DNA of 64,000 nucleotides from Oscillospiraceae bacterium. Lineage in GTDB: Bacteria; Bacillota; Clostridia; Oscillospirales; Oscillospiraceae. The notes below the pieces were generated by a model. That model did not search any database, was not told the origin of the DNA, and saw nothing but the letters and a program-made list of their open reading frames with translations. Shown here one piece after another: positions 1-64,000 of this stretch. The stretch covers positions 1 to 64,000 of the forward strand of contig JAFWFZ010000016.1 in NCBI GenBank assembly GCA_017515345.1, read 5' to 3'. Numbering within the stretch: the stretch's first letter is position 1; each line of letters starts with the position of its first letter. The position numbers and the translations under genes were made by a program.

Positions 1-430
1 CAAACTGCGCCCGCGTGGCCTTCGCGTCGTAATTGGAATACTCATTTGCCCCGATGATCCTGTTTTTCACCGCGTAATCCACGTAGACCTGATACCAGGG
101 AGAGCCCTGTACGAAGGACTCGCTGCCGGTGTTGAAAATGGAGTGGAGCCGCGCCGCCAGGGTGATCGACTGGGCGATGGTGATATTGTTGTCGGGGGAA
201 TAAGTAGACTCGCTGGTGCCCTTTACAAGGCCGTATTCATACCCCGCCTTGACAGATTCATAATACCAGTCGCCGGTTTTCACATCGTTGAACTGGCCCT
301 TTGTGTACTTGTTGACTTTTTGGAAGTTGCTGAGAGCCCCGTCCGCCGCCAGCACAGTCGGGACGGTGCCGCAGAGCAGCACGAGGATCAGCAGCATCGT
401 CAACGATCTTCTAACTGTTCCTGTTTTCAT
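1..430 (-). CDS. S-layer homology (SLH) domain protein, 3' part outside window
   Basis: The gene starts at an ATG (430) behind an AAAGGGGGT ribosome site and runs off the left window edge, so only about 143 N-terminal residues are visible. A signal peptide (basic MKTGTVRR, hydrophobic core, cleavage near VLAADG) is followed by an SLH-like module with the usual landmarks: a DWYYESVKAGYEYGLVKG stretch, a YSPDNNITIAQSI stretch, then a second SLH unit beginning around WYQVYVDYAVKN. SLH modules bind secondary cell-wall polymers, so this is an exported wall-associated protein. Its full domain content is unknown. It lies directly downstream of the structured leader and terminator-like hairpin at 451-615, which probably control it. 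Confidence 0.85.
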   Translation of the reverse strand, partial: MKTGTVRRSLTMLLILVLLCGTVPTVLAADGALSNFQKVNKYTKGQFNDVKTGDWYYESVKAGYEYGLVKGTSESTYSPDNNITIAQSITLAARLHSIFNTGSESFVQGSPWYQVYVDYAVKNRIIGANEYSNYDAKATRAQF

Positions 431-450
431 TTTTGAACCCCCTTTGGAAT

Positions 451-480
451 AAAAAAGTGGCGCAGCCGAAGCCGCGCCAC
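451..480 (-). terminator. Intrinsic terminator between leader RNA and SLH gene
   Basis: Minus-strand stem of 10 bp (one G-U) closed by a TTCG tetraloop (457-480), followed by six T (456-451). It ends only about 20 bp before the SLH start codon, so it either ends spo0A/sRNA transcripts or acts as an attenuator for the SLH gene. Confidence 0.8.
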
Positions 481-615
481 CGAAAAACGCACAGCCCCGT
501 TTGCTACCACACAAACTCTTTGGAAATCCGCAAGGAATGCCAAAATAGAAAGTGCGTTTTTACCAGAGGTAAAAACACATCCCTCGCAGACTTCCCCATA
601 TCAAGTTTGTGTGGC
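451..615 (-). ncRNA. Structured leader RNA with intrinsic terminator (candidate attenuator or small RNA)
   Basis: A sigma-A-like promoter (622-650, minus) would start a transcript near 615. From there the minus-strand RNA can form nested helices: P1 (604-614 with 507-517, 11 perfect pairs), P2 (578-595 with 522-539, 18 continuous pairs including five G-U), and P3 (568-578 with 552-564, loop 565-567). A terminator hairpin at 457-480 with a TTCG loop and six U follows, just before the SLH gene's ribosome site. The segment 483-492 is a perfect 10-nt complement of 552-561, so it competes with P3. The G-U pairs would be A-C mismatches in plus-strand RNA, which argues for a minus-strand RNA. I match it to no known riboswitch class. 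It could also be a free sRNA of about 165 nt. Confidence 0.6.
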
Positions 616-621
616 ACTGTT

Positions 622-650
622 ATTTTACCATGCGCCCGCAGGGACGACAA
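622..650 (-). promoter_or_regulatory. Promoter of the structured leader / SLH gene
   Basis: On the minus strand TTGTCG (650-645) is separated by 17 bp from TAAAAT (627-622). The predicted start falls at about 615, exactly at the 5' side of helix P1. Confidence 0.6.
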
Positions 651-721
651 CCATTTCTTCACAGAAGCGCCCCCCTTGTCCGCAGACAATTGGAGGCGCT
701 TACGTTTTGTTTTCCGATCGT

Positions 722-1501
722 TTATCTCGCCATCTGCTTTCGCTGGAGGAGGATGCGGTCCGCGATCATGGCGATGAACTCCGAGTTTGTGGGCTTGCCC
801 TTCAGGTTTGAGACCGTGTAGCCAAAGTATTTCTGGATCGTCTCCAGGTCGCCCCGGTCCCAGGCCACCTCGATGGCGTGGCGGATCGCCCGCTCCACCC
901 GGCTTGGCGTGGTGCCGAAATGGTGCGCCACCGCCGGGTACAGCACCTTGGTGACGGCGTTGATGGCGTCACTGTCGTTCACCGTGATGGCGATGGCGTC
1001 CCGCAGGTACTGGTAGCCCTTGATGTGGGCGGGCACGCCGATCTCGTGAATGATCTCCGTGATCTGCGACTCCAGGCTGGGCTCCTGCTTCCGCAGCCGT
1101 GCGGAAGTCGTCATGGGCGAGCCGCGGCCTGCCACCATTCTGATCCGGGAGAACAGCATCGGCGCGTCGCAGGGCTTCTGCAGAAAATACGCCGCGCCAA
1201 GGCCGGAGATCTCCGCGATGGCGCTGTCGCTGACCAGGCCGGATACGACGATGACCGCCGGACGCTCCCCCTCCGGCCGTTCATTCAGCGCCTCAAGCAC
1301 GCCGATCCCGTCCACGCCGGAGAGGATCATCTCCGTCACCAGCACGTCCGGCCGCTGTTTCTCCGTGAGCGCCAGCGCCTCCGTGCCATCCCCTGTGGAG
1401 CCGACGACCTCCAGATCCCCCGTCTTTTCCATCAGCGACGCCATCAGCATCCTGTAATCCTCGCTTGGGTCCGCTATGACTATTTTGATCTTATCATCCA
1501 T
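722..1501 (-). CDS. spo0A: Sporulation transcription factor Spo0A with Glu at the phospho-acceptor position
   Basis: Spo0A is the master response regulator of sporulation. The 259-residue product has an N-terminal receiver domain (about 1-125), a linker, and the characteristic C-terminal DNA-binding domain ([48 protein letters not shown]). The start at 1501 is chosen because GGAGGAAA precedes it. Aligned without gaps to the Bacillus subtilis receiver as I recall it (PDVLVLD), the phospho-acceptor Asp is Glu57 here (PDVLVTE), and one of the two acidic-pocket residues is Pro12 (ADP instead of ADD). The conserved Lys (QKPCD) is kept. Family assignment is firm. The effect on activation is inference: possibly constitutive activity or phosphorylation-independent control. 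Confidence 0.95.
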
Positions 1502-1626
1502 GGCATTTCCTCCGTAACAGTATTCATCACAGCTCACCAAATTGCGCGGTTGTTTTATGTCTGCTCTAAAAATACCACAGCGGAATGTCATTTGCAAGAA
1601 GAAAATGGAAAATTTTTCAAATTATC

Positions 1627-2940
1627 TCAACTGTCGCTGATATCCTGTTCGATCCCGGCTGCCCAGGCGACGCCCGCCGCCATGATCCTCCGGTTTTCGG
1701 CGTACATGGCGGGAAAGGACGAGAGAGGAAGCGGCGGCGTGCCCTGTCCGGCCTCGACGGTGAAGCCCGGACGGTCGTAGGCGTCGATAAACCAGTCCTT
1801 ATACCCGGCAAAGCCCGAAGCGTACGGCACATCCTCCACGGAATAACCGCTCAGCAGGGCAAAGCGCTCCGCCAGCGCCCGGGCGCCGTCCGGTTCCCGG
1901 TCGCCGTACTTCCAGTAGATGACCCGCCCCTGGGTGTGATAGGAGATGGTGAGGGCGAAGTCGTGCTCTCTGGTCAGGGTATAGATGCCGCGGCTCTCCG
2001 GAGCGGAGAGGGGCGCCGTGCCCACGAAATCCCTGGGGGCGGGGCAGCGGAAGCCCTGGGCGAATTTGATTTCCCTGGCCTCCTCCCACCCTGCGGGATA
2101 CTGAAGATTCAGATCTGTGCCGGAGATGTTCGCCTTCCAGCCGTTCGGAAACGGGATATCCGGATACTCCGCCGCGATGGATGACGCGGAGGTATACGTC
2201 CCGCCGGAGGCGATCTCCCCTGTGACGAGATCTGCTCCGTCCGGATCCACCAATGGCGCGACAAACAGCGTGACCCGTTTCCATGCCTCCCGCACGTCCA
2301 GCCCCTCCACAGTTGTTCCCTCGGCGTAGGCGGCGGCGTACTCCTCCAGGAAACGGGCGGTGAGCGGCGCCGTGATCCACTCATTGGCGTGATGCGTCCC
2401 GTTATAAAAGATCTGCCTGCCGCCCGTCCCGGCCGCGAGGCAGAAGATCGGCCGCCCAAGCACGCTGTGCCCCGCCTCTGCAGGCCGCAGGAACGGGTAG
2501 CGGGCGCAGAGCCCCTCGGCGCACAGAGCCATCACCAGTGAGGTGAAGCAGATATCCCCCGGTACAACGGTAAACCGCAGGGGGATCGTGAGCTCCGAGC
2601 CGATCTGCATCGCGCGGGGATCAACGCCCGGATTGGCGATCTCGATCGCAGAGGTCCTTACGCCGTACCGAAGGGCCAGGTCGTACATGGTATCCCCTCT
2701 TCGGACGGTGTGACGCACATAACCCGTGAGGTAGGGGCGCAGCGCAGCCCAGGTGAGCGGTCCCGCGACGCCGTCCGGCTCCAGTCCCGCGCGACGCTGG
2801 AAGGAGACCACCGCGCTCCGGGTGAGGGGGCCGAAGACTCCATCCTTTTTTAGTTCATGACCCGCTCTTGTGAGCCCCAGCTGCAAAAGCTCCGTCTGCG
2901 GCCCTGTTGAGCCGGTTTTCTGCAGCCTGAATTCGTCCAT
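1627..2940 (-). CDS. Peptidoglycan-binding/LysM M14-family metallocarboxypeptidase
   Basis: A 437-residue zinc peptidase resembling gamma-D-glutamyl-L-diamino-acid endopeptidases that cut wall peptides. An N-terminal peptidoglycan-binding module (about 5-70; GVFGPLTRSAVVSFQ) is followed by a LysM domain (about 76-121; HTVRRGDTMYDLA) and an M14 catalytic domain (about 145-430). Zinc ligands His184 and Glu187 (HHANEW) and His335 (SYHTQG), and general base Glu396 (FTVEAG), are all present. There is no obvious signal peptide, as in some sporulation-associated relatives. GGAGG precedes the ATG. It sits between spo0A and the divergent spoIVB, so a role in spore wall or mother-cell peptidoglycan is likely but not shown. 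Confidence 0.9.
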   Translation of the reverse strand: MDEFRLQKTGSTGPQTELLQLGLTRAGHELKKDGVFGPLTRSAVVSFQRRAGLEPDGVAGPLTWAALRPYLTGYVRHTVRRGDTMYDLALRYGVRTSAIEIANPGVDPRAMQIGSELTIPLRFTVVPGDICFTSLVMALCAEGLCARYPFLRPAEAGHSVLGRPIFCLAAGTGGRQIFYNGTHHANEWITAPLTARFLEEYAAAYAEGTTVEGLDVREAWKRVTLFVAPLVDPDGADLVTGEIASGGTYTSASSIAAEYPDIPFPNGWKANISGTDLNLQYPAGWEEAREIKFAQGFRCPAPRDFVGTAPLSAPESRGIYTLTREHDFALTISYHTQGRVIYWKYGDREPDGARALAERFALLSGYSVEDVPYASGFAGYKDWFIDAYDRPGFTVEAGQGTPPLPLSSFPAMYAENRRIMAAGVAWAAGIEQDISDS

Positions 2941-3221
2941 ATTCTATCGCCTCCGATCTTTTGATGCATTTTATGCCGTTTTTTCCGAAATCATGCAAAA
3001 GCCGCAAAAGCGCCGCCGCTCCGGCGCATTCGGGATCAGTTCGCTCGGAGAAAAAACTGACAGCCTTAAAACAGCGTGAACCGCGCATATTATCAAAGGC
3101 GGCGCCGTTTCCGCCGCGTTTTTCTGATCGGCGCACACGGGCCCCATATTCTGGCAGACCCTCGCGTCCGGGACGGCCGCCGCCGGCTTTCATGAAAGCA
3201 CTTTGGGAGAGGAGGTAAAAT

Positions 3222-4262
3222 ATGGCAAACAAATGGTTCGGACTCCTGCGCCGCGCCGCCGCTTTTGCGCTGACCGCCGCGGTGCTCACGGCGCCTGCGC
3301 TGGCTGCGGAGATCACCGGCGAGGTGGTGCCCGTAGGCCGCGCCGTGGGCATCGCGCTGGAGACGCAGGGGATCCTGGTGGTAGCTACCGGCGAGGTGCA
3401 GACGGCGGAGGGTCCCGTCGCACCGGCAAAGGACGCGGGGCTGCGCCCCGGGGATGTGATCACCGCTGCCGACGGGACCTCCGTCAGCTCCTGGGAGGAG
3501 CTTTCCGGACTGCTGGAAACCTCCGGCGGCGAAGGAACAACGCTGACCGTCATCCGCTCCGGCAGCGAGAAGACCGTGACCCTTGCGCCGGCAGTCAACG
3601 AGCAGGGTTCGTTTGAATACGGCATGTGCCTGCGGGACGGCATGTCCGGCATCGGTACCGTTACGTTCTACGACCCGGATTCGGGCATATTCGGCGCGCT
3701 GGGCCACCCGGTCAGCGATGTGGACACAGGCGCGACCATGCCCCTTCGGGATGGATCGGTCATCAGCGCCGTCATCACCGACGTGGTGCCCGGTGAAGTC
3801 GGTACGCCCGGCCAGCTTGTAGGCAGCTTCGATCCCGCAGATGTGATCGGTACCCTGACCGGCAACGGCCCCTGCGGCATCTTCGGTTATCTGGAGGACC
3901 GCTCCGACGCCGTGCGGGACGCCGTCCCCATCGCGGGCGAGGGTGACGTCTCCACCGGGGAGGCGACGATCCTGTCAAACATCTCCGGCGACACGGTGGA
4001 GGAGTATTCCGCCGAGATCACGCGGCTCTACTCCGGCGACGAGGCCGGCGGACGGAGCATGATGATTCGGATCACGGACCCCCGCCTGCTGGAAACCACC
4101 GGCGGCATCGTGCAGGGCATGTCCGGCAGCCCCGTTATCCAGAACGGCATGCTGGTTGGCGCGGTGACCCACGTACTGGTGGACGATCCGACCCGCGGGT
4201 ACTGTGTCGGCATCCAGGAGATGCTGGCGGAGGCTGCTCCCCTGCTGCTCATGGCGGCATAA
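3222..4262 (+). CDS. spoIVB: SpoIVB peptidase (intercompartmental sporulation signalling protease)
   Basis: SpoIVB is made in the forespore, secreted into the intermembrane space and triggers sigma-K processing by cleaving SpoIVFA. This 346-residue copy has an N-terminal signal/anchor (about 1-29), a PDZ domain (about 40-122; GLRPGDVITAADGT) and an S55 domain with catalytic-type residues His162 (GALGHPVSD), Asp287 (IRITDP) and Ser301 (VQGMSGSP). It is shorter than the Bacillus enzyme (about 425 aa) mainly at the N-terminus. A strong site (GAGAGGAGG) precedes the ATG. A CATATTA element at 3086-3092 resembles a forespore-sigma -10, with no convincing -35. Unlike the usual spoIVB-spo0A order, it diverges from spo0A with a peptidase gene in between. 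Confidence 0.95.
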   Translation: MANKWFGLLRRAAAFALTAAVLTAPALAAEITGEVVPVGRAVGIALETQGILVVATGEVQTAEGPVAPAKDAGLRPGDVITAADGTSVSSWEELSGLLETSGGEGTTLTVIRSGSEKTVTLAPAVNEQGSFEYGMCLRDGMSGIGTVTFYDPDSGIFGALGHPVSDVDTGATMPLRDGSVISAVITDVVPGEVGTPGQLVGSFDPADVIGTLTGNGPCGIFGYLEDRSDAVRDAVPIAGEGDVSTGEATILSNISGDTVEEYSAEITRLYSGDEAGGRSMMIRITDPRLLETTGGIVQGMSGSPVIQNGMLVGAVTHVLVDDPTRGYCVGIQEMLAEAAPLLLMAA

Positions 4263-4379
4263 ACAGCGGCAGACTGCGGCGGCCGCCGACGCCGCAGTTT
4301 GACAAAAACCGGGATTTGACATACAATCCCATCAGCACCGGCTGCTGCCGGGCAGCTTCCGGGATTGGATGTGGAAACG

Positions 4380-5258
4380 ATGTACGAGCTGATCCAGGTT
4401 GGCAAAAGCAGCTATTACATGGACTGCCCTGCAAAGGTGGGCGTCTATACATACGGCGACGGCACGGCAGTCACCATCGACAGCGGCAGCGACGAGGATG
4501 ACGGGCGGCGCGTCCTGCGCCTGCTGGAGAAGCTGGGCGTGCGCCTCACGGCGATCCTGTCAACCCACTCCAACGCCGACCACATCGGCGGCAACGCATT
4601 CCTGCAATCGCGTACCGGCTGCCGGGTCTACGCCCATGGGGCGGAGGCAGCCGTTATCCGCTACACAGAGCTTGGGCCGGCACTTGTCTTCGGCGGCTAC
4701 CCCTTCTCGGAGCTGCGGCAGAAGTCCCTCTACGCCAGGCCGTGCGACGTGCTGCTGACCGACGATCCCACTTTTCCGGAGGGGTTTGAGATCATCCCCC
4801 TCCCCGGCCATTTCTTCGACATGGTGGGCTACCGCTCCCCGGACGACGTGGTATACCTGGCCGACTGTATTTTCAGCCGCGAGACGCTGGACAAATACGG
4901 GTTGCCTTTCATCTACGACGTTGCCCGGTTTTTCGAGACGCTGGACAGGGTCGAAAAGCTGGATGCGTCCCGGTTCGTCCCGGCCCACGCCCCCGCCTCC
5001 GACGACGTGACGGAGCTCGTCCGCTGCAACCGGCAAAAGATCGCGGACGCGGGAGAGCGGATCTTTGACGCCTGCGCAGAGCCAGTCACCTTCGAGGATA
5101 TACTCAAACAGCTGTTCGACAGCTACGACATTCCCCTCAACTATACCCAGTATGCCCTGGTGGGCAACACGCTGCGCTCCTTTCTCGCCTGGCTCAAGGA
5201 CTCCGGACGCATTACCGGGGAGTTTTGCAATAACCGCCTGTACTGGCGGCAGGTGTGA
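4380..5258 (+). CDS. Metallo-beta-lactamase-fold hydrolase with C-terminal helical domain
   Basis: A soluble 292-residue MBL-fold protein. The metal motif is THSNADHIGG (about residues 61-70), in which the second His of the canonical HxHxDH is Asn; other likely ligands are the His in PLPGHFFDM, the Asp in YLADCIF and the His in FVPAHAP. The last 80 residues (FEDILKQLFDSYDIPLNYTQYALVGNTLRSFLAWL) look like a winged-helix tail. The substrate cannot be read from the sequence. ATG 4380 fits the usual family N-terminus; an in-frame TTG at 4365 is the alternative, and neither has a strong ribosome site. It stands upstream of an M20 peptidase and DUF3786 gene, probably one operon. Confidence 0.85.
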   Translation: MYELIQVGKSSYYMDCPAKVGVYTYGDGTAVTIDSGSDEDDGRRVLRLLEKLGVRLTAILSTHSNADHIGGNAFLQSRTGCRVYAHGAEAAVIRYTELGPALVFGGYPFSELRQKSLYARPCDVLLTDDPTFPEGFEIIPLPGHFFDMVGYRSPDDVVYLADCIFSRETLDKYGLPFIYDVARFFETLDRVEKLDASRFVPAHAPASDDVTELVRCNRQKIADAGERIFDACAEPVTFEDILKQLFDSYDIPLNYTQYALVGNTLRSFLAWLKDSGRITGEFCNNRLYWRQV

Positions 5259-5300
5259 ACGCGCGTATTCCCACAGCGGAGCAGATTTAGGAGGACCACG

Positions 5301-6470
5301 ATGGACATCCATGAGCTTGTGAAGAAGCATGAGGCTTATCTCCTCGCCCTGCGGCGGCACTTTCACCGGCACCCGGAGCTCTCCCACAGGGAGTTCGAGA
5401 CCGCTGCGCGCATTCGCGCCGAACTGGAGGCGATGGGCCTCCCCTATGACGCTGTGGGCGGCACCGGCACCGTGGCATGGCTTGAAACGGGACGGCCGGG
5501 CAAGGCCATGGCCTTCCGGGCAGATATCGACGCTCTGCCCATGAACGAGGAGATCGACTGGGAATTCCGTTCCCAGACTTCCGGCGTCATGCACGCATGC
5601 GGCCACGATGTGCACACCGCCACCCTGCTGGCGGCGGCCAAATGCCTCTGCGAACAGAAGGATGCGCTCACGGGCACCGTCTTTTTCTGTTTTGAAAACG
5701 CCGAGGAGATCGCAGGCGGCGGCGCGGCGGACATGGTGGAATACCTGAAGTCGCGCGGCGGCGTGGACCGTGTCATCAGCAACCACATGGCCGGGGCTGT
5801 AGCCCCGTTCTGCGGTTCAGCACGTTCCGGCGCGGCCAACGCGGGAAACTGCCACTGGCGCGTCACCGTCCGGGGGCGCGGCGGGCACGGCAGCAGGCCG
5901 GATGAGGCGGTGGATCCCATCCGCATCGCCTGCCGCATACTGGATCGACTGACCCAGATCCCGTCGAATTACCACGATCCCTTTGATCCGCTGGTCATCA
6001 GCCCCTGTGTCATCCGGGGCGGCACCGCCTTCAACATCATTCCCGACGAGTGCGTCATTGAGGGGAACCTTCGCTACTTCAGCGTCCCCGCTCTGGACCA
6101 GGTGCTGGCGCAGATGGACCGGATCGCCGGAGGCATCGCGGAGAGTGAGGGAGCCGAAGCAACGGTGGAGCGGATCTCCTCCTGCCTGCCGGTGGTGAAT
6201 GACCCGGCCGTTTCGGAAAAATGCCGGGAAATCATGGAAAAATCAGGTATCCGTGTGGAGACGCCGGAGCTGCCCGCTATGGCCAGCGACGATTTCGCCG
6301 TTTTTCTTGCCGCTTTTCCCGGCTGCTATGTGAATATCGGCGCCCGATCCGACAGGCCGGACGCGTCCCCCGTCCCCCACAACTCCCGGTTCTTCCTGGA
6401 TGAGAGCGGTTTTCTGCCCATCACGGAGTTTTTCGTGCGCTGCGCAGTGGACTTCCTGGGAAGGGCGTGA
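5301..6470 (+). CDS. M20-family amidohydrolase (hippurate/N-acyl-amino-acid hydrolase type)
   Basis: A 389-residue cytoplasmic metalloenzyme of the HipO/IAA-amino-acid-hydrolase branch of M20, which removes acyl groups from N-acyl amino acids. Recognisable are RRHFHRHPELSHREFET near the N-terminus, FRADIDALPMNE, the metal motif HACGHDVHTA, the ENAEEIAGGGAADM segment with the catalytic Glu pair, and the lid-domain GRGGHGSRPDEAVDPI. AGGAGG lies 8 bp before the ATG. The actual acyl substrate is unknown. The next gene starts 4 bp after the stop, indicating co-transcription. Confidence 0.9.
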   Translation: MDIHELVKKHEAYLLALRRHFHRHPELSHREFETAARIRAELEAMGLPYDAVGGTGTVAWLETGRPGKAMAFRADIDALPMNEEIDWEFRSQTSGVMHACGHDVHTATLLAAAKCLCEQKDALTGTVFFCFENAEEIAGGGAADMVEYLKSRGGVDRVISNHMAGAVAPFCGSARSGAANAGNCHWRVTVRGRGGHGSRPDEAVDPIRIACRILDRLTQIPSNYHDPFDPLVISPCVIRGGTAFNIIPDECVIEGNLRYFSVPALDQVLAQMDRIAGGIAESEGAEATVERISSCLPVVNDPAVSEKCREIMEKSGIRVETPELPAMASDDFAVFLAAFPGCYVNIGARSDRPDASPVPHNSRFFLDESGFLPITEFFVRCAVDFLGRA

Positions 6471-6474
6471 TCGC

Positions 6475-7086
6475 GTGGCGTCCAACTACGACAAAATGGA
6501 ACAGCTTGCCCGGTCGCTGTTTTTACAGCAGGACCAGGAGCAGATCATCCGCCGCTGGGACCTGCGCTGCGACAGGGAGAACATCTACCTCCGGCTGTTC
6601 TCCGATCCCTTGAAGCTCAGCCGGAAAACGGCGGTCCTCTCCCCGGACGGAGAGGGCTATCCCATGCGGAGCACGGTCAACGAGTCCATGATCCTGTTCG
6701 ATATCCTCACCAGGTCACCGGAACGCCCCCGCGCCGCGGGCGTGTGGACGAGCATCAGCGGTCTCGGCGGCATCATCGGCGCCAGTCACGACCGGACCCT
6801 GAGTCACAATAAGGAAGCGGCGCTGTTCACAGGCGGGACAGAACGGCTCAGGAATGCCTGCGAGCGGCTGGGCGGCGTTCCCTGCGGCAAGGCCGACGTG
6901 GGATACGTTATCCCCGTTTTTGCAGATTTCAGCGTCCTTTTCCAGTTCTGGGACGCCGACGAGGAGTTCCCCGCCCAGATCAAGTATCACTTCGATGCAA
7001 ATGCCCTGCTGTTCATGCATTACGAGACGCTTTGGTACGTGATGAGCGGCGTAATGGACCGTCTTCGCCGCCTGTTCGGACAATAG
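6475..7086 (+). CDS. DUF3786-type protein
   Basis: About 203 residues from a GTG at 6475, only 4 bp after the M20 stop, with GGGAAGGG upstream. The segment DADEEFPAQIKYHFDANALLFMHYE and the preceding DFSVLFQFW match my memory of DUF3786, a family of unknown function found in anaerobes. There is no signal peptide, membrane segment or metal-binding Cys cluster. Position suggests an accessory role beside the two hydrolases, but nothing in the sequence fixes a reaction. Family assignment is by pattern memory only. Confidence 0.7.
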   Translation: MASNYDKMEQLARSLFLQQDQEQIIRRWDLRCDRENIYLRLFSDPLKLSRKTAVLSPDGEGYPMRSTVNESMILFDILTRSPERPRAAGVWTSISGLGGIIGASHDRTLSHNKEAALFTGGTERLRNACERLGGVPCGKADVGYVIPVFADFSVLFQFWDADEEFPAQIKYHFDANALLFMHYETLWYVMSGVMDRLRRLFGQ

Positions 7087-7193
7087 CCAAAAGCATCGCC
7101 CGACTTTGGGGAGCCGCTATGTCGTCAATGCTTCCATCTTTATGAAGGGGTTACCGGTAAAGCACAGATCGGGCCATGCTGAAGGAGTATATC

Positions 7194-7910
7194 ATGGAAC
7201 TGTCACAGTATAACGAAAAGCACGTCCGGGTAACGGACAAATTCGGAAACACGTTTACAGGCGTCGCAGTCCACTGCTGTTCTGACTATGGCCTGCATGA
7301 GTTCAACAGGGAGGAAGAGAGCATTTCCGTCGGTGATTATCTTCTTTTCACGTCGGATATCGCATCTGTAGAGGAGATCGAAGTGCACGGCACGGCGGAA
7401 TTGTGGACGCAGCGTCTGGTCCTTCGAAGGTTTTGTCCCGAAGACGCGCCTGCCCTGTATCTGAAATTCGGCGCTGACAAGGCGATGTATGAATTCTCCG
7501 GCTGGAATCCGTATGCTACTGCGGAAATGGCGCGTCAGGCCGTGCAGCGGTATATCGCCGGTTATGATAATCCCCGTTTTTATGCCTGGGCGATTGATTA
7601 TGAAGGCGTTTTGTTGGGAACGATCGGAGCTTATGATTACATTGACAATCAAATCGAGGTCGGCTTCAGCATCGCGCGGGCCTGCTGGGGACGCGGTTAT
7701 GCGACCGAAGCGCTGAAGGCTGTGCTGGATTATCTGACCGGAAATGAAAACATTACCCGGGTGACGGCCTGGTGTGCTTCGGAAAATATCGGGTCGCGCA
7801 GAGCCATGGAAAAGGCAGGTATGCGGACGGTAAGCACGGAGAAGGACGGCCTCGCGGTCGGCGGCAGGGTATATGACAAGACGACCTATGAATTCAGGCG
7901 CGGTTCATGA
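7194..7910 (+). CDS. LSM-like/GNAT fusion acetyltransferase (RimJ/RimL-type)
   Basis: The 238-residue product carries an N-terminal module of about 65 residues with Sm-like character (HVRVTDKFGNTFTGVAVHC, GDYLLFTSDIASVEEIEV) fused to a RimJ/RimL-type GNAT domain (about 75-235; LWTQRLVLRRF, IEVGFSIARACWGRGYATEAL, ENIGSRRAMEKAGM). The GNAT domain binds acetyl-CoA through the RACWGRGYAT loop. ATG 7194 is chosen because GAAGGAG lies 7 bp upstream. The gene is flanked by a 107-bp gap and a convergent terminator, so it is probably monocistronic. The acceptor substrate is unknown; the N-terminal module could help bind RNA or a ribosomal target. Confidence 0.85.
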   Translation: MELSQYNEKHVRVTDKFGNTFTGVAVHCCSDYGLHEFNREEESISVGDYLLFTSDIASVEEIEVHGTAELWTQRLVLRRFCPEDAPALYLKFGADKAMYEFSGWNPYATAEMARQAVQRYIAGYDNPRFYAWAIDYEGVLLGTIGAYDYIDNQIEVGFSIARACWGRGYATEALKAVLDYLTGNENITRVTAWCASENIGSRRAMEKAGMRTVSTEKDGLAVGGRVYDKTTYEFRRGS

Positions 7911-7995
7911 CGAGGAGACGCGGCCGTGCGCTTAAATGCCCCGAGCACCGTTGGGAAACTCATTGTTATCCGGGCGGCCATCCATCAAAAACAAG

Positions 7996-8039
7996 AAGAA
8001 TCGGCATAGACTGCGTTTCTGTCAGCCATGCCGATTCTT
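7996..8039. terminator. Hairpin between convergent GNAT and P1-peptidase genes
   Basis: A perfect 12-bp inverted repeat (7996-8007 and 8028-8039) with a 20-nt loop lies between two convergent genes. The T-run is short on both strands, so it is a plausible but not strong bidirectional terminator. Confidence 0.55.
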
Positions 8040-8114
8040 TGCCTTCAAATACCTGACGCAAGCAGGCTCCCCGGGCGCCTTAACGGTTTTCCGTACCCCT
8101 GCCCTGCGTGTGAG

Positions 8115-9137
8115 CTATCTTCGCAGAGCCTTGGCCGCCGGATAACCGTAGGCGCTCTCCGCGTTCTCAACCGCCCGGATGATCGCTTCGCTGATCATCT
8201 CCGCCGCCAATGTCCCCACCAGGTCCTGGTCAGCGCGGACATCCCCCACGGATACGGCGTAAATACTGTCGCCGTCCGCGGATGTATGAACAGGGTGAAC
8301 AGACCTCGCCAGCCCGTCGTGGGCCATCCCGGCGATCTTGCAAAGCTGCGGTTTTTCGAAGCGGGCGTTTGTCATCACGACCGCGATGGTCGTATTGCCG
8401 GTAAAGCGGTTATCCACCGCCGCAATGCTGCCCTGCATCTGCTCTGACGTGCTTCGCAGACCGGTCTTGTCCTCCGTCAGCAGCCCGGCGATCTGTTCAC
8501 CGGTTTTCCAGTCGAACACGTCCCCCAGCGCGTTGAGTACAACGACGGCGCCGATCTTCAGCTCGCCGATCCGGACGGCATAGCTGCCGATCCCGGTTTT
8601 CATGCAGCAGTCCATGCCAAGGAGCTTGCCCACCGTAGCACCGCAGCCCGCTCCGCGGTTCCCGTCCCGGTAATTCGGCGCGTCGAATGCCAGTTCTGCC
8701 GCCGCGTATCCCATGGCGGCGTCGGGACGGGTAAACGCGTCCCCTACCGTCAGATCAAAGATATCGGACTGGGCCACCAGCGGAACTTTTGTCACTCCGA
8801 CGTCATATCCAATGCCTCTTTCCTCAAGGCATTTCATCACACCGCCCGCTGCGTTGAGGCCGAAGGCGCTGCCGCCTCCCAGCACGATCGCGTGGATGCT
8901 CTGCGCCGCCGTCAAAGGAGCAAGAAGCTGGCTCTCCCGCGAAGCCGGTCCGCCGCCCCGTACGTCGAGTCCGGCACGCATGCCCCCGTCACAGATGAAA
9001 ACCGTGCAGCCCGTACCCGCTTCCGCGTTCTCCGTCTGTCCGATACGGATCTCATCAAACTCGGTAATGCGTATCTCGCGCCTTGCCGGGATCTTCCGTG
9101 CCGCGGCTGCTTCTCTGCTTTTCTGCTCTGTTTTCAT
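8115..9137 (-). CDS. P1-family (S58, DmpA-like) aminopeptidase
   Basis: About 340 residues from ATG 9137, which is preceded by GGGGAGG. The product belongs to the self-processing N-terminal nucleophile hydrolases of the P1/DmpA group. Seen are the N-terminal TEFDEIRIGQTENAEAGTGCTVF, the LGGGSAFGLNAAGGVM oxyanion/glycine stretch, the NRGAGCGATVGKLLG segment and, before the expected autocleavage site, GNTTIAVVMTNARF, where the conserved NTT would supply the Thr nucleophile. Relatives release N-terminal residues from small peptides, including beta-amino acids. There is no signal peptide, so it is cytoplasmic. Confidence 0.88.
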   Translation of the reverse strand: MKTEQKSREAAAARKIPARREIRITEFDEIRIGQTENAEAGTGCTVFICDGGMRAGLDVRGGGPASRESQLLAPLTAAQSIHAIVLGGGSAFGLNAAGGVMKCLEERGIGYDVGVTKVPLVAQSDIFDLTVGDAFTRPDAAMGYAAAELAFDAPNYRDGNRGAGCGATVGKLLGMDCCMKTGIGSYAVRIGELKIGAVVVLNALGDVFDWKTGEQIAGLLTEDKTGLRSTSEQMQGSIAAVDNRFTGNTTIAVVMTNARFEKPQLCKIAGMAHDGLARSVHPVHTSADGDSIYAVSVGDVRADQDLVGTLAAEMISEAIIRAVENAESAYGYPAAKALRR

Positions 9138-9259
9138 ACTGCTGCCTCCCCATTCAAACGGCCGTTCTCTCCGGATATGCCCCGTCAAAGTGTTTCGGTC
9201 AGGTAAAGCATACCATGGCAGTCGGCCGTTATCAATCTCTTTCTCGAGCACAGACGCAG

Positions 9260-9285
9260 AAAAGCGCCGCTTTCGCGGCGCTTTT
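9260..9285 (-). terminator. Terminator of tRNA-Gly
   Basis: Stem AAAAGCGCCGC / GCGGCGCTTTT (9260-9270 with 9275-9285) with a 4-nt loop, just downstream of the tRNA on the minus strand and ending in TTTTC. Confidence 0.85.
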
Positions 9286-9289
9286 CTCA

Positions 9290-9363
9290 TGGAGCAGGAT
9301 ACGGGAATCGAACCCGCGTGTTCAGCTTGGGAAGCTGACATTCTACCATTGAACTAATCCTGC
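9290..9363 (-). tRNA. tRNA-Gly (anticodon CCC)
   Basis: A 74-nt cloverleaf reads from 9363 to 9290 on the minus strand. The acceptor stem GCAGGAT pairs with ATCCTGC, followed by discriminator T and an encoded CCA. The anticodon stem TCAGC/GCTGA encloses loop TTCCCAA, giving anticodon CCC. The T-arm reads GCGGGTTCGATTCCCGT. It decodes GGG glycine codons. A strong terminator follows within 5 bp. Confidence 0.95.
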
Positions 9364-9523
9364 GCTTATCGGTAAGAGATATTGTACCACATTTTTCCCC
9401 GATTGCAAGTGTAAATTTCCATATTGGGCCTTGTTGAGGAGTTTTTCGCAAAACGGGCGAAAATGGTGGAATTATCGGTCAGATTATGGTATCATTTTTG
9501 CAAATCGAATGGGAGGGGTAAAT

Positions 9524-10441
9524 ATGGCAACCAGATTACAGGATGAACTCTGCTCAGCGGAACGGCTGAGCTTCGATCCCGCGTCCGGTGTATACACCGG
9601 GAATCGCTCCGGCTATTCTCTCGCGTTGATCCCGGCGGGGAGCCAGATGAATCTGCGGGTTTCCGTATGCAAATACGGCGCTTCGGCCGACCGGGCGGCT
9701 TTCAAGGCGCTGATCAAGAGCTGCAAGCCGCTGAAGGGCTGTGCCGTGCAGGGCTACGGCGTCACCTTCTCCATCGCGGCAGGCGGCACCGCCGCAAAGC
9801 AGCTTGAACGGATCTCAACTTCTATCCGCGCCGTCACTGAGTATCTCGCCATGAACGGCTACCAGAACTGCTGCGAGGCGTGCGGTCGGATGGAGGAGAC
9901 GAGCGGCTGCTACGTGGGCGGCAGCGTGAAGCTCCTGTGCGCCGAGGACTATCAGAACGCCAGTCAGGCCGTTTTCCGCCAGGCGGAGGAGATCGCTCAG
10001 AAGAACGAAAACGTCATTGGCGGCATCGTGGGCGCACTCATCGGCGCACTCATCGGCGCAGCGGTGATCGTGGGGATCGGCCAACTCGGTTACGTCTCCA
10101 TGTGGTCCGGCGTTGTCATGGGCGTGTGCGCTGTCAAGGGCTATGAGCTGCTGGGCGGCAAGCTCTCCACAAAGGGCATCGTCCTGAGCTGCGTGATCAT
10201 GGCGATCATGGTTTACCTGGGTCATCGGATGGATTGGGCGATCACCATCGCAAAAGTACGAGGTCTTGAGCTGGGAGAGGCCTTCCGGGAAACGGAGCAG
10301 GCCGTACGCTTATTTGGCGTGTCCAGAAACTACTACTCAAATCTGGCGCTCACCTTCCTGTTCACCGCTATCGGCGCGGTGCCCACGATCATCACCGCCA
10401 GAAAAAAGTACAAGGCAAAGCAGGTCGCCTACAAGCTATAA
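9524..10441 (+). CDS. Unrecognised membrane protein with Cys cluster and glycine-zipper helices
   Basis: I do not recognise this 305-residue protein. ATG 9524 follows GGGAGGGG closely. The first 160 residues are soluble and end in a Cys-rich patch (CCEACGRMEE, SGCYVGG, LLCAEDY) that could bind a metal. Then come a glycine-rich hydrophobic segment (GGIVGALIGALIGAAVIVGIG), one or two further helices (about 195-245) and a last helix near 275-295 with a basic cytoplasmic end. It probably has four transmembrane segments. The malic enzyme gene begins 18 bp later, so they may be co-transcribed. Function is unknown. Confidence 0.75.
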   Translation: MATRLQDELCSAERLSFDPASGVYTGNRSGYSLALIPAGSQMNLRVSVCKYGASADRAAFKALIKSCKPLKGCAVQGYGVTFSIAAGGTAAKQLERISTSIRAVTEYLAMNGYQNCCEACGRMEETSGCYVGGSVKLLCAEDYQNASQAVFRQAEEIAQKNENVIGGIVGALIGALIGAAVIVGIGQLGYVSMWSGVVMGVCAVKGYELLGGKLSTKGIVLSCVIMAIMVYLGHRMDWAITIAKVRGLELGEAFRETEQAVRLFGVSRNYYSNLALTFLFTAIGAVPTIITARKKYKAKQVAYKL

Positions 10442-10459
10442 CAAGGGAGAGCGCAAAGC

Positions 10460-11629
10460 ATGGATTACAAGACCGAATCGCTGCGGCTCCACGGGGAATG
10501 GGCCGGGAAGCTGGACATCGTACCAAAGATGGCAGTCACCAACAGGGACGAGCTGTCCCTTGCCTATACGCCGGGCGTAGCGCAGCCCTGTCTGGAGATA
10601 CAGAAGGACATCTCCAAGAGCTATACCCTCACAGGGCGGCACAACCTTGTCGCCGTGGTGACGGACGGCACCGCCGTGCTTGGGCTGGGCGACATTGGGC
10701 CGGAGGCGGGCATGCCCGTGATGGAGGGCAAATGCGTGCTGTTCAAGGCCTTCGGCGGCGTCAATGCCGTGCCCCTGTGCATCCGCTCCAAGGACGTGGA
10801 TGAGATCGTGAACACGGTGGCGCTGCTGGCGGGGAGCTTCGGCGGCGTGAATCTGGAGGACATCTCCGCCCCCCGCTGCTTTGAGATCGAGCGAAAACTG
10901 AAGGAGCGGTGCGACATTCCCATCTTCCACGACGATCAGCACGGTACCGCCGTGGTGGTGCTGGCCGCTTTGATGAACGCCCTGAAGGTGGTGAAGAAAG
11001 ACATCTCCCGGGTGCGCGTCGTCACCTCCGGCGCGGGTGCCGCGGGGATTGCCATCATCAAGCTGCTTATTTCCATGGGCCTCAAAAACGTGATCATGTG
11101 CGACCGGAAGGGCGCCATTTATGAGGGGCGCGGCGGCCTGAATCCCGCCAAGGAGGAGATCGCCCGCATAACGAACCGGGATAAGCTCTCCGGCGGCCTG
11201 GCGGACGCGTTGAAGGGCGCCGATGTGTTCATCGGGGTCTCCGCCCCCGGCACGGTCACGGCGGAAATGGTAAAGAGCATGGCCCCCTCCCCCATCCTGT
11301 TCCCTATGGCGAATCCCACGCCGGAGATCATGCCGGACGCGGCCAAAGCGGCCGGCGCGGCGGTCGTGGGCACGGGGCGGAGCGATTTTGCCAATCAGAT
11401 CAATAACGTGTTGGCCTTTCCCGGCATTTTCCGCGGCGCGCTGGATGTGCGCGCCTCCGACATCAACGATGAAATGAAGATCGCCGCTGCAGAGGCGCTG
11501 GCGGCCCTTGTGGGGGACGAATTGGACGCGGAGCATATCATCCCTGCGCCATTCGATCCCAGGGTCGCCCCGGCAGTGGCGGAGGCGGTGGCCGGAGCGG
11601 CCAGGAGGTCCGGTGTTGCCAGGCTTTGA
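10460..11629 (+). CDS. NAD(P)-dependent malic enzyme
   Basis: Malic enzyme converts malate to pyruvate and CO2 with reduction of NAD(P). The 389-residue length is that of the short bacterial form. Diagnostic stretches are LAYTPGVAQPC, the TDGTAVLGLGDIGPEAGMPVMEGK substrate region, IFHDDQHGTAVV with metal-binding Asp residues, the Rossmann signature TSGAGAAGIAI, and FPMANPTPEI. The acidic residue after the Rossmann strand (MCDRKG) does not decide NAD versus NADP. GGGAGAG precedes the ATG. The downstream amidohydrolase overlaps its 3' end. Confidence 0.95.
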   Translation: MDYKTESLRLHGEWAGKLDIVPKMAVTNRDELSLAYTPGVAQPCLEIQKDISKSYTLTGRHNLVAVVTDGTAVLGLGDIGPEAGMPVMEGKCVLFKAFGGVNAVPLCIRSKDVDEIVNTVALLAGSFGGVNLEDISAPRCFEIERKLKERCDIPIFHDDQHGTAVVVLAALMNALKVVKKDISRVRVVTSGAGAAGIAIIKLLISMGLKNVIMCDRKGAIYEGRGGLNPAKEEIARITNRDKLSGGLADALKGADVFIGVSAPGTVTAEMVKSMAPSPILFPMANPTPEIMPDAAKAAGAAVVGTGRSDFANQINNVLAFPGIFRGALDVRASDINDEMKIAAAEALAALVGDELDAEHIIPAPFDPRVAPAVAEAVAGAARRSGVARL

Positions 11630-12485
11630 GTGTCACGGCCATACGGTGCTGGACGGGGTCTATTGGAAAGCCGCGCTGGAGCGGCACCGGTCCGGTCCGG
11701 ATATGGCCTGGGTACGAAGCGTGCTGAGCGCGTACCGGGATGCCAATATCACCTATTTCCGGGACGGGGGCGATAACCTGGGCGTCTCGGAGGCGGCCAG
11801 AGAACTGGCGGGGGAATACGGCGTTCGCCTCGTTACGCCTTGCTTCGCCATCCACAAGCGCGGCTGCTACGGGAAGATGGTGGGGCTTGCCTGGGACACT
11901 CTGACCGACTATCGGGCGCTGATCCGGGAGCTGAAGCGGCGCAGGGCCGATTTCGTGAAGATCATGATCTCCGGCATCATCAGTTATGAAACATTCGGGC
12001 TCGTTTTTGGCGGCGGGCCGGAGCCTGAGGAGATACGTGAGCTGATCCGCATCGCCCACGGGGAGGGATTTGCCGTCATGGCCCACGGCAACACGCCCCA
12101 GGCGGTCCTCCCCGCGCTGGAGGCGGGGGTGGACAGTGTGGAGCACGGCTTTTTCCTGGATGAGGAATGCCTCTCCGCCATGGCGGAGACCGGCGCCGTC
12201 TGGGTGCCGACCCACTCCACTGCCGCGGTGCTGAAGGGCCAGCCCGGCTATGACCGGCAGGTGACCGAACAGATCGTCATTTCACAGGGAGATTCCATCA
12301 GGCGGGCTGCGGAGCTGGGTGTCACCATCGGCTGCGGCTCAGATGCGGGGGCGCACCTTCTGCCCCATGGTCCGGCCACGGGTATCGAGTACTGCGTGCT
12401 GGAGCGTCTGCTGGGAGAAAGGACGAACGAGATACTGGATAAGGGCTGTCGGGAAATCGAGAAGCGGTTTGTTTATCCGGTCTGA
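11616..12485 (+). CDS. Metal-dependent amidohydrolase (imidazolonepropionase/prolidase-like)
   Basis: About 289 residues. AGGAGG (11603-11608) lies 7 bp from TTG 11616 and 4 bp from GTG 11613; either overlaps the end of the malic enzyme gene. The N-terminal HGHTVLDG supplies the HxH metal pair, VKIMISG the probable carboxylated Lys, VMAHGNTPQAV and VEHGFFLD two further His ligands and GCGSDAG the Asp. This is the binuclear amidohydrolase pattern. It is shorter than most family members (about 400 aa) because the N-terminal beta-sandwich is missing. The substrate is unknown; co-transcription with malic enzyme and a flavoprotein gives no clear pathway. Confidence 0.85.
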   Translation: MPGFECHGHTVLDGVYWKAALERHRSGPDMAWVRSVLSAYRDANITYFRDGGDNLGVSEAARELAGEYGVRLVTPCFAIHKRGCYGKMVGLAWDTLTDYRALIRELKRRRADFVKIMISGIISYETFGLVFGGGPEPEEIRELIRIAHGEGFAVMAHGNTPQAVLPALEAGVDSVEHGFFLDEECLSAMAETGAVWVPTHSTAAVLKGQPGYDRQVTEQIVISQGDSIRRAAELGVTIGCGSDAGAHLLPHGPATGIEYCVLERLLGERTNEILDKGCREIEKRFVYPV

Positions 12486-12502
12486 CCGGGAAAGGAGTCT
12501 GT

Positions 12503-12979
12503 ATGTTCAGAGAAGTAACAAGGGAAAAGCAGCGCCTCCCGCAGGAGGAGATCGCGGAGATCCTTGCGAAAGAAAAACGCGGCGTCCTCTCTCTGCTGGG
12601 AGACGACGGGTATCCCTACGGGGTGCCTCTGAATCACTGGTTCTGCCCGGAGGACGGGCACCTCTACTTCCACGGGGGAACCGCAGGCCACAGGATCGAC
12701 GCCATGCGCGCCTGCGACAAGGCGTCCTTCTGCGTTTATGACGCGGCGCCGCCCAGGCCCGGCGAGTGGTGGAGCGTCGTGCGCAGCGTGATCGTCTTCG
12801 GCCGCCTGAAGGCCATCGAGGATCGGGAGCGAACGATGGAGATCAGCCGCCGCATCAGCGATAAATTCACCGACGACCAGGAGTTCATCGAGCAGACCAT
12901 TGCCCATGCCGGGCCGATGACGTTCTGCTTCGAGCTCGTCCCGGAGCACGTCACGGGCAAGCTGGTGTTTGAGAAATGA
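12503..12979 (+). CDS. Pyridoxamine 5'-phosphate oxidase-like FMN-binding protein
   Basis: A 158-residue split-barrel flavoprotein of the NimA-like group. Typical features are RGVLSLLGDDGYPYGVPLNHWF, LYFHGGTAGHRIDAM and VRSVIVFGRLKAIED; the HGG...GHRID segment contributes to FMN binding. Relatives bind FMN or reduce nitro compounds, but many have unknown substrates. AAAGGAG precedes the ATG. It is the last gene of the malic enzyme group. Confidence 0.88.
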   Translation: MFREVTREKQRLPQEEIAEILAKEKRGVLSLLGDDGYPYGVPLNHWFCPEDGHLYFHGGTAGHRIDAMRACDKASFCVYDAAPPRPGEWWSVVRSVIVFGRLKAIEDRERTMEISRRISDKFTDDQEFIEQTIAHAGPMTFCFELVPEHVTGKLVFEK

Positions 12980-13000
12980 TCCTGTTTTATCTATGATAAA

Positions 13001-13033
13001 AGCGCCCCCGCGCGGTTTCCGCGCGGGGGCGCT
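13001..13033 (-). terminator. Terminator of the ffh-trmD-nfn operon
   Basis: A perfect 15-bp GC-rich stem (13001-13015 with 13019-13033) with a 3-nt loop, followed on the minus strand by TTTTAT. It ends transcription after nfnB. Confidence 0.9.
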
Positions 13034-13051
13034 CGCTGTTCAGCACGCTAA

Positions 13052-14437
13052 TTACTTATTCTTGAGGTATTCCAGAATAGAGGCAGCCGCCTTCTTGCCG
13101 GAGCCCATGGCCAGGATGACCGTAGCGGAGCCGGTCACCGCGTCACCGCCTGCGAACACGCCCTTCCGGGTAGTGGCGGTGGTTTCATCGGTGATGAGGC
13201 AGCCGTGCCTGTCGGCGTCCAGCCCCTCGGTGGTGGTATGGAGCAGCGGATTCGGCCGCGTGCCCAGAGCCATGATCACCGTGTCGCAGTCGATGGTGAA
13301 CTCGGAGCCCTCCCTGGGGATGGGACGGCGCCGACCGGAGGCGTCCGGCTCGCCCAGCTCCATCTCGATGCACTCCAGCCCGCAGCAGCGGCCGTTCTCG
13401 TCGCCCAGCACACGGGTGGGGTTGCACAGCAGCCGGAATACCACGCCCTCCTCCATGGCGTGGTGGACCTCCTCCGCACGGGCGGGAAGCTCCTCCATGG
13501 AGCGGCGGTATACGATGAACACCTTTTCCGCGCCCATGCGCAGGGCGCTGCGGGCCGCGTCCATGGCCACGTTGCCGCCGCCAACGACGGTCACCACGCG
13601 GCTCACCGGAGCGGGGGTGTCATATTCGGGAAGATACGCCTTCATCAGGTTGATCCTGGTGAGGTACTCGTTGGCGGAGAACACGTTCAGGTAGCTCTCC
13701 CCCTCAATATTCATAAACTGGGGCAGGCCGGCGCCGCTGCCGATAAACACGGCCTCGTACCCATCGGCGAACAGTTCATCCACCGTCAGGGTGCGGCCGA
13801 TGATCATATCCTGCCTGAATTCCACGCCCATCTCCATAAGGCCGGTGACCTCGTTGCGGACTACCGCCTTGGGCAGACGGAATTCCGGGATACCGTAGAC
13901 CAGCACACCGCCGAACGCATGGAACGCCTCGAATACCGTGACGTCGCAGCCCGCGCGGGCAAGATCGCCGGCGCAGGCGAGGCCGGCAGGTCCGGAACCG
14001 ACCACAGCGACCCGTCGGCCGTTCTTCTCGATCGCAGCCGTTTCCGGGATGCTGTTTTCCCTGTGCCAGTCAGCCACAAAGCGCTCCAGCCGGCCGATGC
14101 CCACGGGATCGCCCTTCTTTCCGCGGACGCACCTGGCCTCGCACTGTGTCTCCTGGGGACAGACGCGGCCGCAGACAGCGGGAAGCGTGTTGGTGGAGGT
14201 GATCACATTGTAAGCTTCATTGAACTCGCCCGCAGCCACCTTCGCAATGAAATCGGGGATGTGCACGTTCACAGGACATCCCTGCACGCAAAGGGGCTTC
14301 TTGCACTGAAGGCAGCGGGCAGCCTCGGTCTGCGCCATCTCCGCGGTATACCCCGTCGTCACTTCCTGGAAGTTCCGGGCCCTGACCTTGGGATCCTGCT
14401 CCGGCATGGGCGTCTTTTTCGGGTTCATATCAGCCAT
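13052..14437 (-). CDS. nfnB: NfnB / NADPH-dependent glutamate-synthase-like flavoprotein
   Basis: The product resembles the small subunit of glutamate synthase. Next to nfnA it is best read as NfnB, the large subunit of NADH-dependent ferredoxin:NADP+ oxidoreductase, which bifurcates electrons. It has an N-terminal Fe-S region (CLQCKKPLCVQGCPV; CGRVCPQETQCEARC), an FAD-binding GSGPAGLACAGDLARAG and a second nucleotide site (VVGGGNVAMDAAR). The start at 14437 is supported by GGAGGT 7 bp upstream and overlaps the end of nfnA by 8 bp. No separate glutamate synthase large subunit is nearby, which favours Nfn. Residue count is about 461, as expected. Confidence 0.9.
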   Translation of the reverse strand: MADMNPKKTPMPEQDPKVRARNFQEVTTGYTAEMAQTEAARCLQCKKPLCVQGCPVNVHIPDFIAKVAAGEFNEAYNVITSTNTLPAVCGRVCPQETQCEARCVRGKKGDPVGIGRLERFVADWHRENSIPETAAIEKNGRRVAVVGSGPAGLACAGDLARAGCDVTVFEAFHAFGGVLVYGIPEFRLPKAVVRNEVTGLMEMGVEFRQDMIIGRTLTVDELFADGYEAVFIGSGAGLPQFMNIEGESYLNVFSANEYLTRINLMKAYLPEYDTPAPVSRVVTVVGGGNVAMDAARSALRMGAEKVFIVYRRSMEELPARAEEVHHAMEEGVVFRLLCNPTRVLGDENGRCCGLECIEMELGEPDASGRRRPIPREGSEFTIDCDTVIMALGTRPNPLLHTTTEGLDADRHGCLITDETTATTRKGVFAGGDAVTGSATVILAMGSGKKAAASILEYLKNK

Positions 14438-15275
14438 GGCGCACACCTCCGGTCAATCTGCATATATGCTGTTTGGCCTCAGCCTCCTGAGCCTTGTAGG
14501 AGCCGTTCCGCTTCATCAGCTCGTCAAAATCGACCTCGTAGCCGTTGAAATCCGGGCCGTCGACACAGGCAAACTGCATCTTGCCGCCCACGGTGACGCG
14601 GCAGCAGCCGCACATGCCGGTGCCGTCGATCATAATGGGGTTCAGGCTCACCATGGTGGGTACCCCGTAGGGCCGCGCAGTCTCCACCACAAACTTCATC
14701 ATGATGACGGGGCCGATAGCGATGACCATATCGTATTGCTCCCCGGCGTCCAACAGAGCCTTGAGCTTGTCGGTGGTAACACCTTTCTCGCCGGCAGAGC
14801 CGTCGTCGGTCATGATATAGTAGTTGTCGCACATGCCGCGCATCTCCTCCTCCAGGATGATGATGTCCCTGGATCGGAAGCCCGCGATGATATCCACTTT
14901 TGCGCCCATATCGTACAGCGCCTTCGCCACGGGCATGGCAATGGCGCATCCCACGCCGCCGCCCACGACGACAGCGCGCCTGATCCCCTCCAGCTCAGTG
15001 GGCTTGCCCAGGGGCCCGGAGAAATCCTGAAGGGCGTCCCCCGGCTCCATGGTATCGAGCTGCATGGTGGTGCGCCCCACGGTCTGGTAGATGATGGTGA
15101 CTGTCCCTGCCTCGGGATCTGTACCGGCAATGGTAAAAGGGATCCTCTCCCCGTACTCATCCGTTCTGAGAATGATGAACTGGCCGGCCTTCGCCTTCTT
15201 GGCGACCACAGGCGCTTCGATCTCCATGAGCGTGACAGTGCTGTTGAGTCTTCTCTTCTCGCAGATTGTAAACAT
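14430..15275 (-). CDS. nfnA: NfnA: FAD/NAD-binding ferredoxin:NADP+ oxidoreductase subunit alpha
   Basis: A 281-residue protein of the dihydroorotate dehydrogenase electron-transfer (PyrK-like) family. It has an N-terminal FAD barrel (RIPFTIAG for flavin binding), an NAD domain (VVGGGVGCAIAMPVAKAL) and a C-terminal [2Fe-2S] Cys cluster (GTGMCGCCRVTVGG, FACVDGP). With NfnB it couples NADH and reduced ferredoxin oxidation to NADP+ reduction. ATG 15275 is chosen by family N-terminus (MFTICEKRRL), with AAAGGA 11 bp upstream. It follows trmD by 37 bp with no terminator, so it is likely read from the translation operon. Confidence 0.9.
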   Translation of the reverse strand: MFTICEKRRLNSTVTLMEIEAPVVAKKAKAGQFIILRTDEYGERIPFTIAGTDPEAGTVTIIYQTVGRTTMQLDTMEPGDALQDFSGPLGKPTELEGIRRAVVVGGGVGCAIAMPVAKALYDMGAKVDIIAGFRSRDIIILEEEMRGMCDNYYIMTDDGSAGEKGVTTDKLKALLDAGEQYDMVIAIGPVIMMKFVVETARPYGVPTMVSLNPIMIDGTGMCGCCRVTVGGKMQFACVDGPDFNGYEVDFDELMKRNGSYKAQEAEAKQHICRLTGGVRHG

Positions 15276-15312
15276 CAGCCGTATTTGTCCTTTCATTTTG
15301 TTAATACGAGCG

Positions 15313-16062
15313 TTATTCACTTTCGGACAACTCATGCTCTATTTCAGCCAACAGCTTTTGATCCTGTTTTGTGCGGAATTCCAGTTTTTCATACATATCC
15401 GGTCTGCGCAGCCTTGTCCGGATGATAGATTGTTTCCTTCTCCATTTTGCGATGTTCGCGTGGTGGCCGGACAGCAGCACCTCCGGCACGCCGCGCCCAT
15501 TGAACACCTCCGGCCGCGAATACTGGGGATATTCCAGCAGCCCCGACCAGTGGCTTTCCTCTGTGTAGCACTCCTCTGACGGAAGAACGCCCGGCACCAG
15601 GCGGCACACGGCGTCCGCCACGGCCATAGCCGGGATCTCGCCCCCGGTAAGCACAAAATCGCCCAGTGACAGCTCTTCATCCACACATTCGTCGATGAAC
15701 CGCTGATCCACGCCCTCATAGTGGCCGCAGACGAGGATCATCCTCTCCTGCTCCCGAAGGCGTCTCGCGTCCTCCTGGGCAAACACCTTGCCGCAGGGCG
15801 ACATGAAAATGGTGTGTACCCGGTAACCCGCTTCCTGGCAGATGTGCTTCCAGCAGTCGAACAGCGGCTGGACCTGCATCACGCAGCCCCTGCCGCCGCC
15901 GTAGGGGTAATCATCTACCTGCTTTTGCTTGTTTGCAGTGTAGTCGCGTATCTGATGACACTCGATACGGATATATCCCCGCTCAGCGGCGCGGCCCAGG
16001 ATACTGGTATCCAGCATAGCCATCACCGCCTCGGGGAACAGCGTCATAATGTCGATCCTCAT
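15313..16062 (-). CDS. trmD: tRNA (guanine-N1)-methyltransferase TrmD
   Basis: TrmD methylates G37 of tRNAs with S-adenosylmethionine and prevents frameshifting. The 249-residue product has the N-terminal MRIDIMTLFPE, the trefoil-knot AdoMet-binding region (LVCGHYEGVDQRF, DFVLTGGEIPAM) and the ESHWSGLLEYPQYSRP segment. Its start overlaps the end of rimM by 4 bp (ATGA-type coupling). The position between rimM and nfnA is on the 3' side of the ribosomal block. Confidence 0.97.
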   Translation of the reverse strand: MRIDIMTLFPEAVMAMLDTSILGRAAERGYIRIECHQIRDYTANKQKQVDDYPYGGGRGCVMQVQPLFDCWKHICQEAGYRVHTIFMSPCGKVFAQEDARRLREQERMILVCGHYEGVDQRFIDECVDEELSLGDFVLTGGEIPAMAVADAVCRLVPGVLPSEECYTEESHWSGLLEYPQYSRPEVFNGRGVPEVLLSGHHANIAKWRRKQSIIRTRLRRPDMYEKLEFRTKQDQKLLAEIEHELSESE

Positions 16063-16547
16063 AGCATTCCCTCGATCAGCGCCACTGTGATCGTGCCCGC
16101 CTCCAGATCGATCCCCCGGATGAACTCCGGCACGGCAGGCACAAGGATTTCCCGCTCGCCGCGGATGACATAGACATTCTGTGCGGGAAGCTCCATCACC
16201 TCGGACACCGTTCCCAGCTCCTCCCCCGTATCCAGGGATACGGCACGGAGCCCCACGATATCCTGCAAAAACACCTCTCCCTCGTCGAGAGGCGCTTCTT
16301 CCCGGTCGATATACACCAGCGAGCCTTTCAGGGAAAGGGCGGCTTCCATATCGTCAACGCCCTCAAGCGAGGCAATGACACAGCCCTTGTGGACCCGGGC
16401 GGCAAGGACCCTGACGGTCCTGTCATGGATTCGCAGGCTCCGAAACCCGCAAAGAAACGCCGCGTCGTTCGTCCAGGGCTGGATCTTGACCTCGCCTCTG
16501 ACGCCGTGTGTATTCACGATCCTTCCCGCCTCCAGGTAACGCTTCAT
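16059..16547 (-). CDS. rimM: Ribosome maturation factor RimM
   Basis: A 162-residue 30S assembly factor. The N-terminal RimM barrel begins EAGRIVNTHGVRGEVKI and the PRC-barrel half carries EVFLQDIVGLRAVSLDTGEELG and REILVPAVPEFI. It binds ribosomal protein S19 during 3' domain assembly. It is coupled to trmD by a 4-bp overlap and follows khpA by 3 bp. Confidence 0.95.
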   Translation of the reverse strand: MKRYLEAGRIVNTHGVRGEVKIQPWTNDAAFLCGFRSLRIHDRTVRVLAARVHKGCVIASLEGVDDMEAALSLKGSLVYIDREEAPLDEGEVFLQDIVGLRAVSLDTGEELGTVSEVMELPAQNVYVIRGEREILVPAVPEFIRGIDLEAGTITVALIEGML

Positions 16548-16550
16548 GGA

Positions 16551-16781
16551 TCAGTCTACGATATCCACATTGATGTGCTTACCCTGCTTCTGTGCCACCG
16601 CGCGCATGAGCGTGCGGATCTCCCGGGCGATTTTGCCCTGCCGGCCGATGACCTTTCCCATGTCGCCGGGGGCCACGTGCAGCTCATAGACCGTTTCGCC
16701 GCCGCTCTCCCGCTCGGTCACCGTCACCTGATCCGGCTGATCCACAAGGCTCTGCGCGATATAGGTGAGTAACTCCTTCAT
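16551..16781 (-). CDS. khpA: KH-domain RNA-binding protein KhpA
   Basis: A 76-residue single KH domain protein (formerly YlqC) with the GxxG loop in KVIGRQGKIAREIRTLMRA. It binds RNA and in Firmicutes partners KhpB in control of cell division and translation. Location between rpsP and rimM is the conserved clostridial arrangement. Confidence 0.93.
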   Translation of the reverse strand: MKELLTYIAQSLVDQPDQVTVTERESGGETVYELHVAPGDMGKVIGRQGKIAREIRTLMRAVAQKQGKHINVDIVD

Positions 16782-16797
16782 CCAACCATCTCCCGGA

Positions 16798-17037
16798 TCA
16801 AAGAGCGCCGGCCTTTTTCAGAAGGGCTCTGACCGTATCGGTAGGCTGGGCGCCGTTCTTGAGCCAGTACTGGGCCCGCTCCACATCCACCTTGAGGGCG
16901 CTGGGATCCTGCAGGGGATCATAGGTGCCAAGCTCCTCAATGAACTTGCCGTCACGGGGGGAAAGGCCGTCCGCCACCACGATCCTGTAGAAGGGGTTCT
17001 TTTTTGCGCCCATCCTGCGAAGTCTGATTTTAACCAT
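16798..17037 (-). CDS. rpsP: 30S ribosomal protein S16
   Basis: A 79-residue S16 recognised by [21 protein letters not shown], the [16 protein letters not shown] segment and the C-terminal [31 protein letters not shown] precedes the ATG. It binds 16S rRNA early in 30S assembly. khpA follows after 16 bp. Confidence 0.97.
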
Positions 17038-17142
17038 TGTTTATTCCTCCAGTTCATTTTCCGCGCCCGGTTTCCGGGTCGCTTTTATATTTCAGTATGG
17101 GATATCCCAGTAACTGCCGATGAATGGTTCCCGCTTTGCGGG

Positions 17143-18486
<1,344 letters not shown>

Positions 18487-18492
18487 GTGATC

Positions 18493-18843
18493 CTAACCTT
18501 TCAAATCCCCGAGGATGCCCATGAGCTCCTCGCATTTCTCGGCCGCCGCGCCGCACGTCATGCGCCTCAGCTCAGCGGCGGCGGCACGGGCAGCCTCCAG
18601 CGTGTCCCGCATTTCCACAAAGCGCCGGACAAGTCCGAGCTTTTCCTCGGTGGCGCGCAGCGTCCCCTCCGCCCGGACGATCATGTCCCGGACGCCCTGT
18701 CGGGTGATACCCACAGAATCCGCGATCTCCCCCAGAGAGAGATCGTCGTTATAGTAGAGGTCAAAGTATTCCCGCTGCTTCTCCGTCAGCAGTTCGCTGT
18801 AGAAATCGTAGAGCAGCGTCATCTCCAGCGTTTTACCGGACAT
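18493..18843 (-). CDS. ylxM: YlxM-family HTH protein (putative SRP regulator)
   Basis: A 116-residue sigma-like helix-turn-helix protein with the family pattern LLYDFYSELLTEKQREYF followed by LSLGEIADSVGITRQGVRD. ATG 18843 has AGGGAG 7 bp upstream; an in-frame GTG at 18861 is an alternative. YlxM proteins are encoded next to ffh and have been linked to SRP function. A promoter and a 10-bp inverted repeat lie immediately upstream. Confidence 0.93.
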   Translation of the reverse strand: MSGKTLEMTLLYDFYSELLTEKQREYFDLYYNDDLSLGEIADSVGITRQGVRDMIVRAEGTLRATEEKLGLVRRFVEMRDTLEAARAAAAELRRMTCGAAAEKCEELMGILGDLKG

Positions 18844-18879
18844 ACCATTCTCCCTCTTCACCGTAAAGCAAAATAACTT

Positions 18880-18919
18880 AACACCGCGCCATTTTAAACC
18901 ACAGCGCGGTGTTTGTCAA
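18880..18919 (-). promoter_or_regulatory. ylxM-ffh promoter with embedded inverted repeat
   Basis: TTGACA (18919-18914), 17 bp, TAAAAT (18896-18891). A perfect 10-bp inverted repeat (18904-18913 and 18880-18889) places one arm inside the spacer and the other just after the -10 box. It could be an operator or the terminator hairpin of the upstream ABC permease gene, whose stop codon is 12 bp before the -35. Confidence 0.75.
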
Positions 18920-18930
18920 GTATTTTTCCT

Positions 18931-20139
18931 TTACTCCGCCCGCAGCGCGTCCACCGGTTGGAGGCCGGACGCCTTGGCCGCAGGATAGATGCCGAAAATG
19001 ATGCCCAGCACGATGGAAAAGGCCGCCGCGCCGAGGCTCAGTGAAACGCTGGGGAAAATGGTCATATCCCACATGAGCTTTCCCAGCACCAGCGTGATGA
19101 GCAGCCCCAGCAGGATGCCGATGATGCCGCCGACAAAGCTGATGACGCCGGATTCGATGAGAAACTGGATGATGATGCTCCTCCGCCTGGCCCCCAGGGC
19201 CTTTCGGATGCCGATCTCTCTGGTGCGCTCCGTCACGGTGACAAGCATGATGTTCATGATGCCGATACCGCCCACCAGAAGCGCTATGCCCGCGATGCCG
19301 CCCAGGATCATGCTCAGCATGCGGGTCTCCTCATTGCCGGCCTCGATCTGCTGGTTGATGCTGTATACGTCGTAATAGCCCTTGTTGGGGTCGATCTTCG
19401 TGGAGAGGAACGACGCCAGCTTTGTCACCGCCTCGGTCGTGGCGGCGGAGCTCGCGGCCTTGACCACGTAGCTGTCGAAGGTGATATAGGAGTTCGACAT
19501 GAACCGGGCGTCGGTATAGGGCACTACCACGATGCTGTCGTAGTAATGGGACATCCAGTCCTGTTCCTCGTTCCCCCCGGTGGAGGGATATTTCGCTTCA
19601 AACACGCCGACCACGGTAAAGGGTTCACCGGCGATGGTGATCTGCTTGCCGATGGGATCGGCGAAGTCAAACAGATCGTCAGCCGCAACAGCGCCCAGGA
19701 CGCACACCTTCTGGTACTTCTTCACATCCAGATACGTCATGTCCCGGCCCTTCGCGATGGTGTAGTTGTTGCACACGGCGTACTGATCGCTGCCCAGGAA
19801 GATGTTTGCGTTCTCCAGCTTTTTTGCCCCGTATTTCACCACGCCCCCCGTTTGGGCGTTGGGCGTTACGCCGAGGACAAGATCGCCGAGCCCCAGGCAG
19901 TAGTCATAGAGGTCGGAGGAGATGTCCGCCCCGCCCCACTGGTAAGCATAGACCTCGATACGGTTCGCGCCCTGCCGCTGATAGTACTCCATCATGCTGG
20001 AGGTGTACCCCTGCACCAGGGAGACGAGCACCATGACCGCCGCCACGCCGATGATGATGCCAAGCATGGTCAGCACGGTGCGCACCTTGTTGGAGGCGAT
20101 GGATTTCACCGCCATTTTAAACGCTTGGATCACGCCCAT
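18931..20139 (-). CDS. ABC transporter permease, MacB/FtsX type
   Basis: A 402-residue permease with an N-terminal transmembrane helix (about 20-42), a large extracytoplasmic MacB-type domain (about 45-270) and three C-terminal FtsX-type helices (about 275-400), including TERTREIGIRKALGARRRSI, the cytoplasmic coupling motif of this family. It pairs with the ATPase gene, whose stop codon it overlaps (TGATG), and with the adaptor upstream. The set resembles MacAB-type efflux or lipoprotein/antimicrobial-peptide export systems of Firmicutes; the substrate is unknown. Confidence 0.92.
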   Translation of the reverse strand: MGVIQAFKMAVKSIASNKVRTVLTMLGIIIGVAAVMVLVSLVQGYTSSMMEYYQRQGANRIEVYAYQWGGADISSDLYDYCLGLGDLVLGVTPNAQTGGVVKYGAKKLENANIFLGSDQYAVCNNYTIAKGRDMTYLDVKKYQKVCVLGAVAADDLFDFADPIGKQITIAGEPFTVVGVFEAKYPSTGGNEEQDWMSHYYDSIVVVPYTDARFMSNSYITFDSYVVKAASSAATTEAVTKLASFLSTKIDPNKGYYDVYSINQQIEAGNEETRMLSMILGGIAGIALLVGGIGIMNIMLVTVTERTREIGIRKALGARRRSIIIQFLIESGVISFVGGIIGILLGLLITLVLGKLMWDMTIFPSVSLSLGAAAFSIVLGIIFGIYPAAKASGLQPVDALRAE

Positions 20140-20834
20140 CAGTCACCGACCCCCTTCCCAGTGTCTGAGACGATCCTGCCGTCCAGGATGCGGATGACCC
20201 GGTTGGCAGAGGCGGCGATGGAATCGTCGTGGGTGATGAGGAGCACGGTGGAGCCGCTGTGATGCAGGGTGCGGAGGATATCCATGACCTGACCGCCGGT
20301 TTTGGAATCCAGGTTGCCGGTAGGCTCGTCGGCCATGATGATGTCGGGCTTTGCCGCAATGGCACGGGCGATGGCCACCCGCTGCTGCTGGCCGCCGGAC
20401 ATCTGGGAGGGGATGTGCTTTTCCCGCTCCTCAAGTCCGACCATTGCCAGCGCTTCCTCCGCCAGCTCCCGCCGTTTGGAGCCCGTAACGCCCCGGTATA
20501 CCAGGGGCAGCTCCACGTTTTCGATGGCCGTCAGCGAGGGGATCAGGTTGAACCCCTGAAAGATAAAGCCGATCTCCCTGTTCCGGATGCGGGAGAGCTG
20601 GGAGTCCGACAGTTCCGTCACATCGCTTCCGGCCAGATAATACTCCCCGTAGGTGGGCACATCCAGGCAGCCAAGGATGTTCATCAGCGTCGATTTCCCG
20701 GAGCCGGAGGAGCCCACGATGGCGGTGAACTCTCCCTTTTCGATGGTGAGGTCGATACCGTCCAGAGCGCGGACTTCGCTCTCCATCCCTTCATTATAGA
20801 TTTTGTAGACCTTTCGGACGTCTATAAGCGCCAT
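20139..20834 (-). CDS. ABC transporter ATP-binding protein, MacB/LolD type
   Basis: A 231-residue ATPase. Walker A is GSSGSGKST, the Q-loop lies in [17 protein letters not shown], the signature is [14 protein letters not shown] and Walker [16 protein letters not shown], the LolD/MacB-type pattern. It energises the FtsX-type permease encoded downstream with 1-bp overlap and follows the adaptor gene by 4 bp. Confidence 0.95.
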
Positions 20835-20838
20835 GGCG

Positions 20839-22563
20839 TCACCCCATCATGGCAGACTCGAAGCTGTTGGCATTGGATACGGCATAACCGGTGAACACCT
20901 CCATGTCAGCATCCGCGCCGGAGAGGATCTGAGCGCCGTAATCGTCGGTGATGCCCACCTCCACCGGCACGGCCCAGAAGCCGTCCGGAACCACGTCCTC
21001 GGCGAGCTCGACGGCATTGTCGGGAGGCGTATCGCTCCGCACGAACAGGCAGGGACCCAGCTCGGTGTACTTCACCGCCTGCACCGGGGCGATGACACAG
21101 TCGTCGATCTGGCTGGCCACGGCGGTAAACGTGCAGTACATGCCGCTCATAAGCGTACCGTCATTTTCGATAATGATCTTCGCCGGGAAGTAGGAATAGC
21201 CCATATCGTTCTGCCCCACCATGCTGATCTCGCTGATGGTGCCCATATAGAACTTTTCGTCGTACTGTGAAATCTCCACCTGCATGCCCACGGAGACCTT
21301 CCCCACGTCCAGCTCGTCGATCTGGGCGGCGAGGATCATAACGTCGTCGTTCTGGATGAGCATGGACGCGCCGGTCGCTTCCTGTCCCTGCTCAAAGGTG
21401 CTGGAGACTATGGTCCCGTCGATGGGGGCGATGCACTCATAATTCTTCAAAAGCTCACGCTTGGCGTCTACGTCCTTCTGCGCCTCCGCGATCTGGGCGT
21501 TCAGGTCGGAGATGCGGCTGTTGATGCTTCGGATCTCCCCATCGTAGCCGTCGTCCTTCAGCACTACCAGGGTGGCGCCCTCGCTGATGGGGAGGTATTC
21601 CTTCATGTAGCTTTCGCTGCAGGTGCCCGACGCTCTGGCCACCACGGGGGTCTTCTCGTAAAATGCCAGGAGCCCCGTCTCATAGGGGACGGCGTACACA
21701 TCCTCCGTGATCGCGTTGCCCGCTTCGTCCACCGCGGGCTTCCCCTCCTCGTCCAGCACGGGGCGCGTGCCGGTTTTCAGGACGATGTTGGCCTCCTGCC
21801 CCTCGGTGAGGTTGCCGGGATTCCAGATGGTCGCCGTCACCTCAAACAGCTTGTAGCCGTCCAGAGTGATCTTTTCGATCATGGTCACATCCGTGAGCTC
21901 CGCTGTCACGGGGTCAAAGCCCTCGGGCAGGTTGATCTGCACCTCCTGCCCCTCATAAAAGAGGTCGGCGTACTCGTAGCTGAAATACTGGGTGAGGAGC
22001 ATATAGTCGTCTATCACCAGATAGGCGAGGATCTGTCCCTCGCTGACCATTTCACCGGGCTGAACGGCGATGTCCACGATCTTGCCGTAGTGGTCGGCCA
22101 CCACGGTGAGCCGGGCGCGGGCGGAATTGATGTCGCTGAGCTGACCGTAGAGCTCGTCGACCTGCTCGCTGTAACCGGAGACCACCTCCTCGGCGGCCCT
22201 GATCTGCTCGTTGGCGTCAGCGGGGTCGATGGTGAGCAGCACGTCGCCCTTTTTGACCGTGTCGCCCACCTGGGCAAACAGATTCGTCACGGTGCCGTTC
22301 ACCGACGCGGCCACGGTGGCGCTGTCGGACGCCTGGGTCACGCCGCTGCCGGTGACCTGGGAGGACAGGGACCCGATGTATGTATACTCCGTCATGGGCA
22401 CCTGGTCCGCTTCCTTCTTGCTGAACAGCTTCATAAGCAGCAACGCGATCGCTGCGGCGACTGCCAGCAGCACTACGATCAGGATGATCCGCTTGACGAC
22501 CTTTTTCCTGCGCTTTTTCGCCTTCTGCGCCACGGCCTGCGGGGCCGGATTCACTTCACTCAT
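20839..22563 (-). CDS. HlyD/MacA-type efflux adaptor
   Basis: A 574-residue membrane-fusion protein. A basic N-terminus and one transmembrane helix (about 25-47) precede a lipoyl-type domain (SATVAASVNGTVTNLFAQVGDTVKKGDVLLTID), a coiled-coil pair (around 115-145 and 345-375) and beta-barrel domains; the second lipoyl half reads YECIAPIDGTIVSSTFEQGQ. It is longer than typical MacA (about 370 aa) because of an extra domain between the hairpin and the second lipoyl half (about 165-330). It heads the three-gene operon behind promoter 22625-22653. Confidence 0.9.
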   Translation of the reverse strand: MSEVNPAPQAVAQKAKKRRKKVVKRIILIVVLLAVAAAIALLLMKLFSKKEADQVPMTEYTYIGSLSSQVTGSGVTQASDSATVAASVNGTVTNLFAQVGDTVKKGDVLLTIDPADANEQIRAAEEVVSGYSEQVDELYGQLSDINSARARLTVVADHYGKIVDIAVQPGEMVSEGQILAYLVIDDYMLLTQYFSYEYADLFYEGQEVQINLPEGFDPVTAELTDVTMIEKITLDGYKLFEVTATIWNPGNLTEGQEANIVLKTGTRPVLDEEGKPAVDEAGNAITEDVYAVPYETGLLAFYEKTPVVARASGTCSESYMKEYLPISEGATLVVLKDDGYDGEIRSINSRISDLNAQIAEAQKDVDAKRELLKNYECIAPIDGTIVSSTFEQGQEATGASMLIQNDDVMILAAQIDELDVGKVSVGMQVEISQYDEKFYMGTISEISMVGQNDMGYSYFPAKIIIENDGTLMSGMYCTFTAVASQIDDCVIAPVQAVKYTELGPCLFVRSDTPPDNAVELAEDVVPDGFWAVPVEVGITDDYGAQILSGADADMEVFTGYAVSNANSFESAMMG

Positions 22564-22624
22564 ACAGTATACCCTCCGTCACAATCATGAAACGCGTCGG
22601 TCCAGCGCTGAGAGTCCAATGCCG

Positions 22625-22653
22625 ATTATACCCCACCCAGCCCGCTCTTTCAA
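22625..22653 (-). promoter_or_regulatory. Promoter of efflux operon
   Basis: Minus strand TTGAAA (22653-22648), 17 bp, TATAAT (22630-22625), about 60 bp upstream of the adaptor start. Confidence 0.75.
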
Positions 22654-22797
22654 TCCAGTTCACGGATTATTAAAGAAATATTCAAGAACGCCGACGGTCC
22701 CGGACGCCGCGCGGGATGCGGGTCCCGGCACAGTTTCAGACGCAGGGCGAAACGGAAAAGTTCCCTTTTCTCCGTGACCGCTCGCAAGACGACAAAA

Positions 22798-22859
22798 GCC
22801 GCCGCAGTGACATGCGGCGGCTCAAAAGAGAAAGCGGGCGGGACTGCTTCAGTCCCGCC
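22798..22859 (-). terminator. Tandem terminator hairpins after MFS gene
   Basis: Two hairpins follow the MFS stop on the minus strand: 22837-22859 (9-bp stem, 5-nt loop, then a T-rich tract) and 22798-22821 (9-bp GC stem, 6-nt loop, then TTTT). Confidence 0.8.
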
Positions 22860-22872
22860 AGCGGTTTCACAA

Positions 22873-24096
22873 TCAGGCTGCGGTATCCATCTTTTTCTTG
22901 TACTTCTTCATAATGAGCTGGAGCGCGATGGTAATGGCGGCAGTGATGGCTCCCATCACGAAGGTCATGTAGTACTTCCCGGTGGACTTCACGAGGGCAT
23001 TGGAGATGGCGTTGAAGATGATGGAGCTGAAGCCCAGGCTCAGCATGGCCACGCCGTAGTTTGTGCCCGTGTACTTGGCGCCGAAGAAATCGGTGGTGGT
23101 GGCAGGGTTGATGGCGCTGGGGCCGCCGAAGGCAAAGGCCGTGATCACCACGATGATGATGTATACGTAGCTGCGCACGAACATGAGCAGCAGGGCGCAG
23201 ACGATGGTGATGCAGCAGAGCAGGACGTTGGTCTCCATCCGTCCGAGCTTATCCGAAAGAGCGGACATGCTGAAGCGGCCTGCGGCGTTGAAGACGCCGG
23301 TGAGGGACACGCAGGTAAGCGCCAGAGCGGGAGCAAGGCCGCGCTCCTCGCCCAGGGGCCGGATGATGGGATTCAGCATGTTCCAGGTGGCGTTATAGAA
23401 GAAGATGGTCAGCAGGATGCACCAGAAGGGCACGGTGCGGATGGCCTCCTTCAGGGGGATCTCCCTGGTGGCCACGATGGCGTTCTTCTTGGGTGCCGGT
23501 TTGGGAAGGGTGGCCAGGTATTCCTCCGTGGGAAGCTGGATGAAGCAGCAGGCGATCAGGCCGACCACAAGGAATACCAGGGACAGGATGCGCAGGGTTG
23601 CGCTGACGGTCATGCTGTTGAGCATGGTGCCGATGATGGGGCTGAAGGCCACGGTGCCAAGGCCGAAAGCCGCGGTGGCGATGCCGGTGGCAAAGCCGCG
23701 GCGATGGGGGAACCACTTCTGTACGCAGGAGAGGAGCGCCCCGTAACTGACGCCGACGCCGATGCCGCCGATGACGGAATAGGTCAGGTAGAAGAGCCAG
23801 ATGGAACTGCCCGGCTTAACGCAGGAGGAAAGGAAAATACCCACGCCGAAGAGGATCACGCCCAGGAAGCTGATCTTTTTCGGCCCGAACCTGTCGTTCA
23901 GCGCGCCGCCGCCGAAGTTGCCCACGCAGAAGGCGAAGAGCATGATGGAGGCGATCAGGTTGACACTGCCGGGTTCCCAGCCGTAAAACTGTGCGGTGGC
24001 GTTTCTAAGCACGCTCCACAGATAGATAACGCCCACGCAGAGCATCGCCACCAGCGCGGCGATGATGGGCAGTACAGGAGATTGAGTTTTTTTCAT
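22873..24096 (-). CDS. MFS transporter, oxalate/formate antiporter (OFA) type
   Basis: A 407-residue twelve-helix carrier from ATG 24096 (AGAGGGAAG upstream). OFA-family marks are the N-terminal LCVGVIYLWSVLRNATAQFYGW, the GGALNDRFGPKKISFLGVIL loop, GGIGVGVSYGALLSCVQKWFPHRRGFATGI and, in the second half, FGGPSAINPATTTDFFGAKYTGTNYG. Such carriers exchange small carboxylates such as oxalate, formate or other monocarboxylates. The exact substrate is not readable. It is monocistronic with its own promoter and terminators. Confidence 0.9.
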   Translation of the reverse strand: MKKTQSPVLPIIAALVAMLCVGVIYLWSVLRNATAQFYGWEPGSVNLIASIMLFAFCVGNFGGGALNDRFGPKKISFLGVILFGVGIFLSSCVKPGSSIWLFYLTYSVIGGIGVGVSYGALLSCVQKWFPHRRGFATGIATAAFGLGTVAFSPIIGTMLNSMTVSATLRILSLVFLVVGLIACCFIQLPTEEYLATLPKPAPKKNAIVATREIPLKEAIRTVPFWCILLTIFFYNATWNMLNPIIRPLGEERGLAPALALTCVSLTGVFNAAGRFSMSALSDKLGRMETNVLLCCITIVCALLLMFVRSYVYIIIVVITAFAFGGPSAINPATTTDFFGAKYTGTNYGVAMLSLGFSSIIFNAISNALVKSTGKYYMTFVMGAITAAITIALQLIMKKYKKKMDTAA

Positions 24097-24168
24097 AAAC
24101 CGTTCTTCCCTCTTTCTACTCTTTTTTGGCGCAGGACCGTCTTCCTCCAACGATTTGCGCTTATTGAT

Positions 24169-24197
24169 ACTCTATCATTCTGTCGGTCGAATGTCAA
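24169..24197 (-). promoter_or_regulatory. Promoter of MFS gene
   Basis: Minus strand TTGACA (24197-24192), 17 bp, TAGAGT (24174-24169), about 70 bp upstream of the start codon. Confidence 0.65.
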
Positions 24198-24208
24198 CAG
24201 CGCGGGGG

Positions 24209-25426
24209 TCATTTCGTGATCTTTCGACACTCCAGATAGTAGCGTTTTTCTCTGGCATGGCCGATGGAAAAGCTCTTCCTCGGGAAGGCTCCTCCGCTCT
24301 CCACGGTGGCGAAGAAATCGCCCTTTCCCATGGCGGGCAGCACGATCCCGGCGGCGCCTTCCCGCCTGCCCAGAGCCAGCACCTCCGCCTCGCCGTGGAT
24401 GTAGTCCACCTCGCCGCCGTTTTTCGCCAGGTAGTCGTCGATGAAATCCTGCACCTTTCCGATAAGGCCGCCGATCGTATCGGCATCGACCGTGATGGCG
24501 ACGTCCTTCTCCGCCGTACGGCAGCGGACGGGCCACGCACCGCCTGCGGACGCCAGCGACAGCTCGAAGGCCGCGGCGAAGGTATCCGCATCCACACCGA
24601 ACACGGCCCGATGGATGGCCTCGAAGGCGATAGCCGGATCGTAGACGTTGTTGAGCTCCACCAGGGCAAACCGCGCCGGGTGCGTCTCCCGCTCATCGGC
24701 CGGGATGTTTCCCTTGATCTCGTCCCAGTAGCCCTTGGCGGCTGCCAGGGAATGGTTGCCGTCGCCCATGATGACCTGCACGTCGGAGGACGCTGCCAGC
24801 GCTGCCAGCGCCGCCGTCACCTCTGCCGCCGCTTCTCCGGTTACCTGGTATCCGCAGATGTGTCCTCCGCCTTCCATCAGGTCGAAATCGTAGAGCAGGG
24901 GCAGGTCCGCCCGCTCCAGGGGCTCGATGACCGTGCAGTCCCGGTCGTTGATCAGGGCCATGATATGGGGCAGCTCCAGCTTTGCGCCCCGGCGCACCTT
25001 GATGCGGGCGGGCAGCCGGGATACGATGGTCCCCTCGCTGGCGCGGATGGCGGTGCGGGAGCCGGGCGCATAGTCATATTTCTCCAGATCCAGCACGCCC
25101 ACGACGCCACGGCGCACTTCCCCGCTCTCCACGGTACGCTCCACGTACACATAGGAAGATCTCAGCGTACGGAACACGCCGCTGTCCAGATAACTGTCCA
25201 TCTCCCTGGCGATGCCCGCAGCCCGCTCCTCCGTGTCCCCGTCGCTCAGGTACGCCTCGGGCACGATGAGCTTCAGGGTGGACGGCGCGTCGCCCACGAA
25301 CCTTTTCACCCGCTCCCAGTAGTCTCTGTCAGAGGAGAACTGGTCGCAGGCCACCACGGACCATTTTGTCATGTCGGCCGAAGCGGGGATCAGGATATCG
25401 GCCGGGAAAAACGCATTTTCTGCCAT
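24209..25426 (-). CDS. DUF1015-family protein
   Basis: A 405-residue cytoplasmic protein recognised by the N-terminal PADILIPASADMTKWSVVACDQF and the family core VIMGDGNHSLAAAKGYWDEIK, which corresponds to the DGNH/DGHH motif of DUF1015. The biochemical role of the family is unsettled; in several bacteria it neighbours serine-biosynthesis genes. Here it follows a homocysteine methyltransferase-like gene by 12 bp with AAGGAGG upstream, so the two form an operon and a link to one-carbon or amino-acid metabolism is plausible. Confidence 0.85.
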   Translation of the reverse strand: MAENAFFPADILIPASADMTKWSVVACDQFSSDRDYWERVKRFVGDAPSTLKLIVPEAYLSDGDTEERAAGIAREMDSYLDSGVFRTLRSSYVYVERTVESGEVRRGVVGVLDLEKYDYAPGSRTAIRASEGTIVSRLPARIKVRRGAKLELPHIMALINDRDCTVIEPLERADLPLLYDFDLMEGGGHICGYQVTGEAAAEVTAALAALAASSDVQVIMGDGNHSLAAAKGYWDEIKGNIPADERETHPARFALVELNNVYDPAIAFEAIHRAVFGVDADTFAAAFELSLASAGGAWPVRCRTAEKDVAITVDADTIGGLIGKVQDFIDDYLAKNGGEVDYIHGEAEVLALGRREGAAGIVLPAMGKGDFFATVESGGAFPRKSFSIGHAREKRYYLECRKITK

Positions 25427-25438
25427 TTGATTGCCTCC

Positions 25439-26617
25439 TTATATCAGCACCGCGCCGTATTTTGCGGCCGTGTCTCTAATCCGATCCTCCGGCCCGCGTA
25501 CGCCGGCCACGCCGCAGAAGGCGCGCAATGCGCCGTCGAGGCCGCTTCCGTCCCGGGTGAGGATGCACATCGGAAGGTCGGAATCCTCCTGCGCGGCGGA
25601 GACGAGCGAGAACGCCTCTCCATCCGGGCAGCCGTCGGGCAGCGGAAGGAACAGCACGCCGCTCTTCTCCGTCATTTCCCGCGTGTCGGGGATAGGACCG
25701 ATCTCATCCGCCCGCTTGACCCTGCTCTGGGAACAGATCCGCAGGGAGCCGTCCCGTTTTACGGCCGCCGGCGTGAGCCCGGCATAGACCTTTCGGATTG
25801 CCCGGATGAAGTCCGGCGTGGTGCCGCAGCAGCCGCCCGCCAGCTTCACGCCGAGCGCCGCAAAGGGCGCCATCTTCTCCGCGAACTCCTCCGGCGTGAT
25901 GCGGTAGCTGCCGTCGTCGTCAGGCATGCCCGCGTTGGGCTTCACGCACAGGGGAATGTCCGCCGCGGAAGCGATCCGCTCCGCGATGGAATAGAGCCGG
26001 TCCGGCGGCAGGGAGCAGTTGATGCCCGTGGCCGCCGCCCCCAGCGCCTTCGCCGTCAGCGCCAGGCATTCCGGCGCGCAGCCGGCATAGGTGCTACCGG
26101 ATTCTGTGAACGTCATCAGCGCGATCACAGGCAGAGGAGTATTCTCCCGCACGGCCAGGATCGCAGCCCGCAGCTCCTGGAGCTGGGACATGGTCTCCGC
26201 CAGCACGGCGTCCGCCCCGGCCTTCCAGCCGGCCACTGCCTGCTCCCGGAACATGTCGTAGGCATCGTCGAAGGTCAGGTCGCCCCCAGGCTCCAGGAAT
26301 TCCCCGATGGGTCCCATATCCAGCACGGTCCCGGCCTTTCCGCCGCAGGCGCGCTTCGTCACGGCGACGGCTGCGGAAATGACCTCCTCCGGCGACTTGC
26401 CCTCAGGCCTGAGGGCGCGCCGGTTGCAGCCGAAGGTATCGGTGCAGATCAGATCGCTGCCCGCGTCCGCGTACAGCCGCTGCATGTTCTCCACATATTC
26501 AGGCGCAAGAAGATTGAGTATATCCGGGCGTCTCCCCGGCTCCAGGCCGTATCCCTGGAGCATGGTACCCTGGGCGCCGTCAAAAAAGATGAAATCCTTT
26601 GAGGTCAGATCCAGCAT
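25439..26617 (-). CDS. Homocysteine S-methyltransferase-domain protein (MetH N-terminal module, stand-alone)
   Basis: A 392-residue protein. Residues 1-285 form a homocysteine methyltransferase barrel: FFDGAQGTMLQGYGL at the start and zinc ligands Cys in ATGINCSLPP and the Cys pair in KLAGGCCGTTPDFI. In MetH this domain transfers a methyl group from cobalamin to homocysteine. The cobalamin and folate domains are absent, and the last 100 residues (after about 290) are an extension I do not recognise. It may work with separately encoded corrinoid or folate modules. ATG 26617 has AAGGGGGG upstream. Confidence 0.88.
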   Translation of the reverse strand: MLDLTSKDFIFFDGAQGTMLQGYGLEPGRRPDILNLLAPEYVENMQRLYADAGSDLICTDTFGCNRRALRPEGKSPEEVISAAVAVTKRACGGKAGTVLDMGPIGEFLEPGGDLTFDDAYDMFREQAVAGWKAGADAVLAETMSQLQELRAAILAVRENTPLPVIALMTFTESGSTYAGCAPECLALTAKALGAAATGINCSLPPDRLYSIAERIASAADIPLCVKPNAGMPDDDGSYRITPEEFAEKMAPFAALGVKLAGGCCGTTPDFIRAIRKVYAGLTPAAVKRDGSLRICSQSRVKRADEIGPIPDTREMTEKSGVLFLPLPDGCPDGEAFSLVSAAQEDSDLPMCILTRDGSGLDGALRAFCGVAGVRGPEDRIRDTAAKYGAVLI

Positions 26618-26653
26618 CCGTAGCCCCCCTTGCACAGAATTTTTGATTTAAAC

Positions 26654-26683
26654 ATTATAGCGTTTCCACGCCGCTTTTGTAAA
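26654..26683 (-). promoter_or_regulatory. Promoter of homocysteine methyltransferase/DUF1015 operon
   Basis: Minus strand TTTACA (26683-26678), 18 bp, TATAAT (26659-26654). It diverges from the kinase-like gene promoter at 26721-26748. Confidence 0.6.
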
Positions 26684-26710
26684 GTCATTTCTCCCGTTGG
26701 GGAAAAGATT

Positions 26711-26748
26711 GATTTTTCGATTGAAAAATCGGAAACATGTGCTACAAT
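26711..26748 (+). promoter_or_regulatory. Promoter of cytidylate-kinase-like gene with inverted repeat over the -35
   Basis: TTGAAA (26721-26726), 16 bp, TACAAT (26743-26748). A perfect 8-bp inverted repeat GATTTTTC/GAAAAATC (26711-26718 with 26723-26730) covers the -35 box and could be an operator. Confidence 0.55.
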
Positions 26749-26801
26749 ATATCCGGAGCATCCATCGGCGCACTGCGCAGCGTGAGAAGGAGGATAAGAA
26801 A

Positions 26802-27425
26802 ATGAGCAACACCATCATCACCATCAGCCGCGAATTCGGCAGCGGCGGCAGACTCGTAGGAGAAAAGCTGGCGCAAGTCCTGGGCATCCCCTTCTATGAC
26901 AGCGCGATCATCGAGATGGCCGCGGAAAAGAGCGGCCTTTCACCCAGCTTCATCGAACAGAATGAGGAACATATCCCCAACAGCTTCCTGTTCAACCTGA
27001 GCGCCTCCGCACTGTCCAGCTACAAGCCTTCCCTGCAGTACGACACCCCTATCAACGACAAGACCTTTTTCGCCCAGTCCGCCGTGGTGCGGGAGCTGGC
27101 GGCCCAGGGGAGCTGCGTCATCGTCGGCCGCTGCGCCGACTATGTCCTGCGGGAGGAGCCCGGTCTTGTGCGCATTTTCGTTTGCGCTGAAGCGGAGGAC
27201 AGGAAAAAGCGTGCCGTGGAGAATTACGGCCTGGACAGCGCCACGATCGACTCCAGGCTCAAAAAGATCGACAAGGCCCGCGCCAACTACTACAAGTTCT
27301 ACACCGGGGAAAACTGGGGCGGCATCCACGAGCATGACCTCATCATCAACACCAGCTTCATCGGCGTCGACGGAGCTGTGGAGGTCATCAGAACGCTCCT
27401 GAAGGAAAAAGGATTCATCGACTGA
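26802..27425 (+). CDS. Cytidylate kinase-like family protein
   Basis: A 207-residue P-loop kinase of the cytidylate-kinase-like family. ITISREFGSGGRLVGEKLA is the modified P-loop typical of this group, and VIVGRCADYVLRE and the KKIDKARANYYKFYTGENWG lid region also match. True Cmk is a different gene; relatives of this one are common in clostridia and their nucleotide substrate is not well defined. ATG 26802 is preceded by AGAAGGAGG. A terminator follows immediately, so the gene is monocistronic. Confidence 0.88.
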   Translation: MSNTIITISREFGSGGRLVGEKLAQVLGIPFYDSAIIEMAAEKSGLSPSFIEQNEEHIPNSFLFNLSASALSSYKPSLQYDTPINDKTFFAQSAVVRELAAQGSCVIVGRCADYVLREEPGLVRIFVCAEAEDRKKRAVENYGLDSATIDSRLKKIDKARANYYKFYTGENWGGIHEHDLIINTSFIGVDGAVEVIRTLLKEKGFID

Positions 27426-27438
27426 ACGGAATAAGCTT

Positions 27439-27473
27439 CAAGCGGTGCGCACCGGGCGCACCGCTTGTTTTTT
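27439..27473 (+). terminator. Terminator of kinase-like gene
   Basis: Perfect 12-bp stem (27439-27450 with 27456-27467), 5-nt loop, followed by six T. Confidence 0.92.
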
Positions 27474-27498
27474 CTATTCAGATCTCCCGGCCTGCCGG

Positions 27499-28911
27499 TC
27501 ACAGCAGCTTCGTCCACTTTTCACCGAGCTCCAGCGAAGGCTTGCACTTATGGCCGTTGGTCGCCTCCTGGATCGCCAGATAGTACCACTGTCCTGCCAG
27601 GTTGTCCGGCCAGGTCTTCATCCCCTCCAGGAACGCCTCCTCCGTGGTGGGCACCCGCCCCATCACCCGGTTTACGATGGTAATGGCCTCAGCCCGTGTG
27701 ATCTGCTTGTCCGGCTTGAAGGAGCCGTCGGAGTAGCCGTTGATCCAGCCTCTCCCCGCAGCATCCAGGATCGCGTCCCGCGCCCAGTGTCCGTCGATAT
27801 CGGAGAAGGTGCGGGTAACGAGGGCGTCATCCTCCGCGAAACGGGTGATGATGGCGGCGAACTCCGCCCGGGTGATCGGCTTATCGGGAAGGAACGTCCC
27901 GTTGGAATAACCCTTGATGATCCCCAACCGGGACAGGGTGGACACCTCCGTGTTGAACCAGTCGTTCTCCCCCACGTCGGAGAAGATGTTGGCCGAGGTC
28001 TGGCTCGCCCTGCGCACCGTGTCATCCAGCAGCCGATAGAAGATCGCCGCCGTCTCTGCCCTGGTGATGTTGTTCTGGGGCCTGACATTCCCGTCCGGAT
28101 ATCCCTTGACGTAGGCTATGTGCGTATCCCCGGAATACAGCATCTTCGGGGTAACGGCGCGCCAGCCGGCGTACACGGAGACATCCGCCGACATCCGGAC
28201 AGAGGATACGCGTTCCGTGCAGAGAGGATCCAGGTACCAGCCGGTGAATACGTAGTTCTGCCTCTGGGGTACGAGGGACAGCTTCACCTCTGAGCCAGTG
28301 GTATACTGCTCTGTCTTCGGCTCCGCCCCGCCGCCGATCACATAGGTCAGGGTATATTTCGCAATGGTGGTATCCTCAAAAACAGCGGTCAGGCTCATAT
28401 CCCTCGAGACCAGGATCGTCAGCGGGTTATCCTTGCTGATGATGCTCCCTGTCTCATCCCGCCAGCCGACGAACGCATAACCCGCAGCGGGGCGCGCGGT
28501 GACGGCCGCCGTTTCGCCGCTCCTGTACTGGCCGCCGCCCTCCAGGGCGCCGCCGGCGGGAGGAAGTGAATTAAGGGTCAGCAGGAACCCCACTTTCTCC
28601 TCAAAAACAGCTTCCAGGCTGATATTTCGCGAAATGAAAAAGGAAAATATCTGCGCCCGGCTCACAATAGTGCCCGTCTCATCCCGCCAGCCCGCGAAGA
28701 TATATCCCTCCGCCGGATCGGCAGAGATCACGGCCACGTCGCCTGTGTTGTACCGCCCATCTCCGTCAACCGTGCCTCCGAAGGCGGGCGATGCAGAGAG
28801 CTGGACCGTAAACGTCTCCAGCGGGATGAACTCCGCCGCGATAGCGGCCGGCGTCAACGCCAGCAGCACGGCGGCAATGAGCATACAAATGATCGATCGC
28901 TTCATTTTCAT
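27499..28911 (-). CDS. Secreted SLH protein with InlB-type B-repeats
   Basis: About 470 residues with a signal peptide ([17 protein letters not shown], cleavage near IAAEF). Two near-identical B-repeat-like modules (about 33-105 and 108-180; both contain GYxFxGWRDETGxI) and a third divergent one (about 185-250) precede three SLH modules (about 262-320, 323-385, 386-430; each with the GYSDG/GYPDG-F-P-ITRAE pattern). The tail (about 430-470) is probably a wall-anchoring end. It should be displayed on the cell surface. ATG 28911 is 9 bp from GGGGGG; 28905 is also possible. Confidence 0.92.
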
Positions 28912-29037
28912 AACCATGCGCCCCCCGTCATGATCGTCGAAAAAAGCCCCCTGTATGTCGTGCTTATTATATCAGAGCCTTTTCCGGATTACAACAGCAA
29001 TCCCGCCTTTTCCCGCCCGCAGATTCCCTTCTCGCTC

Positions 29038-29066
29038 TTGACACTTTTAAAAATGATATGTAGAAT
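29038..29066 (+). promoter_or_regulatory. proS promoter
   Basis: TTGACA (29038-29043), 17 bp, TAGAAT (29061-29066), near-consensus sigma-A, 58 bp before the proS start codon. The short leader leaves no room for a T-box. Confidence 0.85.
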
Positions 29067-29124
29067 AATAAGGTTAGTAAACGCGGTCATTCGACCGATC
29101 ACTGAGAAACAAAGGGGAATTGAG

Positions 29125-30561
29125 ATGGCTAAAGAAAAAAAGGTGTCGCAGATCACCGATATGGATGCGGACTTCGCCCAGTGGTTCACCGACGTGGTGG
29201 TGAAGGCGGAGCTGATCGACTACTCCGGCATCAAGGGGTTTTATGTACTGCGCCCGTACGCGTATGCCATTTGGGAAAACATCCAGCAGACGCTGGATCG
29301 GCGCTTTAAGGAGCTGGGGCACGAGAACGTGTCCATGCCCGTGCTGATCCCGGAGAGCCTGCTGCAGAAGGAAAAGGATCATGTGGAAGGCTTTGCTCCC
29401 GAGGTAGCCTGGGTCACCCACGGCGGCGAGGAGGAGCTGGCGGAACGGATGTGCGTGCGTCCCACCTCCGAAACGCTGTTCTGTGACCATTGGAGCCATG
29501 TGCTCCAGTCCTGGCGCGACCTGCCCATGAAATACAACCAGTGGTGCAGCGTGCTCCGCTGGGAGAAGACGACCCGCCCCTTCCTCCGGGGCCGCGAATT
29601 CATGTGGCAGGAGGGGCACACGCTCCACGCCACGGCGGAGGAGGCGCAGGAGGAGACCCAGCAGATGCTGAACGTCTACGCCGATTTCTGCGAGAACACC
29701 CTGGCCATGCCCGTCATCCGCGGCCGCAAGACCGATAAGGAGAAGTTCGCCGGGGCCGAGGCCACCTATACCGTGGAGTGCATGATGCACGATCACAAGG
29801 CTCTTCAGGGCGGCACCTCCCACTATTTCGGCGACGGGTTTGCCCGCGCCTTCGGTATCCAGTTCACGGATAAAGACAACGTTCTCAAGTATCCCCATCA
29901 GACCTCCTGGGGCATGTCCACCAGGATCATCGGCGGCATCATCATGACACACGGCGACAACAACGGCCTGGTGCTGCCCCCCAAGGTGGCGCCCATCCAG
30001 GCGGTCATCATCCCCATCGCCATGCACAAGGAGGGCGTTGTGGACCGGGCGAAGGAGCTGGAGGCAAAGCTGAAGGCAGCCGGCATCCGGGTGAAGTGCG
30101 ACGTATCCGATCAGAGCCCTGGCTGGAAATTCGCAGAATACGAGATGAAAGGCGTGCCCCTCCGCATCGAACTGGGTCCCCGGGATATCGAGGCCGGTCA
30201 GTGTGTGGCCGTCAGCCGCGCCACCGGCGAAAAGCGCATCGTTCCCCTGGAGGGGATCGAGGCGCGGGTGCCGGAGCTGCTGGACACGGTCCACAAGGAG
30301 CTCTACGAGAAAGCCCTCAAGAACCTGAACGACAATACCCGTGCCGTCACCTCCATGGAGGAGGCAAAGAAGGTCATCAGTGAGCAGGGCGGCTTTATCA
30401 AAATGATGTGGTGCGGCGATCTGGAGTGCGAAATGCGCATGAAGGACGAGGTCGGCGTCTCCTCCCGCTGCATGCCCTTCGCGCAGGAGCGTCTGGGCGA
30501 TACCTGCCCCGTGTGCGGCAAGCCTGCCAAGGCCATGGTCGTCTGGGGCGTGGCCTACTGA
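29125..30561 (+). CDS. proS: Prolyl-tRNA synthetase, archaeal/eukaryotic-like short form
   Basis: A 478-residue class II synthetase. Motif 1 region [29 protein letters not shown], motif 2 [24 protein letters not shown] and motif 3 [24 protein letters not shown] are present. There is no INS editing domain between motifs 2 and 3; instead the archaeal-type C-terminal domain carries Cys residues ([28 protein letters not shown]) for zinc and ends in the typical aromatic/Tyr. ATG 29125 follows AAAGGGGAA. This type lacks cis editing of alanyl-tRNA-Pro. Confidence 0.96.
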
Positions 30562-30587
30562 GTCTGTCTGTTGAAAACCTGAATAGA

Positions 30588-30625
30588 AACGCGCGTTCCC
30601 GGGTTATCCGGGAACGCGCGTTTTT
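30588..30625. terminator. Bidirectional terminator between proS and TRAP operon
   Basis: Perfect 15-bp stem (30588-30602 with 30608-30622), 5-nt loop, T-run on the plus side (30621-30625) and a T-rich tract on the minus side. Confidence 0.92.
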
Positions 30626-30658
30626 GATTCGGGATACAGGCGCTGTGCCCCTCTGCCG

Positions 30659-32614
30659 TTAGGCCGGCTGCGCAGCCCTGCTGCGGGTGAGATACTGGAT
30701 CACAAAGACCCCGCCGACGACCACGAGGCCGCCGATATCCGTCAACAGGCCGGGATAGATGAGCAGCAGCCCGCCCGCGATGGCTACGAGGCGCTGCCAT
30801 ACAGGCATGCGGTGGAGCATCCAGCCCTTGAGGCCGGATGCCACGCCGAACAGGCCGACGAAGGAGGTGACGATGATGAGGATGACCTCCCCTACGCCGG
30901 TATCAATGAAGAGCATGGCTTCGTTGAAGCCGAATATGTACGGGATGATGAAAGCCGCGATAGCCAGCATGGAAGCGTTCAGCGCCGTCTTCATGGGATT
31001 CGACTTGGCAATGGCGCTGCCTGCGTAGGCCGCCAGGGCCACCGGAGGCGTGATGTCCGCGATGATGCCGAAATAGAACACGAACAGGTGGGCCGCCAGG
31101 GTGCCCATGCCCATTTTGATGAGGATGGGGGCGCAGGTGGTGGCCATGATGACGTAGTTGGCTGTGGTGGGCACGCCCATGCCCAGGATGATGCAGGTGA
31201 TCATGGTGAGCAGCATGGCGATGAACATCTGACCGCCGGAGATGCCGACGATGAGAGAGATGAGCTTCGTGCCGATGCCCGTGGTGGTGATGACGCAGGC
31301 GATGACGCCGGCCACGGCGCAGGCCGCCGCCACCACCAGGGTGGAACGGGCGCCGTTTTCCAGCGCGTCGAAGAACTTCGTCAGGTTCATCCGCGTCTCC
31401 TTGCGGAACATGCTGACAATGATGGCGACAGCGGTGGCAATGATGGCCGCCATGGCCATGGTGCGGGTGATGATGAGGTATACCAGCACCGCCAGCGGCA
31501 GCAGCAGGTATCCGCTGCGGATAAACAGTTTCAGGAAATGGGGGATCTGATCCTTCGGCAGGCCCTTGAGCCCCATTTTCTTCGCTTCCAGATGGACCAT
31601 GATGAAGATGCCGGTGAAGTACAGCGCCGCCGGCAGGATGGCCCGTACCACGATGGAGCTGTATTCATAGCCGGAATACTCCACCATCAGGAAGGCGGCC
31701 GCACCCATGATGGGGGGCATGATCTGGCCGCCGGTGGACGCAGCGGCCTCCACCGCGCCGGCGAATTCGCCCCGGTAGCCGTTCTTCTTCATCAGGGGAA
31801 TGGTAATGCTTCCGGTGGTCACCGTGTTGCCCACGGAGGAGCCGGAGACCATACCGCACAGGGCGCTGGAGATGACGGCAACTTTCGCGGGGCCGCCGGA
31901 GGAAGCGCCGGCGATGGAGTTTGCCAGGTCAATGAAGAAGCTGGATATTCCCGTCCGCTCCAGGAACGCGCCGAAAATGACGAACAGCACGATGAACGTG
32001 GAGCAGGCGCGGATGGGCGTTCCGATGACGCCCTCCGTGGTGTAGAAGAGATTATACACGTTCACGGCGAAGGGCTTCTGCGTCAGTGTGTAGATGATAA
32101 AGAGTCCGGCCACCACCACGATGGGGATGCCTACGCTCCTGCGGCACGCCTCCAGCGTGACGAGCACGCCGATGACGCCGAGCGCCACCTCAAAGCCCGA
32201 GAGTTTGATCCCGTGGGAGATGATGGCGGTGCAGTTCAGGACGAAGTAGAAATACGCAACACCGCCCAGGATGCCCAGAACGATATCGTACCAGGGGACG
32301 TAATTCGGCTTCTTTCCCCCGCTTTTTCTCGCCGGGAAAATCAGGAAAATGAGCAGTATCACAAGGCCGACAAAGGACGCCCGCTCAATGCGCGCTTCCC
32401 AGTTGGCGATAAAGTTGATGAACATGCAGTACAGCGCGAATAATACACAGAAATAGCGCACGAAAATACGGGGCACGCCCTGGTAAACACGTGTGTTGGA
32501 CTCCCTGTCGTATTTTTCCATGATGGCCTGCACGTCCTCGGCCGTGCCCGTTTCAAACTCAGGCTCCGCCTCGGTCGCAGGCAGCTCGTCCTTGAAATCC
32601 TTTTTGCCGGAAAT
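30659..32614 (-). CDS. TRAP transporter fused permease (TAXI type, DctQM fusion)
   Basis: A very hydrophobic fused small/large TRAP permease that imports an unknown solute with ion coupling, fed by the TAXI binding protein encoded upstream. Typical stretches are GISSFFIDLANSIAGASSGGPAKVAVISSALCGMVSGSS, ASTGGQIMPPIMGAAAF, GMGVPTTANYVIMATTCAPIL and IADITPPVALAAYAGSAIA. No ATG/GTG/TTG lies near the strong site GGGGGAGGG (32630-32622); the best-placed codon is ATT at 32614 (7 bp), giving the family-like start (I/M)SGKKDFKDELPATEAEP. Otherwise translation starts at GTG 32533 or ATG 32521, losing up to 31 cytoplasmic residues. Confidence 0.93.
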   Translation of the reverse strand: MSGKKDFKDELPATEAEPEFETGTAEDVQAIMEKYDRESNTRVYQGVPRIFVRYFCVLFALYCMFINFIANWEARIERASFVGLVILLIFLIFPARKSGGKKPNYVPWYDIVLGILGGVAYFYFVLNCTAIISHGIKLSGFEVALGVIGVLVTLEACRRSVGIPIVVVAGLFIIYTLTQKPFAVNVYNLFYTTEGVIGTPIRACSTFIVLFVIFGAFLERTGISSFFIDLANSIAGASSGGPAKVAVISSALCGMVSGSSVGNTVTTGSITIPLMKKNGYRGEFAGAVEAAASTGGQIMPPIMGAAAFLMVEYSGYEYSSIVVRAILPAALYFTGIFIMVHLEAKKMGLKGLPKDQIPHFLKLFIRSGYLLLPLAVLVYLIITRTMAMAAIIATAVAIIVSMFRKETRMNLTKFFDALENGARSTLVVAAACAVAGVIACVITTTGIGTKLISLIVGISGGQMFIAMLLTMITCIILGMGVPTTANYVIMATTCAPILIKMGMGTLAAHLFVFYFGIIADITPPVALAAYAGSAIAKSNPMKTALNASMLAIAAFIIPYIFGFNEAMLFIDTGVGEVILIIVTSFVGLFGVASGLKGWMLHRMPVWQRLVAIAGGLLLIYPGLLTDIGGLVVVGGVFVIQYLTRSRAAQPA

Positions 32615-32629
32615 GATGGATCCCTCCCC

Positions 32630-33142
32630 CTATCCGGGCTGCTTCACGGTAAAAAGCACCCGGGTGTTCCGCCCGCAGGTATCCCGCAGGCTGATTTCCT
32701 CTTCTCCGATCCGGAGCACATGGTCGGATACCGTCCCCACCACATAGACCAGGCGGGTCATCTCCATATCCATACCGGTGACGATCATCTCGCCTCGCTC
32801 CCCGTAGGTGAGGCTCTCCCCCGGTCCCAGCTCCGTGGGCACCCCGGCGCCGAAGCCGTAGTATACGGTGCCGGTGAGGAATATACGCCGCCCCCGGACC
32901 CGGTATACGTCGCTGACGGGCGACCGGTTCACAGAGTGGATGAAAGTAACAGAGAATACACCCTCCCCCGAAAGGGGACGCTCCAGATAGATTTCCCCCG
33001 TGTCGGCGTCGGAGAGCACAAGACGCCCAGGACGCAGGAGAATAACTGTAACCGCAACGGCAAGAAGCGCTGCGGCTACAGCAATCGTCAAAAGGATCGG
33101 CGCCCTTCTGACCGGGCAGGGCGGCCGCCCCGCACCGGTCAC
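32630..33142 (-). CDS. DUF1850 membrane-anchored protein of TRAP-TAXI operon
   Basis: About 170 residues: a basic N-terminus, one transmembrane helix (LLTIAVAAALLAVAVTVILL) and an extracytoplasmic DUF1850 domain with the conserved FSVTFIHSVNRSPVSDVYRV and YYGFGAGVPTEL. DUF1850 genes regularly accompany TAXI-TRAP transporters, as here; their role in transport is not established. The start is uncertain: GTG 33142 lies 16 bp after the binding-protein stop without a clear ribosome site. Its stop codon lies in the same frame as, and 15 bp before, the proposed ATT start of the permease. Confidence 0.82.
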   Translation of the reverse strand: MTGAGRPPCPVRRAPILLTIAVAAALLAVAVTVILLRPGRLVLSDADTGEIYLERPLSGEGVFSVTFIHSVNRSPVSDVYRVRGRRIFLTGTVYYGFGAGVPTELGPGESLTYGERGEMIVTGMDMEMTRLVYVVGTVSDHVLRIGEEEISLRDTCGRNTRVLFTVKQPG

Positions 33143-33158
33143 GGCGTCAGCGCGCTGA

Positions 33159-34175
33159 TCAGAGCGCGCCAATTTCCTTATAATATTTCTCAGCGCCGGG
33201 ATGGAACGGGATGGAGATGCCGGAGACCGCGGTTGCGGGATCCAGCTCCGCGCCCTTGGTGTGGCCCTGGGCGATCTCATCCTTGTTGTCGAACAGCGCC
33301 TTGACAAACTGGTATACCAGATCCTCGCTCAGGGAGTTGGAGGCGATGATGGTGGCCATGACCGCCACAGCCTGCTTGTCCTCGGTGACGCAGGAGTAGG
33401 TGCCGCCGGGGACGGTGACCTTGGCATAGAAGCCGTATTCCTTCTGGAGGGCGGCCACGTGCTCGTCATCCACCTCCAGGAGGTTGAACTCATAGCTGGT
33501 GGAGAGCTCGGTCACGGCGGTGGTGGGTGTGCCGGCCACGACGAAGGCGGCGTCGATGGTGCCGTTTTTGATGGAGTCGGCGGAGTCGGCAAAGGAGAGG
33601 TTCGACACATTGATGTCGGAGAACTCGATGCCGTAAGCCCTGAGGATCTGCTTTGCGTTGAACTCGGTGCCGGAGCCCGCGTCACCCACGGAGACGTTCT
33701 TTCCCTTCAGGTCCGCGATGGAGGTGATGTTCTTGTTGGCAATGATCTGCACCACCTCGGGATAGCAGGAAATGACGGCGGAGAAATTCGTGATGGGCTT
33801 CTCACCCTCGAACATGTCGGTGGCGGTGTAGGCGTAGTACATGACGTCGTTTTGCACGATGGCGAGCTGATCCGCACCGCTGTCGATGAGCTGGATATTG
33901 GCCTTGGAAGCGCCGGTGGATTCCACCGCGATGTCCATGACGCCCTTGAGCTTGCCGTTGAGGACCTGGGCAACCACGCCGGAGAAGCCGTAGTAGGTGC
34001 CGGAGGTGCCGCCGGTGGCCATGCTGATTTTCTGAACAGAAGTTGCACTTTCCGCAGGAGCAGAAGTTGCGTTTCCGTCAGAGGATGAGGATTTAGAGCC
34101 GCCGCAGGCTGTCAGCCCGAGGGAGAGCACCATGACGACTGCGAGGATGACTGCAATAGCTTTTTTCATTTTCAT
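33159..34175 (-). CDS. TAXI-family TRAP transporter solute-binding lipoprotein
   Basis: A 338-residue exported lipoprotein: signal peptide with lipobox LGLTACGG, a Ser-rich linker, then the TAXI domain (SMATGGTSGTYYGFSGVVAQVL, GADQLAIVQNDVMYYA, KNVSVGDAGSGTEFNAKQIL). It captures the ligand outside the membrane for the fused permease. Related proteins bind glutamate or similar acids, but the ligand here is unknown. ATG 34175 has AGGAAGG upstream. It is first in the three-gene operon and has its own promoter. Confidence 0.94.
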   Translation of the reverse strand: MKMKKAIAVILAVVMVLSLGLTACGGSKSSSSDGNATSAPAESATSVQKISMATGGTSGTYYGFSGVVAQVLNGKLKGVMDIAVESTGASKANIQLIDSGADQLAIVQNDVMYYAYTATDMFEGEKPITNFSAVISCYPEVVQIIANKNITSIADLKGKNVSVGDAGSGTEFNAKQILRAYGIEFSDINVSNLSFADSADSIKNGTIDAAFVVAGTPTTAVTELSTSYEFNLLEVDDEHVAALQKEYGFYAKVTVPGGTYSCVTEDKQAVAVMATIIASNSLSEDLVYQFVKALFDNKDEIAQGHTKGAELDPATAVSGISIPFHPGAEKYYKEIGAL

Positions 34176-34241
34176 ATCCTTCCTGTCTTTATTAGTTTTC
34201 TTTCGCCCTGCCGCGTATGCGGCCGGGACGTATTTTAAACG

Positions 34242-34291
34242 ATTATACACGACCCAGTATAAATTTGCAACAATAAAAGTCAGATGTTGCA
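34242..34291 (-). promoter_or_regulatory. Promoter of TAXI-TRAP operon with overlapping inverted repeat
   Basis: Minus strand TTGCAA (34270-34265), 17 bp, TATAAT (34247-34242). A TGCAACA/TGTTGCA inverted repeat (about 34266-34291) overlaps the -35 box and may be a regulator site or a weak galE terminator. Confidence 0.7.
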
Positions 34292-34299
34292 GGATTTGC

Positions 34300-35319
34300 C
34301 TAATACTCGGTGGCATACCCCTCGGGATTGCACTTCTGCCAGCGCCAGGAATCGGCGCACATATCCTCGATCCCGTGCTTTGCCGTCCAGCCCAGTACCC
34401 TTTCCGCCTTCTTCGTATCGGCCAGGAGCACGGGGATATCTCCGTCTCTCCGGGGCGCGATCACATAGGGTATGGGGATGCCGCTGGCCTTTTCAAAAGC
34501 GCGGACCACCTCCAGCACGGTATAGCCCCGGCCGGTGCCCAGGTTCACCATGTCCGCGCCGGTGTGGGTCTCGCACCAGTCCAGCGCCGCGGCGTGGCCA
34601 GCCGCCAGGTCGCATACGTGGATATAATCCCGGACGCCGGTCCCGTCGGGGGTGGGATAGTCGTCTCCGAACACGTTCAGCCGCTCCAGCTTTCCAACGG
34701 CCACCTTGGTGATATAAGGCATCAGGTTGTTGGGGATGCCGCTGGGGTCCTCCCCGATGAGTCCGCTGGGGTGCGCACCGATGGGGTTAAAGTACCGAAG
34801 CAGCATGGCGGACATCTCCGGCCGGGCCGTTGCCGCGCCGCGGATGATCTCCTCCGACATGAGCTTGGACCAGCCGTAGGGATTGGCGCAGGGCCCCGTG
34901 CGCATATCCTCCGTGTAGGGGGGGATCGCCTCCGGTCCGTAAACGGTGGCGGAGGATGAAAAGATGATGCTCTTCACCCCGTGCTCCGCCATGAGCTCCA
35001 GCAGGTTCAGGGTACAGCCCAGGTTATTTTTATAGTATTGCACCGGCTTCTGCACGGACTCCCCCACCGCCTTGTACCCGGCGAAGTGGATGACCGCCTC
35101 GATCTTTTCCCGTCGGAACAGCTCCTCCATGGCGCTGTGATCCGACACATCCGCCTCAAACACGGCGGGCCGCCTGCCGCAGATGCGTTCCAGCCGGTCG
35201 ATGACGCGGGGGCTGGAGTTGGAAAAATCGTCCGCGATGATCACGTCCCGCCCGCGCTCCATCAGCTCGGCAGCCGTGTGGGAGCCAATGTACCCGGCTC
35301 CTCCGGTAAGCAGTATCAT
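34300..35319 (-). CDS. galE: UDP-glucose 4-epimerase
   Basis: A 339-residue extended short-chain dehydrogenase. The NAD site is LLTGGAGYIGSHTAAEL, SSSATVYG supplies the catalytic Ser/Thr region, and Tyr and Lys are in NPYGWSK. RYFNPIGAHPSGLIGEDP and NVFGDDYPTPDGTGVRDYIHV are GalE-typical. It interconverts UDP-glucose and UDP-galactose for polysaccharide precursors. ATG 35319 is 8 bp from GGAGG; ATG 35325 is closer (2 bp). Confidence 0.96.
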   Translation of the reverse strand: MILLTGGAGYIGSHTAAELMERGRDVIIADDFSNSSPRVIDRLERICGRRPAVFEADVSDHSAMEELFRREKIEAVIHFAGYKAVGESVQKPVQYYKNNLGCTLNLLELMAEHGVKSIIFSSSATVYGPEAIPPYTEDMRTGPCANPYGWSKLMSEEIIRGAATARPEMSAMLLRYFNPIGAHPSGLIGEDPSGIPNNLMPYITKVAVGKLERLNVFGDDYPTPDGTGVRDYIHVCDLAAGHAAALDWCETHTGADMVNLGTGRGYTVLEVVRAFEKASGIPIPYVIAPRRDGDIPVLLADTKKAERVLGWTAKHGIEDMCADSWRWQKCNPEGYATEY

Positions 35320-35374
35320 TGTCATATCCTCCGTGATCCTCGATCCGCCCGACAATCCGGGCGCGCTTTCCCCT

Positions 35375-35403
35375 ATTATAACCGTAAAAACCCCCTCTGA
35401 CAA
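35375..35403 (-). promoter_or_regulatory. galE promoter
   Basis: Minus strand TTGTCA (35403-35398), 17 bp, TATAAT (35380-35375), 56 bp before the galE start. Confidence 0.78.
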
Positions 35404-35416
35404 GCGTATGATCACA

Positions 35417-35454
35417 GGGAATGGTGTTGACATTCCCCGGTCATACATTATACT
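35417..35454 (+). promoter_or_regulatory. Plus-strand promoter with candidate operator
   Basis: TTGACA (35427-35432), 16 bp, TATACT (35449-35454). A 7-bp inverted repeat GGGAATG/CATTCCC (35417-35423 with 35431-35437) encloses the -35 box, as an operator would. It drives the small membrane protein at 35607, leaving a leader of about 145 nt. Confidence 0.65.
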
Positions 35455-35606
35455 AGAGTTATGAAGAACGGCCTCGCACCGCCGCGTCACCGAGCCTGAC
35501 TGAAAGCGCGGCAGAAAAGTCACGGGTTTTCCCGACAAAACCGACCGGAAAATTGTATTCATAAAGGAGAAGGGCGAAAACGCTGTCACGGAACGGGGGA
35601 AGGAAA

Positions 35607-36029
35607 ATGAAAAAACGTTCACATCTGTCAATTATCATCATCGCGGCCGTAGTGATCGTCGCGGCAGCCGCGCTGCTGATCTACACGCGGGAGCAGAGCT
35701 TCGATCTGCCGAAAGCCGAGCCGGAGAACGTGGTGATATCCGTGTTCACGGGCAAAACGGGGGAATATGTCAAGGTCTCCTCCGCCGAAGAAAAGCAGGC
35801 CCTGCTCGACATGCTGTCACGGGTACATACCCGCCATGTGCTGTCGCGGAAATATACTTATCCGAATGATGATTACCTTTTTTTGACGCTTAACTACTCC
35901 GGCGGAGAGTTTCGGGGATTTCATTTTGATCTGGCCGAGGGCTCCGTGTACTCCGCCGACAGACCGCAGAGCAGGATCACGGATCCGGAGGAGCTTCTGT
36001 CGTATTTTTCCAATTCCCCGGCAGGATGA
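35607..36029 (+). CDS. Small membrane-anchored protein of unknown function
   Basis: A 140-residue protein with one N-terminal transmembrane helix (about 9-28; IIIIAAVVIVAAAALLIY) and an extracytoplasmic domain of about 110 residues (VVISVFTGKTGEYVKVSS, DDYLFLTLNYSGGEFRGFHFD). I do not recognise the family. GGGGGAAGG precedes the ATG. It is monocistronic, bounded by its own promoter and the terminator at 36083-36116. Confidence 0.75.
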   Translation: MKKRSHLSIIIIAAVVIVAAAALLIYTREQSFDLPKAEPENVVISVFTGKTGEYVKVSSAEEKQALLDMLSRVHTRHVLSRKYTYPNDDYLFLTLNYSGGEFRGFHFDLAEGSVYSADRPQSRITDPEELLSYFSNSPAG

Positions 36030-36082
36030 AGCGCGGGGCTGGACAAGGCAGTACCCGGATCTTCCCGCAGCCGATCTCAAAG

Positions 36083-36116
36083 GACCGCCCGCAGCAAGCT
36101 GCGGGCGGTCTTTTTT
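36083..36116 (+). terminator. Terminator before spoVAD
   Basis: Perfect 12-bp stem (36083-36094 with 36099-36110), 4-nt loop, followed by six T. Confidence 0.93.
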
Positions 36117-36168
36117 GCATAATTCCCGATCCGCTGCAGACACTAACCAAAAAACGCGGAGGGACAGC

Positions 36169-37182
36169 ATGATAAATCGCATCGGGAAGCGCACGGCGGT
36201 GCTCCCGGAGCCGCCCGTGATCACTGCCGCGGCCAGCGCCGTGGGAAAAAAGGAGGGACAGGGGCCCCTGGGGGACTGTTTCGATCTGCGGATCGAGGAC
36301 TCGTTTTTCGGGGAAAAGACCTGGGAGCAGGCGGAGAGCAGGCTCCAGCGGACCGCCATGGAGCTGGCGCTTCAAAAGGCGGGGCTCCGGCCGGAGGAGC
36401 TGGACTGTGTTTTCGCCGGGGATCTGCTCAACCAGTGCATCGGCTCCACCTTCGGCCTCAAGGAGCTGAACGTGCCGTTTTTCGGGGTGTACGGCGCGTG
36501 CAGCACCATGGCGGAGAGCCTGTCCCTGGCGGCCATGACCGTCTCAGGCGGCTTTGCCCGGCGGGCGGCGGCGGTGACCTCCTCCCACTTCTGCAGCGCG
36601 GAGCGCCAGTTCCGCCTGCCATTGGAATACGGCGGCCAGCGCACGCCCACCGCCCAGTGGACAGTCACGGGCGCGGGGGCGGTGATCCTCTCCCAAACGG
36701 GCGCCGGTCCGCGCGTCACCCACGTCACCGCGGGGCGGATCGTGGACCCCGGCATCCGGGATGCGAACAACATGGGCGCGGCCATGGCCCCCGCCGCCTA
36801 CGATACGATATCCGCCCACCTGGAGGACCTGGGCCTGGAGCCCGGCGGCTACGACCGGATCTTCACCGGCGACCTGGGGGCCGTGGGGTCCGATCTGCTC
36901 CGGGACCTGTTTGCCCGGGACGGGACGGACATATCCCCCGTCCACAGGGACTGCGGCGTGATGATGTTCGACCGGAAGCGGCAGGACGTGCACGCCGGCG
37001 GCTCCGGCTGCGGATGCAGCGCTGCGATCCTCTGCGGCCACATCCTGCCGGAGCTTCTGGCAGGCAGACTGCGCAGGGTGCTTTTCTGCGCCACGGGAGC
37101 GCTGCTGTCCACCGTCTCCAGCCAGCAGGGGCAGTCCATCCCCGGCATCTGCTGCGCAGTGGCGATCTCATCGGGGAGGTAA
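36169..37182 (+). CDS. spoVAD: Stage V sporulation protein AD
   Basis: A 337-residue thiolase-fold protein that binds dipicolinic acid in the SpoVA channel loading the spore core. Recognisable are GDLLNQCIGSTFGLKELNVPFFGVYGACSTM, HFCSAERQFRLPLEYGGQRTPTAQWTVTGAGA and ANNMGAAMAPAAYDTI. ATG 36169 is preceded by GGAGGG; spoVAE starts 4 bp after its stop. spoVAC, which normally stands just upstream, is not present: a terminator and an unrelated gene are there. Transcription is expected from a forespore sigma-G promoter, which I could not identify. Confidence 0.96.
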   Translation: MINRIGKRTAVLPEPPVITAAASAVGKKEGQGPLGDCFDLRIEDSFFGEKTWEQAESRLQRTAMELALQKAGLRPEELDCVFAGDLLNQCIGSTFGLKELNVPFFGVYGACSTMAESLSLAAMTVSGGFARRAAAVTSSHFCSAERQFRLPLEYGGQRTPTAQWTVTGAGAVILSQTGAGPRVTHVTAGRIVDPGIRDANNMGAAMAPAAYDTISAHLEDLGLEPGGYDRIFTGDLGAVGSDLLRDLFARDGTDISPVHRDCGVMMFDRKRQDVHAGGSGCGCSAAILCGHILPELLAGRLRRVLFCATGALLSTVSSQQGQSIPGICCAVAISSGR

Positions 37183-37186
37183 AGCC

Positions 37187-37546
37187 ATGCTGATGGAATA
37201 TGTGAAAGCCTTCGTCGTGGGCGGGGCACTGTGCGCTGTGGGACAGATCCTCATCGACAGGACGAACCTGACCCCCGCCCGCATCCTGACGAGCTACGTT
37301 GTGGCGGGCGTGGTGCTGGGAGCGCTGGGCATCTACGGTCCCTTTGCCGACTGGGCCGGCGCAGGGGCGTCCATTCCCCTCACCGGCTTCGGGAACGCGC
37401 TGGCCCAGGGAGTAAAGAAGGCTGTGGCGGAGCGCGGCCTCATCGGCGCGTTTACCGGCGGCTTCACCGCTGCCGCGGGTGGCCTGGCCGCCGCCGTGCT
37501 CTTCGGCCTCATTGCGGCGCTGCTGGCACGGCCCCGGGAAAAATGA
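37187..37546 (+). CDS. spoVAE: Stage V sporulation protein AE
   Basis: A 119-residue integral membrane protein with about four helices (YVKAFVVGGALCAVGQIL; ILTSYVVAGVVLGALGIYGPF; GLIGAFTGGFTAAAGGLAAAVLFGLIAALL), matching SpoVAE (SpoVAEb). The conserved GPFADWAGAGASIPLTGFGNAL loop is intact. It forms part of the dipicolinate channel with SpoVAC and SpoVAD. GGGGAGG precedes the ATG and a terminator follows. Confidence 0.94.
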   Translation: MLMEYVKAFVVGGALCAVGQILIDRTNLTPARILTSYVVAGVVLGALGIYGPFADWAGAGASIPLTGFGNALAQGVKKAVAERGLIGAFTGGFTAAAGGLAAAVLFGLIAALLARPREK

Positions 37547-37578
37547 ACGGCGGCGCGGAAGTCTGTCCGCGCCGCCGT
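37547..37578. terminator. Bidirectional terminator between spoVAE and rsmI
   Basis: Perfect 13-bp GC stem (37547-37559 with 37566-37578), 6-nt loop, with a T-rich tract on both sides; it lies between convergent genes. Confidence 0.85.
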
Positions 37579-37591
37579 TTGTTCTGCTTTT

Positions 37592-38434
37592 TCAGTCTTT
37601 GCTCTGATCCTGTTTCACCGCGGCGTCGTATACCGCGTTCCGGGCAAGCCCCGTTACGGCGGAGGCTTTTTTCACCGCGTCCTTCAGGCTCATGCCCTCC
37701 AGCCGGTACCGCTCCACCAGCTCCGCCGCGTCGGACAGGGAGTACGCTTCCTCCCTCGTCTCCGTCACGCCCTCGACGACCAGCACGAACTCGCCCCGGG
37801 GCGGCTCCGCTTCGTACACGGCTGCCGCCTCCGCAAGGGTGGTGCGCACCGTCTCCTCATGGAGCTTCGTCATCTCCCTGCAGAGCGCGATGCGCCGGTC
37901 GCCCCATACGGCGAGCATGTCTTTCAGGGTCAGGAGCAGCTTATGGGGCGCTTCATAGAACACCATGGTGCGTTTTTCGTCCCGCAGTTCCTCCAGATGC
38001 TCGAAGCGGCTGCGCTTCGCGGTGGAGAGAAAGCCCTCAAAGGTGAAGCGCCCGGTGGGGAGCCCGGAGAGAGCCAGCGCCGTCACCACCGCGCTGGGAC
38101 CGGGAACTGCGGCGATCTCGATCCCCGCTTCGGCGCACTGGGCGACCAGGTCCTCGCCGGGATCGCTGATGGCGGGCATGCCCGCGTCGGTGACCAGGGC
38201 GCAGGTCTCACCCGCCTTGAGCCGTTCCAGGATCTTTTCGCCGCTGGCGGCGCGATTATGCTCAAAGTAGCTGACCATGGGCTTTTTTATGCCCAGGTGA
38301 TTCAGGAGCTTCACGGTGACCCGGGTATCCTCCGCGGCGATGAAATCCGCTTCCGCCAGTATTTCCGCCGCACGGGGGGACAGATCCCCCAGGTTCCCGA
38401 TGGGTGTCCCCACAAGAAAAAGCCGCCCGCTCAT
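37592..38434 (-). CDS. rsmI: 16S rRNA (cytidine-2'-O)-methyltransferase RsmI
   Basis: A 280-residue tetrapyrrole-methylase-fold enzyme that 2'-O-methylates C1402 of 16S rRNA. Family marks are LFLVGTPIGNLGDLSPRA, FIAAEDTRVTVKLLNHLGI, VTDAGMPAISDPGEDLV and VPGPSAVVTALALSGLP. It overlaps the upstream methyltransferase gene by 4 bp, a common pairing in Firmicutes. Confidence 0.96.
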   Translation of the reverse strand: MSGRLFLVGTPIGNLGDLSPRAAEILAEADFIAAEDTRVTVKLLNHLGIKKPMVSYFEHNRAASGEKILERLKAGETCALVTDAGMPAISDPGEDLVAQCAEAGIEIAAVPGPSAVVTALALSGLPTGRFTFEGFLSTAKRSRFEHLEELRDEKRTMVFYEAPHKLLLTLKDMLAVWGDRRIALCREMTKLHEETVRTTLAEAAAVYEAEPPRGEFVLVVEGVTETREEAYSLSDAAELVERYRLEGMSLKDAVKKASAVTGLARNAVYDAAVKQDQSKD

Positions 38435-39153
38435 TGGCCGCTCCTGTGGTAGATCCGCGCGATCTCCGGACTGTCCGCGCCGGTCTCATCCGTCATGATG
38501 AGGGGCGCCATGATCTCCAGCCCCGGCTTACCGCCCCGTCTCGCGTCGATGAGGACGAGGTTGGGCGCGGCGTCTGCCCGGTACTGGACCATGCGCAGCC
38601 GCTTGGGCTCCAGCCCATTTGCCGTCAGGACACAGAACACCTCCGAAAGCCGCTCCGGCCGGTGGACGAGGCAGAACCGTCCTCCCCACCGGGTGAGATA
38701 CGCCGCCGCCCGGCACACGTCGGAGATGGTGCAGCTCCGCTCGTCTCTGGCGATGGCTGCCGCCTCGTTATCGGATGTGTAGCCGCTGCCCTCGGCAAAG
38801 TACGGCGGGTTCGACACTACGAGATCATAGTCCCCTGCGTCGTACAGGTCCCGGTGCTCCCGCAGGTCGCCCGCGGTAATGCGGACCCGGGAAGCCAGGC
38901 CGTTCATCTCCGCGTTGATGGACGCAAGAGTGGCCGCCTGTCGCTGGATCTCCACCCCGTCCACCAGCGTGATGCCGGGATCGCTCCAGGCCAGCAGCAC
39001 CGCCAGGACTCCGGAGCCGCAGCCCAGGTCAAAGACCCGCTTTGCCCCCGTGCCCGAGGCGAAATCAGCTAGCAGCACCGAATCCGTTCCCAGCTTGAAG
39101 GCGCTGCCGCTCCTCATAAACCGCGGCCCTCCCGGCCAAAGCTCGTCAGTCAT
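38431..39153 (-). CDS. tRNA1(Val) (adenine-N6)-methyltransferase-like (TrmN6/YabB)
   Basis: A 240-residue class I AdoMet methyltransferase. The AdoMet loop is FDLGCGSGVLAVLLA and the catalytic motif for adenine N6 methylation is VVSNPPYF. LGTDSVLLADFA near the N-terminus is typical of YabB/TrmN6. ATG 39153 follows GGAGGAGA. It is translationally coupled to rsmI (4-bp overlap). The exact tRNA target is inferred from the family. Confidence 0.9.
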   Translation of the reverse strand: MTDELWPGGPRFMRSGSAFKLGTDSVLLADFASGTGAKRVFDLGCGSGVLAVLLAWSDPGITLVDGVEIQRQAATLASINAEMNGLASRVRITAGDLREHRDLYDAGDYDLVVSNPPYFAEGSGYTSDNEAAAIARDERSCTISDVCRAAAYLTRWGGRFCLVHRPERLSEVFCVLTANGLEPKRLRMVQYRADAAPNLVLIDARRGGKPGLEIMAPLIMTDETGADSPEIARIYHRSGQ

Positions 39154-39190
39154 GTTCTCTCCTCCAAAGGTCATTGATGGATTACGCAAA

Positions 39191-39212
39191 CGGCCCGCCT
39201 TTCGGCGGGCCG
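39191..39212 (-). terminator. Hairpin after the ferredoxin pair
   Basis: 9-bp GC stem (39191-39199 with 39204-39212) with a TTTC loop; only TTT follows on the minus strand, so termination may be weak. Confidence 0.6.
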
Positions 39213-39233
39213 CTGTATTGCGGAAGTGAAAGC

Positions 39234-39404
39234 TTATGCTTCCCGGATCGCTTCTACGGGGCAGGCGCCTTCACAGGCGCCGCAGTCTATGCATTCTGCC
39301 TCGTCGACGACAAAGATGCCGTCCCCTTCTGTGATCGCGTTGATAGGGCACGTCTCGGCACAGGCGCCGCAGGCTACGCAATTTTCACTGATTCTGTGTG
39401 CCAT
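39234..39404 (-). CDS. 2[4Fe-4S] ferredoxin, 56 residues
   Basis: A tiny clostridial-type ferredoxin with two CxxCxxCxxxCP clusters: CVACGACAETCP and CIDCGACEGACP. It carries low-potential electrons for enzymes such as Nfn or oxidoreductases. Its gene starts 3 bp after the stop of a second, similar ferredoxin gene. The sequence begins MAHRISENCVACG, as is typical for the family. Because of its size it is easily missed by gene finders. Confidence 0.95.
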   Translation of the reverse strand: MAHRISENCVACGACAETCPINAITEGDGIFVVDEAECIDCGACEGACPVEAIREA

Positions 39405-39407
39405 ATC

Positions 39408-39581
39408 TTAAGCCTCAGCAATAGCCTCCTGGGGGCACTCGCCGGCGCAGGCGCCGCAGCTGACACAGGATTCCTCGTCGATGACGTAGTGTCCGTCTTC
39501 CTCACTGATGATGCCCTGGGGGCAGGTGTCCGCACAGAGACCGCAGCCAACACATTTTTCCTTGTCGATTCTAAAAGCCAT
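39408..39581 (-). CDS. 2[4Fe-4S] ferredoxin, 57 residues
   Basis: The first of a tandem ferredoxin pair, with clusters CVGCGLCADTCP and CVSCGACAGECP. The N-terminus MAFRIDKEKCVGCG and a GGAGG site fix the start. The two proteins share the same layout but differ at many positions, so this is an old duplication rather than a recent copy. A promoter lies at 39642-39669. Confidence 0.95.
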   Translation of the reverse strand: MAFRIDKEKCVGCGLCADTCPQGIISEEDGHYVIDEESCVSCGACAGECPQEAIAEA

Positions 39582-39889
39582 TTAAGATTACCTCCATCTA
39601 AAAATCGTACATACATTCTTATGTACTTTCCATACAGGCATATTGTAACATCAAAACCTGAAATTGCAACAGTATTTTTCTGGTACTCCCCGCCACAGAC
39701 CATGAGCTGCCGGGCGCCTGTTTTCATAGCAGTTGTTATCCTCCCGCGGGCATGATATGATCGGATATATCTGTATCAGCCGTCTGTCCAAAACAGCGTT
39801 TTCTTTCCGCAGCTGCCGGAAGTTGCGGGATAATTGGTGGAAGCAACCGGAAAAAACGAGTATGATCCGGACAGAAAGGAGGCAGGAAT
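39582..39889. other. Intergenic region between ferredoxin pair and HTH gene
   Basis: About 308 bp. It contains the ferredoxin promoter (39642-39669) and a GTACAT/ATGTAC inverted repeat in its leader (about 39608-39627). I see no gene or strong plus-strand promoter in the remainder. Confidence 0.6.
39642..39669 (-). promoter_or_regulatory. Promoter of ferredoxin pair
   Basis: Minus strand TTGCAA (39669-39664), 16 bp, TACAAT (39647-39642), about 60 bp before the first ferredoxin gene. Confidence 0.65.
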
Positions 39890-40252
39890 ATGGATTCTCA
39901 CGCTATTACAACAGGCCTGTTCGTTATCCTATCCGTCATCCCCCTGAGTCTTCTTGTTTACGTGGTGATCCTCATCATCCGCATCCTGCGGAGATACATC
40001 AAAAGCGCCCCCGCGCGGGAGGAAAAGCAGACGGTGCGCCGCTCTTTGGCGGAGGCGCTGCGGGAAAACCGCACCCGGAGCAAAATGACCCGGGAATTCG
40101 TCGCGGAGGCGCTGGGCGTCAGCCGCCAGGCCGTCTCCAAGTGGGAGACCGGCGCGGCCGATCCCTCCACCTCGAACCTCATCGCCCTGGCAAGGCTATA
40201 CGGCGTCTCCGCCGAGGAGCTCCTGCGCGAGGCGGGACAGGCGGAGGAGTAA
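39890..40252 (+). CDS. Membrane-anchored XRE-family HTH protein
   Basis: A 120-residue protein: an N-terminal transmembrane helix (about 9-33; LFVILSVIPLSLLVYVVILIIRIL), a basic linker, then an XRE helix-turn-helix domain (about 52-112; MTREFVAEALGVSRQAVSKWETGAADPST). The DNA-binding domain should face the cytoplasm. Such membrane-tethered regulators are unusual; the target is unknown. GAAAGGAGG precedes the ATG and a strong terminator follows, so the gene is monocistronic. Confidence 0.88.
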   Translation: MDSHAITTGLFVILSVIPLSLLVYVVILIIRILRRYIKSAPAREEKQTVRRSLAEALRENRTRSKMTREFVAEALGVSRQAVSKWETGAADPSTSNLIALARLYGVSAEELLREAGQAEE

Positions 40253-40283
40253 TCCAGCGGTCGTCTCCCGCCGAAAAGAACGC

Positions 40284-40317
40284 AAAAAGCCTCCGGCAGA
40301 AAGCCGGAGGCTTTTTT
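40284..40317. terminator. Bidirectional terminator between HTH gene and rpmA
   Basis: A 14-bp stem (40284-40297 with 40303-40316), 5-nt loop, T-run on both strands, between convergent genes. Confidence 0.93.
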
Positions 40318-40328
40318 GAACTCATACC

Positions 40329-40589
40329 TTACTGGGCGATCTCGTAGACGGAGACCTTCTTGCGGTCCTTGCCCAGGCGCTCGAAACGGACGGTGCCGTC
40401 CTTCAGAGCGAACAGGGTGTCGTCGCTGCCGATGCCCACGTTGGTGCCGGGATGGATCTTCGTGCCGCGCTGACGGACGAGGATGTTGCCGGCGAGAACG
40501 AACTGGCCGTCCGCCCGCTTCGGGCCGAGGCGCTTACTTTTGCTGTCGCGTCCGTTCTTGGTGGAGCCCATTCCCTTTTTATGTGCCAT
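40329..40589 (-). CDS. rpmA: 50S ribosomal protein L27, short N-terminus
   Basis: An 86-residue L27 ([46 protein letters not shown]). It reaches the peptidyl-transferase centre with its N-terminus. Most Firmicutes L27 carry an extra N-terminal stretch removed by protease Prp; here that stretch is absent and no prp gene lies between rplU and rpmA, only 37 bp. A terminator follows. Confidence 0.97.
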
Positions 40590-40626
40590 AGTGCTTACAC
40601 CTCCATTTTCAAGGTTACGGTCCGGC

Positions 40627-40938
40627 TCAGGCAGTGATGCTCTCGATCTGGACCTTCGTATAGGGCTGTCTGTGACCCGTCTTCCTGCGGTACCCCTTCT
40701 TGGGACGCATCTTGTAGACGTAGATCTTCTTGCCCTTTCCGTTCTTCACGACCTTGCCGGTCACGGCTGCGCCGGCCACGGTGGGAGCGCCGAAGGTGGC
40801 GTTCTCGCCGTCCACGATGGCGAGGACCTTGTCAAAGGTCACGGTCTCATCAGCCTCGGCGCCCAGCTTCTCCACGAAGATAACGTCGCCCTCGCTGACG
40901 CGGTACTGCTTACCGCCTGTTTCGATGATAGCTGTCAT
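40627..40938 (-). CDS. rplU: 50S ribosomal protein L21
   Basis: A 103-residue L21 ([46 protein letters not shown]). ATG 40938 lies behind GAGAGGTGA. It is first in the rplU-rpmA operon with its own promoter at 41026-41054 and a leader of about 80 nt. Confidence 0.97.
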
Positions 40939-41025
40939 TTCTGTTTTCACCTCTCGTTTGTCAGAGTCTCGCTGTCGGGGGCGGAAGCGTGCTTCACTTG
41001 ATGGCCCATTCAAAGCGGCTTAAGC

Positions 41026-41054
41026 AGTTTAACACCTGCTTTTGCAAATGTCAA
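41026..41054 (-). promoter_or_regulatory. rplU-rpmA promoter
   Basis: Minus strand TTGACA (41054-41049), 17 bp, TAAACT (41031-41026). Confidence 0.8.
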
Positions 41055-41061
41055 CAGTTTT

Positions 41062-41760
41062 TTAAAAGAGCACGCCCCAGAGCGCCGTAAGGAAGAACAC
41101 CAGCACCATGCCCGGCAGGATGTTCAGCACCTTGAAGTCCTTGATCTTCGCAACGCGCAGGGCAGTGGCGGCGTTGATGATGCCGCTGATGCCGGAGAAG
41201 TTCTTCACCATATCGTCGCTGAGGAGCGGCATGACCGCCCGTGCGCAGAAGAACAGGGCAAAGAAGATGATCGCCTGGGGCACGCAGATCACGGCGGAGA
41301 ATTTGCCCAGCGTTGTGGCAAACACCAGCACTGTGAAGAAGTCCAGCACGGCTTTGGCGATGAGGATAGAGCTGTCGCCCGTCATGCCCTGGTTCAGTGC
41401 GCCGAAGATGCCGGTGCCGCTGAGGCAGCAGATAACGAGCAGGGACAGGAACATGGACATATATTCGTCCGACGGGGCAGTGGACTTGAGCATGAACTGA
41501 TTGAGCTTCGAGAACGCGCCGCGGAGCCTGTCCTCCAGATAGACCAGCTCGCCGATCACGGTGCCCAGGATCAGGGACAGCACCACCACGCCGATGGATG
41601 CGCTCTTGGCGATCAGCGTGATACCGATGCCCAGAAGGGACATGGAGCTGATAAGGGTCACGCAGCCCTTCACGCGCTCCGGGATCTTCTCTCCCGCGGC
41701 GCCTCCCACAATGCCGCCCAAGAGGACGCCCAATACGTTTGCAATGATACCTACCGGCAT
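41062..41760 (-). CDS. DUF554 membrane protein
   Basis: A 232-residue protein with about seven hydrophobic helices, matching the DUF554 (YdfK/YqgA) pattern: IANVLGVLLGGIVGGAAG at the N-terminus, GTVIGELVYLEDRL, FLSLLVICCLSGTGIFGALNQGMTGD and SGISGIINAATALRVAKI. Function is unknown; a transport role is often assumed. GGGAG precedes the ATG. No terminator separates it from the rplU promoter. Confidence 0.88.
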   Translation of the reverse strand: MPVGIIANVLGVLLGGIVGGAAGEKIPERVKGCVTLISSMSLLGIGITLIAKSASIGVVVLSLILGTVIGELVYLEDRLRGAFSKLNQFMLKSTAPSDEYMSMFLSLLVICCLSGTGIFGALNQGMTGDSSILIAKAVLDFFTVLVFATTLGKFSAVICVPQAIIFFALFFCARAVMPLLSDDMVKNFSGISGIINAATALRVAKIKDFKVLNILPGMVLVFFLTALWGVLF

Positions 41761-41868
41761 TCTTCACCACTCCCAGTGCCGCGAAACGCGGCGATTTTCA
41801 AGTATTATAACACAATGCGGAAAAAGTGTACAGGTGAAAAAGCAGTTTTTCCCCGCCCCGGTCCAGCC

Positions 41869-43044
41869 TCACACCATCACGGGACTGCGGCGCCACTCGC
41901 CGCCGCCGCTGCGGTGCCCGCCCGTCATGAACAGCGCATAGAAATCCGCAGCGGACGCGGTGAGCGCAAAGATCCGCTCTCCGCCGCCGGTGAGCCGCTT
42001 TGCCGACGCGGGCTTTGTGATGACGGGCAGCGGGGATGCCTCACTGATCCGCCGAAGGAGCGCCCGGCCGCGTTCGTCGGCAGCCAGCACCCGCACATAG
42101 GATACCGGGATCTCCATATCCGCCGCCCTGATCCCCAGCGCCGCGCACATGAGCATTCTTCGTATCCTTGTTCGCGCATAGCGCTTCGTCTTCACGGCAG
42201 CTGTCACCGCCTCCAGATCCGGCTCCGACACCGCCCTTTTTATCCGGTTGGACAGTCCTTCGGCGTCGAAGGGGATATCCTCCAGCGCGCCGGGCATCCG
42301 AAGCCGGGCCATGATGGCCGTATCGTCCGGGAACACGGGGCCGAGCCCCGCGGACGCAGCCCTTCTGTACACCTCGGCGGCGCCGGCCGGCATGCTCTCC
42401 CAGACCTCTCCGCCCTCCCGGAGCGCTTTGCGCAGAGCGGTGGAGGAGAGCCCCTCGTCCTCGCCGTGTCCGCCGCCGCGCCGCTCCACCGCCAGGGGGA
42501 TGAGAGCTGCCTTATCCTGTCTGATCGCCTTCAGGTATTCCACCGCCAGGATGTCGTTGGGGCTTTTCAGGAGCCGGGCCGCGTCGCCGCCCATGCGCTC
42601 CGCCGCGGCCCGTTCCCTGGCCGCAGCATAGGAGACGCCGGCGCGGAGATGCGCGATAAGGCCCCGCTCCGTCTCCGGAGACAGGAGACAGTCCGCCGCT
42701 CTCTGCAGCAGCTGTGTATCGCCGCACTCGCTGCCGAATACCAGGTGCGAGCATACCCCCAGCGATTCCAGCAGCCTGACGCCCCCGGCGGCAAATCCCT
42801 CCGCCGAGCTTAGCGACACGTTCAGGGGCAGCTCGATGACCAGCGAAGCCCCGGCTCTCACCGCAGCCTCCGCCCGCACCTGCTTGGGAAACACGGCCGG
42901 CTCGCCCCGCTGGACGAAATCGCCGCTCATGGCGCACACCACGCCGCCGGGGCATTGCTGCGCCGCCTCCCCGATCACATGCGCATGCCCCAGATGCATG
43001 GGGTCGAATTCGCAGATGATGCCTGCGGCATCCCGTGCAGACAT
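41869..43044 (-). CDS. tmcAL: tRNA(Met) cytidine acetate ligase-like protein (TmcAL/YlbM)
   Basis: A 391-residue nucleotidyltransferase-fold protein. The N-terminal GIICEFDPMHLGHAHVI holds the HxGH adenylation motif and VVCAMSGDFVQRGEPAVF and the GLSSTALRKAL segment are TmcAL-typical. TmcAL uses ATP and acetate to acetylate the wobble cytidine of elongator tRNA-Met. It is divergent from acetate kinase, a neighbourhood often seen in clostridia. The family position normally filled by Asn in ICEYNPFHNGH is Asp here (CEFDPMHLGH). Confidence 0.92.
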   Translation of the reverse strand: MSARDAAGIICEFDPMHLGHAHVIGEAAQQCPGGVVCAMSGDFVQRGEPAVFPKQVRAEAAVRAGASLVIELPLNVSLSSAEGFAAGGVRLLESLGVCSHLVFGSECGDTQLLQRAADCLLSPETERGLIAHLRAGVSYAAARERAAAERMGGDAARLLKSPNDILAVEYLKAIRQDKAALIPLAVERRGGGHGEDEGLSSTALRKALREGGEVWESMPAGAAEVYRRAASAGLGPVFPDDTAIMARLRMPGALEDIPFDAEGLSNRIKRAVSEPDLEAVTAAVKTKRYARTRIRRMLMCAALGIRAADMEIPVSYVRVLAADERGRALLRRISEASPLPVITKPASAKRLTGGGERIFALTASAADFYALFMTGGHRSGGGEWRRSPVMV

Positions 43045-43124
43045 TGGATCACCTCCCCCTGTATGATATCCCGCACAGCCGAACAGGACGCAAAAAAGAC
43101 GTGCATAGAAAAAACAAAAAACAG

Positions 43125-43153
43125 TTGTCTTTTTGTGAACAAAGTATTAAAAT
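43125..43153 (+). promoter_or_regulatory. ackA promoter
   Basis: TTGTCT (43125-43130), 17 bp, TAAAAT (43148-43153), 55 bp before the ackA start. Confidence 0.72.
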
Positions 43154-43208
43154 AAGGATATTGTACATCGTACATCATTCAGAATGAAGAAGCAAGGGGT
43201 TAGAGAAT

Positions 43209-44417
43209 ATGAATGTATTAGTCATCAACGCAGGGAGCTCTTCTCTCAAGTATCAGCTCTTCAACATGGACAATGAAACGATCCTGGCCAAGGGCCTGTG
43301 CGAGCGTATCGGCATGGAGAACATGGTCGGCCACATCAAGCACACTCCCCTCTCCACCGGGAAGGAGCCCTTTGTGGCAGACATCGATCTGCCCTCCCAC
43401 GCGGAGGCGATCGCCGCCGTCATCGAGAAGCTCACGGACAGCGAATACGGTGTGATCGGCTCTCTCAGCGAGATCGGCGCGGTGGGACACCGCGTCCTCC
43501 ACGGCGGCCAGAAGTTCACCGCCAGCGTGCTGGTGGACGAGCAGGTGAAAAAGGCTATTGAGGACTGCATTCCCCTCGGCCCGCTTCACAATCCCGCCAA
43601 CCTGATGGGTATCAACGCCTGCGAGAAGGTCATGCCCGGCGTGCCTCAGGTCGCCGTGTTCGACACCGCCTTCCATCAGACCATGCCAAAGAGCTCTTAT
43701 CTCTACGCGGTTCCTTATAAGTATTATGAGGAATATTCCGTCCGCCGCTACGGCTTCCACGGCACCTCCCACCGCTACGTCTCTGCCCGTACCATCGAGG
43801 CTCTGGGCGTCCCTGCGGAGGGCACGAAGGTCATCACCTGCCACCTGGGCAACGGCTCCTCCATCGCCGCCGTGAAGGACGGCAAATGCTTCGACACCTC
43901 CATGGGCCTGACGCCGCTTGAGGGTCTGCCCATGGGCACCCGCTGCGGCAGCATCGACCCCGCGGTGGTGGAGTTCATCGCCAATACCGAGGGGATCTCC
44001 ACCAGCGAAACGCTGACCATGCTCAACAAGAAGTCCGGTGTGCTGGCCGTCTCCGGCGTCTCCTCCGACTTCCGCGACATCAACGCCGCCGCCGACAACG
44101 GGAATGAGCGCGCGCAGCTCGCCCTTGACATGTTTGAGTACGGCATCCTGAAGTACATCGGCGCTTACACCGCCGCCATGGGCGGAGTGGACGCCATCAC
44201 CTTTACCGCCGGCGTGGGCGAGAACGACCCCGACATGCGCAAGCGCATCATGGAAAAGCTGGCCTATATGGGCGTTACCGTCGACGAGGAGGCCAACAGG
44301 CAGCGCGGCAAATTCGCCCTCATCTCCGGGCCCGACTCCAAAATCAAGGTCTTTGTCATCCCCACGGATGAAGAGCTCGTCATCGCCCGCGATACGCTGG
44401 AGATCGCCTCGAAATAA
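43209..44417 (+). CDS. ackA: Acetate kinase
   Basis: A 402-residue acetate kinase making ATP and acetate from acetyl phosphate. Signatures are MNVLVINAGSSSLKYQL, RRYGFHGTSHRYVS, HLGNGSSIAAVKDGK, SMGLTPLEGLPMGTRCG and FTAGVGENDP. AAGGGG precedes the ATG. No phosphotransacetylase gene is adjacent. A 10-bp hairpin follows the stop codon before the next gene. Confidence 0.98.
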   Translation: MNVLVINAGSSSLKYQLFNMDNETILAKGLCERIGMENMVGHIKHTPLSTGKEPFVADIDLPSHAEAIAAVIEKLTDSEYGVIGSLSEIGAVGHRVLHGGQKFTASVLVDEQVKKAIEDCIPLGPLHNPANLMGINACEKVMPGVPQVAVFDTAFHQTMPKSSYLYAVPYKYYEEYSVRRYGFHGTSHRYVSARTIEALGVPAEGTKVITCHLGNGSSIAAVKDGKCFDTSMGLTPLEGLPMGTRCGSIDPAVVEFIANTEGISTSETLTMLNKKSGVLAVSGVSSDFRDINAAADNGNERAQLALDMFEYGILKYIGAYTAAMGGVDAITFTAGVGENDPDMRKRIMEKLAYMGVTVDEEANRQRGKFALISGPDSKIKVFVIPTDEELVIARDTLEIASK

Positions 44418-44450
44418 ACAGAGACAGGAAAAGCAACCGCTATCCCGATC

Positions 44451-44479
44451 ACCGGCGGCCATTGGAACAGGCCGCCGGT
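44451..44479 (+). promoter_or_regulatory. Stable mRNA hairpin between ackA and the SPT-like gene
   Basis: A perfect 10-bp GC-rich inverted repeat (44451-44460 with 44470-44479) with a 9-nt loop ends about 6 bp before the next ribosome site (AGGAGG). It lacks a T-run, so it is more likely an mRNA stability or processing element than a terminator. Confidence 0.5.
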
Positions 44480-44497
44480 GCCAACAGGAGGTACATT

Positions 44498-45667
44498 ATG
44501 GATATTTTTGATAAGTGCTATGCCTTCACGCTTGCTGACGACTACAAGGCCCAGGGGATCTATCCCTATTTCCGCGCTCTTGAGACCCGCCAGGATACCG
44601 AGGTCATCATGGAGGGCAAGCGCCGCATCATGCTGGGCTCCAACAACTACCTGGGGCTCACCACCTGCCCCGAGGTCATCGAGGCGGGCATCAAGGCGTT
44701 TGAGCAGTACGGCTCCGGCTGCTCCGGCTCCCGCTTCCTGAACGGCACCCTGCAGCTCCACCTGGAGCTGGAGGCGGAGCTGCGCGACTTCCTGCGCAAG
44801 GACGACGTGATCACCTTCTCCACCGGTTTCCAGTCCAACCTGGGCATTATCTCCGCCATCGTCGGCCGCAACGACTACGTGATCTGCGACAGGGAGAACC
44901 ACGCCAGCATCTACGACGGCTGCCGCCTCTCCTACGGCAAAATGCTCCGCTATCAGCACGCCGACATGGCAGACCTTGAAAAGGTCCTGGCCCGCGTGCC
45001 CGACACAGCCGGCATCCTCATCGTGACGGACGGCGTGTTCAGCATGGGCGGCGACGTGGCGAAGCTGCCGGAGATCGTGGCCCTTGCCAAAAAGTACGGC
45101 GCCCGCGTCATGGTGGACGACGCCCACGGCCTCGGCGTGATGGGCGAGGGCGGCCGCGGCACAGCCAGCCACTTCGGTCTGGAGAATGAGGTGGACATCT
45201 ACATGGGCACCTTCTCCAAGTCGCTGGCGAGCCTGGGCGGCTACATGGCCGGCGACGCCAAGGTCGTGGACTACGTGCGCCACAATTCCCGTCCATATAT
45301 TTTCTCCGCCTCCATGACTCCCGCCTCCGCCGCATCGGCCCTGGCCGCTCTCCGTTACCTGCGGAAGCATCCGGAGATCGTCGATCGGCTGCGCTCCCTG
45401 GGCAACTACGCCAGGGATGGACTCAAAAAGCGCGGGCTGGAGATCATCGAGTCCGAGACTCCCATCGTTCCCATCTACACCTACGACGCTGTCAACACCC
45501 TTACCAAGGCCAAGGAGCTCTATGATGCGGGCGTTTACGTGAACTCCTCCCTGCCCCCCGCCACCCCGCCGGACGGCTGCCTGCTGCGCACCAGCTATAT
45601 GGCGAGCCACACGGAAGCGCTGCTGGACGAGGCCATGGACATCATCCAAAAGGTGATGCTGGGCTGA
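44498..45667 (+). CDS. Alpha-oxoamine synthase resembling serine palmitoyltransferase
   Basis: A 389-residue PLP enzyme of the family that condenses an amino acid with an acyl-CoA. PLP lysine is Lys241 in MGTFSKSLASLGGY; His135 (DRENHASI) and DDAHGLG are conserved. Details recall bacterial serine palmitoyltransferases more than Kbl/BioF: GIYPYFRALETRQDTEVIM, the FSKSLASLGG context, HNSRPYIFSAS, and a SLPPATPPDGCLLRTSYMASHT insertion before the C-terminus. The next gene is a short-chain reductase overlapping by one base, as ketone product plus reductase would demand. Amino-acid and acyl specificity cannot be read; Kbl-like activity remains the alternative. Confidence 0.85.
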   Translation: MDIFDKCYAFTLADDYKAQGIYPYFRALETRQDTEVIMEGKRRIMLGSNNYLGLTTCPEVIEAGIKAFEQYGSGCSGSRFLNGTLQLHLELEAELRDFLRKDDVITFSTGFQSNLGIISAIVGRNDYVICDRENHASIYDGCRLSYGKMLRYQHADMADLEKVLARVPDTAGILIVTDGVFSMGGDVAKLPEIVALAKKYGARVMVDDAHGLGVMGEGGRGTASHFGLENEVDIYMGTFSKSLASLGGYMAGDAKVVDYVRHNSRPYIFSASMTPASAASALAALRYLRKHPEIVDRLRSLGNYARDGLKKRGLEIIESETPIVPIYTYDAVNTLTKAKELYDAGVYVNSSLPPATPPDGCLLRTSYMASHTEALLDEAMDIIQKVMLG

Positions 45668-46458
45668 TGGCAAAAACGGTCGTCATCACGGGCGGCAGCT
45701 CCGGCATTGGCAGGGCTGCCGCCCGTGCCCTCATGAACAGCGGGAACCGTGTCTACGAGCTCTCCCGCACCGGCGCCGATTCGGACAGCGTCACCCATAT
45801 CACCGCCGACGTGACGGACGAAGCGTCGCTCCGCTCCGCGGCGGATGAGATCGTCCGGCGCGAGGGGCGCATCGACGCGCTCATCTGCTGCGCCGGCTTC
45901 GGCATTTCCGGCGCCGTGGAATTCACGGAGACGGAGGCTGCGCAGCGCCTTATGGACGTGAACTTCTTCGGCGTGGTACGCACGGTGATCGCCTTTATGC
46001 CGCATCTCCGCGAATCCCGCGGCCGGGTCGTGCTCATCAGCTCCATCGCCGGGATCCTGCCCATCCCCTTCCAGACCTACTATTCCGCCTCCAAGGCAGC
46101 CATCAACGCCTACGCCGCCGCCCTGCAGAACGAGGTGCGGCCATTCGGCGTCAGCGTCTGTGCCGTCATGCCCGGGGACATCAGGACGGGCTTCACCGCA
46201 GCCAGGGAGAAGTCACAAAAGGGCGATGAACTCTACAACGGGCGCATCTCCCGGTCTGTTGCCCGTATGGAGAAGGACGAGACGGAGGGCATGTCGCCCG
46301 ACGCCGCCGGAGCGTACATCGCCAGGATCGCCCTGAAAAAGCGCGTCAAGCCCTATTACTCCGTCGGGTTCGTCTACAAACTGTTCTCCGTCATCTACCG
46401 GGTGCTGCCATGGCGGTTCATCAGCTTCATACTATATAAGATGTACGGCGGAGAATGA
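45667..46458 (+). CDS. Short-chain dehydrogenase/reductase, membrane-associated C-terminus
   Basis: A 263-residue classical SDR: cofactor loop TGGSSGIG (residues 9-16), Ser125/126 and YxxxK at Tyr139-Lys143 (YSASK). The last 35 residues (YSVGFVYKLFSVIYRVLP, then RFISFILYKMYGG) are hydrophobic/basic, as in membrane-bound lipid reductases such as 3-ketosphinganine reductase. Its ATG overlaps the stop of the serine-palmitoyltransferase-like gene, so the two proteins are coupled. I infer that it reduces the 3-keto product of that enzyme. Generic ketoreductase activity is the fallback. Confidence 0.88.
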   Translation: MAKTVVITGGSSGIGRAAARALMNSGNRVYELSRTGADSDSVTHITADVTDEASLRSAADEIVRREGRIDALICCAGFGISGAVEFTETEAAQRLMDVNFFGVVRTVIAFMPHLRESRGRVVLISSIAGILPIPFQTYYSASKAAINAYAAALQNEVRPFGVSVCAVMPGDIRTGFTAAREKSQKGDELYNGRISRSVARMEKDETEGMSPDAAGAYIARIALKKRVKPYYSVGFVYKLFSVIYRVLPWRFISFILYKMYGGE

Positions 46459-46481
46459 ACCGCGTGAACGGAGGAGAGAAC

Positions 46482-46631
46482 ATGAACGATACCAAGGCCG
46501 GGCGCAGCGTCGCGCCCGACGATATCTGCCAAAAATTCGTCCGGATCCCGGAATCCCTCATCGAGGAACCGGAGGTCTGCGAGTGGTGTGAGTATTACAG
46601 AGATGGGCTGTGTGTTGCGGATGAGGCGTGA
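46482..46631 (+). CDS. 49-residue Cys-containing small protein
   Basis: A small open frame 23 bp after the SDR stop, behind an excellent site (GGAGGAG, 6 bp). The product (MNDTKAGRSVAPDD..., then EVCEWCEYYRDGLCVADEA) has four Cys at 16, 33, 36 and 44; the CxxC plus distal Cys could bind zinc or an iron-sulfur cluster. There is no membrane segment. I do not recognise it; its position suggests it belongs to the SPT-like/SDR unit. Confidence 0.7.
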   Translation: MNDTKAGRSVAPDDICQKFVRIPESLIEEPEVCEWCEYYRDGLCVADEA

Positions 46632-47010
46632 CACGGGCGAAGCTTTGTCAAATGAAAAGTCATTCATATGAAATTGGCGTTTTCAATAGTTATTTTTACT
46701 GTTATTTGTGATTTTGTGGAAAACGACCGGCGTCAGCGGGGAACGGCCCCTCTCAGAAAACGAGCCGTTTTGTAAAAATCCATCATTCGCCGGATATAAA
46801 TCCATCATTTCCATTATCTGTAATGACGCTGAAAGAAACTGTTGAACTCTCATGCTTTTTGATATATAATATTTGAGCTTTTATATTAGCTCTTTACCGG
46901 ATCGCATGGCAAACAATTGCCGGGCTTTTCAATGTCTGCCGGGAGGCAGAGCTCTGGCCCGCACGTTTCCCGCGGGCTGCTGCCTGCGCTCACTCAACAG
47001 GAGGACCCAG
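46632..47010 (+). other. AT-rich intergenic region upstream of pepF
   Basis: About 379 bp of lower GC than its surroundings. It contains two direct copies of AAATCCATCATT (46776-46787 and 46798-46809, exactly 22 bp apart), then the pepF promoter (46842-46870) and a leader of about 135 nt. No terminator hairpin with T-run was seen after the small Cys gene. Confidence 0.6.
46842..46870 (+). promoter_or_regulatory. pepF promoter
   Basis: TTGAAC (46842-46847), 17 bp, TATAAT (46865-46870), preceded by the phased direct repeats at 46776-46809. Confidence 0.8.
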
Positions 47011-48714
47011 ATGAAGTTTTCTCAGATGCCCTATTCGCGCCCTGACATGGACGCTGCGAAAAAGCATATGGCTGCACTCACGGAGAGGCTGAAAGCCTCC
47101 GCGAGCTACGAGGAGGCCAGAGCTGTTTTCCTTGAGTCGGAAGAGTTTTCCAAGCACATTTCCACCGCCGGGACCCTGGCCAGCATCCGTCACTCCATTG
47201 ACACAAAGGACGCGTTTTACGACGAGGAGCAGAAATACTGGAACAGCGTCGGCCCTGAGCTGCAGGAGTATGCGCAGGCCTGGACCGCCGCCATGCTGGC
47301 GTCTCCCTTCCGCAAAGAGTTTGCCGAGGAGTTCGGCGATCTGATGTTCATCAATGCTGAAATCGAGCTCAAGACCTTTTCGCCTGAGATCATCCCCCAG
47401 CTTCAGAAGGAGGCGCAGACGGCCGACGATTATGAGAATCTGCTGGCCAGCGCGCAGATCCCCTTCCGGGGCGGTGTGTACACCATCGCACAGATGGCCC
47501 CCTTTAAGCTGGACGCGGACGATGACACACGGCTGGAGGCGTGGCGCACCGAGGGGCAGTGGTACAAGGACAACCAGGCGAAGCTGGACGAGCTGTACGA
47601 TACCCTTGTCAAGCTGCGGGACGAGATGGGCAGAAAGCTGGGCTATGACGGGTACACCACCCTTGGCTACTACCGCATGGGCCGCAACTGCTACACCAAG
47701 GAGGACGTGGAGAGATTCCGCGAGGCCGTGGTGAAGTATCTGGTGCCGCTGGCCGTCAAGGTCTACCGGGACCAGGCGGCGCGGCTGGGCGTCCCCTATC
47801 CCATGAGCTTCGCCGATGCTGCGCTCATGTTCCGCTCCGGCAACGCGAAGCCCCAGGGCACTGCCGACGATATCCTGGCCCACGGCCGCAGATTTTACAA
47901 CGAGCTTTCCCCCGAGACGGGCGAGTTCTTCTCCATGATGCTGGACAACGAGCTCATGGACGTGCTGGCCAAGGAGGGCAAGGCCGGAGGCGGCTACTGC
48001 ACCTCTATCGAGGACTACGGCGTTCCCTTTATCTTCGCGAACTTCAACGGCACCCGCGACGATGTGGAGACCGTTACCCACGAAGCGGGCCACGCCTTCG
48101 CCGGCTGGCTTAACCGCGACCGAATCCCCGCTTCCACCGGATGGCCAACCATGGAGGGCTGCGAGGTCCATTCCATGTCCATGGAATTCTTCGCCTGGCC
48201 CTGGGCCGAGGGGTTTTTCGGCCCCGACACCAGGAAATTCCTCTATAGCCACCTGGCCGGCGGGCTGACCTTCATCCCTTACGGCACCATGGTGGACCAC
48301 TTCCAGCACATCGTGTACGAAAAGCCCGAGCTGACTCCGCGCCAGCGGCACGAGGTATGGAAGGAGCTGCTGGGCGTGTATATGCCCTGGCTCCGGCTGG
48401 ACGGCGATATCCCCTTCTATTCCGAGGGGGAGGGCTGGCAGCGCCAGCACCACATCTATTCCAGTCCCTTCTATTACATCGACTACTGCCTGGCCCAGAC
48501 TGTGGCCCTGGAATTCTGGGCCATGATCCAGGAGGACCCGAAGGCCGCCTGGAAAAAGTATATGGCTTATACCTCCCAGGGCGGCAGCAGGGTGTTTACC
48601 GAGCTTTTGAAAAACGCGGGGCTCGACTCCCCCTTTGACGAGAGCTGTCTGCGCGGCGTCTGCGAAAAAGCGGGCCGGTGGCTGCAGGACTACGACCTCA
48701 CGGGGATTGAATGA
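47011..48714 (+). CDS. pepF: M3-family oligoendopeptidase (PepF type)
   Basis: A 567-residue cytoplasmic zinc oligopeptidase that trims short peptides. The catalytic motif is THEAGHAFAGW with the downstream Glu in the MEGCEVHSMSMEFF segment; YCLAQTVALEFWAM is family-typical. ATG 47011 has ACAGGAGG upstream. It degrades peptides of the kind imported by the ABC system encoded 2.7 kb downstream. It is coupled to the next gene by a 4-bp overlap. Confidence 0.94.
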   Translation: MKFSQMPYSRPDMDAAKKHMAALTERLKASASYEEARAVFLESEEFSKHISTAGTLASIRHSIDTKDAFYDEEQKYWNSVGPELQEYAQAWTAAMLASPFRKEFAEEFGDLMFINAEIELKTFSPEIIPQLQKEAQTADDYENLLASAQIPFRGGVYTIAQMAPFKLDADDDTRLEAWRTEGQWYKDNQAKLDELYDTLVKLRDEMGRKLGYDGYTTLGYYRMGRNCYTKEDVERFREAVVKYLVPLAVKVYRDQAARLGVPYPMSFADAALMFRSGNAKPQGTADDILAHGRRFYNELSPETGEFFSMMLDNELMDVLAKEGKAGGGYCTSIEDYGVPFIFANFNGTRDDVETVTHEAGHAFAGWLNRDRIPASTGWPTMEGCEVHSMSMEFFAWPWAEGFFGPDTRKFLYSHLAGGLTFIPYGTMVDHFQHIVYEKPELTPRQRHEVWKELLGVYMPWLRLDGDIPFYSEGEGWQRQHHIYSSPFYYIDYCLAQTVALEFWAMIQEDPKAAWKKYMAYTSQGGSRVFTELLKNAGLDSPFDESCLRGVCEKAGRWLQDYDLTGIE

Positions 48715-49277
48715 TGTTCGGGAAAAAAAGCGCCCGCCGGTCGTATCTGGATGATTATCACCGTACCGCCAGCGGCGAGTACATTTATACAGGCGCGATT
48801 TACATCTTCGAGGCCGGAGAAGAATCCCGGGTAAAGTATAAAAAGACGCTCTGGCTCCTGACCGCTCCCATGATCGTCCTGGCTGTGATCGGCGGTTTTC
48901 TCCGGGTGCCGGGGATGGTGCACATGAACGGGGTGCCCAGCGTTCCCTACATCATGATCCCCTATACCGCGGAGCTCATTCTTGCCGTTCTGGCAAACTG
49001 GGGCATGGCCTCCATGAACGGGAAAACGCTGCGGGAATACACCTATAAGCGCACCGTCCTGCGTCTTCCCAAGGTATATACCATCGCCATGATCGCCGCG
49101 CTGATCGGCCTTGTGGGCGAGATCGTTTTCATAGCGATCTTCGGGACCTTCGGCCACACCGGACTAGCCGTTCTCTACTGCGTGTTCAAGATCATCAGCG
49201 CCGGACTGAACTATTTTGCACAGAAAGTGATCAAGAATTCCCGCTGGCTCCGCCGTGCGGGTTCGGCCATCAAGTGA
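48711..49277 (+). CDS. Unrecognised four-helix membrane protein coupled to pepF
   Basis: A 188-residue protein overlapping the pepF stop (ATGA). A hydrophilic N-terminus (about 1-45) precedes helices at about 47-65, 80-100, 122-145 and 147-168; the end is basic (KVIKNSRWLRRAGSAIK). It resembles no family I can name. Translational coupling suggests it works with, or is regulated with, the oligopeptidase. ATG 48711 and the next codon ATG 48714 are both possible starts. Confidence 0.78.
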   Translation: MMFGKKSARRSYLDDYHRTASGEYIYTGAIYIFEAGEESRVKYKKTLWLLTAPMIVLAVIGGFLRVPGMVHMNGVPSVPYIMIPYTAELILAVLANWGMASMNGKTLREYTYKRTVLRLPKVYTIAMIAALIGLVGEIVFIAIFGTFGHTGLAVLYCVFKIISAGLNYFAQKVIKNSRWLRRAGSAIK

Positions 49278-49689
49278 TCGGTCTGTTTTAAATGACCGAA
49301 AGCTTCTCAAAGCAGGCATGCCTGCTTTGCTTCCGGCTTGCCGGAAGAGGGTTTTCCAGCTCCCCGGCGCTTTTCCAGCTCCCGCCGTCTCCCCGTCTCC
49401 TCGCACGCGAGCCCAGCATTGCGGGTCGCGGCGAATAAGGAGGAATCGCGGAACGAGTGAGCTTTCGGCTTCTTGCCGGAAGCGAAGGATGTGTTGATTA
49501 TCCCGGCGCTTTTCCAGCTCCCGCTGTCTCCCCGTCTCCTCGCACGCGAGCCCAGCATTGCGGGTCGCGGCGAATATGGAGGAATCGCGGAACGAGTGAG
49601 CTTTCGGCTTCTTGCCGGAAGCGAAGGATGTGGAGCTGATTCCGACGTGGACTTCGGGTTTTCCCGTTGAAATAAAATGAAAAGGAGAT
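49278..49689 (+). other. Repeat-containing intergenic region before the peptide transporter
   Basis: About 412 bp without a credible gene. In order: a CGGTC/GACCG hairpin (about 49279-49298), a perfect 22-bp palindrome (49308-49329), an 8-bp-stem hairpin (49330-49347), two 131-bp direct repeats (49363-49493 and 49502-49632) and a short AT-rich leader to the binding-protein gene. No clear promoter was seen between the repeats and the gene. Confidence 0.75.
49363..49632. repeat. Tandem 131-bp direct repeat
   Basis: Copies 49363-49493 and 49502-49632 lie 139 bp apart and differ at only two positions (49386/49525 and 49438/49577). Each contains CTCGCACGCGAG and ends in a hairpin-forming CGGCTTCTTGCCGGAAG. 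Such high identity implies recent duplication, gene conversion, or an interspersed element present elsewhere in the genome. Confidence 0.9.
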
Positions 49690-52191
49690 ATGAAACCAAT
49701 GAAAATGAAGTCCTTGATCGCATTGGTGCTGGCTCTTGTGATGTGCCTCGGCGTTTTCGCCGGCTGCGCATCCAAGCCCTCCACCGAGCCCGCAGCCTCC
49801 ACCGAGCCTGCGGCGTCCACCGAGCCCGCAGCTTCCACGGAGCCTGCGGCATCCACTGAGCCCGCGCCCTCGGAGGAGCCCTCCGCTGAGCCCGCGCCTC
49901 CCGTGACCGGCGCTCCCGCGTTCGAGTTCACGGATGTGACCGCCCCCACCATCGCCCGTCCCGAGAAGAAAGCCACCAAGACCGCTTCCGACGATACCCC
50001 CCTGGTGGTCGGCTACAGCCCCTTCAACAGCCGCTTCTCCCCCTTCTTCTCCCAGACTGCCTATGACCAGGACGTCCAGGCCATGACGCAGCTGTATCTG
50101 CTGACCAGCGACCGTACCGGCGCTGTCATCCAGAACGGCATCAAGGGCGAGACTGTTGAATACAACGGCACTCCCTACACCTACTACGGCCCCGCCGATC
50201 TGAAGATCACCGAGGCTGAGGACGGCAAGGTCTACTACGACTTCAACCTCCGCAAGGATATCGTCTTCTCTGACGGTACTCCCCTGACCGTGGACGACGT
50301 CATCTTCTCCATGTACGTCCTCTGCGATCCCACCTATGACGGCTCCAGCACCCTGTACGCCCAGCCCATCGAGGGCATGGAGGCGTATCGCAGCGGTATG
50401 GACACCGTGCTGAACCTGATCTTCAACGCCGGCCGTGACAACACCGACTACACGTACTTCACCGCCGAGGAGCAGACCGCTTTCTGGCAGAAGTATGACG
50501 CCGCCACCACCGCGCTGGCCCAGGAGATCGTCGACTACTGCGTCGCCGCAGGCTACAACGAGGAAGGCGACATCACCGGCGCCGCCGCCAACTGGGGCTT
50601 CGGCATCCCGGAGAACGGCACCATCGCCGATTTCGCCGCCGCTCTGGAAGAGGCTTACGGCTCCGATGTGGCCGGCATGATCAACACCGAGAATGCAGGC
50701 TCCACCGTTGAGGATCTGTTCCCCGGCCTGGAAGAGTATTCCGGCAAGGGCGTGCAGACCGGTGAGTCCGCTCCCAACATCACCGGCATCCAGAAGATGG
50801 GCGACAATGCGCTCCGCATCGTCATGACCCAGGTCGACGCTACCGCCATCTATCAGCTTGGCTTTGCCATCGCCCCTCTGCATTACTACGGCGATAGGGC
50901 CCTGTTTGATTACGACAACAACTCCTTCGGCTTCCCGAAGGGCGACCTCTCCAGCGTCCGCGCCAAGACCACCCAGCCCATGGGCGCAGGCTGGTACAAA
51001 TTCGTGAAGTTCGAGAACGGCGTCGTGTATTTCGAGGCCAATGAGAACTACTACAAGGGCGCTCCCTACACCAAGTATGTCAACTTCGTGGAGTGCACCG
51101 CCGATGACGACAAGCTCAACGGCGTGACCACCGGCACCATCGACGTCACCGATCCCTCCTACTCCAACGACACCGTGGCCGCCATCGCCAAGGCCAACTC
51201 CAATGGCGAGCAGACCGGCGACAAGATCACCACCAACACCGTTGACAACCTTGGCTACGGCTACATCGGCATGAACGCCATCAACATGTCCGTGGGCGGC
51301 GACGGCGCCAGCGAAGCTTCCAAGAACCTGCGCCGCGCCTTCGGCACCATCTTCTCCGTGTACCGCGACGTGGCCATCGACTCCTACTACGGCGACCGCG
51401 CCAGCGTCATCAACTACCCGATCTCCAACACCTCCTGGGCTGCTCCCCGTCCTGCGGACGACGGCTATCAGGTGGCCTTCTCCACCGATATCGAGGGCAA
51501 CCCGATCTACACCTCCGATATGACCGCCGAGCAGAAGTACGACGCCGCCATGCAGGCCGCGCTGGGCTTCTTCGAGGCTGCCGGCTACACCGTTGAGAAC
51601 GGCCAGCTCACCGCCGCTCCCGAAGGCGCCAAGCTGGAGTACACCTTCTGGATCCCCGGCGACGGCACCGGCGACCACCCCGCCTTCATGATCGTCAACG
51701 AGGCAAAGAACGCCCTTGCCAAGGTTGGCATCAACCTCATCATCAAGGATCTGACCAACTCCTCCGAGCTGTGGGACAACCTGGACGCCATCCAGGTCGA
51801 GATGTGGGCCGCCGCCTGGGGCGCCACCGTCGATCCCGACATGTATCAGATCTACTACTCCGATGTGGCCAACGGCCCCTCCACCGCTGAGGGCATGAAC
51901 CCCATGGGCGGCCCTGCCCAGGGCGGCAGCAACTATGAGTACTGCATCGCCGATCCCGAGCTGGACGAGCTGATCATGGACGCCCGCGCCTCCACCAACC
52001 AGGAGTACCGCAAGGCCATGTATAAGGCCTGCCTTGACATCGTCATCGACTGGGCCACCGAGATCCCCACCTATCAGCGTCAGAACGCCATCATCTTCAG
52101 CACCGAGCGCGTTGACCTGAATACCATCACTCCCGACATCACCACCTTCTATCCCTGGATGCAGGAGATCGAGAACACCGAGCTCAACTGA
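49690..52191 (+). CDS. Peptide ABC transporter substrate-binding lipoprotein (family 5)
   Basis: An 833-residue exported lipoprotein: lipobox GVFAGCAS near residue 26, a linker of about five hexapeptide repeats (TEPAAS) encoded by 18-bp repeats, then an extracytoplasmic solute-binding family 5 domain (VVGYSPFNSRFSPFFSQTAYDQDVQ, RKDIVFSDGTPLTVDDVIFS, AGWYKFVKFENGVVYFEANENYYKG). It captures peptides for the permease encoded downstream. The protein is about 250 residues longer than typical, with an Ala/Glu-rich insertion (about 255-360). ATG 49690 is close to AAGGAG; ATG 49699 is the alternative. Confidence 0.93.
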   Translation: MKPMKMKSLIALVLALVMCLGVFAGCASKPSTEPAASTEPAASTEPAASTEPAASTEPAPSEEPSAEPAPPVTGAPAFEFTDVTAPTIARPEKKATKTASDDTPLVVGYSPFNSRFSPFFSQTAYDQDVQAMTQLYLLTSDRTGAVIQNGIKGETVEYNGTPYTYYGPADLKITEAEDGKVYYDFNLRKDIVFSDGTPLTVDDVIFSMYVLCDPTYDGSSTLYAQPIEGMEAYRSGMDTVLNLIFNAGRDNTDYTYFTAEEQTAFWQKYDAATTALAQEIVDYCVAAGYNEEGDITGAAANWGFGIPENGTIADFAAALEEAYGSDVAGMINTENAGSTVEDLFPGLEEYSGKGVQTGESAPNITGIQKMGDNALRIVMTQVDATAIYQLGFAIAPLHYYGDRALFDYDNNSFGFPKGDLSSVRAKTTQPMGAGWYKFVKFENGVVYFEANENYYKGAPYTKYVNFVECTADDDKLNGVTTGTIDVTDPSYSNDTVAAIAKANSNGEQTGDKITTNTVDNLGYGYIGMNAINMSVGGDGASEASKNLRRAFGTIFSVYRDVAIDSYYGDRASVINYPISNTSWAAPRPADDGYQVAFSTDIEGNPIYTSDMTAEQKYDAAMQAALGFFEAAGYTVENGQLTAAPEGAKLEYTFWIPGDGTGDHPAFMIVNEAKNALAKVGINLIIKDLTNSSELWDNLDAIQVEMWAAAWGATVDPDMYQIYYSDVANGPSTAEGMNPMGGPAQGGSNYEYCIADPELDELIMDARASTNQEYRKAMYKACLDIVIDWATEIPTYQRQNAIIFSTERVDLNTITPDITTFYPWMQEIENTELN

Positions 52192-52389
52192 GCAGAACCA
52201 CCGGCAGCAAGAAACTGAATGCCTTGCCCTGCGGTCCGCAAGGGCCGCAGGGCGCTTTCACACCACCGCATAACAAGGAACAGCCGGTCCCCGACCGTTT
52301 CCTGTTATGCGGCCGTGCGGATTTTCAGGCGAAGTCCCGCTGCACAGGAGCATGCAAGGACTTCGCATTCAGGAACGGAGGTTTTGCTC
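52192..52389 (+). promoter_or_regulatory. Hairpins between binding-protein and permease genes
   Basis: Two stable hairpins lie in this 198-bp gap: 52226-52253 (12-bp stem closed by a GCAA tetraloop, weak T-tract) and 52268-52310 (GCATAACA/TGTTATGC base). They probably protect the abundant binding-protein mRNA or partly terminate, lowering permease expression. Confidence 0.6.
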
Positions 52390-53376
52390 GTGCGCAAATT
52401 CATCATCAAGCGCATTCTGCTCTCGATCGTTATCTTTTTCTTCGTGATGCTCATCATCTATACGCTGATGCGCTGTCTGCCATCCTCGTATATCGAATCC
52501 ATCGCGCGGCAGAAATCCCAGCAGCCCGGCTCCAAGAGCTATCAGGAGTGGCTGGCCCAGCTCAACGCCATGTACGGCATGGACAAGGGCTTCCTCGGCG
52601 GCTATCTGAACTGGCTGGGCGATTTCCTGCGCGGACGCTTCGGCGACAGCTGGTATTACACCGTTCCCGTTATTCAGAGATTCCATGAGACGGTGTGGCT
52701 CTCCTTCACCATGGGCGCCATTGCCTTTTTGCTCGAGCTGATCATTGCCATTCCGCTGGGCATCGTCGCCGCGACGAAGCAATACTCAAAAACCGACTAT
52801 ATCATCTCCGTCATCGCTCTGGCGGGCATCAGCTTGCCGACCTTCTTCTTTGCGTCGCTTCTGAAGCTGGTCTTCTCCGTAAAGCTGGGCTGGTTCGACC
52901 TGTTCGGCCTAGTGGGACGCAATTATGAGCAGCTGGCGCCAGTGGGCCAGTTCTTCGACAAGGCGCATCACCTGGTGCTGCCTATCGTGACGCTGGTCGT
53001 GATCAGCATCGGCTCGCTCATGCGTTACACCCGCACGAACATGCTGGAGGTGCTCAACGCGGATTACATCCGCACTGCCCGCGCCAAGGGACTCAGCGAG
53101 CGCAAGGTCATCTATCGCCATGCGTTCCGCAATACGCTGATCCCGCTGGTCACCATCGTCGGCGGATCTCTGCCCGGGCTGTTTTCCGGCGCTCTCATCA
53201 CCGAGACGCTGTATTCTATCCCCGGTATCGGCTACACCTCCTACCACGCTATGGTGGGCGGGGATATTCCCTTCTCCATGTTCTATCTGGCCTTCCTGTC
53301 CATCCTGACGCTGGCCGGAAACCTGATATCCGACATCCTGTACGCCGTGGTCGATCCGCGGGTACGGATCGCTTAG
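52390..53376 (+). CDS. Peptide ABC transporter permease, DppB/OppB type
   Basis: A 328-residue inner-membrane permease with six helices. It starts at GTG 52390, 8 bp after GGAGG. The first helix (LLSIVIFFFVMLIIYTLMRCL) is followed by an extracytoplasmic loop and the C-terminal transport domain with the EAA-type coupling loop (ADYIRTARAKGLSERKVIYRHAFRNTLIP) and GALITETLYSIPGIG. It pairs with the DppC-type protein encoded 16 bp downstream. Confidence 0.95.
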   Translation: MRKFIIKRILLSIVIFFFVMLIIYTLMRCLPSSYIESIARQKSQQPGSKSYQEWLAQLNAMYGMDKGFLGGYLNWLGDFLRGRFGDSWYYTVPVIQRFHETVWLSFTMGAIAFLLELIIAIPLGIVAATKQYSKTDYIISVIALAGISLPTFFFASLLKLVFSVKLGWFDLFGLVGRNYEQLAPVGQFFDKAHHLVLPIVTLVVISIGSLMRYTRTNMLEVLNADYIRTARAKGLSERKVIYRHAFRNTLIPLVTIVGGSLPGLFSGALITETLYSIPGIGYTSYHAMVGGDIPFSMFYLAFLSILTLAGNLISDILYAVVDPRVRIA

Positions 53377-53392
53377 GAAGGAGGGAGAAGGC

Positions 53393-54952
53393 ATGGACGA
53401 CAACAAGAACCTGAATTCCGAAAGCACCGCCCAGGAGGCTGAACCGCAATACAGTCTGAACGACGACCGAAGGGTCAAGGTGCTCTCCCCCGGTGCCATG
53501 GTCGCCAAGCGCTTCGTGCGCAACCGCACCGCCGTCACCGGTCTTGTGATCCTGATCTTCATGTTCCTGTTCTCCTTCGTCGGCGGTCTGATCACCCCTT
53601 ATAAAGAGGATCAGCAGTTCTACCGCACGGAGTACCAGAACAAGCCGTATGCCGGCGCCGTGATGAACGAGGAGCTGCGATTTGCCGCAGCGGAAGGGCA
53701 GAACTTCAGCTCCGTCATCCAGGCGCAGGTGGTCCTGGCCGTCACCACCGGCAAGGACAGCGTCAAATACCGGAGCGTCACCTACCACGTCACGGAGGAG
53801 GGACCCAGCCTCTACACCGTGTCGCTGGACGACGGCACCGTGATCGGCTGTGCCTACCGGGATGTGGTCACCTCCAGCGTGGCTGGTCAGAAGCTCAGCT
53901 TCGACCTGATCTACAATGCGCTGAAGGCCTACACCAACGGCGCCAACGCATTCTCCGCCGATGGGAAGGAGTATTCCCTCAGCGACGGCGGTCTCATCGA
54001 GCTGAACGGCTCGGAGGTCGCTTTCATCAGCCGCTACGTCATCAATCCCATCATGGCTAACGAGTTCCTCTCCCGCGACTTCCAGGAGCAGCTGTCCGCC
54101 TCCCTTGAAAATGGGGACGACGAGTTCACCTTTGTGGACGAGAACGGCGTGGAAAGCGTGTATACCATCAACTACAAGGCCAGCTTCAAGACCTGGGACA
54201 TCCTCCAGGCAACGCCGAGCCGGGTGTATGACACCTACGCCTCCCCCAGCAGCTCCCACTGGCTGGGCACAGACCGCAACGGTATGGACATGCTCACCAG
54301 GCTCATGTACGGTGGCCGCGTATCGCTGATTATCGGCTTCCTGGTGGAGCTCATCGCCACCGTGCTGGGCGTCATTCTGGGCGGCATCGCCGGCTACTTC
54401 GGCAAATGGGTGGACAACCTCATCATGCGCATCGTGGATATTTTCTACTGTATCCCCTCCATGCCCATCATCATCATACTGGGCGCGGCGATGGACGCCA
54501 TGAGCGTGGATCCCACCATCCGCATGGCCTATCTGATGCTTATCCTCGGCTTCCTGGGCTGGCCGGGCATGGCCCGCCTGATCCGCGGCCAGATCCTGTC
54601 TCTCCGTGAACAGGAGTTCATGACCGCCACGGAGGCCACCGGCCTCAGCGTGCACCGCCGCATCTTCCGCCACCTGATCCCCAACGTCATTCCCCAGATC
54701 ATCGTATCCGTCTCCATGGGCATCGGCGGCACGATCATCACCGAATCCACGCTTTCCTTCCTGGGCCTGGGCGTCAAGTTCCCCTTTGCATCCTGGGGCA
54801 ACATCATCAACGACGTCAACAACACCTTCGTTCTGACGAATTTCTGGTTCATCTGGATCCCTGCCGGCGTCTGCCTGCTGCTCACCGTGCTGGCCTTCAA
54901 CCTGGTGGGCGACGGACTGCGCGACGCCTTCGATCCCAAGATGAAGCGATAA
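53393..54952 (+). CDS. Peptide ABC transporter permease, DppC type, with large extracytoplasmic insertion
   Basis: A 519-residue permease, about 200 residues longer than usual DppC. After the first helix (about 47-68) comes an insertion of about 200 residues (75-280; beta-rich, with no membrane segments) before the family hallmark HWLGTDRNGMDMLTRLMYGGRVSL (about 289-312). Five helices and the coupling loop (TATEATGLSVHRRIFRHLIPNVIP) follow. The insertion should lie outside the membrane, next to the binding protein. GGAGGGAG precedes the ATG. Confidence 0.93.
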   Translation: MDDNKNLNSESTAQEAEPQYSLNDDRRVKVLSPGAMVAKRFVRNRTAVTGLVILIFMFLFSFVGGLITPYKEDQQFYRTEYQNKPYAGAVMNEELRFAAAEGQNFSSVIQAQVVLAVTTGKDSVKYRSVTYHVTEEGPSLYTVSLDDGTVIGCAYRDVVTSSVAGQKLSFDLIYNALKAYTNGANAFSADGKEYSLSDGGLIELNGSEVAFISRYVINPIMANEFLSRDFQEQLSASLENGDDEFTFVDENGVESVYTINYKASFKTWDILQATPSRVYDTYASPSSSHWLGTDRNGMDMLTRLMYGGRVSLIIGFLVELIATVLGVILGGIAGYFGKWVDNLIMRIVDIFYCIPSMPIIIILGAAMDAMSVDPTIRMAYLMLILGFLGWPGMARLIRGQILSLREQEFMTATEATGLSVHRRIFRHLIPNVIPQIIVSVSMGIGGTIITESTLSFLGLGVKFPFASWGNIINDVNNTFVLTNFWFIWIPAGVCLLLTVLAFNLVGDGLRDAFDPKMKR

Positions 54953-54964
54953 GGAGGGGACGAA

Positions 54965-56137
54965 ATGGCAAAGAAAAAAGCCGAAGGCTATCTGACCGCC
55001 AAGGAATCGCGCCGGATATCCCGCGAAAACCGCAGGATCACCAACGCGATGGAAAAGAAGCGCAAACGCAAAAACGTCCCCGAATCCGAGTACCTGACCA
55101 CCATGCACGATCCGACGAACGCGGTAGAGTTCGACGATCTCCACACCTACTTCTTCACCGACGCCGGTACCGTCAAGAGCGTGGACGGCGTCACCTTCGA
55201 CGTGCCCATCGGGAAAACCGTGGGCGTTGTGGGCGAGTCCGGCTGCGGCAAATCCGTCACCAGTCTGTCCCTGATGCAGCTCGTGCAGCGTCCCCAGGGC
55301 CAGATCGTATCCGGCGAGATCCGCCTCAACGTGGGAAACAAGGCCTATGAGATCTCCAAAACTCCTCAGGAGCAGATGCAGCACATCCGCGGCAACCAGG
55401 TCTCCATGATCTTCCAGGAGCCCATGACGAGCCTGAATCCCGTGTTCCGCATCGGCGCCCAGGTGGACGAGGTCATTGCCCTCCACGACGGCGAGGGGAA
55501 ATCAAAGGCGGACATCAAGTCCCGCACCATTGAGCTGCTGGAGCTGGTGGGCATCGCCAACAGCGAGGGCGTGTATAGCATGTTCCCCCACGAGCTCTCC
55601 GGCGGCATGCGGCAGCGCGTCATGATCGCCATGGCCCTGGCCTGCAATCCCCGCGTCATTATTGCGGACGAGCCGACCACTGCCCTGGACGTGACGATCC
55701 AGGCGCAGATCCTGGATCTTCTGCGGCAGCTGAAGGATCAGATCAACTCCGCCATCATGCTCATCACTCACGACCTGGGCGTCATCGCGGAGATGGCCGA
55801 CTACGTGGTCGTCATGTATGCCGGCCGTATCGTGGAAAAGGGCACGGCAGAGGATATCTTCTACCATCCCGCTCACCCATATACCATCGGCCTGATGGCC
55901 TCCAAGCCAGTGGTCGGCAGGCAGGTGGAGGAGCTCTACTCCATCCCCGGCAAGGTGCCGAATCCCATCAACATGCCGAACTACTGCTACTTCAAGGATC
56001 GCTGCGACAAATGTCTGGCGTGCTGCAGCGGCGAATATCCAAAGGAGATCAGCATCTCCGAGACCCACAAGGTAAGCTGCTACCGCTACTACGAAGAGAA
56101 CCTGGAGAAGGGAGGCGACACGGATGTCAACGAATGA
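54965..56137 (+). CDS. Peptide ABC transporter ATPase, DppD type
   Basis: A 390-residue ATPase: Walker A GESGCGKSVTS, Q-loop FQEPMTSLNPVF, signature LSGGMRQRVMIAMA, Walker B IIADEPTTALDVT and a C-terminal oligopeptide domain with a Cys cluster (YFKDRCDKCLACCSGEYP). It begins with a 50-residue Lys/Arg-rich extension that most DppD proteins lack. It overlaps the DppF-type gene by 14 bp. Confidence 0.95.
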   Translation: MAKKKAEGYLTAKESRRISRENRRITNAMEKKRKRKNVPESEYLTTMHDPTNAVEFDDLHTYFFTDAGTVKSVDGVTFDVPIGKTVGVVGESGCGKSVTSLSLMQLVQRPQGQIVSGEIRLNVGNKAYEISKTPQEQMQHIRGNQVSMIFQEPMTSLNPVFRIGAQVDEVIALHDGEGKSKADIKSRTIELLELVGIANSEGVYSMFPHELSGGMRQRVMIAMALACNPRVIIADEPTTALDVTIQAQILDLLRQLKDQINSAIMLITHDLGVIAEMADYVVVMYAGRIVEKGTAEDIFYHPAHPYTIGLMASKPVVGRQVEELYSIPGKVPNPINMPNYCYFKDRCDKCLACCSGEYPKEISISETHKVSCYRYYEENLEKGGDTDVNE

Positions 56138-57137
56138 AGCCGAAGGCCGCGCTCCGCTCCGGTACGACGATCAGTATATCCTGATGGTCCGCGACCTGAA
56201 GAAGTACTTCCCCATCAAGGGCGGTATGGTCTCCCGCGTCGTCGGACATGTCAAGGCGGTGGACGGCGTCACCTTCAACCTGAAGCGCGGCACCACCATG
56301 GGTCTTGTGGGCGAGTCCGGCTGCGGAAAGACCACCACCGGGCGGACCATCCTGCGCCTCTACGGCGAGAAGACCGACGGCGACGTGCTCTTCAACGGCA
56401 AAGAGGTCTATGACTTCACCCCCAAGGAGATGCGCGACGCCCGCACCAAGATGCAGATCATCTTCCAGGACCCCTTCTCCAGCCTCAGCCCGCGGCTCCC
56501 CGTTGGCGAGATCATCGGCGAGGCGGTCCGCGAGCACAAGCTCGTCTCCAAGTCGGAATTCGACGACTACATCGACAAGGTCATGGATGACTGCGGGCTC
56601 CAGCCCTTCCATAAGGACAGGTATCCCCATGAGTTTTCCGGCGGCCAGCGCCAGCGTATCTGTATCGCCCGCGCCCTGGCCCTGAACCCGGAGTTCGTGG
56701 TCTGCGACGAGCCCGTATCGGCGCTGGACGTCTCCATCCAGGCACAGATCATCAACCTTCTGAATGAGCTTCAGGAGCAGCACAGCCTGACCTACCTCTT
56801 TATCTCCCACGATCTCTCGGTGGTGGAGCATATCTCCGACACCGTGGGCGTCATGTACCTGGGCAGCCTGGTGGAGTACGGTGAAAAGGCGGATATCTTC
56901 CGCAATCCCCTGCATCCCTATACCAAAGCGCTGTTCTCCGCTATCCCGGTGCCGGACCCCAACGCGAAAATGAACCGCATCGTGCTGGAGGGATCCATCC
57001 CCTCCCCCGCCAATCCCCCAACGGGCTGCAAGTTCCACACCCGCTGCGCCCAGTGCACCCAGCGGTGCAAGGAGGAGGCTCCCCGGCAGGTCGAGGTCGA
57101 GAAGGACCACTACGTGGTCTGCCACCTGTATGACTGA
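56124..57137 (+). CDS. Peptide ABC transporter ATPase, DppF type
   Basis: A 337-residue ATPase: Walker [15 protein letters not shown], signature [14 protein letters not shown], Walker [15 protein letters not shown], and a C-terminal CxxC-type region ([19 protein letters not shown]). It forms the heterodimeric motor with the DppD-type subunit. AGGGAGG lies upstream of ATG 56124 within the preceding gene. Confidence 0.95.
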
Positions 57138-57415
57138 TGGCGCGTAAGGATTACGAGGATGACGGCCGCACCATTGCCGACATGAGCGGCGTAGAGCGGC
57201 GGCCGCTCTTCATCCCGGGCGAACTGAGGCGGCAGAACACACACAGGACAGCCAGTAAGGATGAGAAGCCGGAGCGCGACGACTCCCTCCATCTCACGGA
57301 GCGGGAGCGCGGCGCGGCCATCGGCGGCGCGTTGACGGCGGCGCTGGCCATCGGGCTGGTGTTCATCGTATGCGGCGCGCTCCTCATCTGGCTGCTGACG
57401 ACGGTATGGCGCTGA
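57137..57415 (+). CDS. Small single-helix membrane protein at end of peptide transporter operon
   Basis: A 92-residue protein whose ATG overlaps the stop of the DppF-type gene (TGATG). A charged N-terminal part (about 1-58, ending in RDDSLHLTERERG) precedes one long hydrophobic helix (about 60-88; IGGALTAALAIGLVFIVCGALLIWLLTTVW). I do not recognise it. Translational coupling indicates it belongs to the transporter unit; it may be an accessory subunit. A terminator follows. Confidence 0.75.
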   Translation: MARKDYEDDGRTIADMSGVERRPLFIPGELRRQNTHRTASKDEKPERDDSLHLTERERGAAIGGALTAALAIGLVFIVCGALLIWLLTTVWR

Positions 57416-57427
57416 AACACACCACAT

Positions 57428-57464
57428 ATCCCCTCCGCTTCCACGGGAGCGGAGGGGATTTTTC
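57428..57464 (+). terminator. Terminator of peptide transporter operon
   Basis: A 15-bp stem (57428-57442 with 57445-57459, one wobble) followed by TTTTT. Confidence 0.9.
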
Positions 57465-57497
57465 TCAAATCCCGCGCTATCGGGCTTCTTCTGCAGA

Positions 57498-57526
57498 TTG
57501 ACATTTAAACCTGTTTCAAGTAAAAT
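57498..57526 (+). promoter_or_regulatory. acsB promoter
   Basis: TTGACA (57498-57503), 17 bp, TAAAAT (57521-57526). The leader is about 130 nt. TTGAAA/TTTCAA (57534-57539 with 57546-57551) forms an inverted repeat near the expected start, and GTTTCAA occurs at 57513 and 57545. Confidence 0.8.
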
Positions 57527-57664
57527 ATGTATATTGAAAATCCCGTTTCAAACACTAACCCTGAGCGACGACTCCCCGGCTAAGTCATAAGCCCGGCATG
57601 ACCCTTCAAAATAGGAACTAATCCGCAGCCATTCGATTCACGAAAAGAAAGGAACGATGAAGAA

Positions 57665-59803
57665 TTGAGCGCACTTATTGATTTGATTTACAGTGGTTCC
57701 AACGCAGTCGCCGACCTGACCGAGCAGAGCGTTAATGACGCTATCGCAAAGCACGGCGCGGATGCAAAGGCTTCCTTCCCTGAGACCGGCTACTTCTGCC
57801 CCACAATTTACGCCGCCACCGGCGTCAAGGTGAAGACGTTGGGCGACCTTCCCGCCTGCGTGGGGGTGCTCCGATCCCTCATCACCGGGCAGGAGGAGCT
57901 TGGAGCTGCGCTGAATGCGGGCCTGGCCACCGCCGTCGGCGCGGAGATCCTTGAGCTTCTGAAGTATGTGGAGAATCCGAACCCCTATGAGAACGAGGGC
58001 GGGATCGGCTTCGTTCCCGATGCGATCATCCGCTCCCTCGGCGTCCCGCTCGTCACCGGTGATATCCCCGGCGTGGCTGTCATCATCGGCAAGGCCGACA
58101 ACGCCGCGGACGTCGCCAACGTCGTGCGCGACTATCAGGAGAAGGGCATTCTGTCCTTCCTCGTGGGCGATGTCATCGACCAGATCGCGGAGCAGGAGGT
58201 CCGCATGGGCCTTGAGTACCGCGTGGTGCCGCTTGGCCACGGTATTACCAGCGTCATCCACGTCGTCACTGTGGCAGTCCGCGCGGCGCTGATCTTCGGC
58301 GCTGTGCCTCCCGGCGATCTCGGTGCGCTCCTGCAGTACACCAAGGACCGCGTGCCCGCGTTTGTGAACACCTTCGGCGCGCTGGACGCCATCACGGTCT
58401 CTGCCGGCGCCGGCGCCATCGCGCTCGGCTTCCCGGTGATCACCGATATCGATCTGGGCGACCTGCAGGTCCCCGGCGCGCTGGTCTCCGAGACGGATCA
58501 CGCCAAGATCGTCGAAAAATCGCTGGAGCTTCGCAGCATCAAGGTCAAGCCGAAGGCTGTCTCTATTCCGGTGGGCTTTGCCGCTGCCTTCGAGGGCGAG
58601 ATCATCCGCAAGAAGGACACCTACGTTGAGTTTGACTCCGATCACAGCAAGACTGCTGAGCTTGTCACCATGAAGCCTTTGGATGAGATCGAGGATCACA
58701 AGATCACCATCCTCGGCCCGGAGGTCCCCGAGACGAGCGACGATCTGATCCGTATGTCCATCGCCACGCTGGTGGACGTCGGCGGCGCAAAGATGCAGCC
58801 CGACTTTGAGCCCGTCATCGAGCGCAAGATCCACACCTGGTTCAACTACATGGAAGGCGTCATGCACACCGGTCAGCGCAACCTGCTCCGCATCCGCATC
58901 AGCAAGGACAGCTGGGCGCGCGGCCTGCGGCTCAAGGACTTCGGCGAGGTGCTCTACAGCATGATCCGCACGGACTTCGGCGAGGTCGTCGACAAGTGCC
59001 AGATCACCTTCTGCACCGATACCGCCATGGTCGAAAAGGCCCTCGAGGAGGTCTGTTTCCCCTGCTATCGCGCACGTGACGACCGCCTTGCTTCACTGAC
59101 CGACGAGAGCGTCGATACCTTCTACACCTGCACGCTTTGCCAGAGCTTCGCCCCCAGCCACTGCTGCGTGGTCACTCCGGAGCGTCTCGGCCTCTGCGGC
59201 GCCGTCTCCTGGCTGGACGCCAAGGCGTCCTATCAGCTCACCCCCACCGGTCCGAATCAGCCCATCGCCAAGACCGGCTGCATCGATGAACGCCTCGGCG
59301 CCTATACCACCGTCAATGAGGTGGTCGCCCAGGCGACCCACGGCGCGATGGAGCGCGTCACCCTCTATTCTCTGATCGAGGACCCGATGACCTCATGCGG
59401 CTGCTTCGAGTGCATCTGCGGCATCGAGCCGACAAGCGGCGGCGTTGTGATCGTCAACCGCGAGTACACGGGCATGACGCCCACAGGCATGCCTTTCGGC
59501 GAGCTGGCCTCCATGACCGGCGGCGGCGTTCAGACGCCCGGCTTCATGGGACACGGCCGCAACTTTGTCGCCTCGAAAAAGTTCATCCGCGCCGAGGGCG
59601 GTCTGGAGCGCATCGTATGGATGACCAAGGAGTTGAAGGATGACCTGGCGCAGAAGATCAACAAGACCGCCAAGGAGCTCTACGATATTGACAACTTCTG
59701 CGACATGATCGCTGACGAGACCATTACGACCGATCCGGAGGAGCTTCTCTCCTTCCTGACCGAAAAGGGACACCCCGTACTGACCATGGACCCCATCATG
59801 TAA
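57665..59803 (+). CDS. acsB: Acetyl-CoA synthase (CODH/ACS beta subunit, AcsB)
   Basis: AcsB joins CO, a corrinoid-borne methyl group and CoA to acetyl-CoA. The 712-residue product is full length with the N-terminal CODH-binding domain. A-cluster ligands are all present: Cys489, Cys492, Cys501 and Cys511 for the cubane (CTLCQSFAP, HCC, GLCGAV) and Cys578-Gly579-Cys580 for distal nickel; their spacing (3, 9, 10 and 67) equals that of the Moorella enzyme as I recall it. No CODH (cooS), corrinoid protein or methyltransferase gene is nearby. The start is TTG 57665, overlapping a tiny ATG-AAG-AAT-TGA frame that begins at 57657. Confidence 0.95.
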   Translation: MSALIDLIYSGSNAVADLTEQSVNDAIAKHGADAKASFPETGYFCPTIYAATGVKVKTLGDLPACVGVLRSLITGQEELGAALNAGLATAVGAEILELLKYVENPNPYENEGGIGFVPDAIIRSLGVPLVTGDIPGVAVIIGKADNAADVANVVRDYQEKGILSFLVGDVIDQIAEQEVRMGLEYRVVPLGHGITSVIHVVTVAVRAALIFGAVPPGDLGALLQYTKDRVPAFVNTFGALDAITVSAGAGAIALGFPVITDIDLGDLQVPGALVSETDHAKIVEKSLELRSIKVKPKAVSIPVGFAAAFEGEIIRKKDTYVEFDSDHSKTAELVTMKPLDEIEDHKITILGPEVPETSDDLIRMSIATLVDVGGAKMQPDFEPVIERKIHTWFNYMEGVMHTGQRNLLRIRISKDSWARGLRLKDFGEVLYSMIRTDFGEVVDKCQITFCTDTAMVEKALEEVCFPCYRARDDRLASLTDESVDTFYTCTLCQSFAPSHCCVVTPERLGLCGAVSWLDAKASYQLTPTGPNQPIAKTGCIDERLGAYTTVNEVVAQATHGAMERVTLYSLIEDPMTSCGCFECICGIEPTSGGVVIVNREYTGMTPTGMPFGELASMTGGGVQTPGFMGHGRNFVASKKFIRAEGGLERIVWMTKELKDDLAQKINKTAKELYDIDNFCDMIADETITTDPEELLSFLTEKGHPVLTMDPIM

Positions 59804-59820
59804 TACACGCAAACCGCCTG

Positions 59821-59857
59821 ATGCCCCGGGAAAGCCTGGCTTTCCCGGGGCATTTTT
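59821..59857 (+). terminator. acsB terminator
   Basis: Perfect 14-bp stem (59821-59834 with 59840-59853), 5-nt loop, followed by TTTTT. Confidence 0.93.
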
Positions 59858-60136
59858 AACCTTCCGGGCAACAGTACGGCATAGTATTCCGCTCACCTTA
59901 TCACCCCGATCCGGCGCCGCGTACTGACGGCAAACCACCGGCGGAATGCTCCCCCGCTTCTCCGGAAAGGCGCTGTCCGTTCTTAATTGAACAAGCCCGG
60001 CGATAACGATTTCTTATCGAAAATCGCCATAATATACTATTGTTATTTATATATTTCTAAATAGCTGGTCATTTTGCCGCTTTTACGATAATTTTCAACA
60101 ATATTTCAGCTTAAAATGTTTTTTGTCTTATATAGA

Positions 60137-60165
60137 TTGACAATACAATAGATTTCAGGTAGAAT
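60137..60165 (+). promoter_or_regulatory. Promoter of ribose-type ABC operon
   Basis: TTGACA (60137-60142), 17 bp, TAGAAT (60160-60165), within an AT-rich block. Confidence 0.82.
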
Positions 60166-60314
60166 GCATTCGTAGGCAGGCCCGTAATGGCATCCGGGAG
60201 TCAGGAACCCATTGCATCCACATGGCCTCCCGTTCTTTCGACGGGTATTCAGCCGGACGCGTCAATCTTTCAGGCGCGGACGTGAAAAGCCAATTGCGTT
60301 AGGAGGAAATGCAA

Positions 60315-61379
60315 ATGAAAAAAATCATCGCAATCGTTCTCGTACTGGTTATGTGCGTCGCACTGGTCTCCTGCGGCGGAAAATCTCAGGAGCCCGCACC
60401 TGCTTCGGATGCAGCGCCCGCCGCAAACCGCACGGCAGCCGTCAAGGATCTGAGCGTTGACAAGATCAAAATCGCTTATATCCCCATCTCCACCGCCGGC
60501 GTCACCAACAAGATGGTGGAAATGGCATTCAACGACGTGCTGAGCACTTACAAGGACAACGTGACCCTGGACTTCTTCGATCCCGGCTACGATCCCCAGA
60601 CTGAGATTACCATGCTCAATGACTGCGTCTCCCAGGGCTACGACCTTATCTTCATTGAGTGCGCCGATCCCATCTCCTTCATGACCCCCATCACCGAGGC
60701 TGAAAAGGCCGGTATCCCCGTCATCACCCTGAACATCGGCTGCGACGCCGTCCACACCTTCCACATCCGCGGCGTCGACTATCAGTCCGGTTATACAGCG
60801 TGCCAGGTGCTGGCTGACGCCTTCGGCAGCGACACCGGCAAGAACGTGGTCATTATCGACTGCCCCGCCGAGGCGACCTCCACCAACAAGCAGGCGGCAG
60901 GCTTTGAGGACTACATGAAGGCCAACACCAACTGGACGATCATCGATCACCAGTACATCGCCAACTTCTCTCAGGAGATCGCCAGCACCACCATGCGCGA
61001 CGTGCTTACCAAGCACAACGACATCGACCTGGTGTTCTGCATGCAGGATGATCTGACCATGGGCGTTCTCCAGGCTCTGGAGGCTTCCGGCCGCAACGAC
61101 GGCTCCATCCAGGTCTACGGCAACATCGGCTATCCCTCCACCTTCACCGAGCTGAAGAACCACAATCCCAGCCTCTATGGTCTCAATATGTCCGACATGT
61201 ACACCGAGTACACGGTTGCCATGGAAATGGGCCTCTACTTCGTGATCACCGGGCAGACCGCTGTGACCATGGGCCTTGACAAGACTCCCGAATTGGCTCT
61301 GCCCATCTTCCCCGTCACGCCCGACAATGTGGATACCATGACCACGCTGTCCCGTTATCCGCTGCTGGGTCTTGTCTGA
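60315..61379 (+). CDS. Ribose/sugar-type ABC transporter substrate-binding lipoprotein
   Basis: A 354-residue periplasmic-binding-protein I family lipoprotein: signal MKKIIAIVLVLVMCVALVSCGG with lipobox Cys, then KIAYIPISTAGVTNKMVEMAFNDV, the QGYDLIFIECADPISF segment and GIPVITLNIGCD. It has the RbsB-like two-lobe layout, but typical sugar-stacking aromatic residues are not obvious, so another solute is possible. ATG 60315 is 8 bp from GGAGG; ATG 60309 is closer. It is followed by a 142-bp gap with a hairpin. Confidence 0.9.
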   Translation: MKKIIAIVLVLVMCVALVSCGGKSQEPAPASDAAPAANRTAAVKDLSVDKIKIAYIPISTAGVTNKMVEMAFNDVLSTYKDNVTLDFFDPGYDPQTEITMLNDCVSQGYDLIFIECADPISFMTPITEAEKAGIPVITLNIGCDAVHTFHIRGVDYQSGYTACQVLADAFGSDTGKNVVIIDCPAEATSTNKQAAGFEDYMKANTNWTIIDHQYIANFSQEIASTTMRDVLTKHNDIDLVFCMQDDLTMGVLQALEASGRNDGSIQVYGNIGYPSTFTELKNHNPSLYGLNMSDMYTEYTVAMEMGLYFVITGQTAVTMGLDKTPELALPIFPVTPDNVDTMTTLSRYPLLGLV

Positions 61380-61443
61380 TCCGCTGCTGTTCGCCGGAAC
61401 GGTCTCTGACCTGCCGGCGGGAACAGCCCGCCCTGCGTAAGCG

Positions 61444-61473
61444 ATGGGGCCCCGCTCAACGGCCGGGCCCCAT
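61444..61473 (+). promoter_or_regulatory. Hairpin between binding-protein and permease genes
   Basis: ATGGGGCCC/GGGCCCCAT (61444-61452 with 61465-61473), 12-nt loop, no real T-run. It is likely an mRNA-stabilising or partial termination element, like the one in the peptide operon. Confidence 0.55.
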
Positions 61474-61521
61474 TCTTCATATGCGGCGGGCAGTCCACTT
61501 CATCAAGGGAGGAACACCTGA

Positions 61522-62490
61522 ATGAATTCAAAAAGGATAAGGATACTTATCTCCTTCCTGCTGGTAGTAATCCTTGCCCTGTTCTTCGGCTTCACCACCG
61601 AATCGTTCTTTTCCGCAAGCAATCTCTCGCAGCTGCTGCGTGACGCGGCCTATGTGGGCACCATCGCCCTCGGCATGTGCTGTGTCATCATAAGCGGGAA
61701 TATTGACCTATCGGCAGGCGGGATGGCCTGCTTTGCAGGCTGTATCTGCGCGCGCCTCGCCCTCGCCGGGATGCCCGCCATTGTCTGTATCCTCGGCGCC
61801 ATGGCCATAGGCGCGATCATGGGCTTTATCAACTCCCTGCTGGTGAACCGGCTGCATATCGCGCCATTCGTAGCCACACTGGCAGCCGGGTTCGTCTACT
61901 CCGGCCTGGGACTGATATTCACCTTCCGTGAAAACGGGCGCATCGTAAACAAGCCCGTGATGAATCCCGGCTTCACCTCCATCGCAGGCAAGGTCGGTAT
62001 CATCTATTACTGCGTGATCGTGTGGATCATCCTCACTCTCATCATCTATTTCGTCCAACTCCGTACCCGCTTCGGCATGCACACCTACGCATTGGGTTCC
62101 CATGAGACCAGCGCCAAAATGTCCGGCGTCAAGGCGATCCGGGTCAAAACCATCAACTATGTGATCTGCGGCGTAATGTGCGGCATCGCAGCGGCCTTCA
62201 CTGTTGCCTACAACAACACGGCCACCGCCTCTCTCGGCAATGCCATGGAATTCCAGGCCATCGCGGCCTGCGTCGTCGGCGGCGTAGTCATGTCCGGTGG
62301 CAGCGGCAACGCCATCGGCGCTCTGCTCGGCTCACTGTTTATGGCCATGCTCTCCAACGGCATGCTGAAATACGGCATCAACGTGGACTGGCAAAAGATG
62401 TTCCAGGGCGCGCTCATCATCGTCGCCACTGCGGGCGACGCCCAGTTTGCCCGGATCATGAACGCCCGCATGCGGGCGCGGAACTCATAG
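61522..62490 (+). CDS. Ribose-type ABC transporter permease
   Basis: A 322-residue permease with 8-10 helices of the RbsC/branched-chain type: the N-terminal RILISFLLVVILALFFGF, GNIDLSAGGMACFAG (the conserved DLSxG), RTRFGMHTYALGSHETSAKMSGV and ACVVGGVVMSGGSGNAIGALLGS. It forms the channel with the RbsA-type ATPase that follows 15 bp later. GGGAGGAAC precedes the ATG. Confidence 0.95.
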   Translation: MNSKRIRILISFLLVVILALFFGFTTESFFSASNLSQLLRDAAYVGTIALGMCCVIISGNIDLSAGGMACFAGCICARLALAGMPAIVCILGAMAIGAIMGFINSLLVNRLHIAPFVATLAAGFVYSGLGLIFTFRENGRIVNKPVMNPGFTSIAGKVGIIYYCVIVWIILTLIIYFVQLRTRFGMHTYALGSHETSAKMSGVKAIRVKTINYVICGVMCGIAAAFTVAYNNTATASLGNAMEFQAIAACVVGGVVMSGGSGNAIGALLGSLFMAMLSNGMLKYGINVDWQKMFQGALIIVATAGDAQFARIMNARMRARNS

Positions 62491-62505
62491 AAGGAGGGAT
62501 CGGAA

Positions 62506-64000
62506 ATGTCTGCTGAAACAAATCCCGTCCTTCTGGAATGCAAGGGCATCGTCAAGCAGTTCAACGGCATCCAGGTGCTGAAAAACGTGGATCTTGACGT
62601 CCGTCGGGGCGAAGTCCACGCTCTCATGGGTGAAAACGGCGCGGGCAAGTCCACCATCATCAAAATCATCACCGGCGTCTACACCCGTGACGCGGGCGAG
62701 ATCTACATGGACGGCGAGATGGTCAATATCCAGACCCGCCAGGACTCCCGTGACGCGGGTATCTCCGTCATCTACCAGGAGCTTTCCCTGCTTCCCGCCC
62801 TGACCGTGACTGAGAACATCTATCTGGGGCAGGAGATCAAGGGCAAGCTGGGGCTGCCCGACTGGAAGCGTATGCGCAAGGAGACCCAGGCCCTGATAGA
62901 GCACTACGGCTTCGACATCAACCCGGACGCCGTGGTGGAAACGCTGGGCATGGCCAAGCGCCAGATGGTGGAGATCCTTAAGGCCCTGGCCGTCAAGGCA
63001 AAGCTCATCATCATGGATGAGCCCACCGCGTCACTGGCCGCCTCTGAATCCGAGAAGCTGTTTGAGACCATCAATAACCTGAAAAGCCGCGGCGCGGCCA
63101 TCCTTTACATCTCCCACCGGCTGGAGGAGGTCTATCGCCTGGCCGACCGGCTCACCGTCATGCGCGACGGCAAAAACGTGGGCGTCCTGGAGAAGGATGA
63201 GATCGAGGCGCGTCGAGTCATTGAGCTGATGATCGGCCATAAGCTGAAAAACGAGGACGACTACTTCCGCCGTCCCATCCATGAGGAAAACATACTGGAG
63301 GTGAAAGACCTCCGCTACAAGAACATGCTCAAGGGCATCAGCTTTACGGCCCGCGGCGGGGAGATCCTGGGCATCGGCGGCCTGGTAGGTTCCGGCCGCA
63401 CGGAACTGATCTCCTGTATCTACGGCGCCATGAAGCAGGATTCCGGCACCATCACCTACAACGGCAAGCCCACCAGTCACAAGATCCTGGCAAATATGAA
63501 GAAGGGCTTCGGCCTCGTTCCGGAGGACCGCCGGCGAGAGGGCTTTATTCCGCTGCTTTCCATTCAGCAGAACTTCGCCCTTGCCAGTTACGACAAGATC
63601 GCCCCGACCGGCATCGTGAATTCCCGTAAGGAAGTCGAGCTGGCGGAGCGGGGGATCAAGGATTACGACGTGCGCCCGCCCATGCGCAATCTCCCGGTCG
63701 GCAATCTCTCCGGCGGCAATCAGCAGAAGGTCGTTCTGGGCCGCTGGCTCGCCCGGCATCCCAACGTGCTCCTGCTGGATGAACCCACTGCCGGTGTGGA
63801 CGTGGGCGTCAAGGCGGATCTCTACCAGTATATGCGCGACCTGGCGCAGGAGGGGCATATCGTCATCATGGTCTCCTCAGACCTGGCGGAGCTCACCTAC
63901 ATATCTGACCGGATCCTTGTCATCCATAACGGCGTATTCTTTGAGGAATTCATGCACGAGAACGTCACGCAGGAGGCGGTCCTGCTGGCAAGCTCCGGCG
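62506..64000 (+). CDS. Ribose-type ABC transporter dual ATPase (RbsA-like), 3' end outside window
   Basis: At least 498 residues are visible, of a tandem-domain ATPase. First half: Walker A GENGAGKSTI, Walker B KLIIMDEPTAS and a degenerate signature (LGMAKRQMVEI in place of LSxGQxQ). Second half: a P-loop-like GLVGSGRTEL, the typical FGLVPEDRRREG, signature LSGGNQQKVVLGRW and Walker B VLLLDEPTAGVDVG. This matches RbsA/MglA organisation, in which the second ATP site is atypical. The gene runs off the right window edge. AAGGAGG precedes the ATG. Confidence 0.95.
   Translation, partial: MSAETNPVLLECKGIVKQFNGIQVLKNVDLDVRRGEVHALMGENGAGKSTIIKIITGVYTRDAGEIYMDGEMVNIQTRQDSRDAGISVIYQELSLLPALTVTENIYLGQEIKGKLGLPDWKRMRKETQALIEHYGFDINPDAVVETLGMAKRQMVEILKALAVKAKLIIMDEPTASLAASESEKLFETINNLKSRGAAILYISHRLEEVYRLADRLTVMRDGKNVGVLEKDEIEARRVIELMIGHKLKNEDDYFRRPIHEENILEVKDLRYKNMLKGISFTARGGEILGIGGLVGSGRTELISCIYGAMKQDSGTITYNGKPTSHKILANMKKGFGLVPEDRRREGFIPLLSIQQNFALASYDKIAPTGIVNSRKEVELAERGIKDYDVRPPMRNLPVGNLSGGNQQKVVLGRWLARHPNVLLLDEPTAGVDVGVKADLYQYMRDLAQEGHIVIMVSSDLAELTYISDRILVIHNGVFFEEFMHENVTQEAVLLASSG

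Follow-up and report, generated by a model that had tools for sequence, protein, structure and literature searches.

Here we describe a class of leader RNA that is real, widespread in gut and rumen Clostridia, and not in Rfam. Its representative in the window, the 64,000-nt stretch of Oscillospiraceae contig JAFWFZ010000016.1 analyzed here, lies on the minus strand ahead of a gene for an SLH-domain protein and has a riboswitch-type layout, with a structured 5′ leader and an alternative terminator and antiterminator ahead of the start codon. Comparative sequence makes it quite probable that the leader attenuates transcription in cis by means of a strand-exchange switch and belongs to an unlisted class of Clostridia leader RNAs. 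We rate it as a new class within a known kind, the riboswitch-like transcription attenuator.

Results

A structured leader RNA ahead of an SLH-domain gene

A preliminary description of this DNA had placed a structured leader RNA on the minus strand of positions 430–650, and folding confirms it. The minimum free energy (MFE) of this segment is −101.3 kcal/mol, compared with a mean of −64.7 for dinucleotide shuffles (z = −8.55; no shuffle equals it), and for the plus strand z is only −4.17. A covariance model delimits the whole minus-strand element, from helix P1 to the terminator tail, at 617–448 (147.4 bits, E = 8.4 × 10−29). The promoter claimed for it was found by consensus scan at 650–622, with a −35 of TTGTCG (650–645), a 17-nt spacer and an extended −10 (TG-n-TAAAAT, 627–622). 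Because the −10 ends at 622, transcription is expected to begin within the 5′ strand of P1, close to 615, as had been predicted.

The three helices described earlier are present in the MFE fold, with corrected lengths for two of them: P1 has 14 bp (616–603 with 518–505) and P2 19 bp (595–577 with 540–522), instead of 11 and 18, and a P3 of 9 bp (576–568 with 564–556) is stacked on P2. The 3′ side of P3 belongs to strand C (GGUAAAAACGCAC, 564–552), which is conserved in all copies. A perfect 10-nt block had also been reported, and it holds exactly: GTGCGTTTTT at 492–483, within what we call the AT strand (CGGGGCUGUGCGUUUUU, 499–483), is the complement of AAAAACGCAC at 561–552, on the 3′ side of P3. 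A scan recovered the intrinsic terminator at 481–456, with the UUCG loop ascribed to it and a U tract running to 451, and downstream lie a ribosome-binding site (AGGGGG, 444–437) and the ATG at 430–428. The SLH-domain gene (430–2) is real (PF00395, E = 6.6 × 10−10) and encodes a signal peptide at its start, though the contig end cuts it. An important feature absent from the preliminary description is a predicted antiterminator, 498–489 with 477–468.

The gene immediately upstream of the leader, with the same orientation, is spo0A (Response_reg and Spo0A_C domains; 1597–722, minus strand). A GC-rich inverted repeat at 704–662 separates the two and may be the spo0A terminator.

Distribution and copy number

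A BLAST search of 60 relatives with the leader matched 13 genomes, with eight matches in genome G012 and, in the window's own genome, a further copy at G000:C40:3035-3166. Full-length matches share a common anatomy, which from 5′ to 3′ comprises an extended −10, P1 just behind it, P2, P3 with the loop UUUGGU, the 3′ strand of P1, the linker AGCAAUCGGAG..UGCGUUUUU, the terminator, a ribosome site and a start codon. P2 varies between copies in both sequence and length. Among 159 distinct copies, the −10 precedes the element start by 4 nt in 112, and in 124 it carries the TG extension.

A covariance model built solely from the P1, P3 and terminator pairs matched 87/400 genomes in the window's family, 142/394 in its order and 98/391 in its class, where 57 of the 223 sampled genera carry the leader. 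In a sample of 299 genomes from the phylum, the model matched the window's own genome alone; because ~289 of these genomes lie outside the class, this sample serves as a negative control, and none of the ~289 from other classes carries the leader. Single genomes hold as many as 28 copies (G1015), followed by 12 (G999) and 11 (G927 and G1098). Some copies are in tandem, 33–62 nt apart, each with its own promoter among those inspected. Most of the sequences come from metagenome assemblies; four named loci, obtained by a narrow pattern search, come from uncultured bacteria assigned to Oscillospiraceae, Clostridiaceae or Clostridia, and two bear the source labels sheep rumen and goat abomasum.

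The leader also occurs on four contigs classed as viral (L052, L100, L293 [MT835845.1] and L294 [MT837627.1]; the phage records are unverified), and the gene behind it encodes a lipoprotein in L293 and a zinc-ribbon membrane protein in L294. We rejected a phage origin: when viral-contig loci were fetched with a 14-mer, only 2/80 contained the element, and the leader is on two phage contigs, themselves unverified, and on no plasmid.

Covariation and alternative pairing

P1 covaries strongly across the 159 copies. Its first 12 pairs are canonical in 149–158 of them, with complete pair swaps, as at pair 4 (CG in 68 copies, GC in 68, AU in 12 and UA in 10). For the other helices, we compared true pairing partners with those drawn from other copies, using 139 non-redundant copies, an anchor chosen independently of pairing and 5000 permutations. 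True partners matched far better for the pseudoknot between strand C and the AT strand (z = −15.3), for P3 (z = −11.4) and for the antiterminator (z = −13.8), and 0/5000 permutations reached so low a value; for strand pairs not expected to pair, z was −0.5, −1.5 and −1.0, and it is through these negative pairs that the kinship of copies is controlled, in part. The A5/U5 portion of the pseudoknot contributes no evidence, because it is invariant and was used as the anchor. The terminator scored z = −21.7 in 102 copies whose arms were picked by folding.

RNAalifold, given 14 homologs, returned without prompting a hairpin in which strand CGGAGNNGUGC pairs with the 5′ arm of the terminator itself. 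This strand is also the competitor of P3, and therefore the AT strand and strand C each have two partners. The 10-nt strand that had been read as competing with P3 is thus conserved, and its reading is refined: it supplies one side of a pseudoknot that is conserved, and also pairs with the 5′ arm of the terminator. In a divergent subset of copies all of these strands have changed together (for example, AT to ..AAAUCAA.., C to ..UUUGAUU and the terminator arm to ..UGAUUUAA).

The 5′ side of P3 carries a U tract in 141/159 copies, compared with 24/159 control windows. In an H-type pseudoknot, loop 1 would cross the A5:U5 helix at the position of this tract, so that a U.A-U triplex may form there, as a structural guess. 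Unpaired bases are conserved as well, in an AUA internal loop, the UUUGGU loop and an AGCAAU linker.

A subgroup of copies in G1015 (L256, L258, L259, L269–L271, L274 and L275) has a divergent switch core, with ..GCUUUGAUU as C and AAUCAAGGCUGCGUUUUU as AT strand. Some of its members stand second in a tandem pair, and the subgroup may answer to another signal.

A proposed strand-exchange switch

We propose that RNA polymerase would start at P1, after which strand C (GGUAAAAACGCA..CUCC) could pair with its 5′ neighbour to give P3; alternatively, it could pair with the AT strand further downstream (GGAG..UGCGUUUUU) in an H-type pseudoknot that spans P1/P2. As its other option, the AT strand could form an antiterminator with the 5′ arm of the terminator. 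Were P3 to form, the AT strand would be left free, the antiterminator would assemble and the gene would be ON; were the pseudoknot to form, the AT strand would be taken, the terminator would fold and transcription would stop before the ribosome site, leaving the gene OFF. Comparative sequence supports the components of this scheme, namely P1, P3, the pseudoknot, the antiterminator and the terminator, along with the placement of the promoter and start codon and the enrichment for exported proteins described below. We infer that the helices alternate in cells, which of the two states corresponds to ON, and that the balance between them responds to a signal.

In folds of transcripts extending to the terminator loop, the antiterminator is part of the MFE structure of 103/105 copies and P3 of 86/105, and in full-length transcripts the terminator is part of the MFE structure of 46/105, the pseudoknot being beyond the scoring of the program used for these counts. 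Given the 103/105 and 46/105, the terminator and antiterminator outcomes are, in these predictions, finely balanced, as expected of a switch.

Genes behind the leader

A strong ribosome site, start codon and open reading frame follow within 30 nt of the terminator in 53/99 copies, compared with 1–5/99 control windows. Under our own simple rule of N-terminal hydrophobicity, 37/49 downstream proteins of at least 100 aa are predicted to be exported, versus 56/326 neighbouring open reading frames (Fisher P = 6 × 10−16); secretion-like N-termini number 12/54 in the window. This suggests that the leader mostly guards genes for predicted exported proteins. Among 84 downstream proteins, Pfam identified BspA-type leucine-rich repeats in 11, SLH in 4, AMP-binding in 3 and M23 in 2, and regulation specific to SLH proteins was rejected on this 4/84. 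The 25 proteins from G1015 and other multi-copy genomes include LRR_5 (7/25), copper-amine-oxidase-like domains (3) and AbrB-like small proteins.

Several recurrent small downstream proteins of ~50–80 aa had no NCBIfam match. Paralogous proteins of ~50 aa (DYKELY..LF..ADA..; L018–L023, L160 and L195), without a family match, stand behind the leader several times in G012 and also in other genomes, and a small Cys-rich family (IDITG..LTPG..GKDCLGNG..CCC..CDY; L159, L226, L227 and L238) stands behind it in different genomes. Zinc-ribbon proteins recur too, behind the second copy in the window's genome (L014, G000:C40) and in L294, L178, L183 and L233.

Comparison with known RNA families

At Rfam 15 gathering thresholds, the window and 20 members of the class returned tRNAs only, and no family, the c-di-GMP and T-box models included, matched the minus strand of 430–650; the preliminary description had likewise seen no fit to the c-di-GMP I/II, cobalamin, SAM or T-box riboswitches. 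Relaxed scans of three members gave only inconsistent matches below threshold, and weak hits to RT-9 and tfoR were rejected as terminator resemblance. We found no description of the class in the literature, including passages of motif surveys from 2010, 2021 and 2024, and it is apparently undescribed so far; the supplementary motif lists of such surveys lay outside the search and may hold it as an unnamed listing, so priority is not certain.

Transcription-terminating riboswitches with pseudoknotted aptamers include fluoride crcB, SAM-II and preQ1-II. The leader resembles them as a 5′ leader with a pseudoknot and a mutually exclusive terminator and antiterminator before the ribosome site, and it shares tandem copies with some of their classes. 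It differs in having neither a known ligand nor an Rfam match, in that one strand is contested between its pseudoknot and a local hairpin, P3, and in its many unrelated, mostly exported targets, which show no metabolic theme. Like T-boxes, it presents an antiterminator/terminator choice in a Firmicutes leader; unlike them, it is not matched by the Rfam T-box model, either in the window or in the 20 members, and no aminoacyl-tRNA synthetase or amino-acid genes appear among the downstream families listed. Its order of promoter, pseudoknotted RNA, terminator and gene recalls type III toxin-antitoxin systems of the ToxIN type, whereas its RNA does not consist of arrayed short repeats, and no ToxN/AbiQ-type toxin is among the families listed for the 84 (25 of 37 families) and 25 downstream proteins.

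Discussion

Our results support the earlier suggestion of a new attenuator class for surface proteins: P1 and P3 show compensatory changes, the competing strand is conserved, the terminator lies before the ribosome site, exported genes are enriched behind it and Rfam offers no match. Against an attenuator count some copies that are followed by no obvious gene or that come first in a tandem pair. An attenuator governed by a leader peptide was excluded for nearly all copies, as only 3/159 contain an open reading frame of at least 8 codons with a ribosome site.

A bound effector is likely for the leader, because the unpaired bases of the AUA internal loop, the UUUGGU loop and the AGCAAU linker are conserved. 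As to its nature we can only guess: the chances of a small molecule seem about even, those of a protein clearly lower, and those of no effector at all lower again. The same switch driven by an RNA-binding protein instead of a small molecule, a rather unlikely reading that nonetheless survives best among the alternatives, would suit both the conserved unpaired bases and the many unrelated target genes, and no metabolic gene theme points to a metabolite. Yet no candidate protein was identified, and the leader is unlike the known protein-bound antiterminators listed in Rfam.

The preliminary description had also raised a free, trans-acting sRNA of ~165 nt with its own terminator, for which the gene behind would be incidental. 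The leader does have its own promoter and terminator, tandem copies each have both with no gene between them, and termination would release such an RNA. We nevertheless consider this improbable and the weaker of the two earlier proposals, because 53/99 copies have a strong ribosome site and a start codon no more than 30 nt from the terminator; in addition, the antiterminator is conserved, which an sRNA would not need, and the next gene is biased toward exported proteins.

Slightly less probable still is a portable promoter-terminator module, a selfish or repeat element without regulation, as the many copies before unrelated genes, the tandem copies and the four contigs classed as viral might suggest. 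Copies of the leader have diverged strongly and yet kept mutually exclusive alternative helices, which requires selection on function, and the bias toward exported proteins also speaks against such a module.

C-di-GMP riboswitches (classes I and II) likewise occur in many copies per genome, with surface and secreted proteins among their targets, but a new type of c-di-GMP riboswitch is very improbable here, and c-di-GMP was rejected as a universal ligand, because the GGDEF domain, present in 29/50 near-complete multi-copy genomes, is absent from 21/50, including G1015 with its 28 copies. The leader also differs from the known classes in having no Rfam match.

Returning to the strand-exchange attenuator, a fuller version of it, to which we give somewhat less than even weight, is that the leader may be a new riboswitch class that responds to a global signal, in general not c-di-GMP, and determines which proteins uncultured Clostridia of gut and rumen export, by way of competition between a pseudoknot, perhaps held by a U.A-U triplex, and a local hairpin. 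The four-strand design makes clear predictions that can be checked through compensatory mutations. If the leader is a switch, its presence in up to 28 copies per genome and in 57/223 genera would make it a major regulator of the surface and secreted repertoire in abundant gut and rumen bacteria, and its signal, once identified, would provide a handle on bacteria known mostly from metagenomes.
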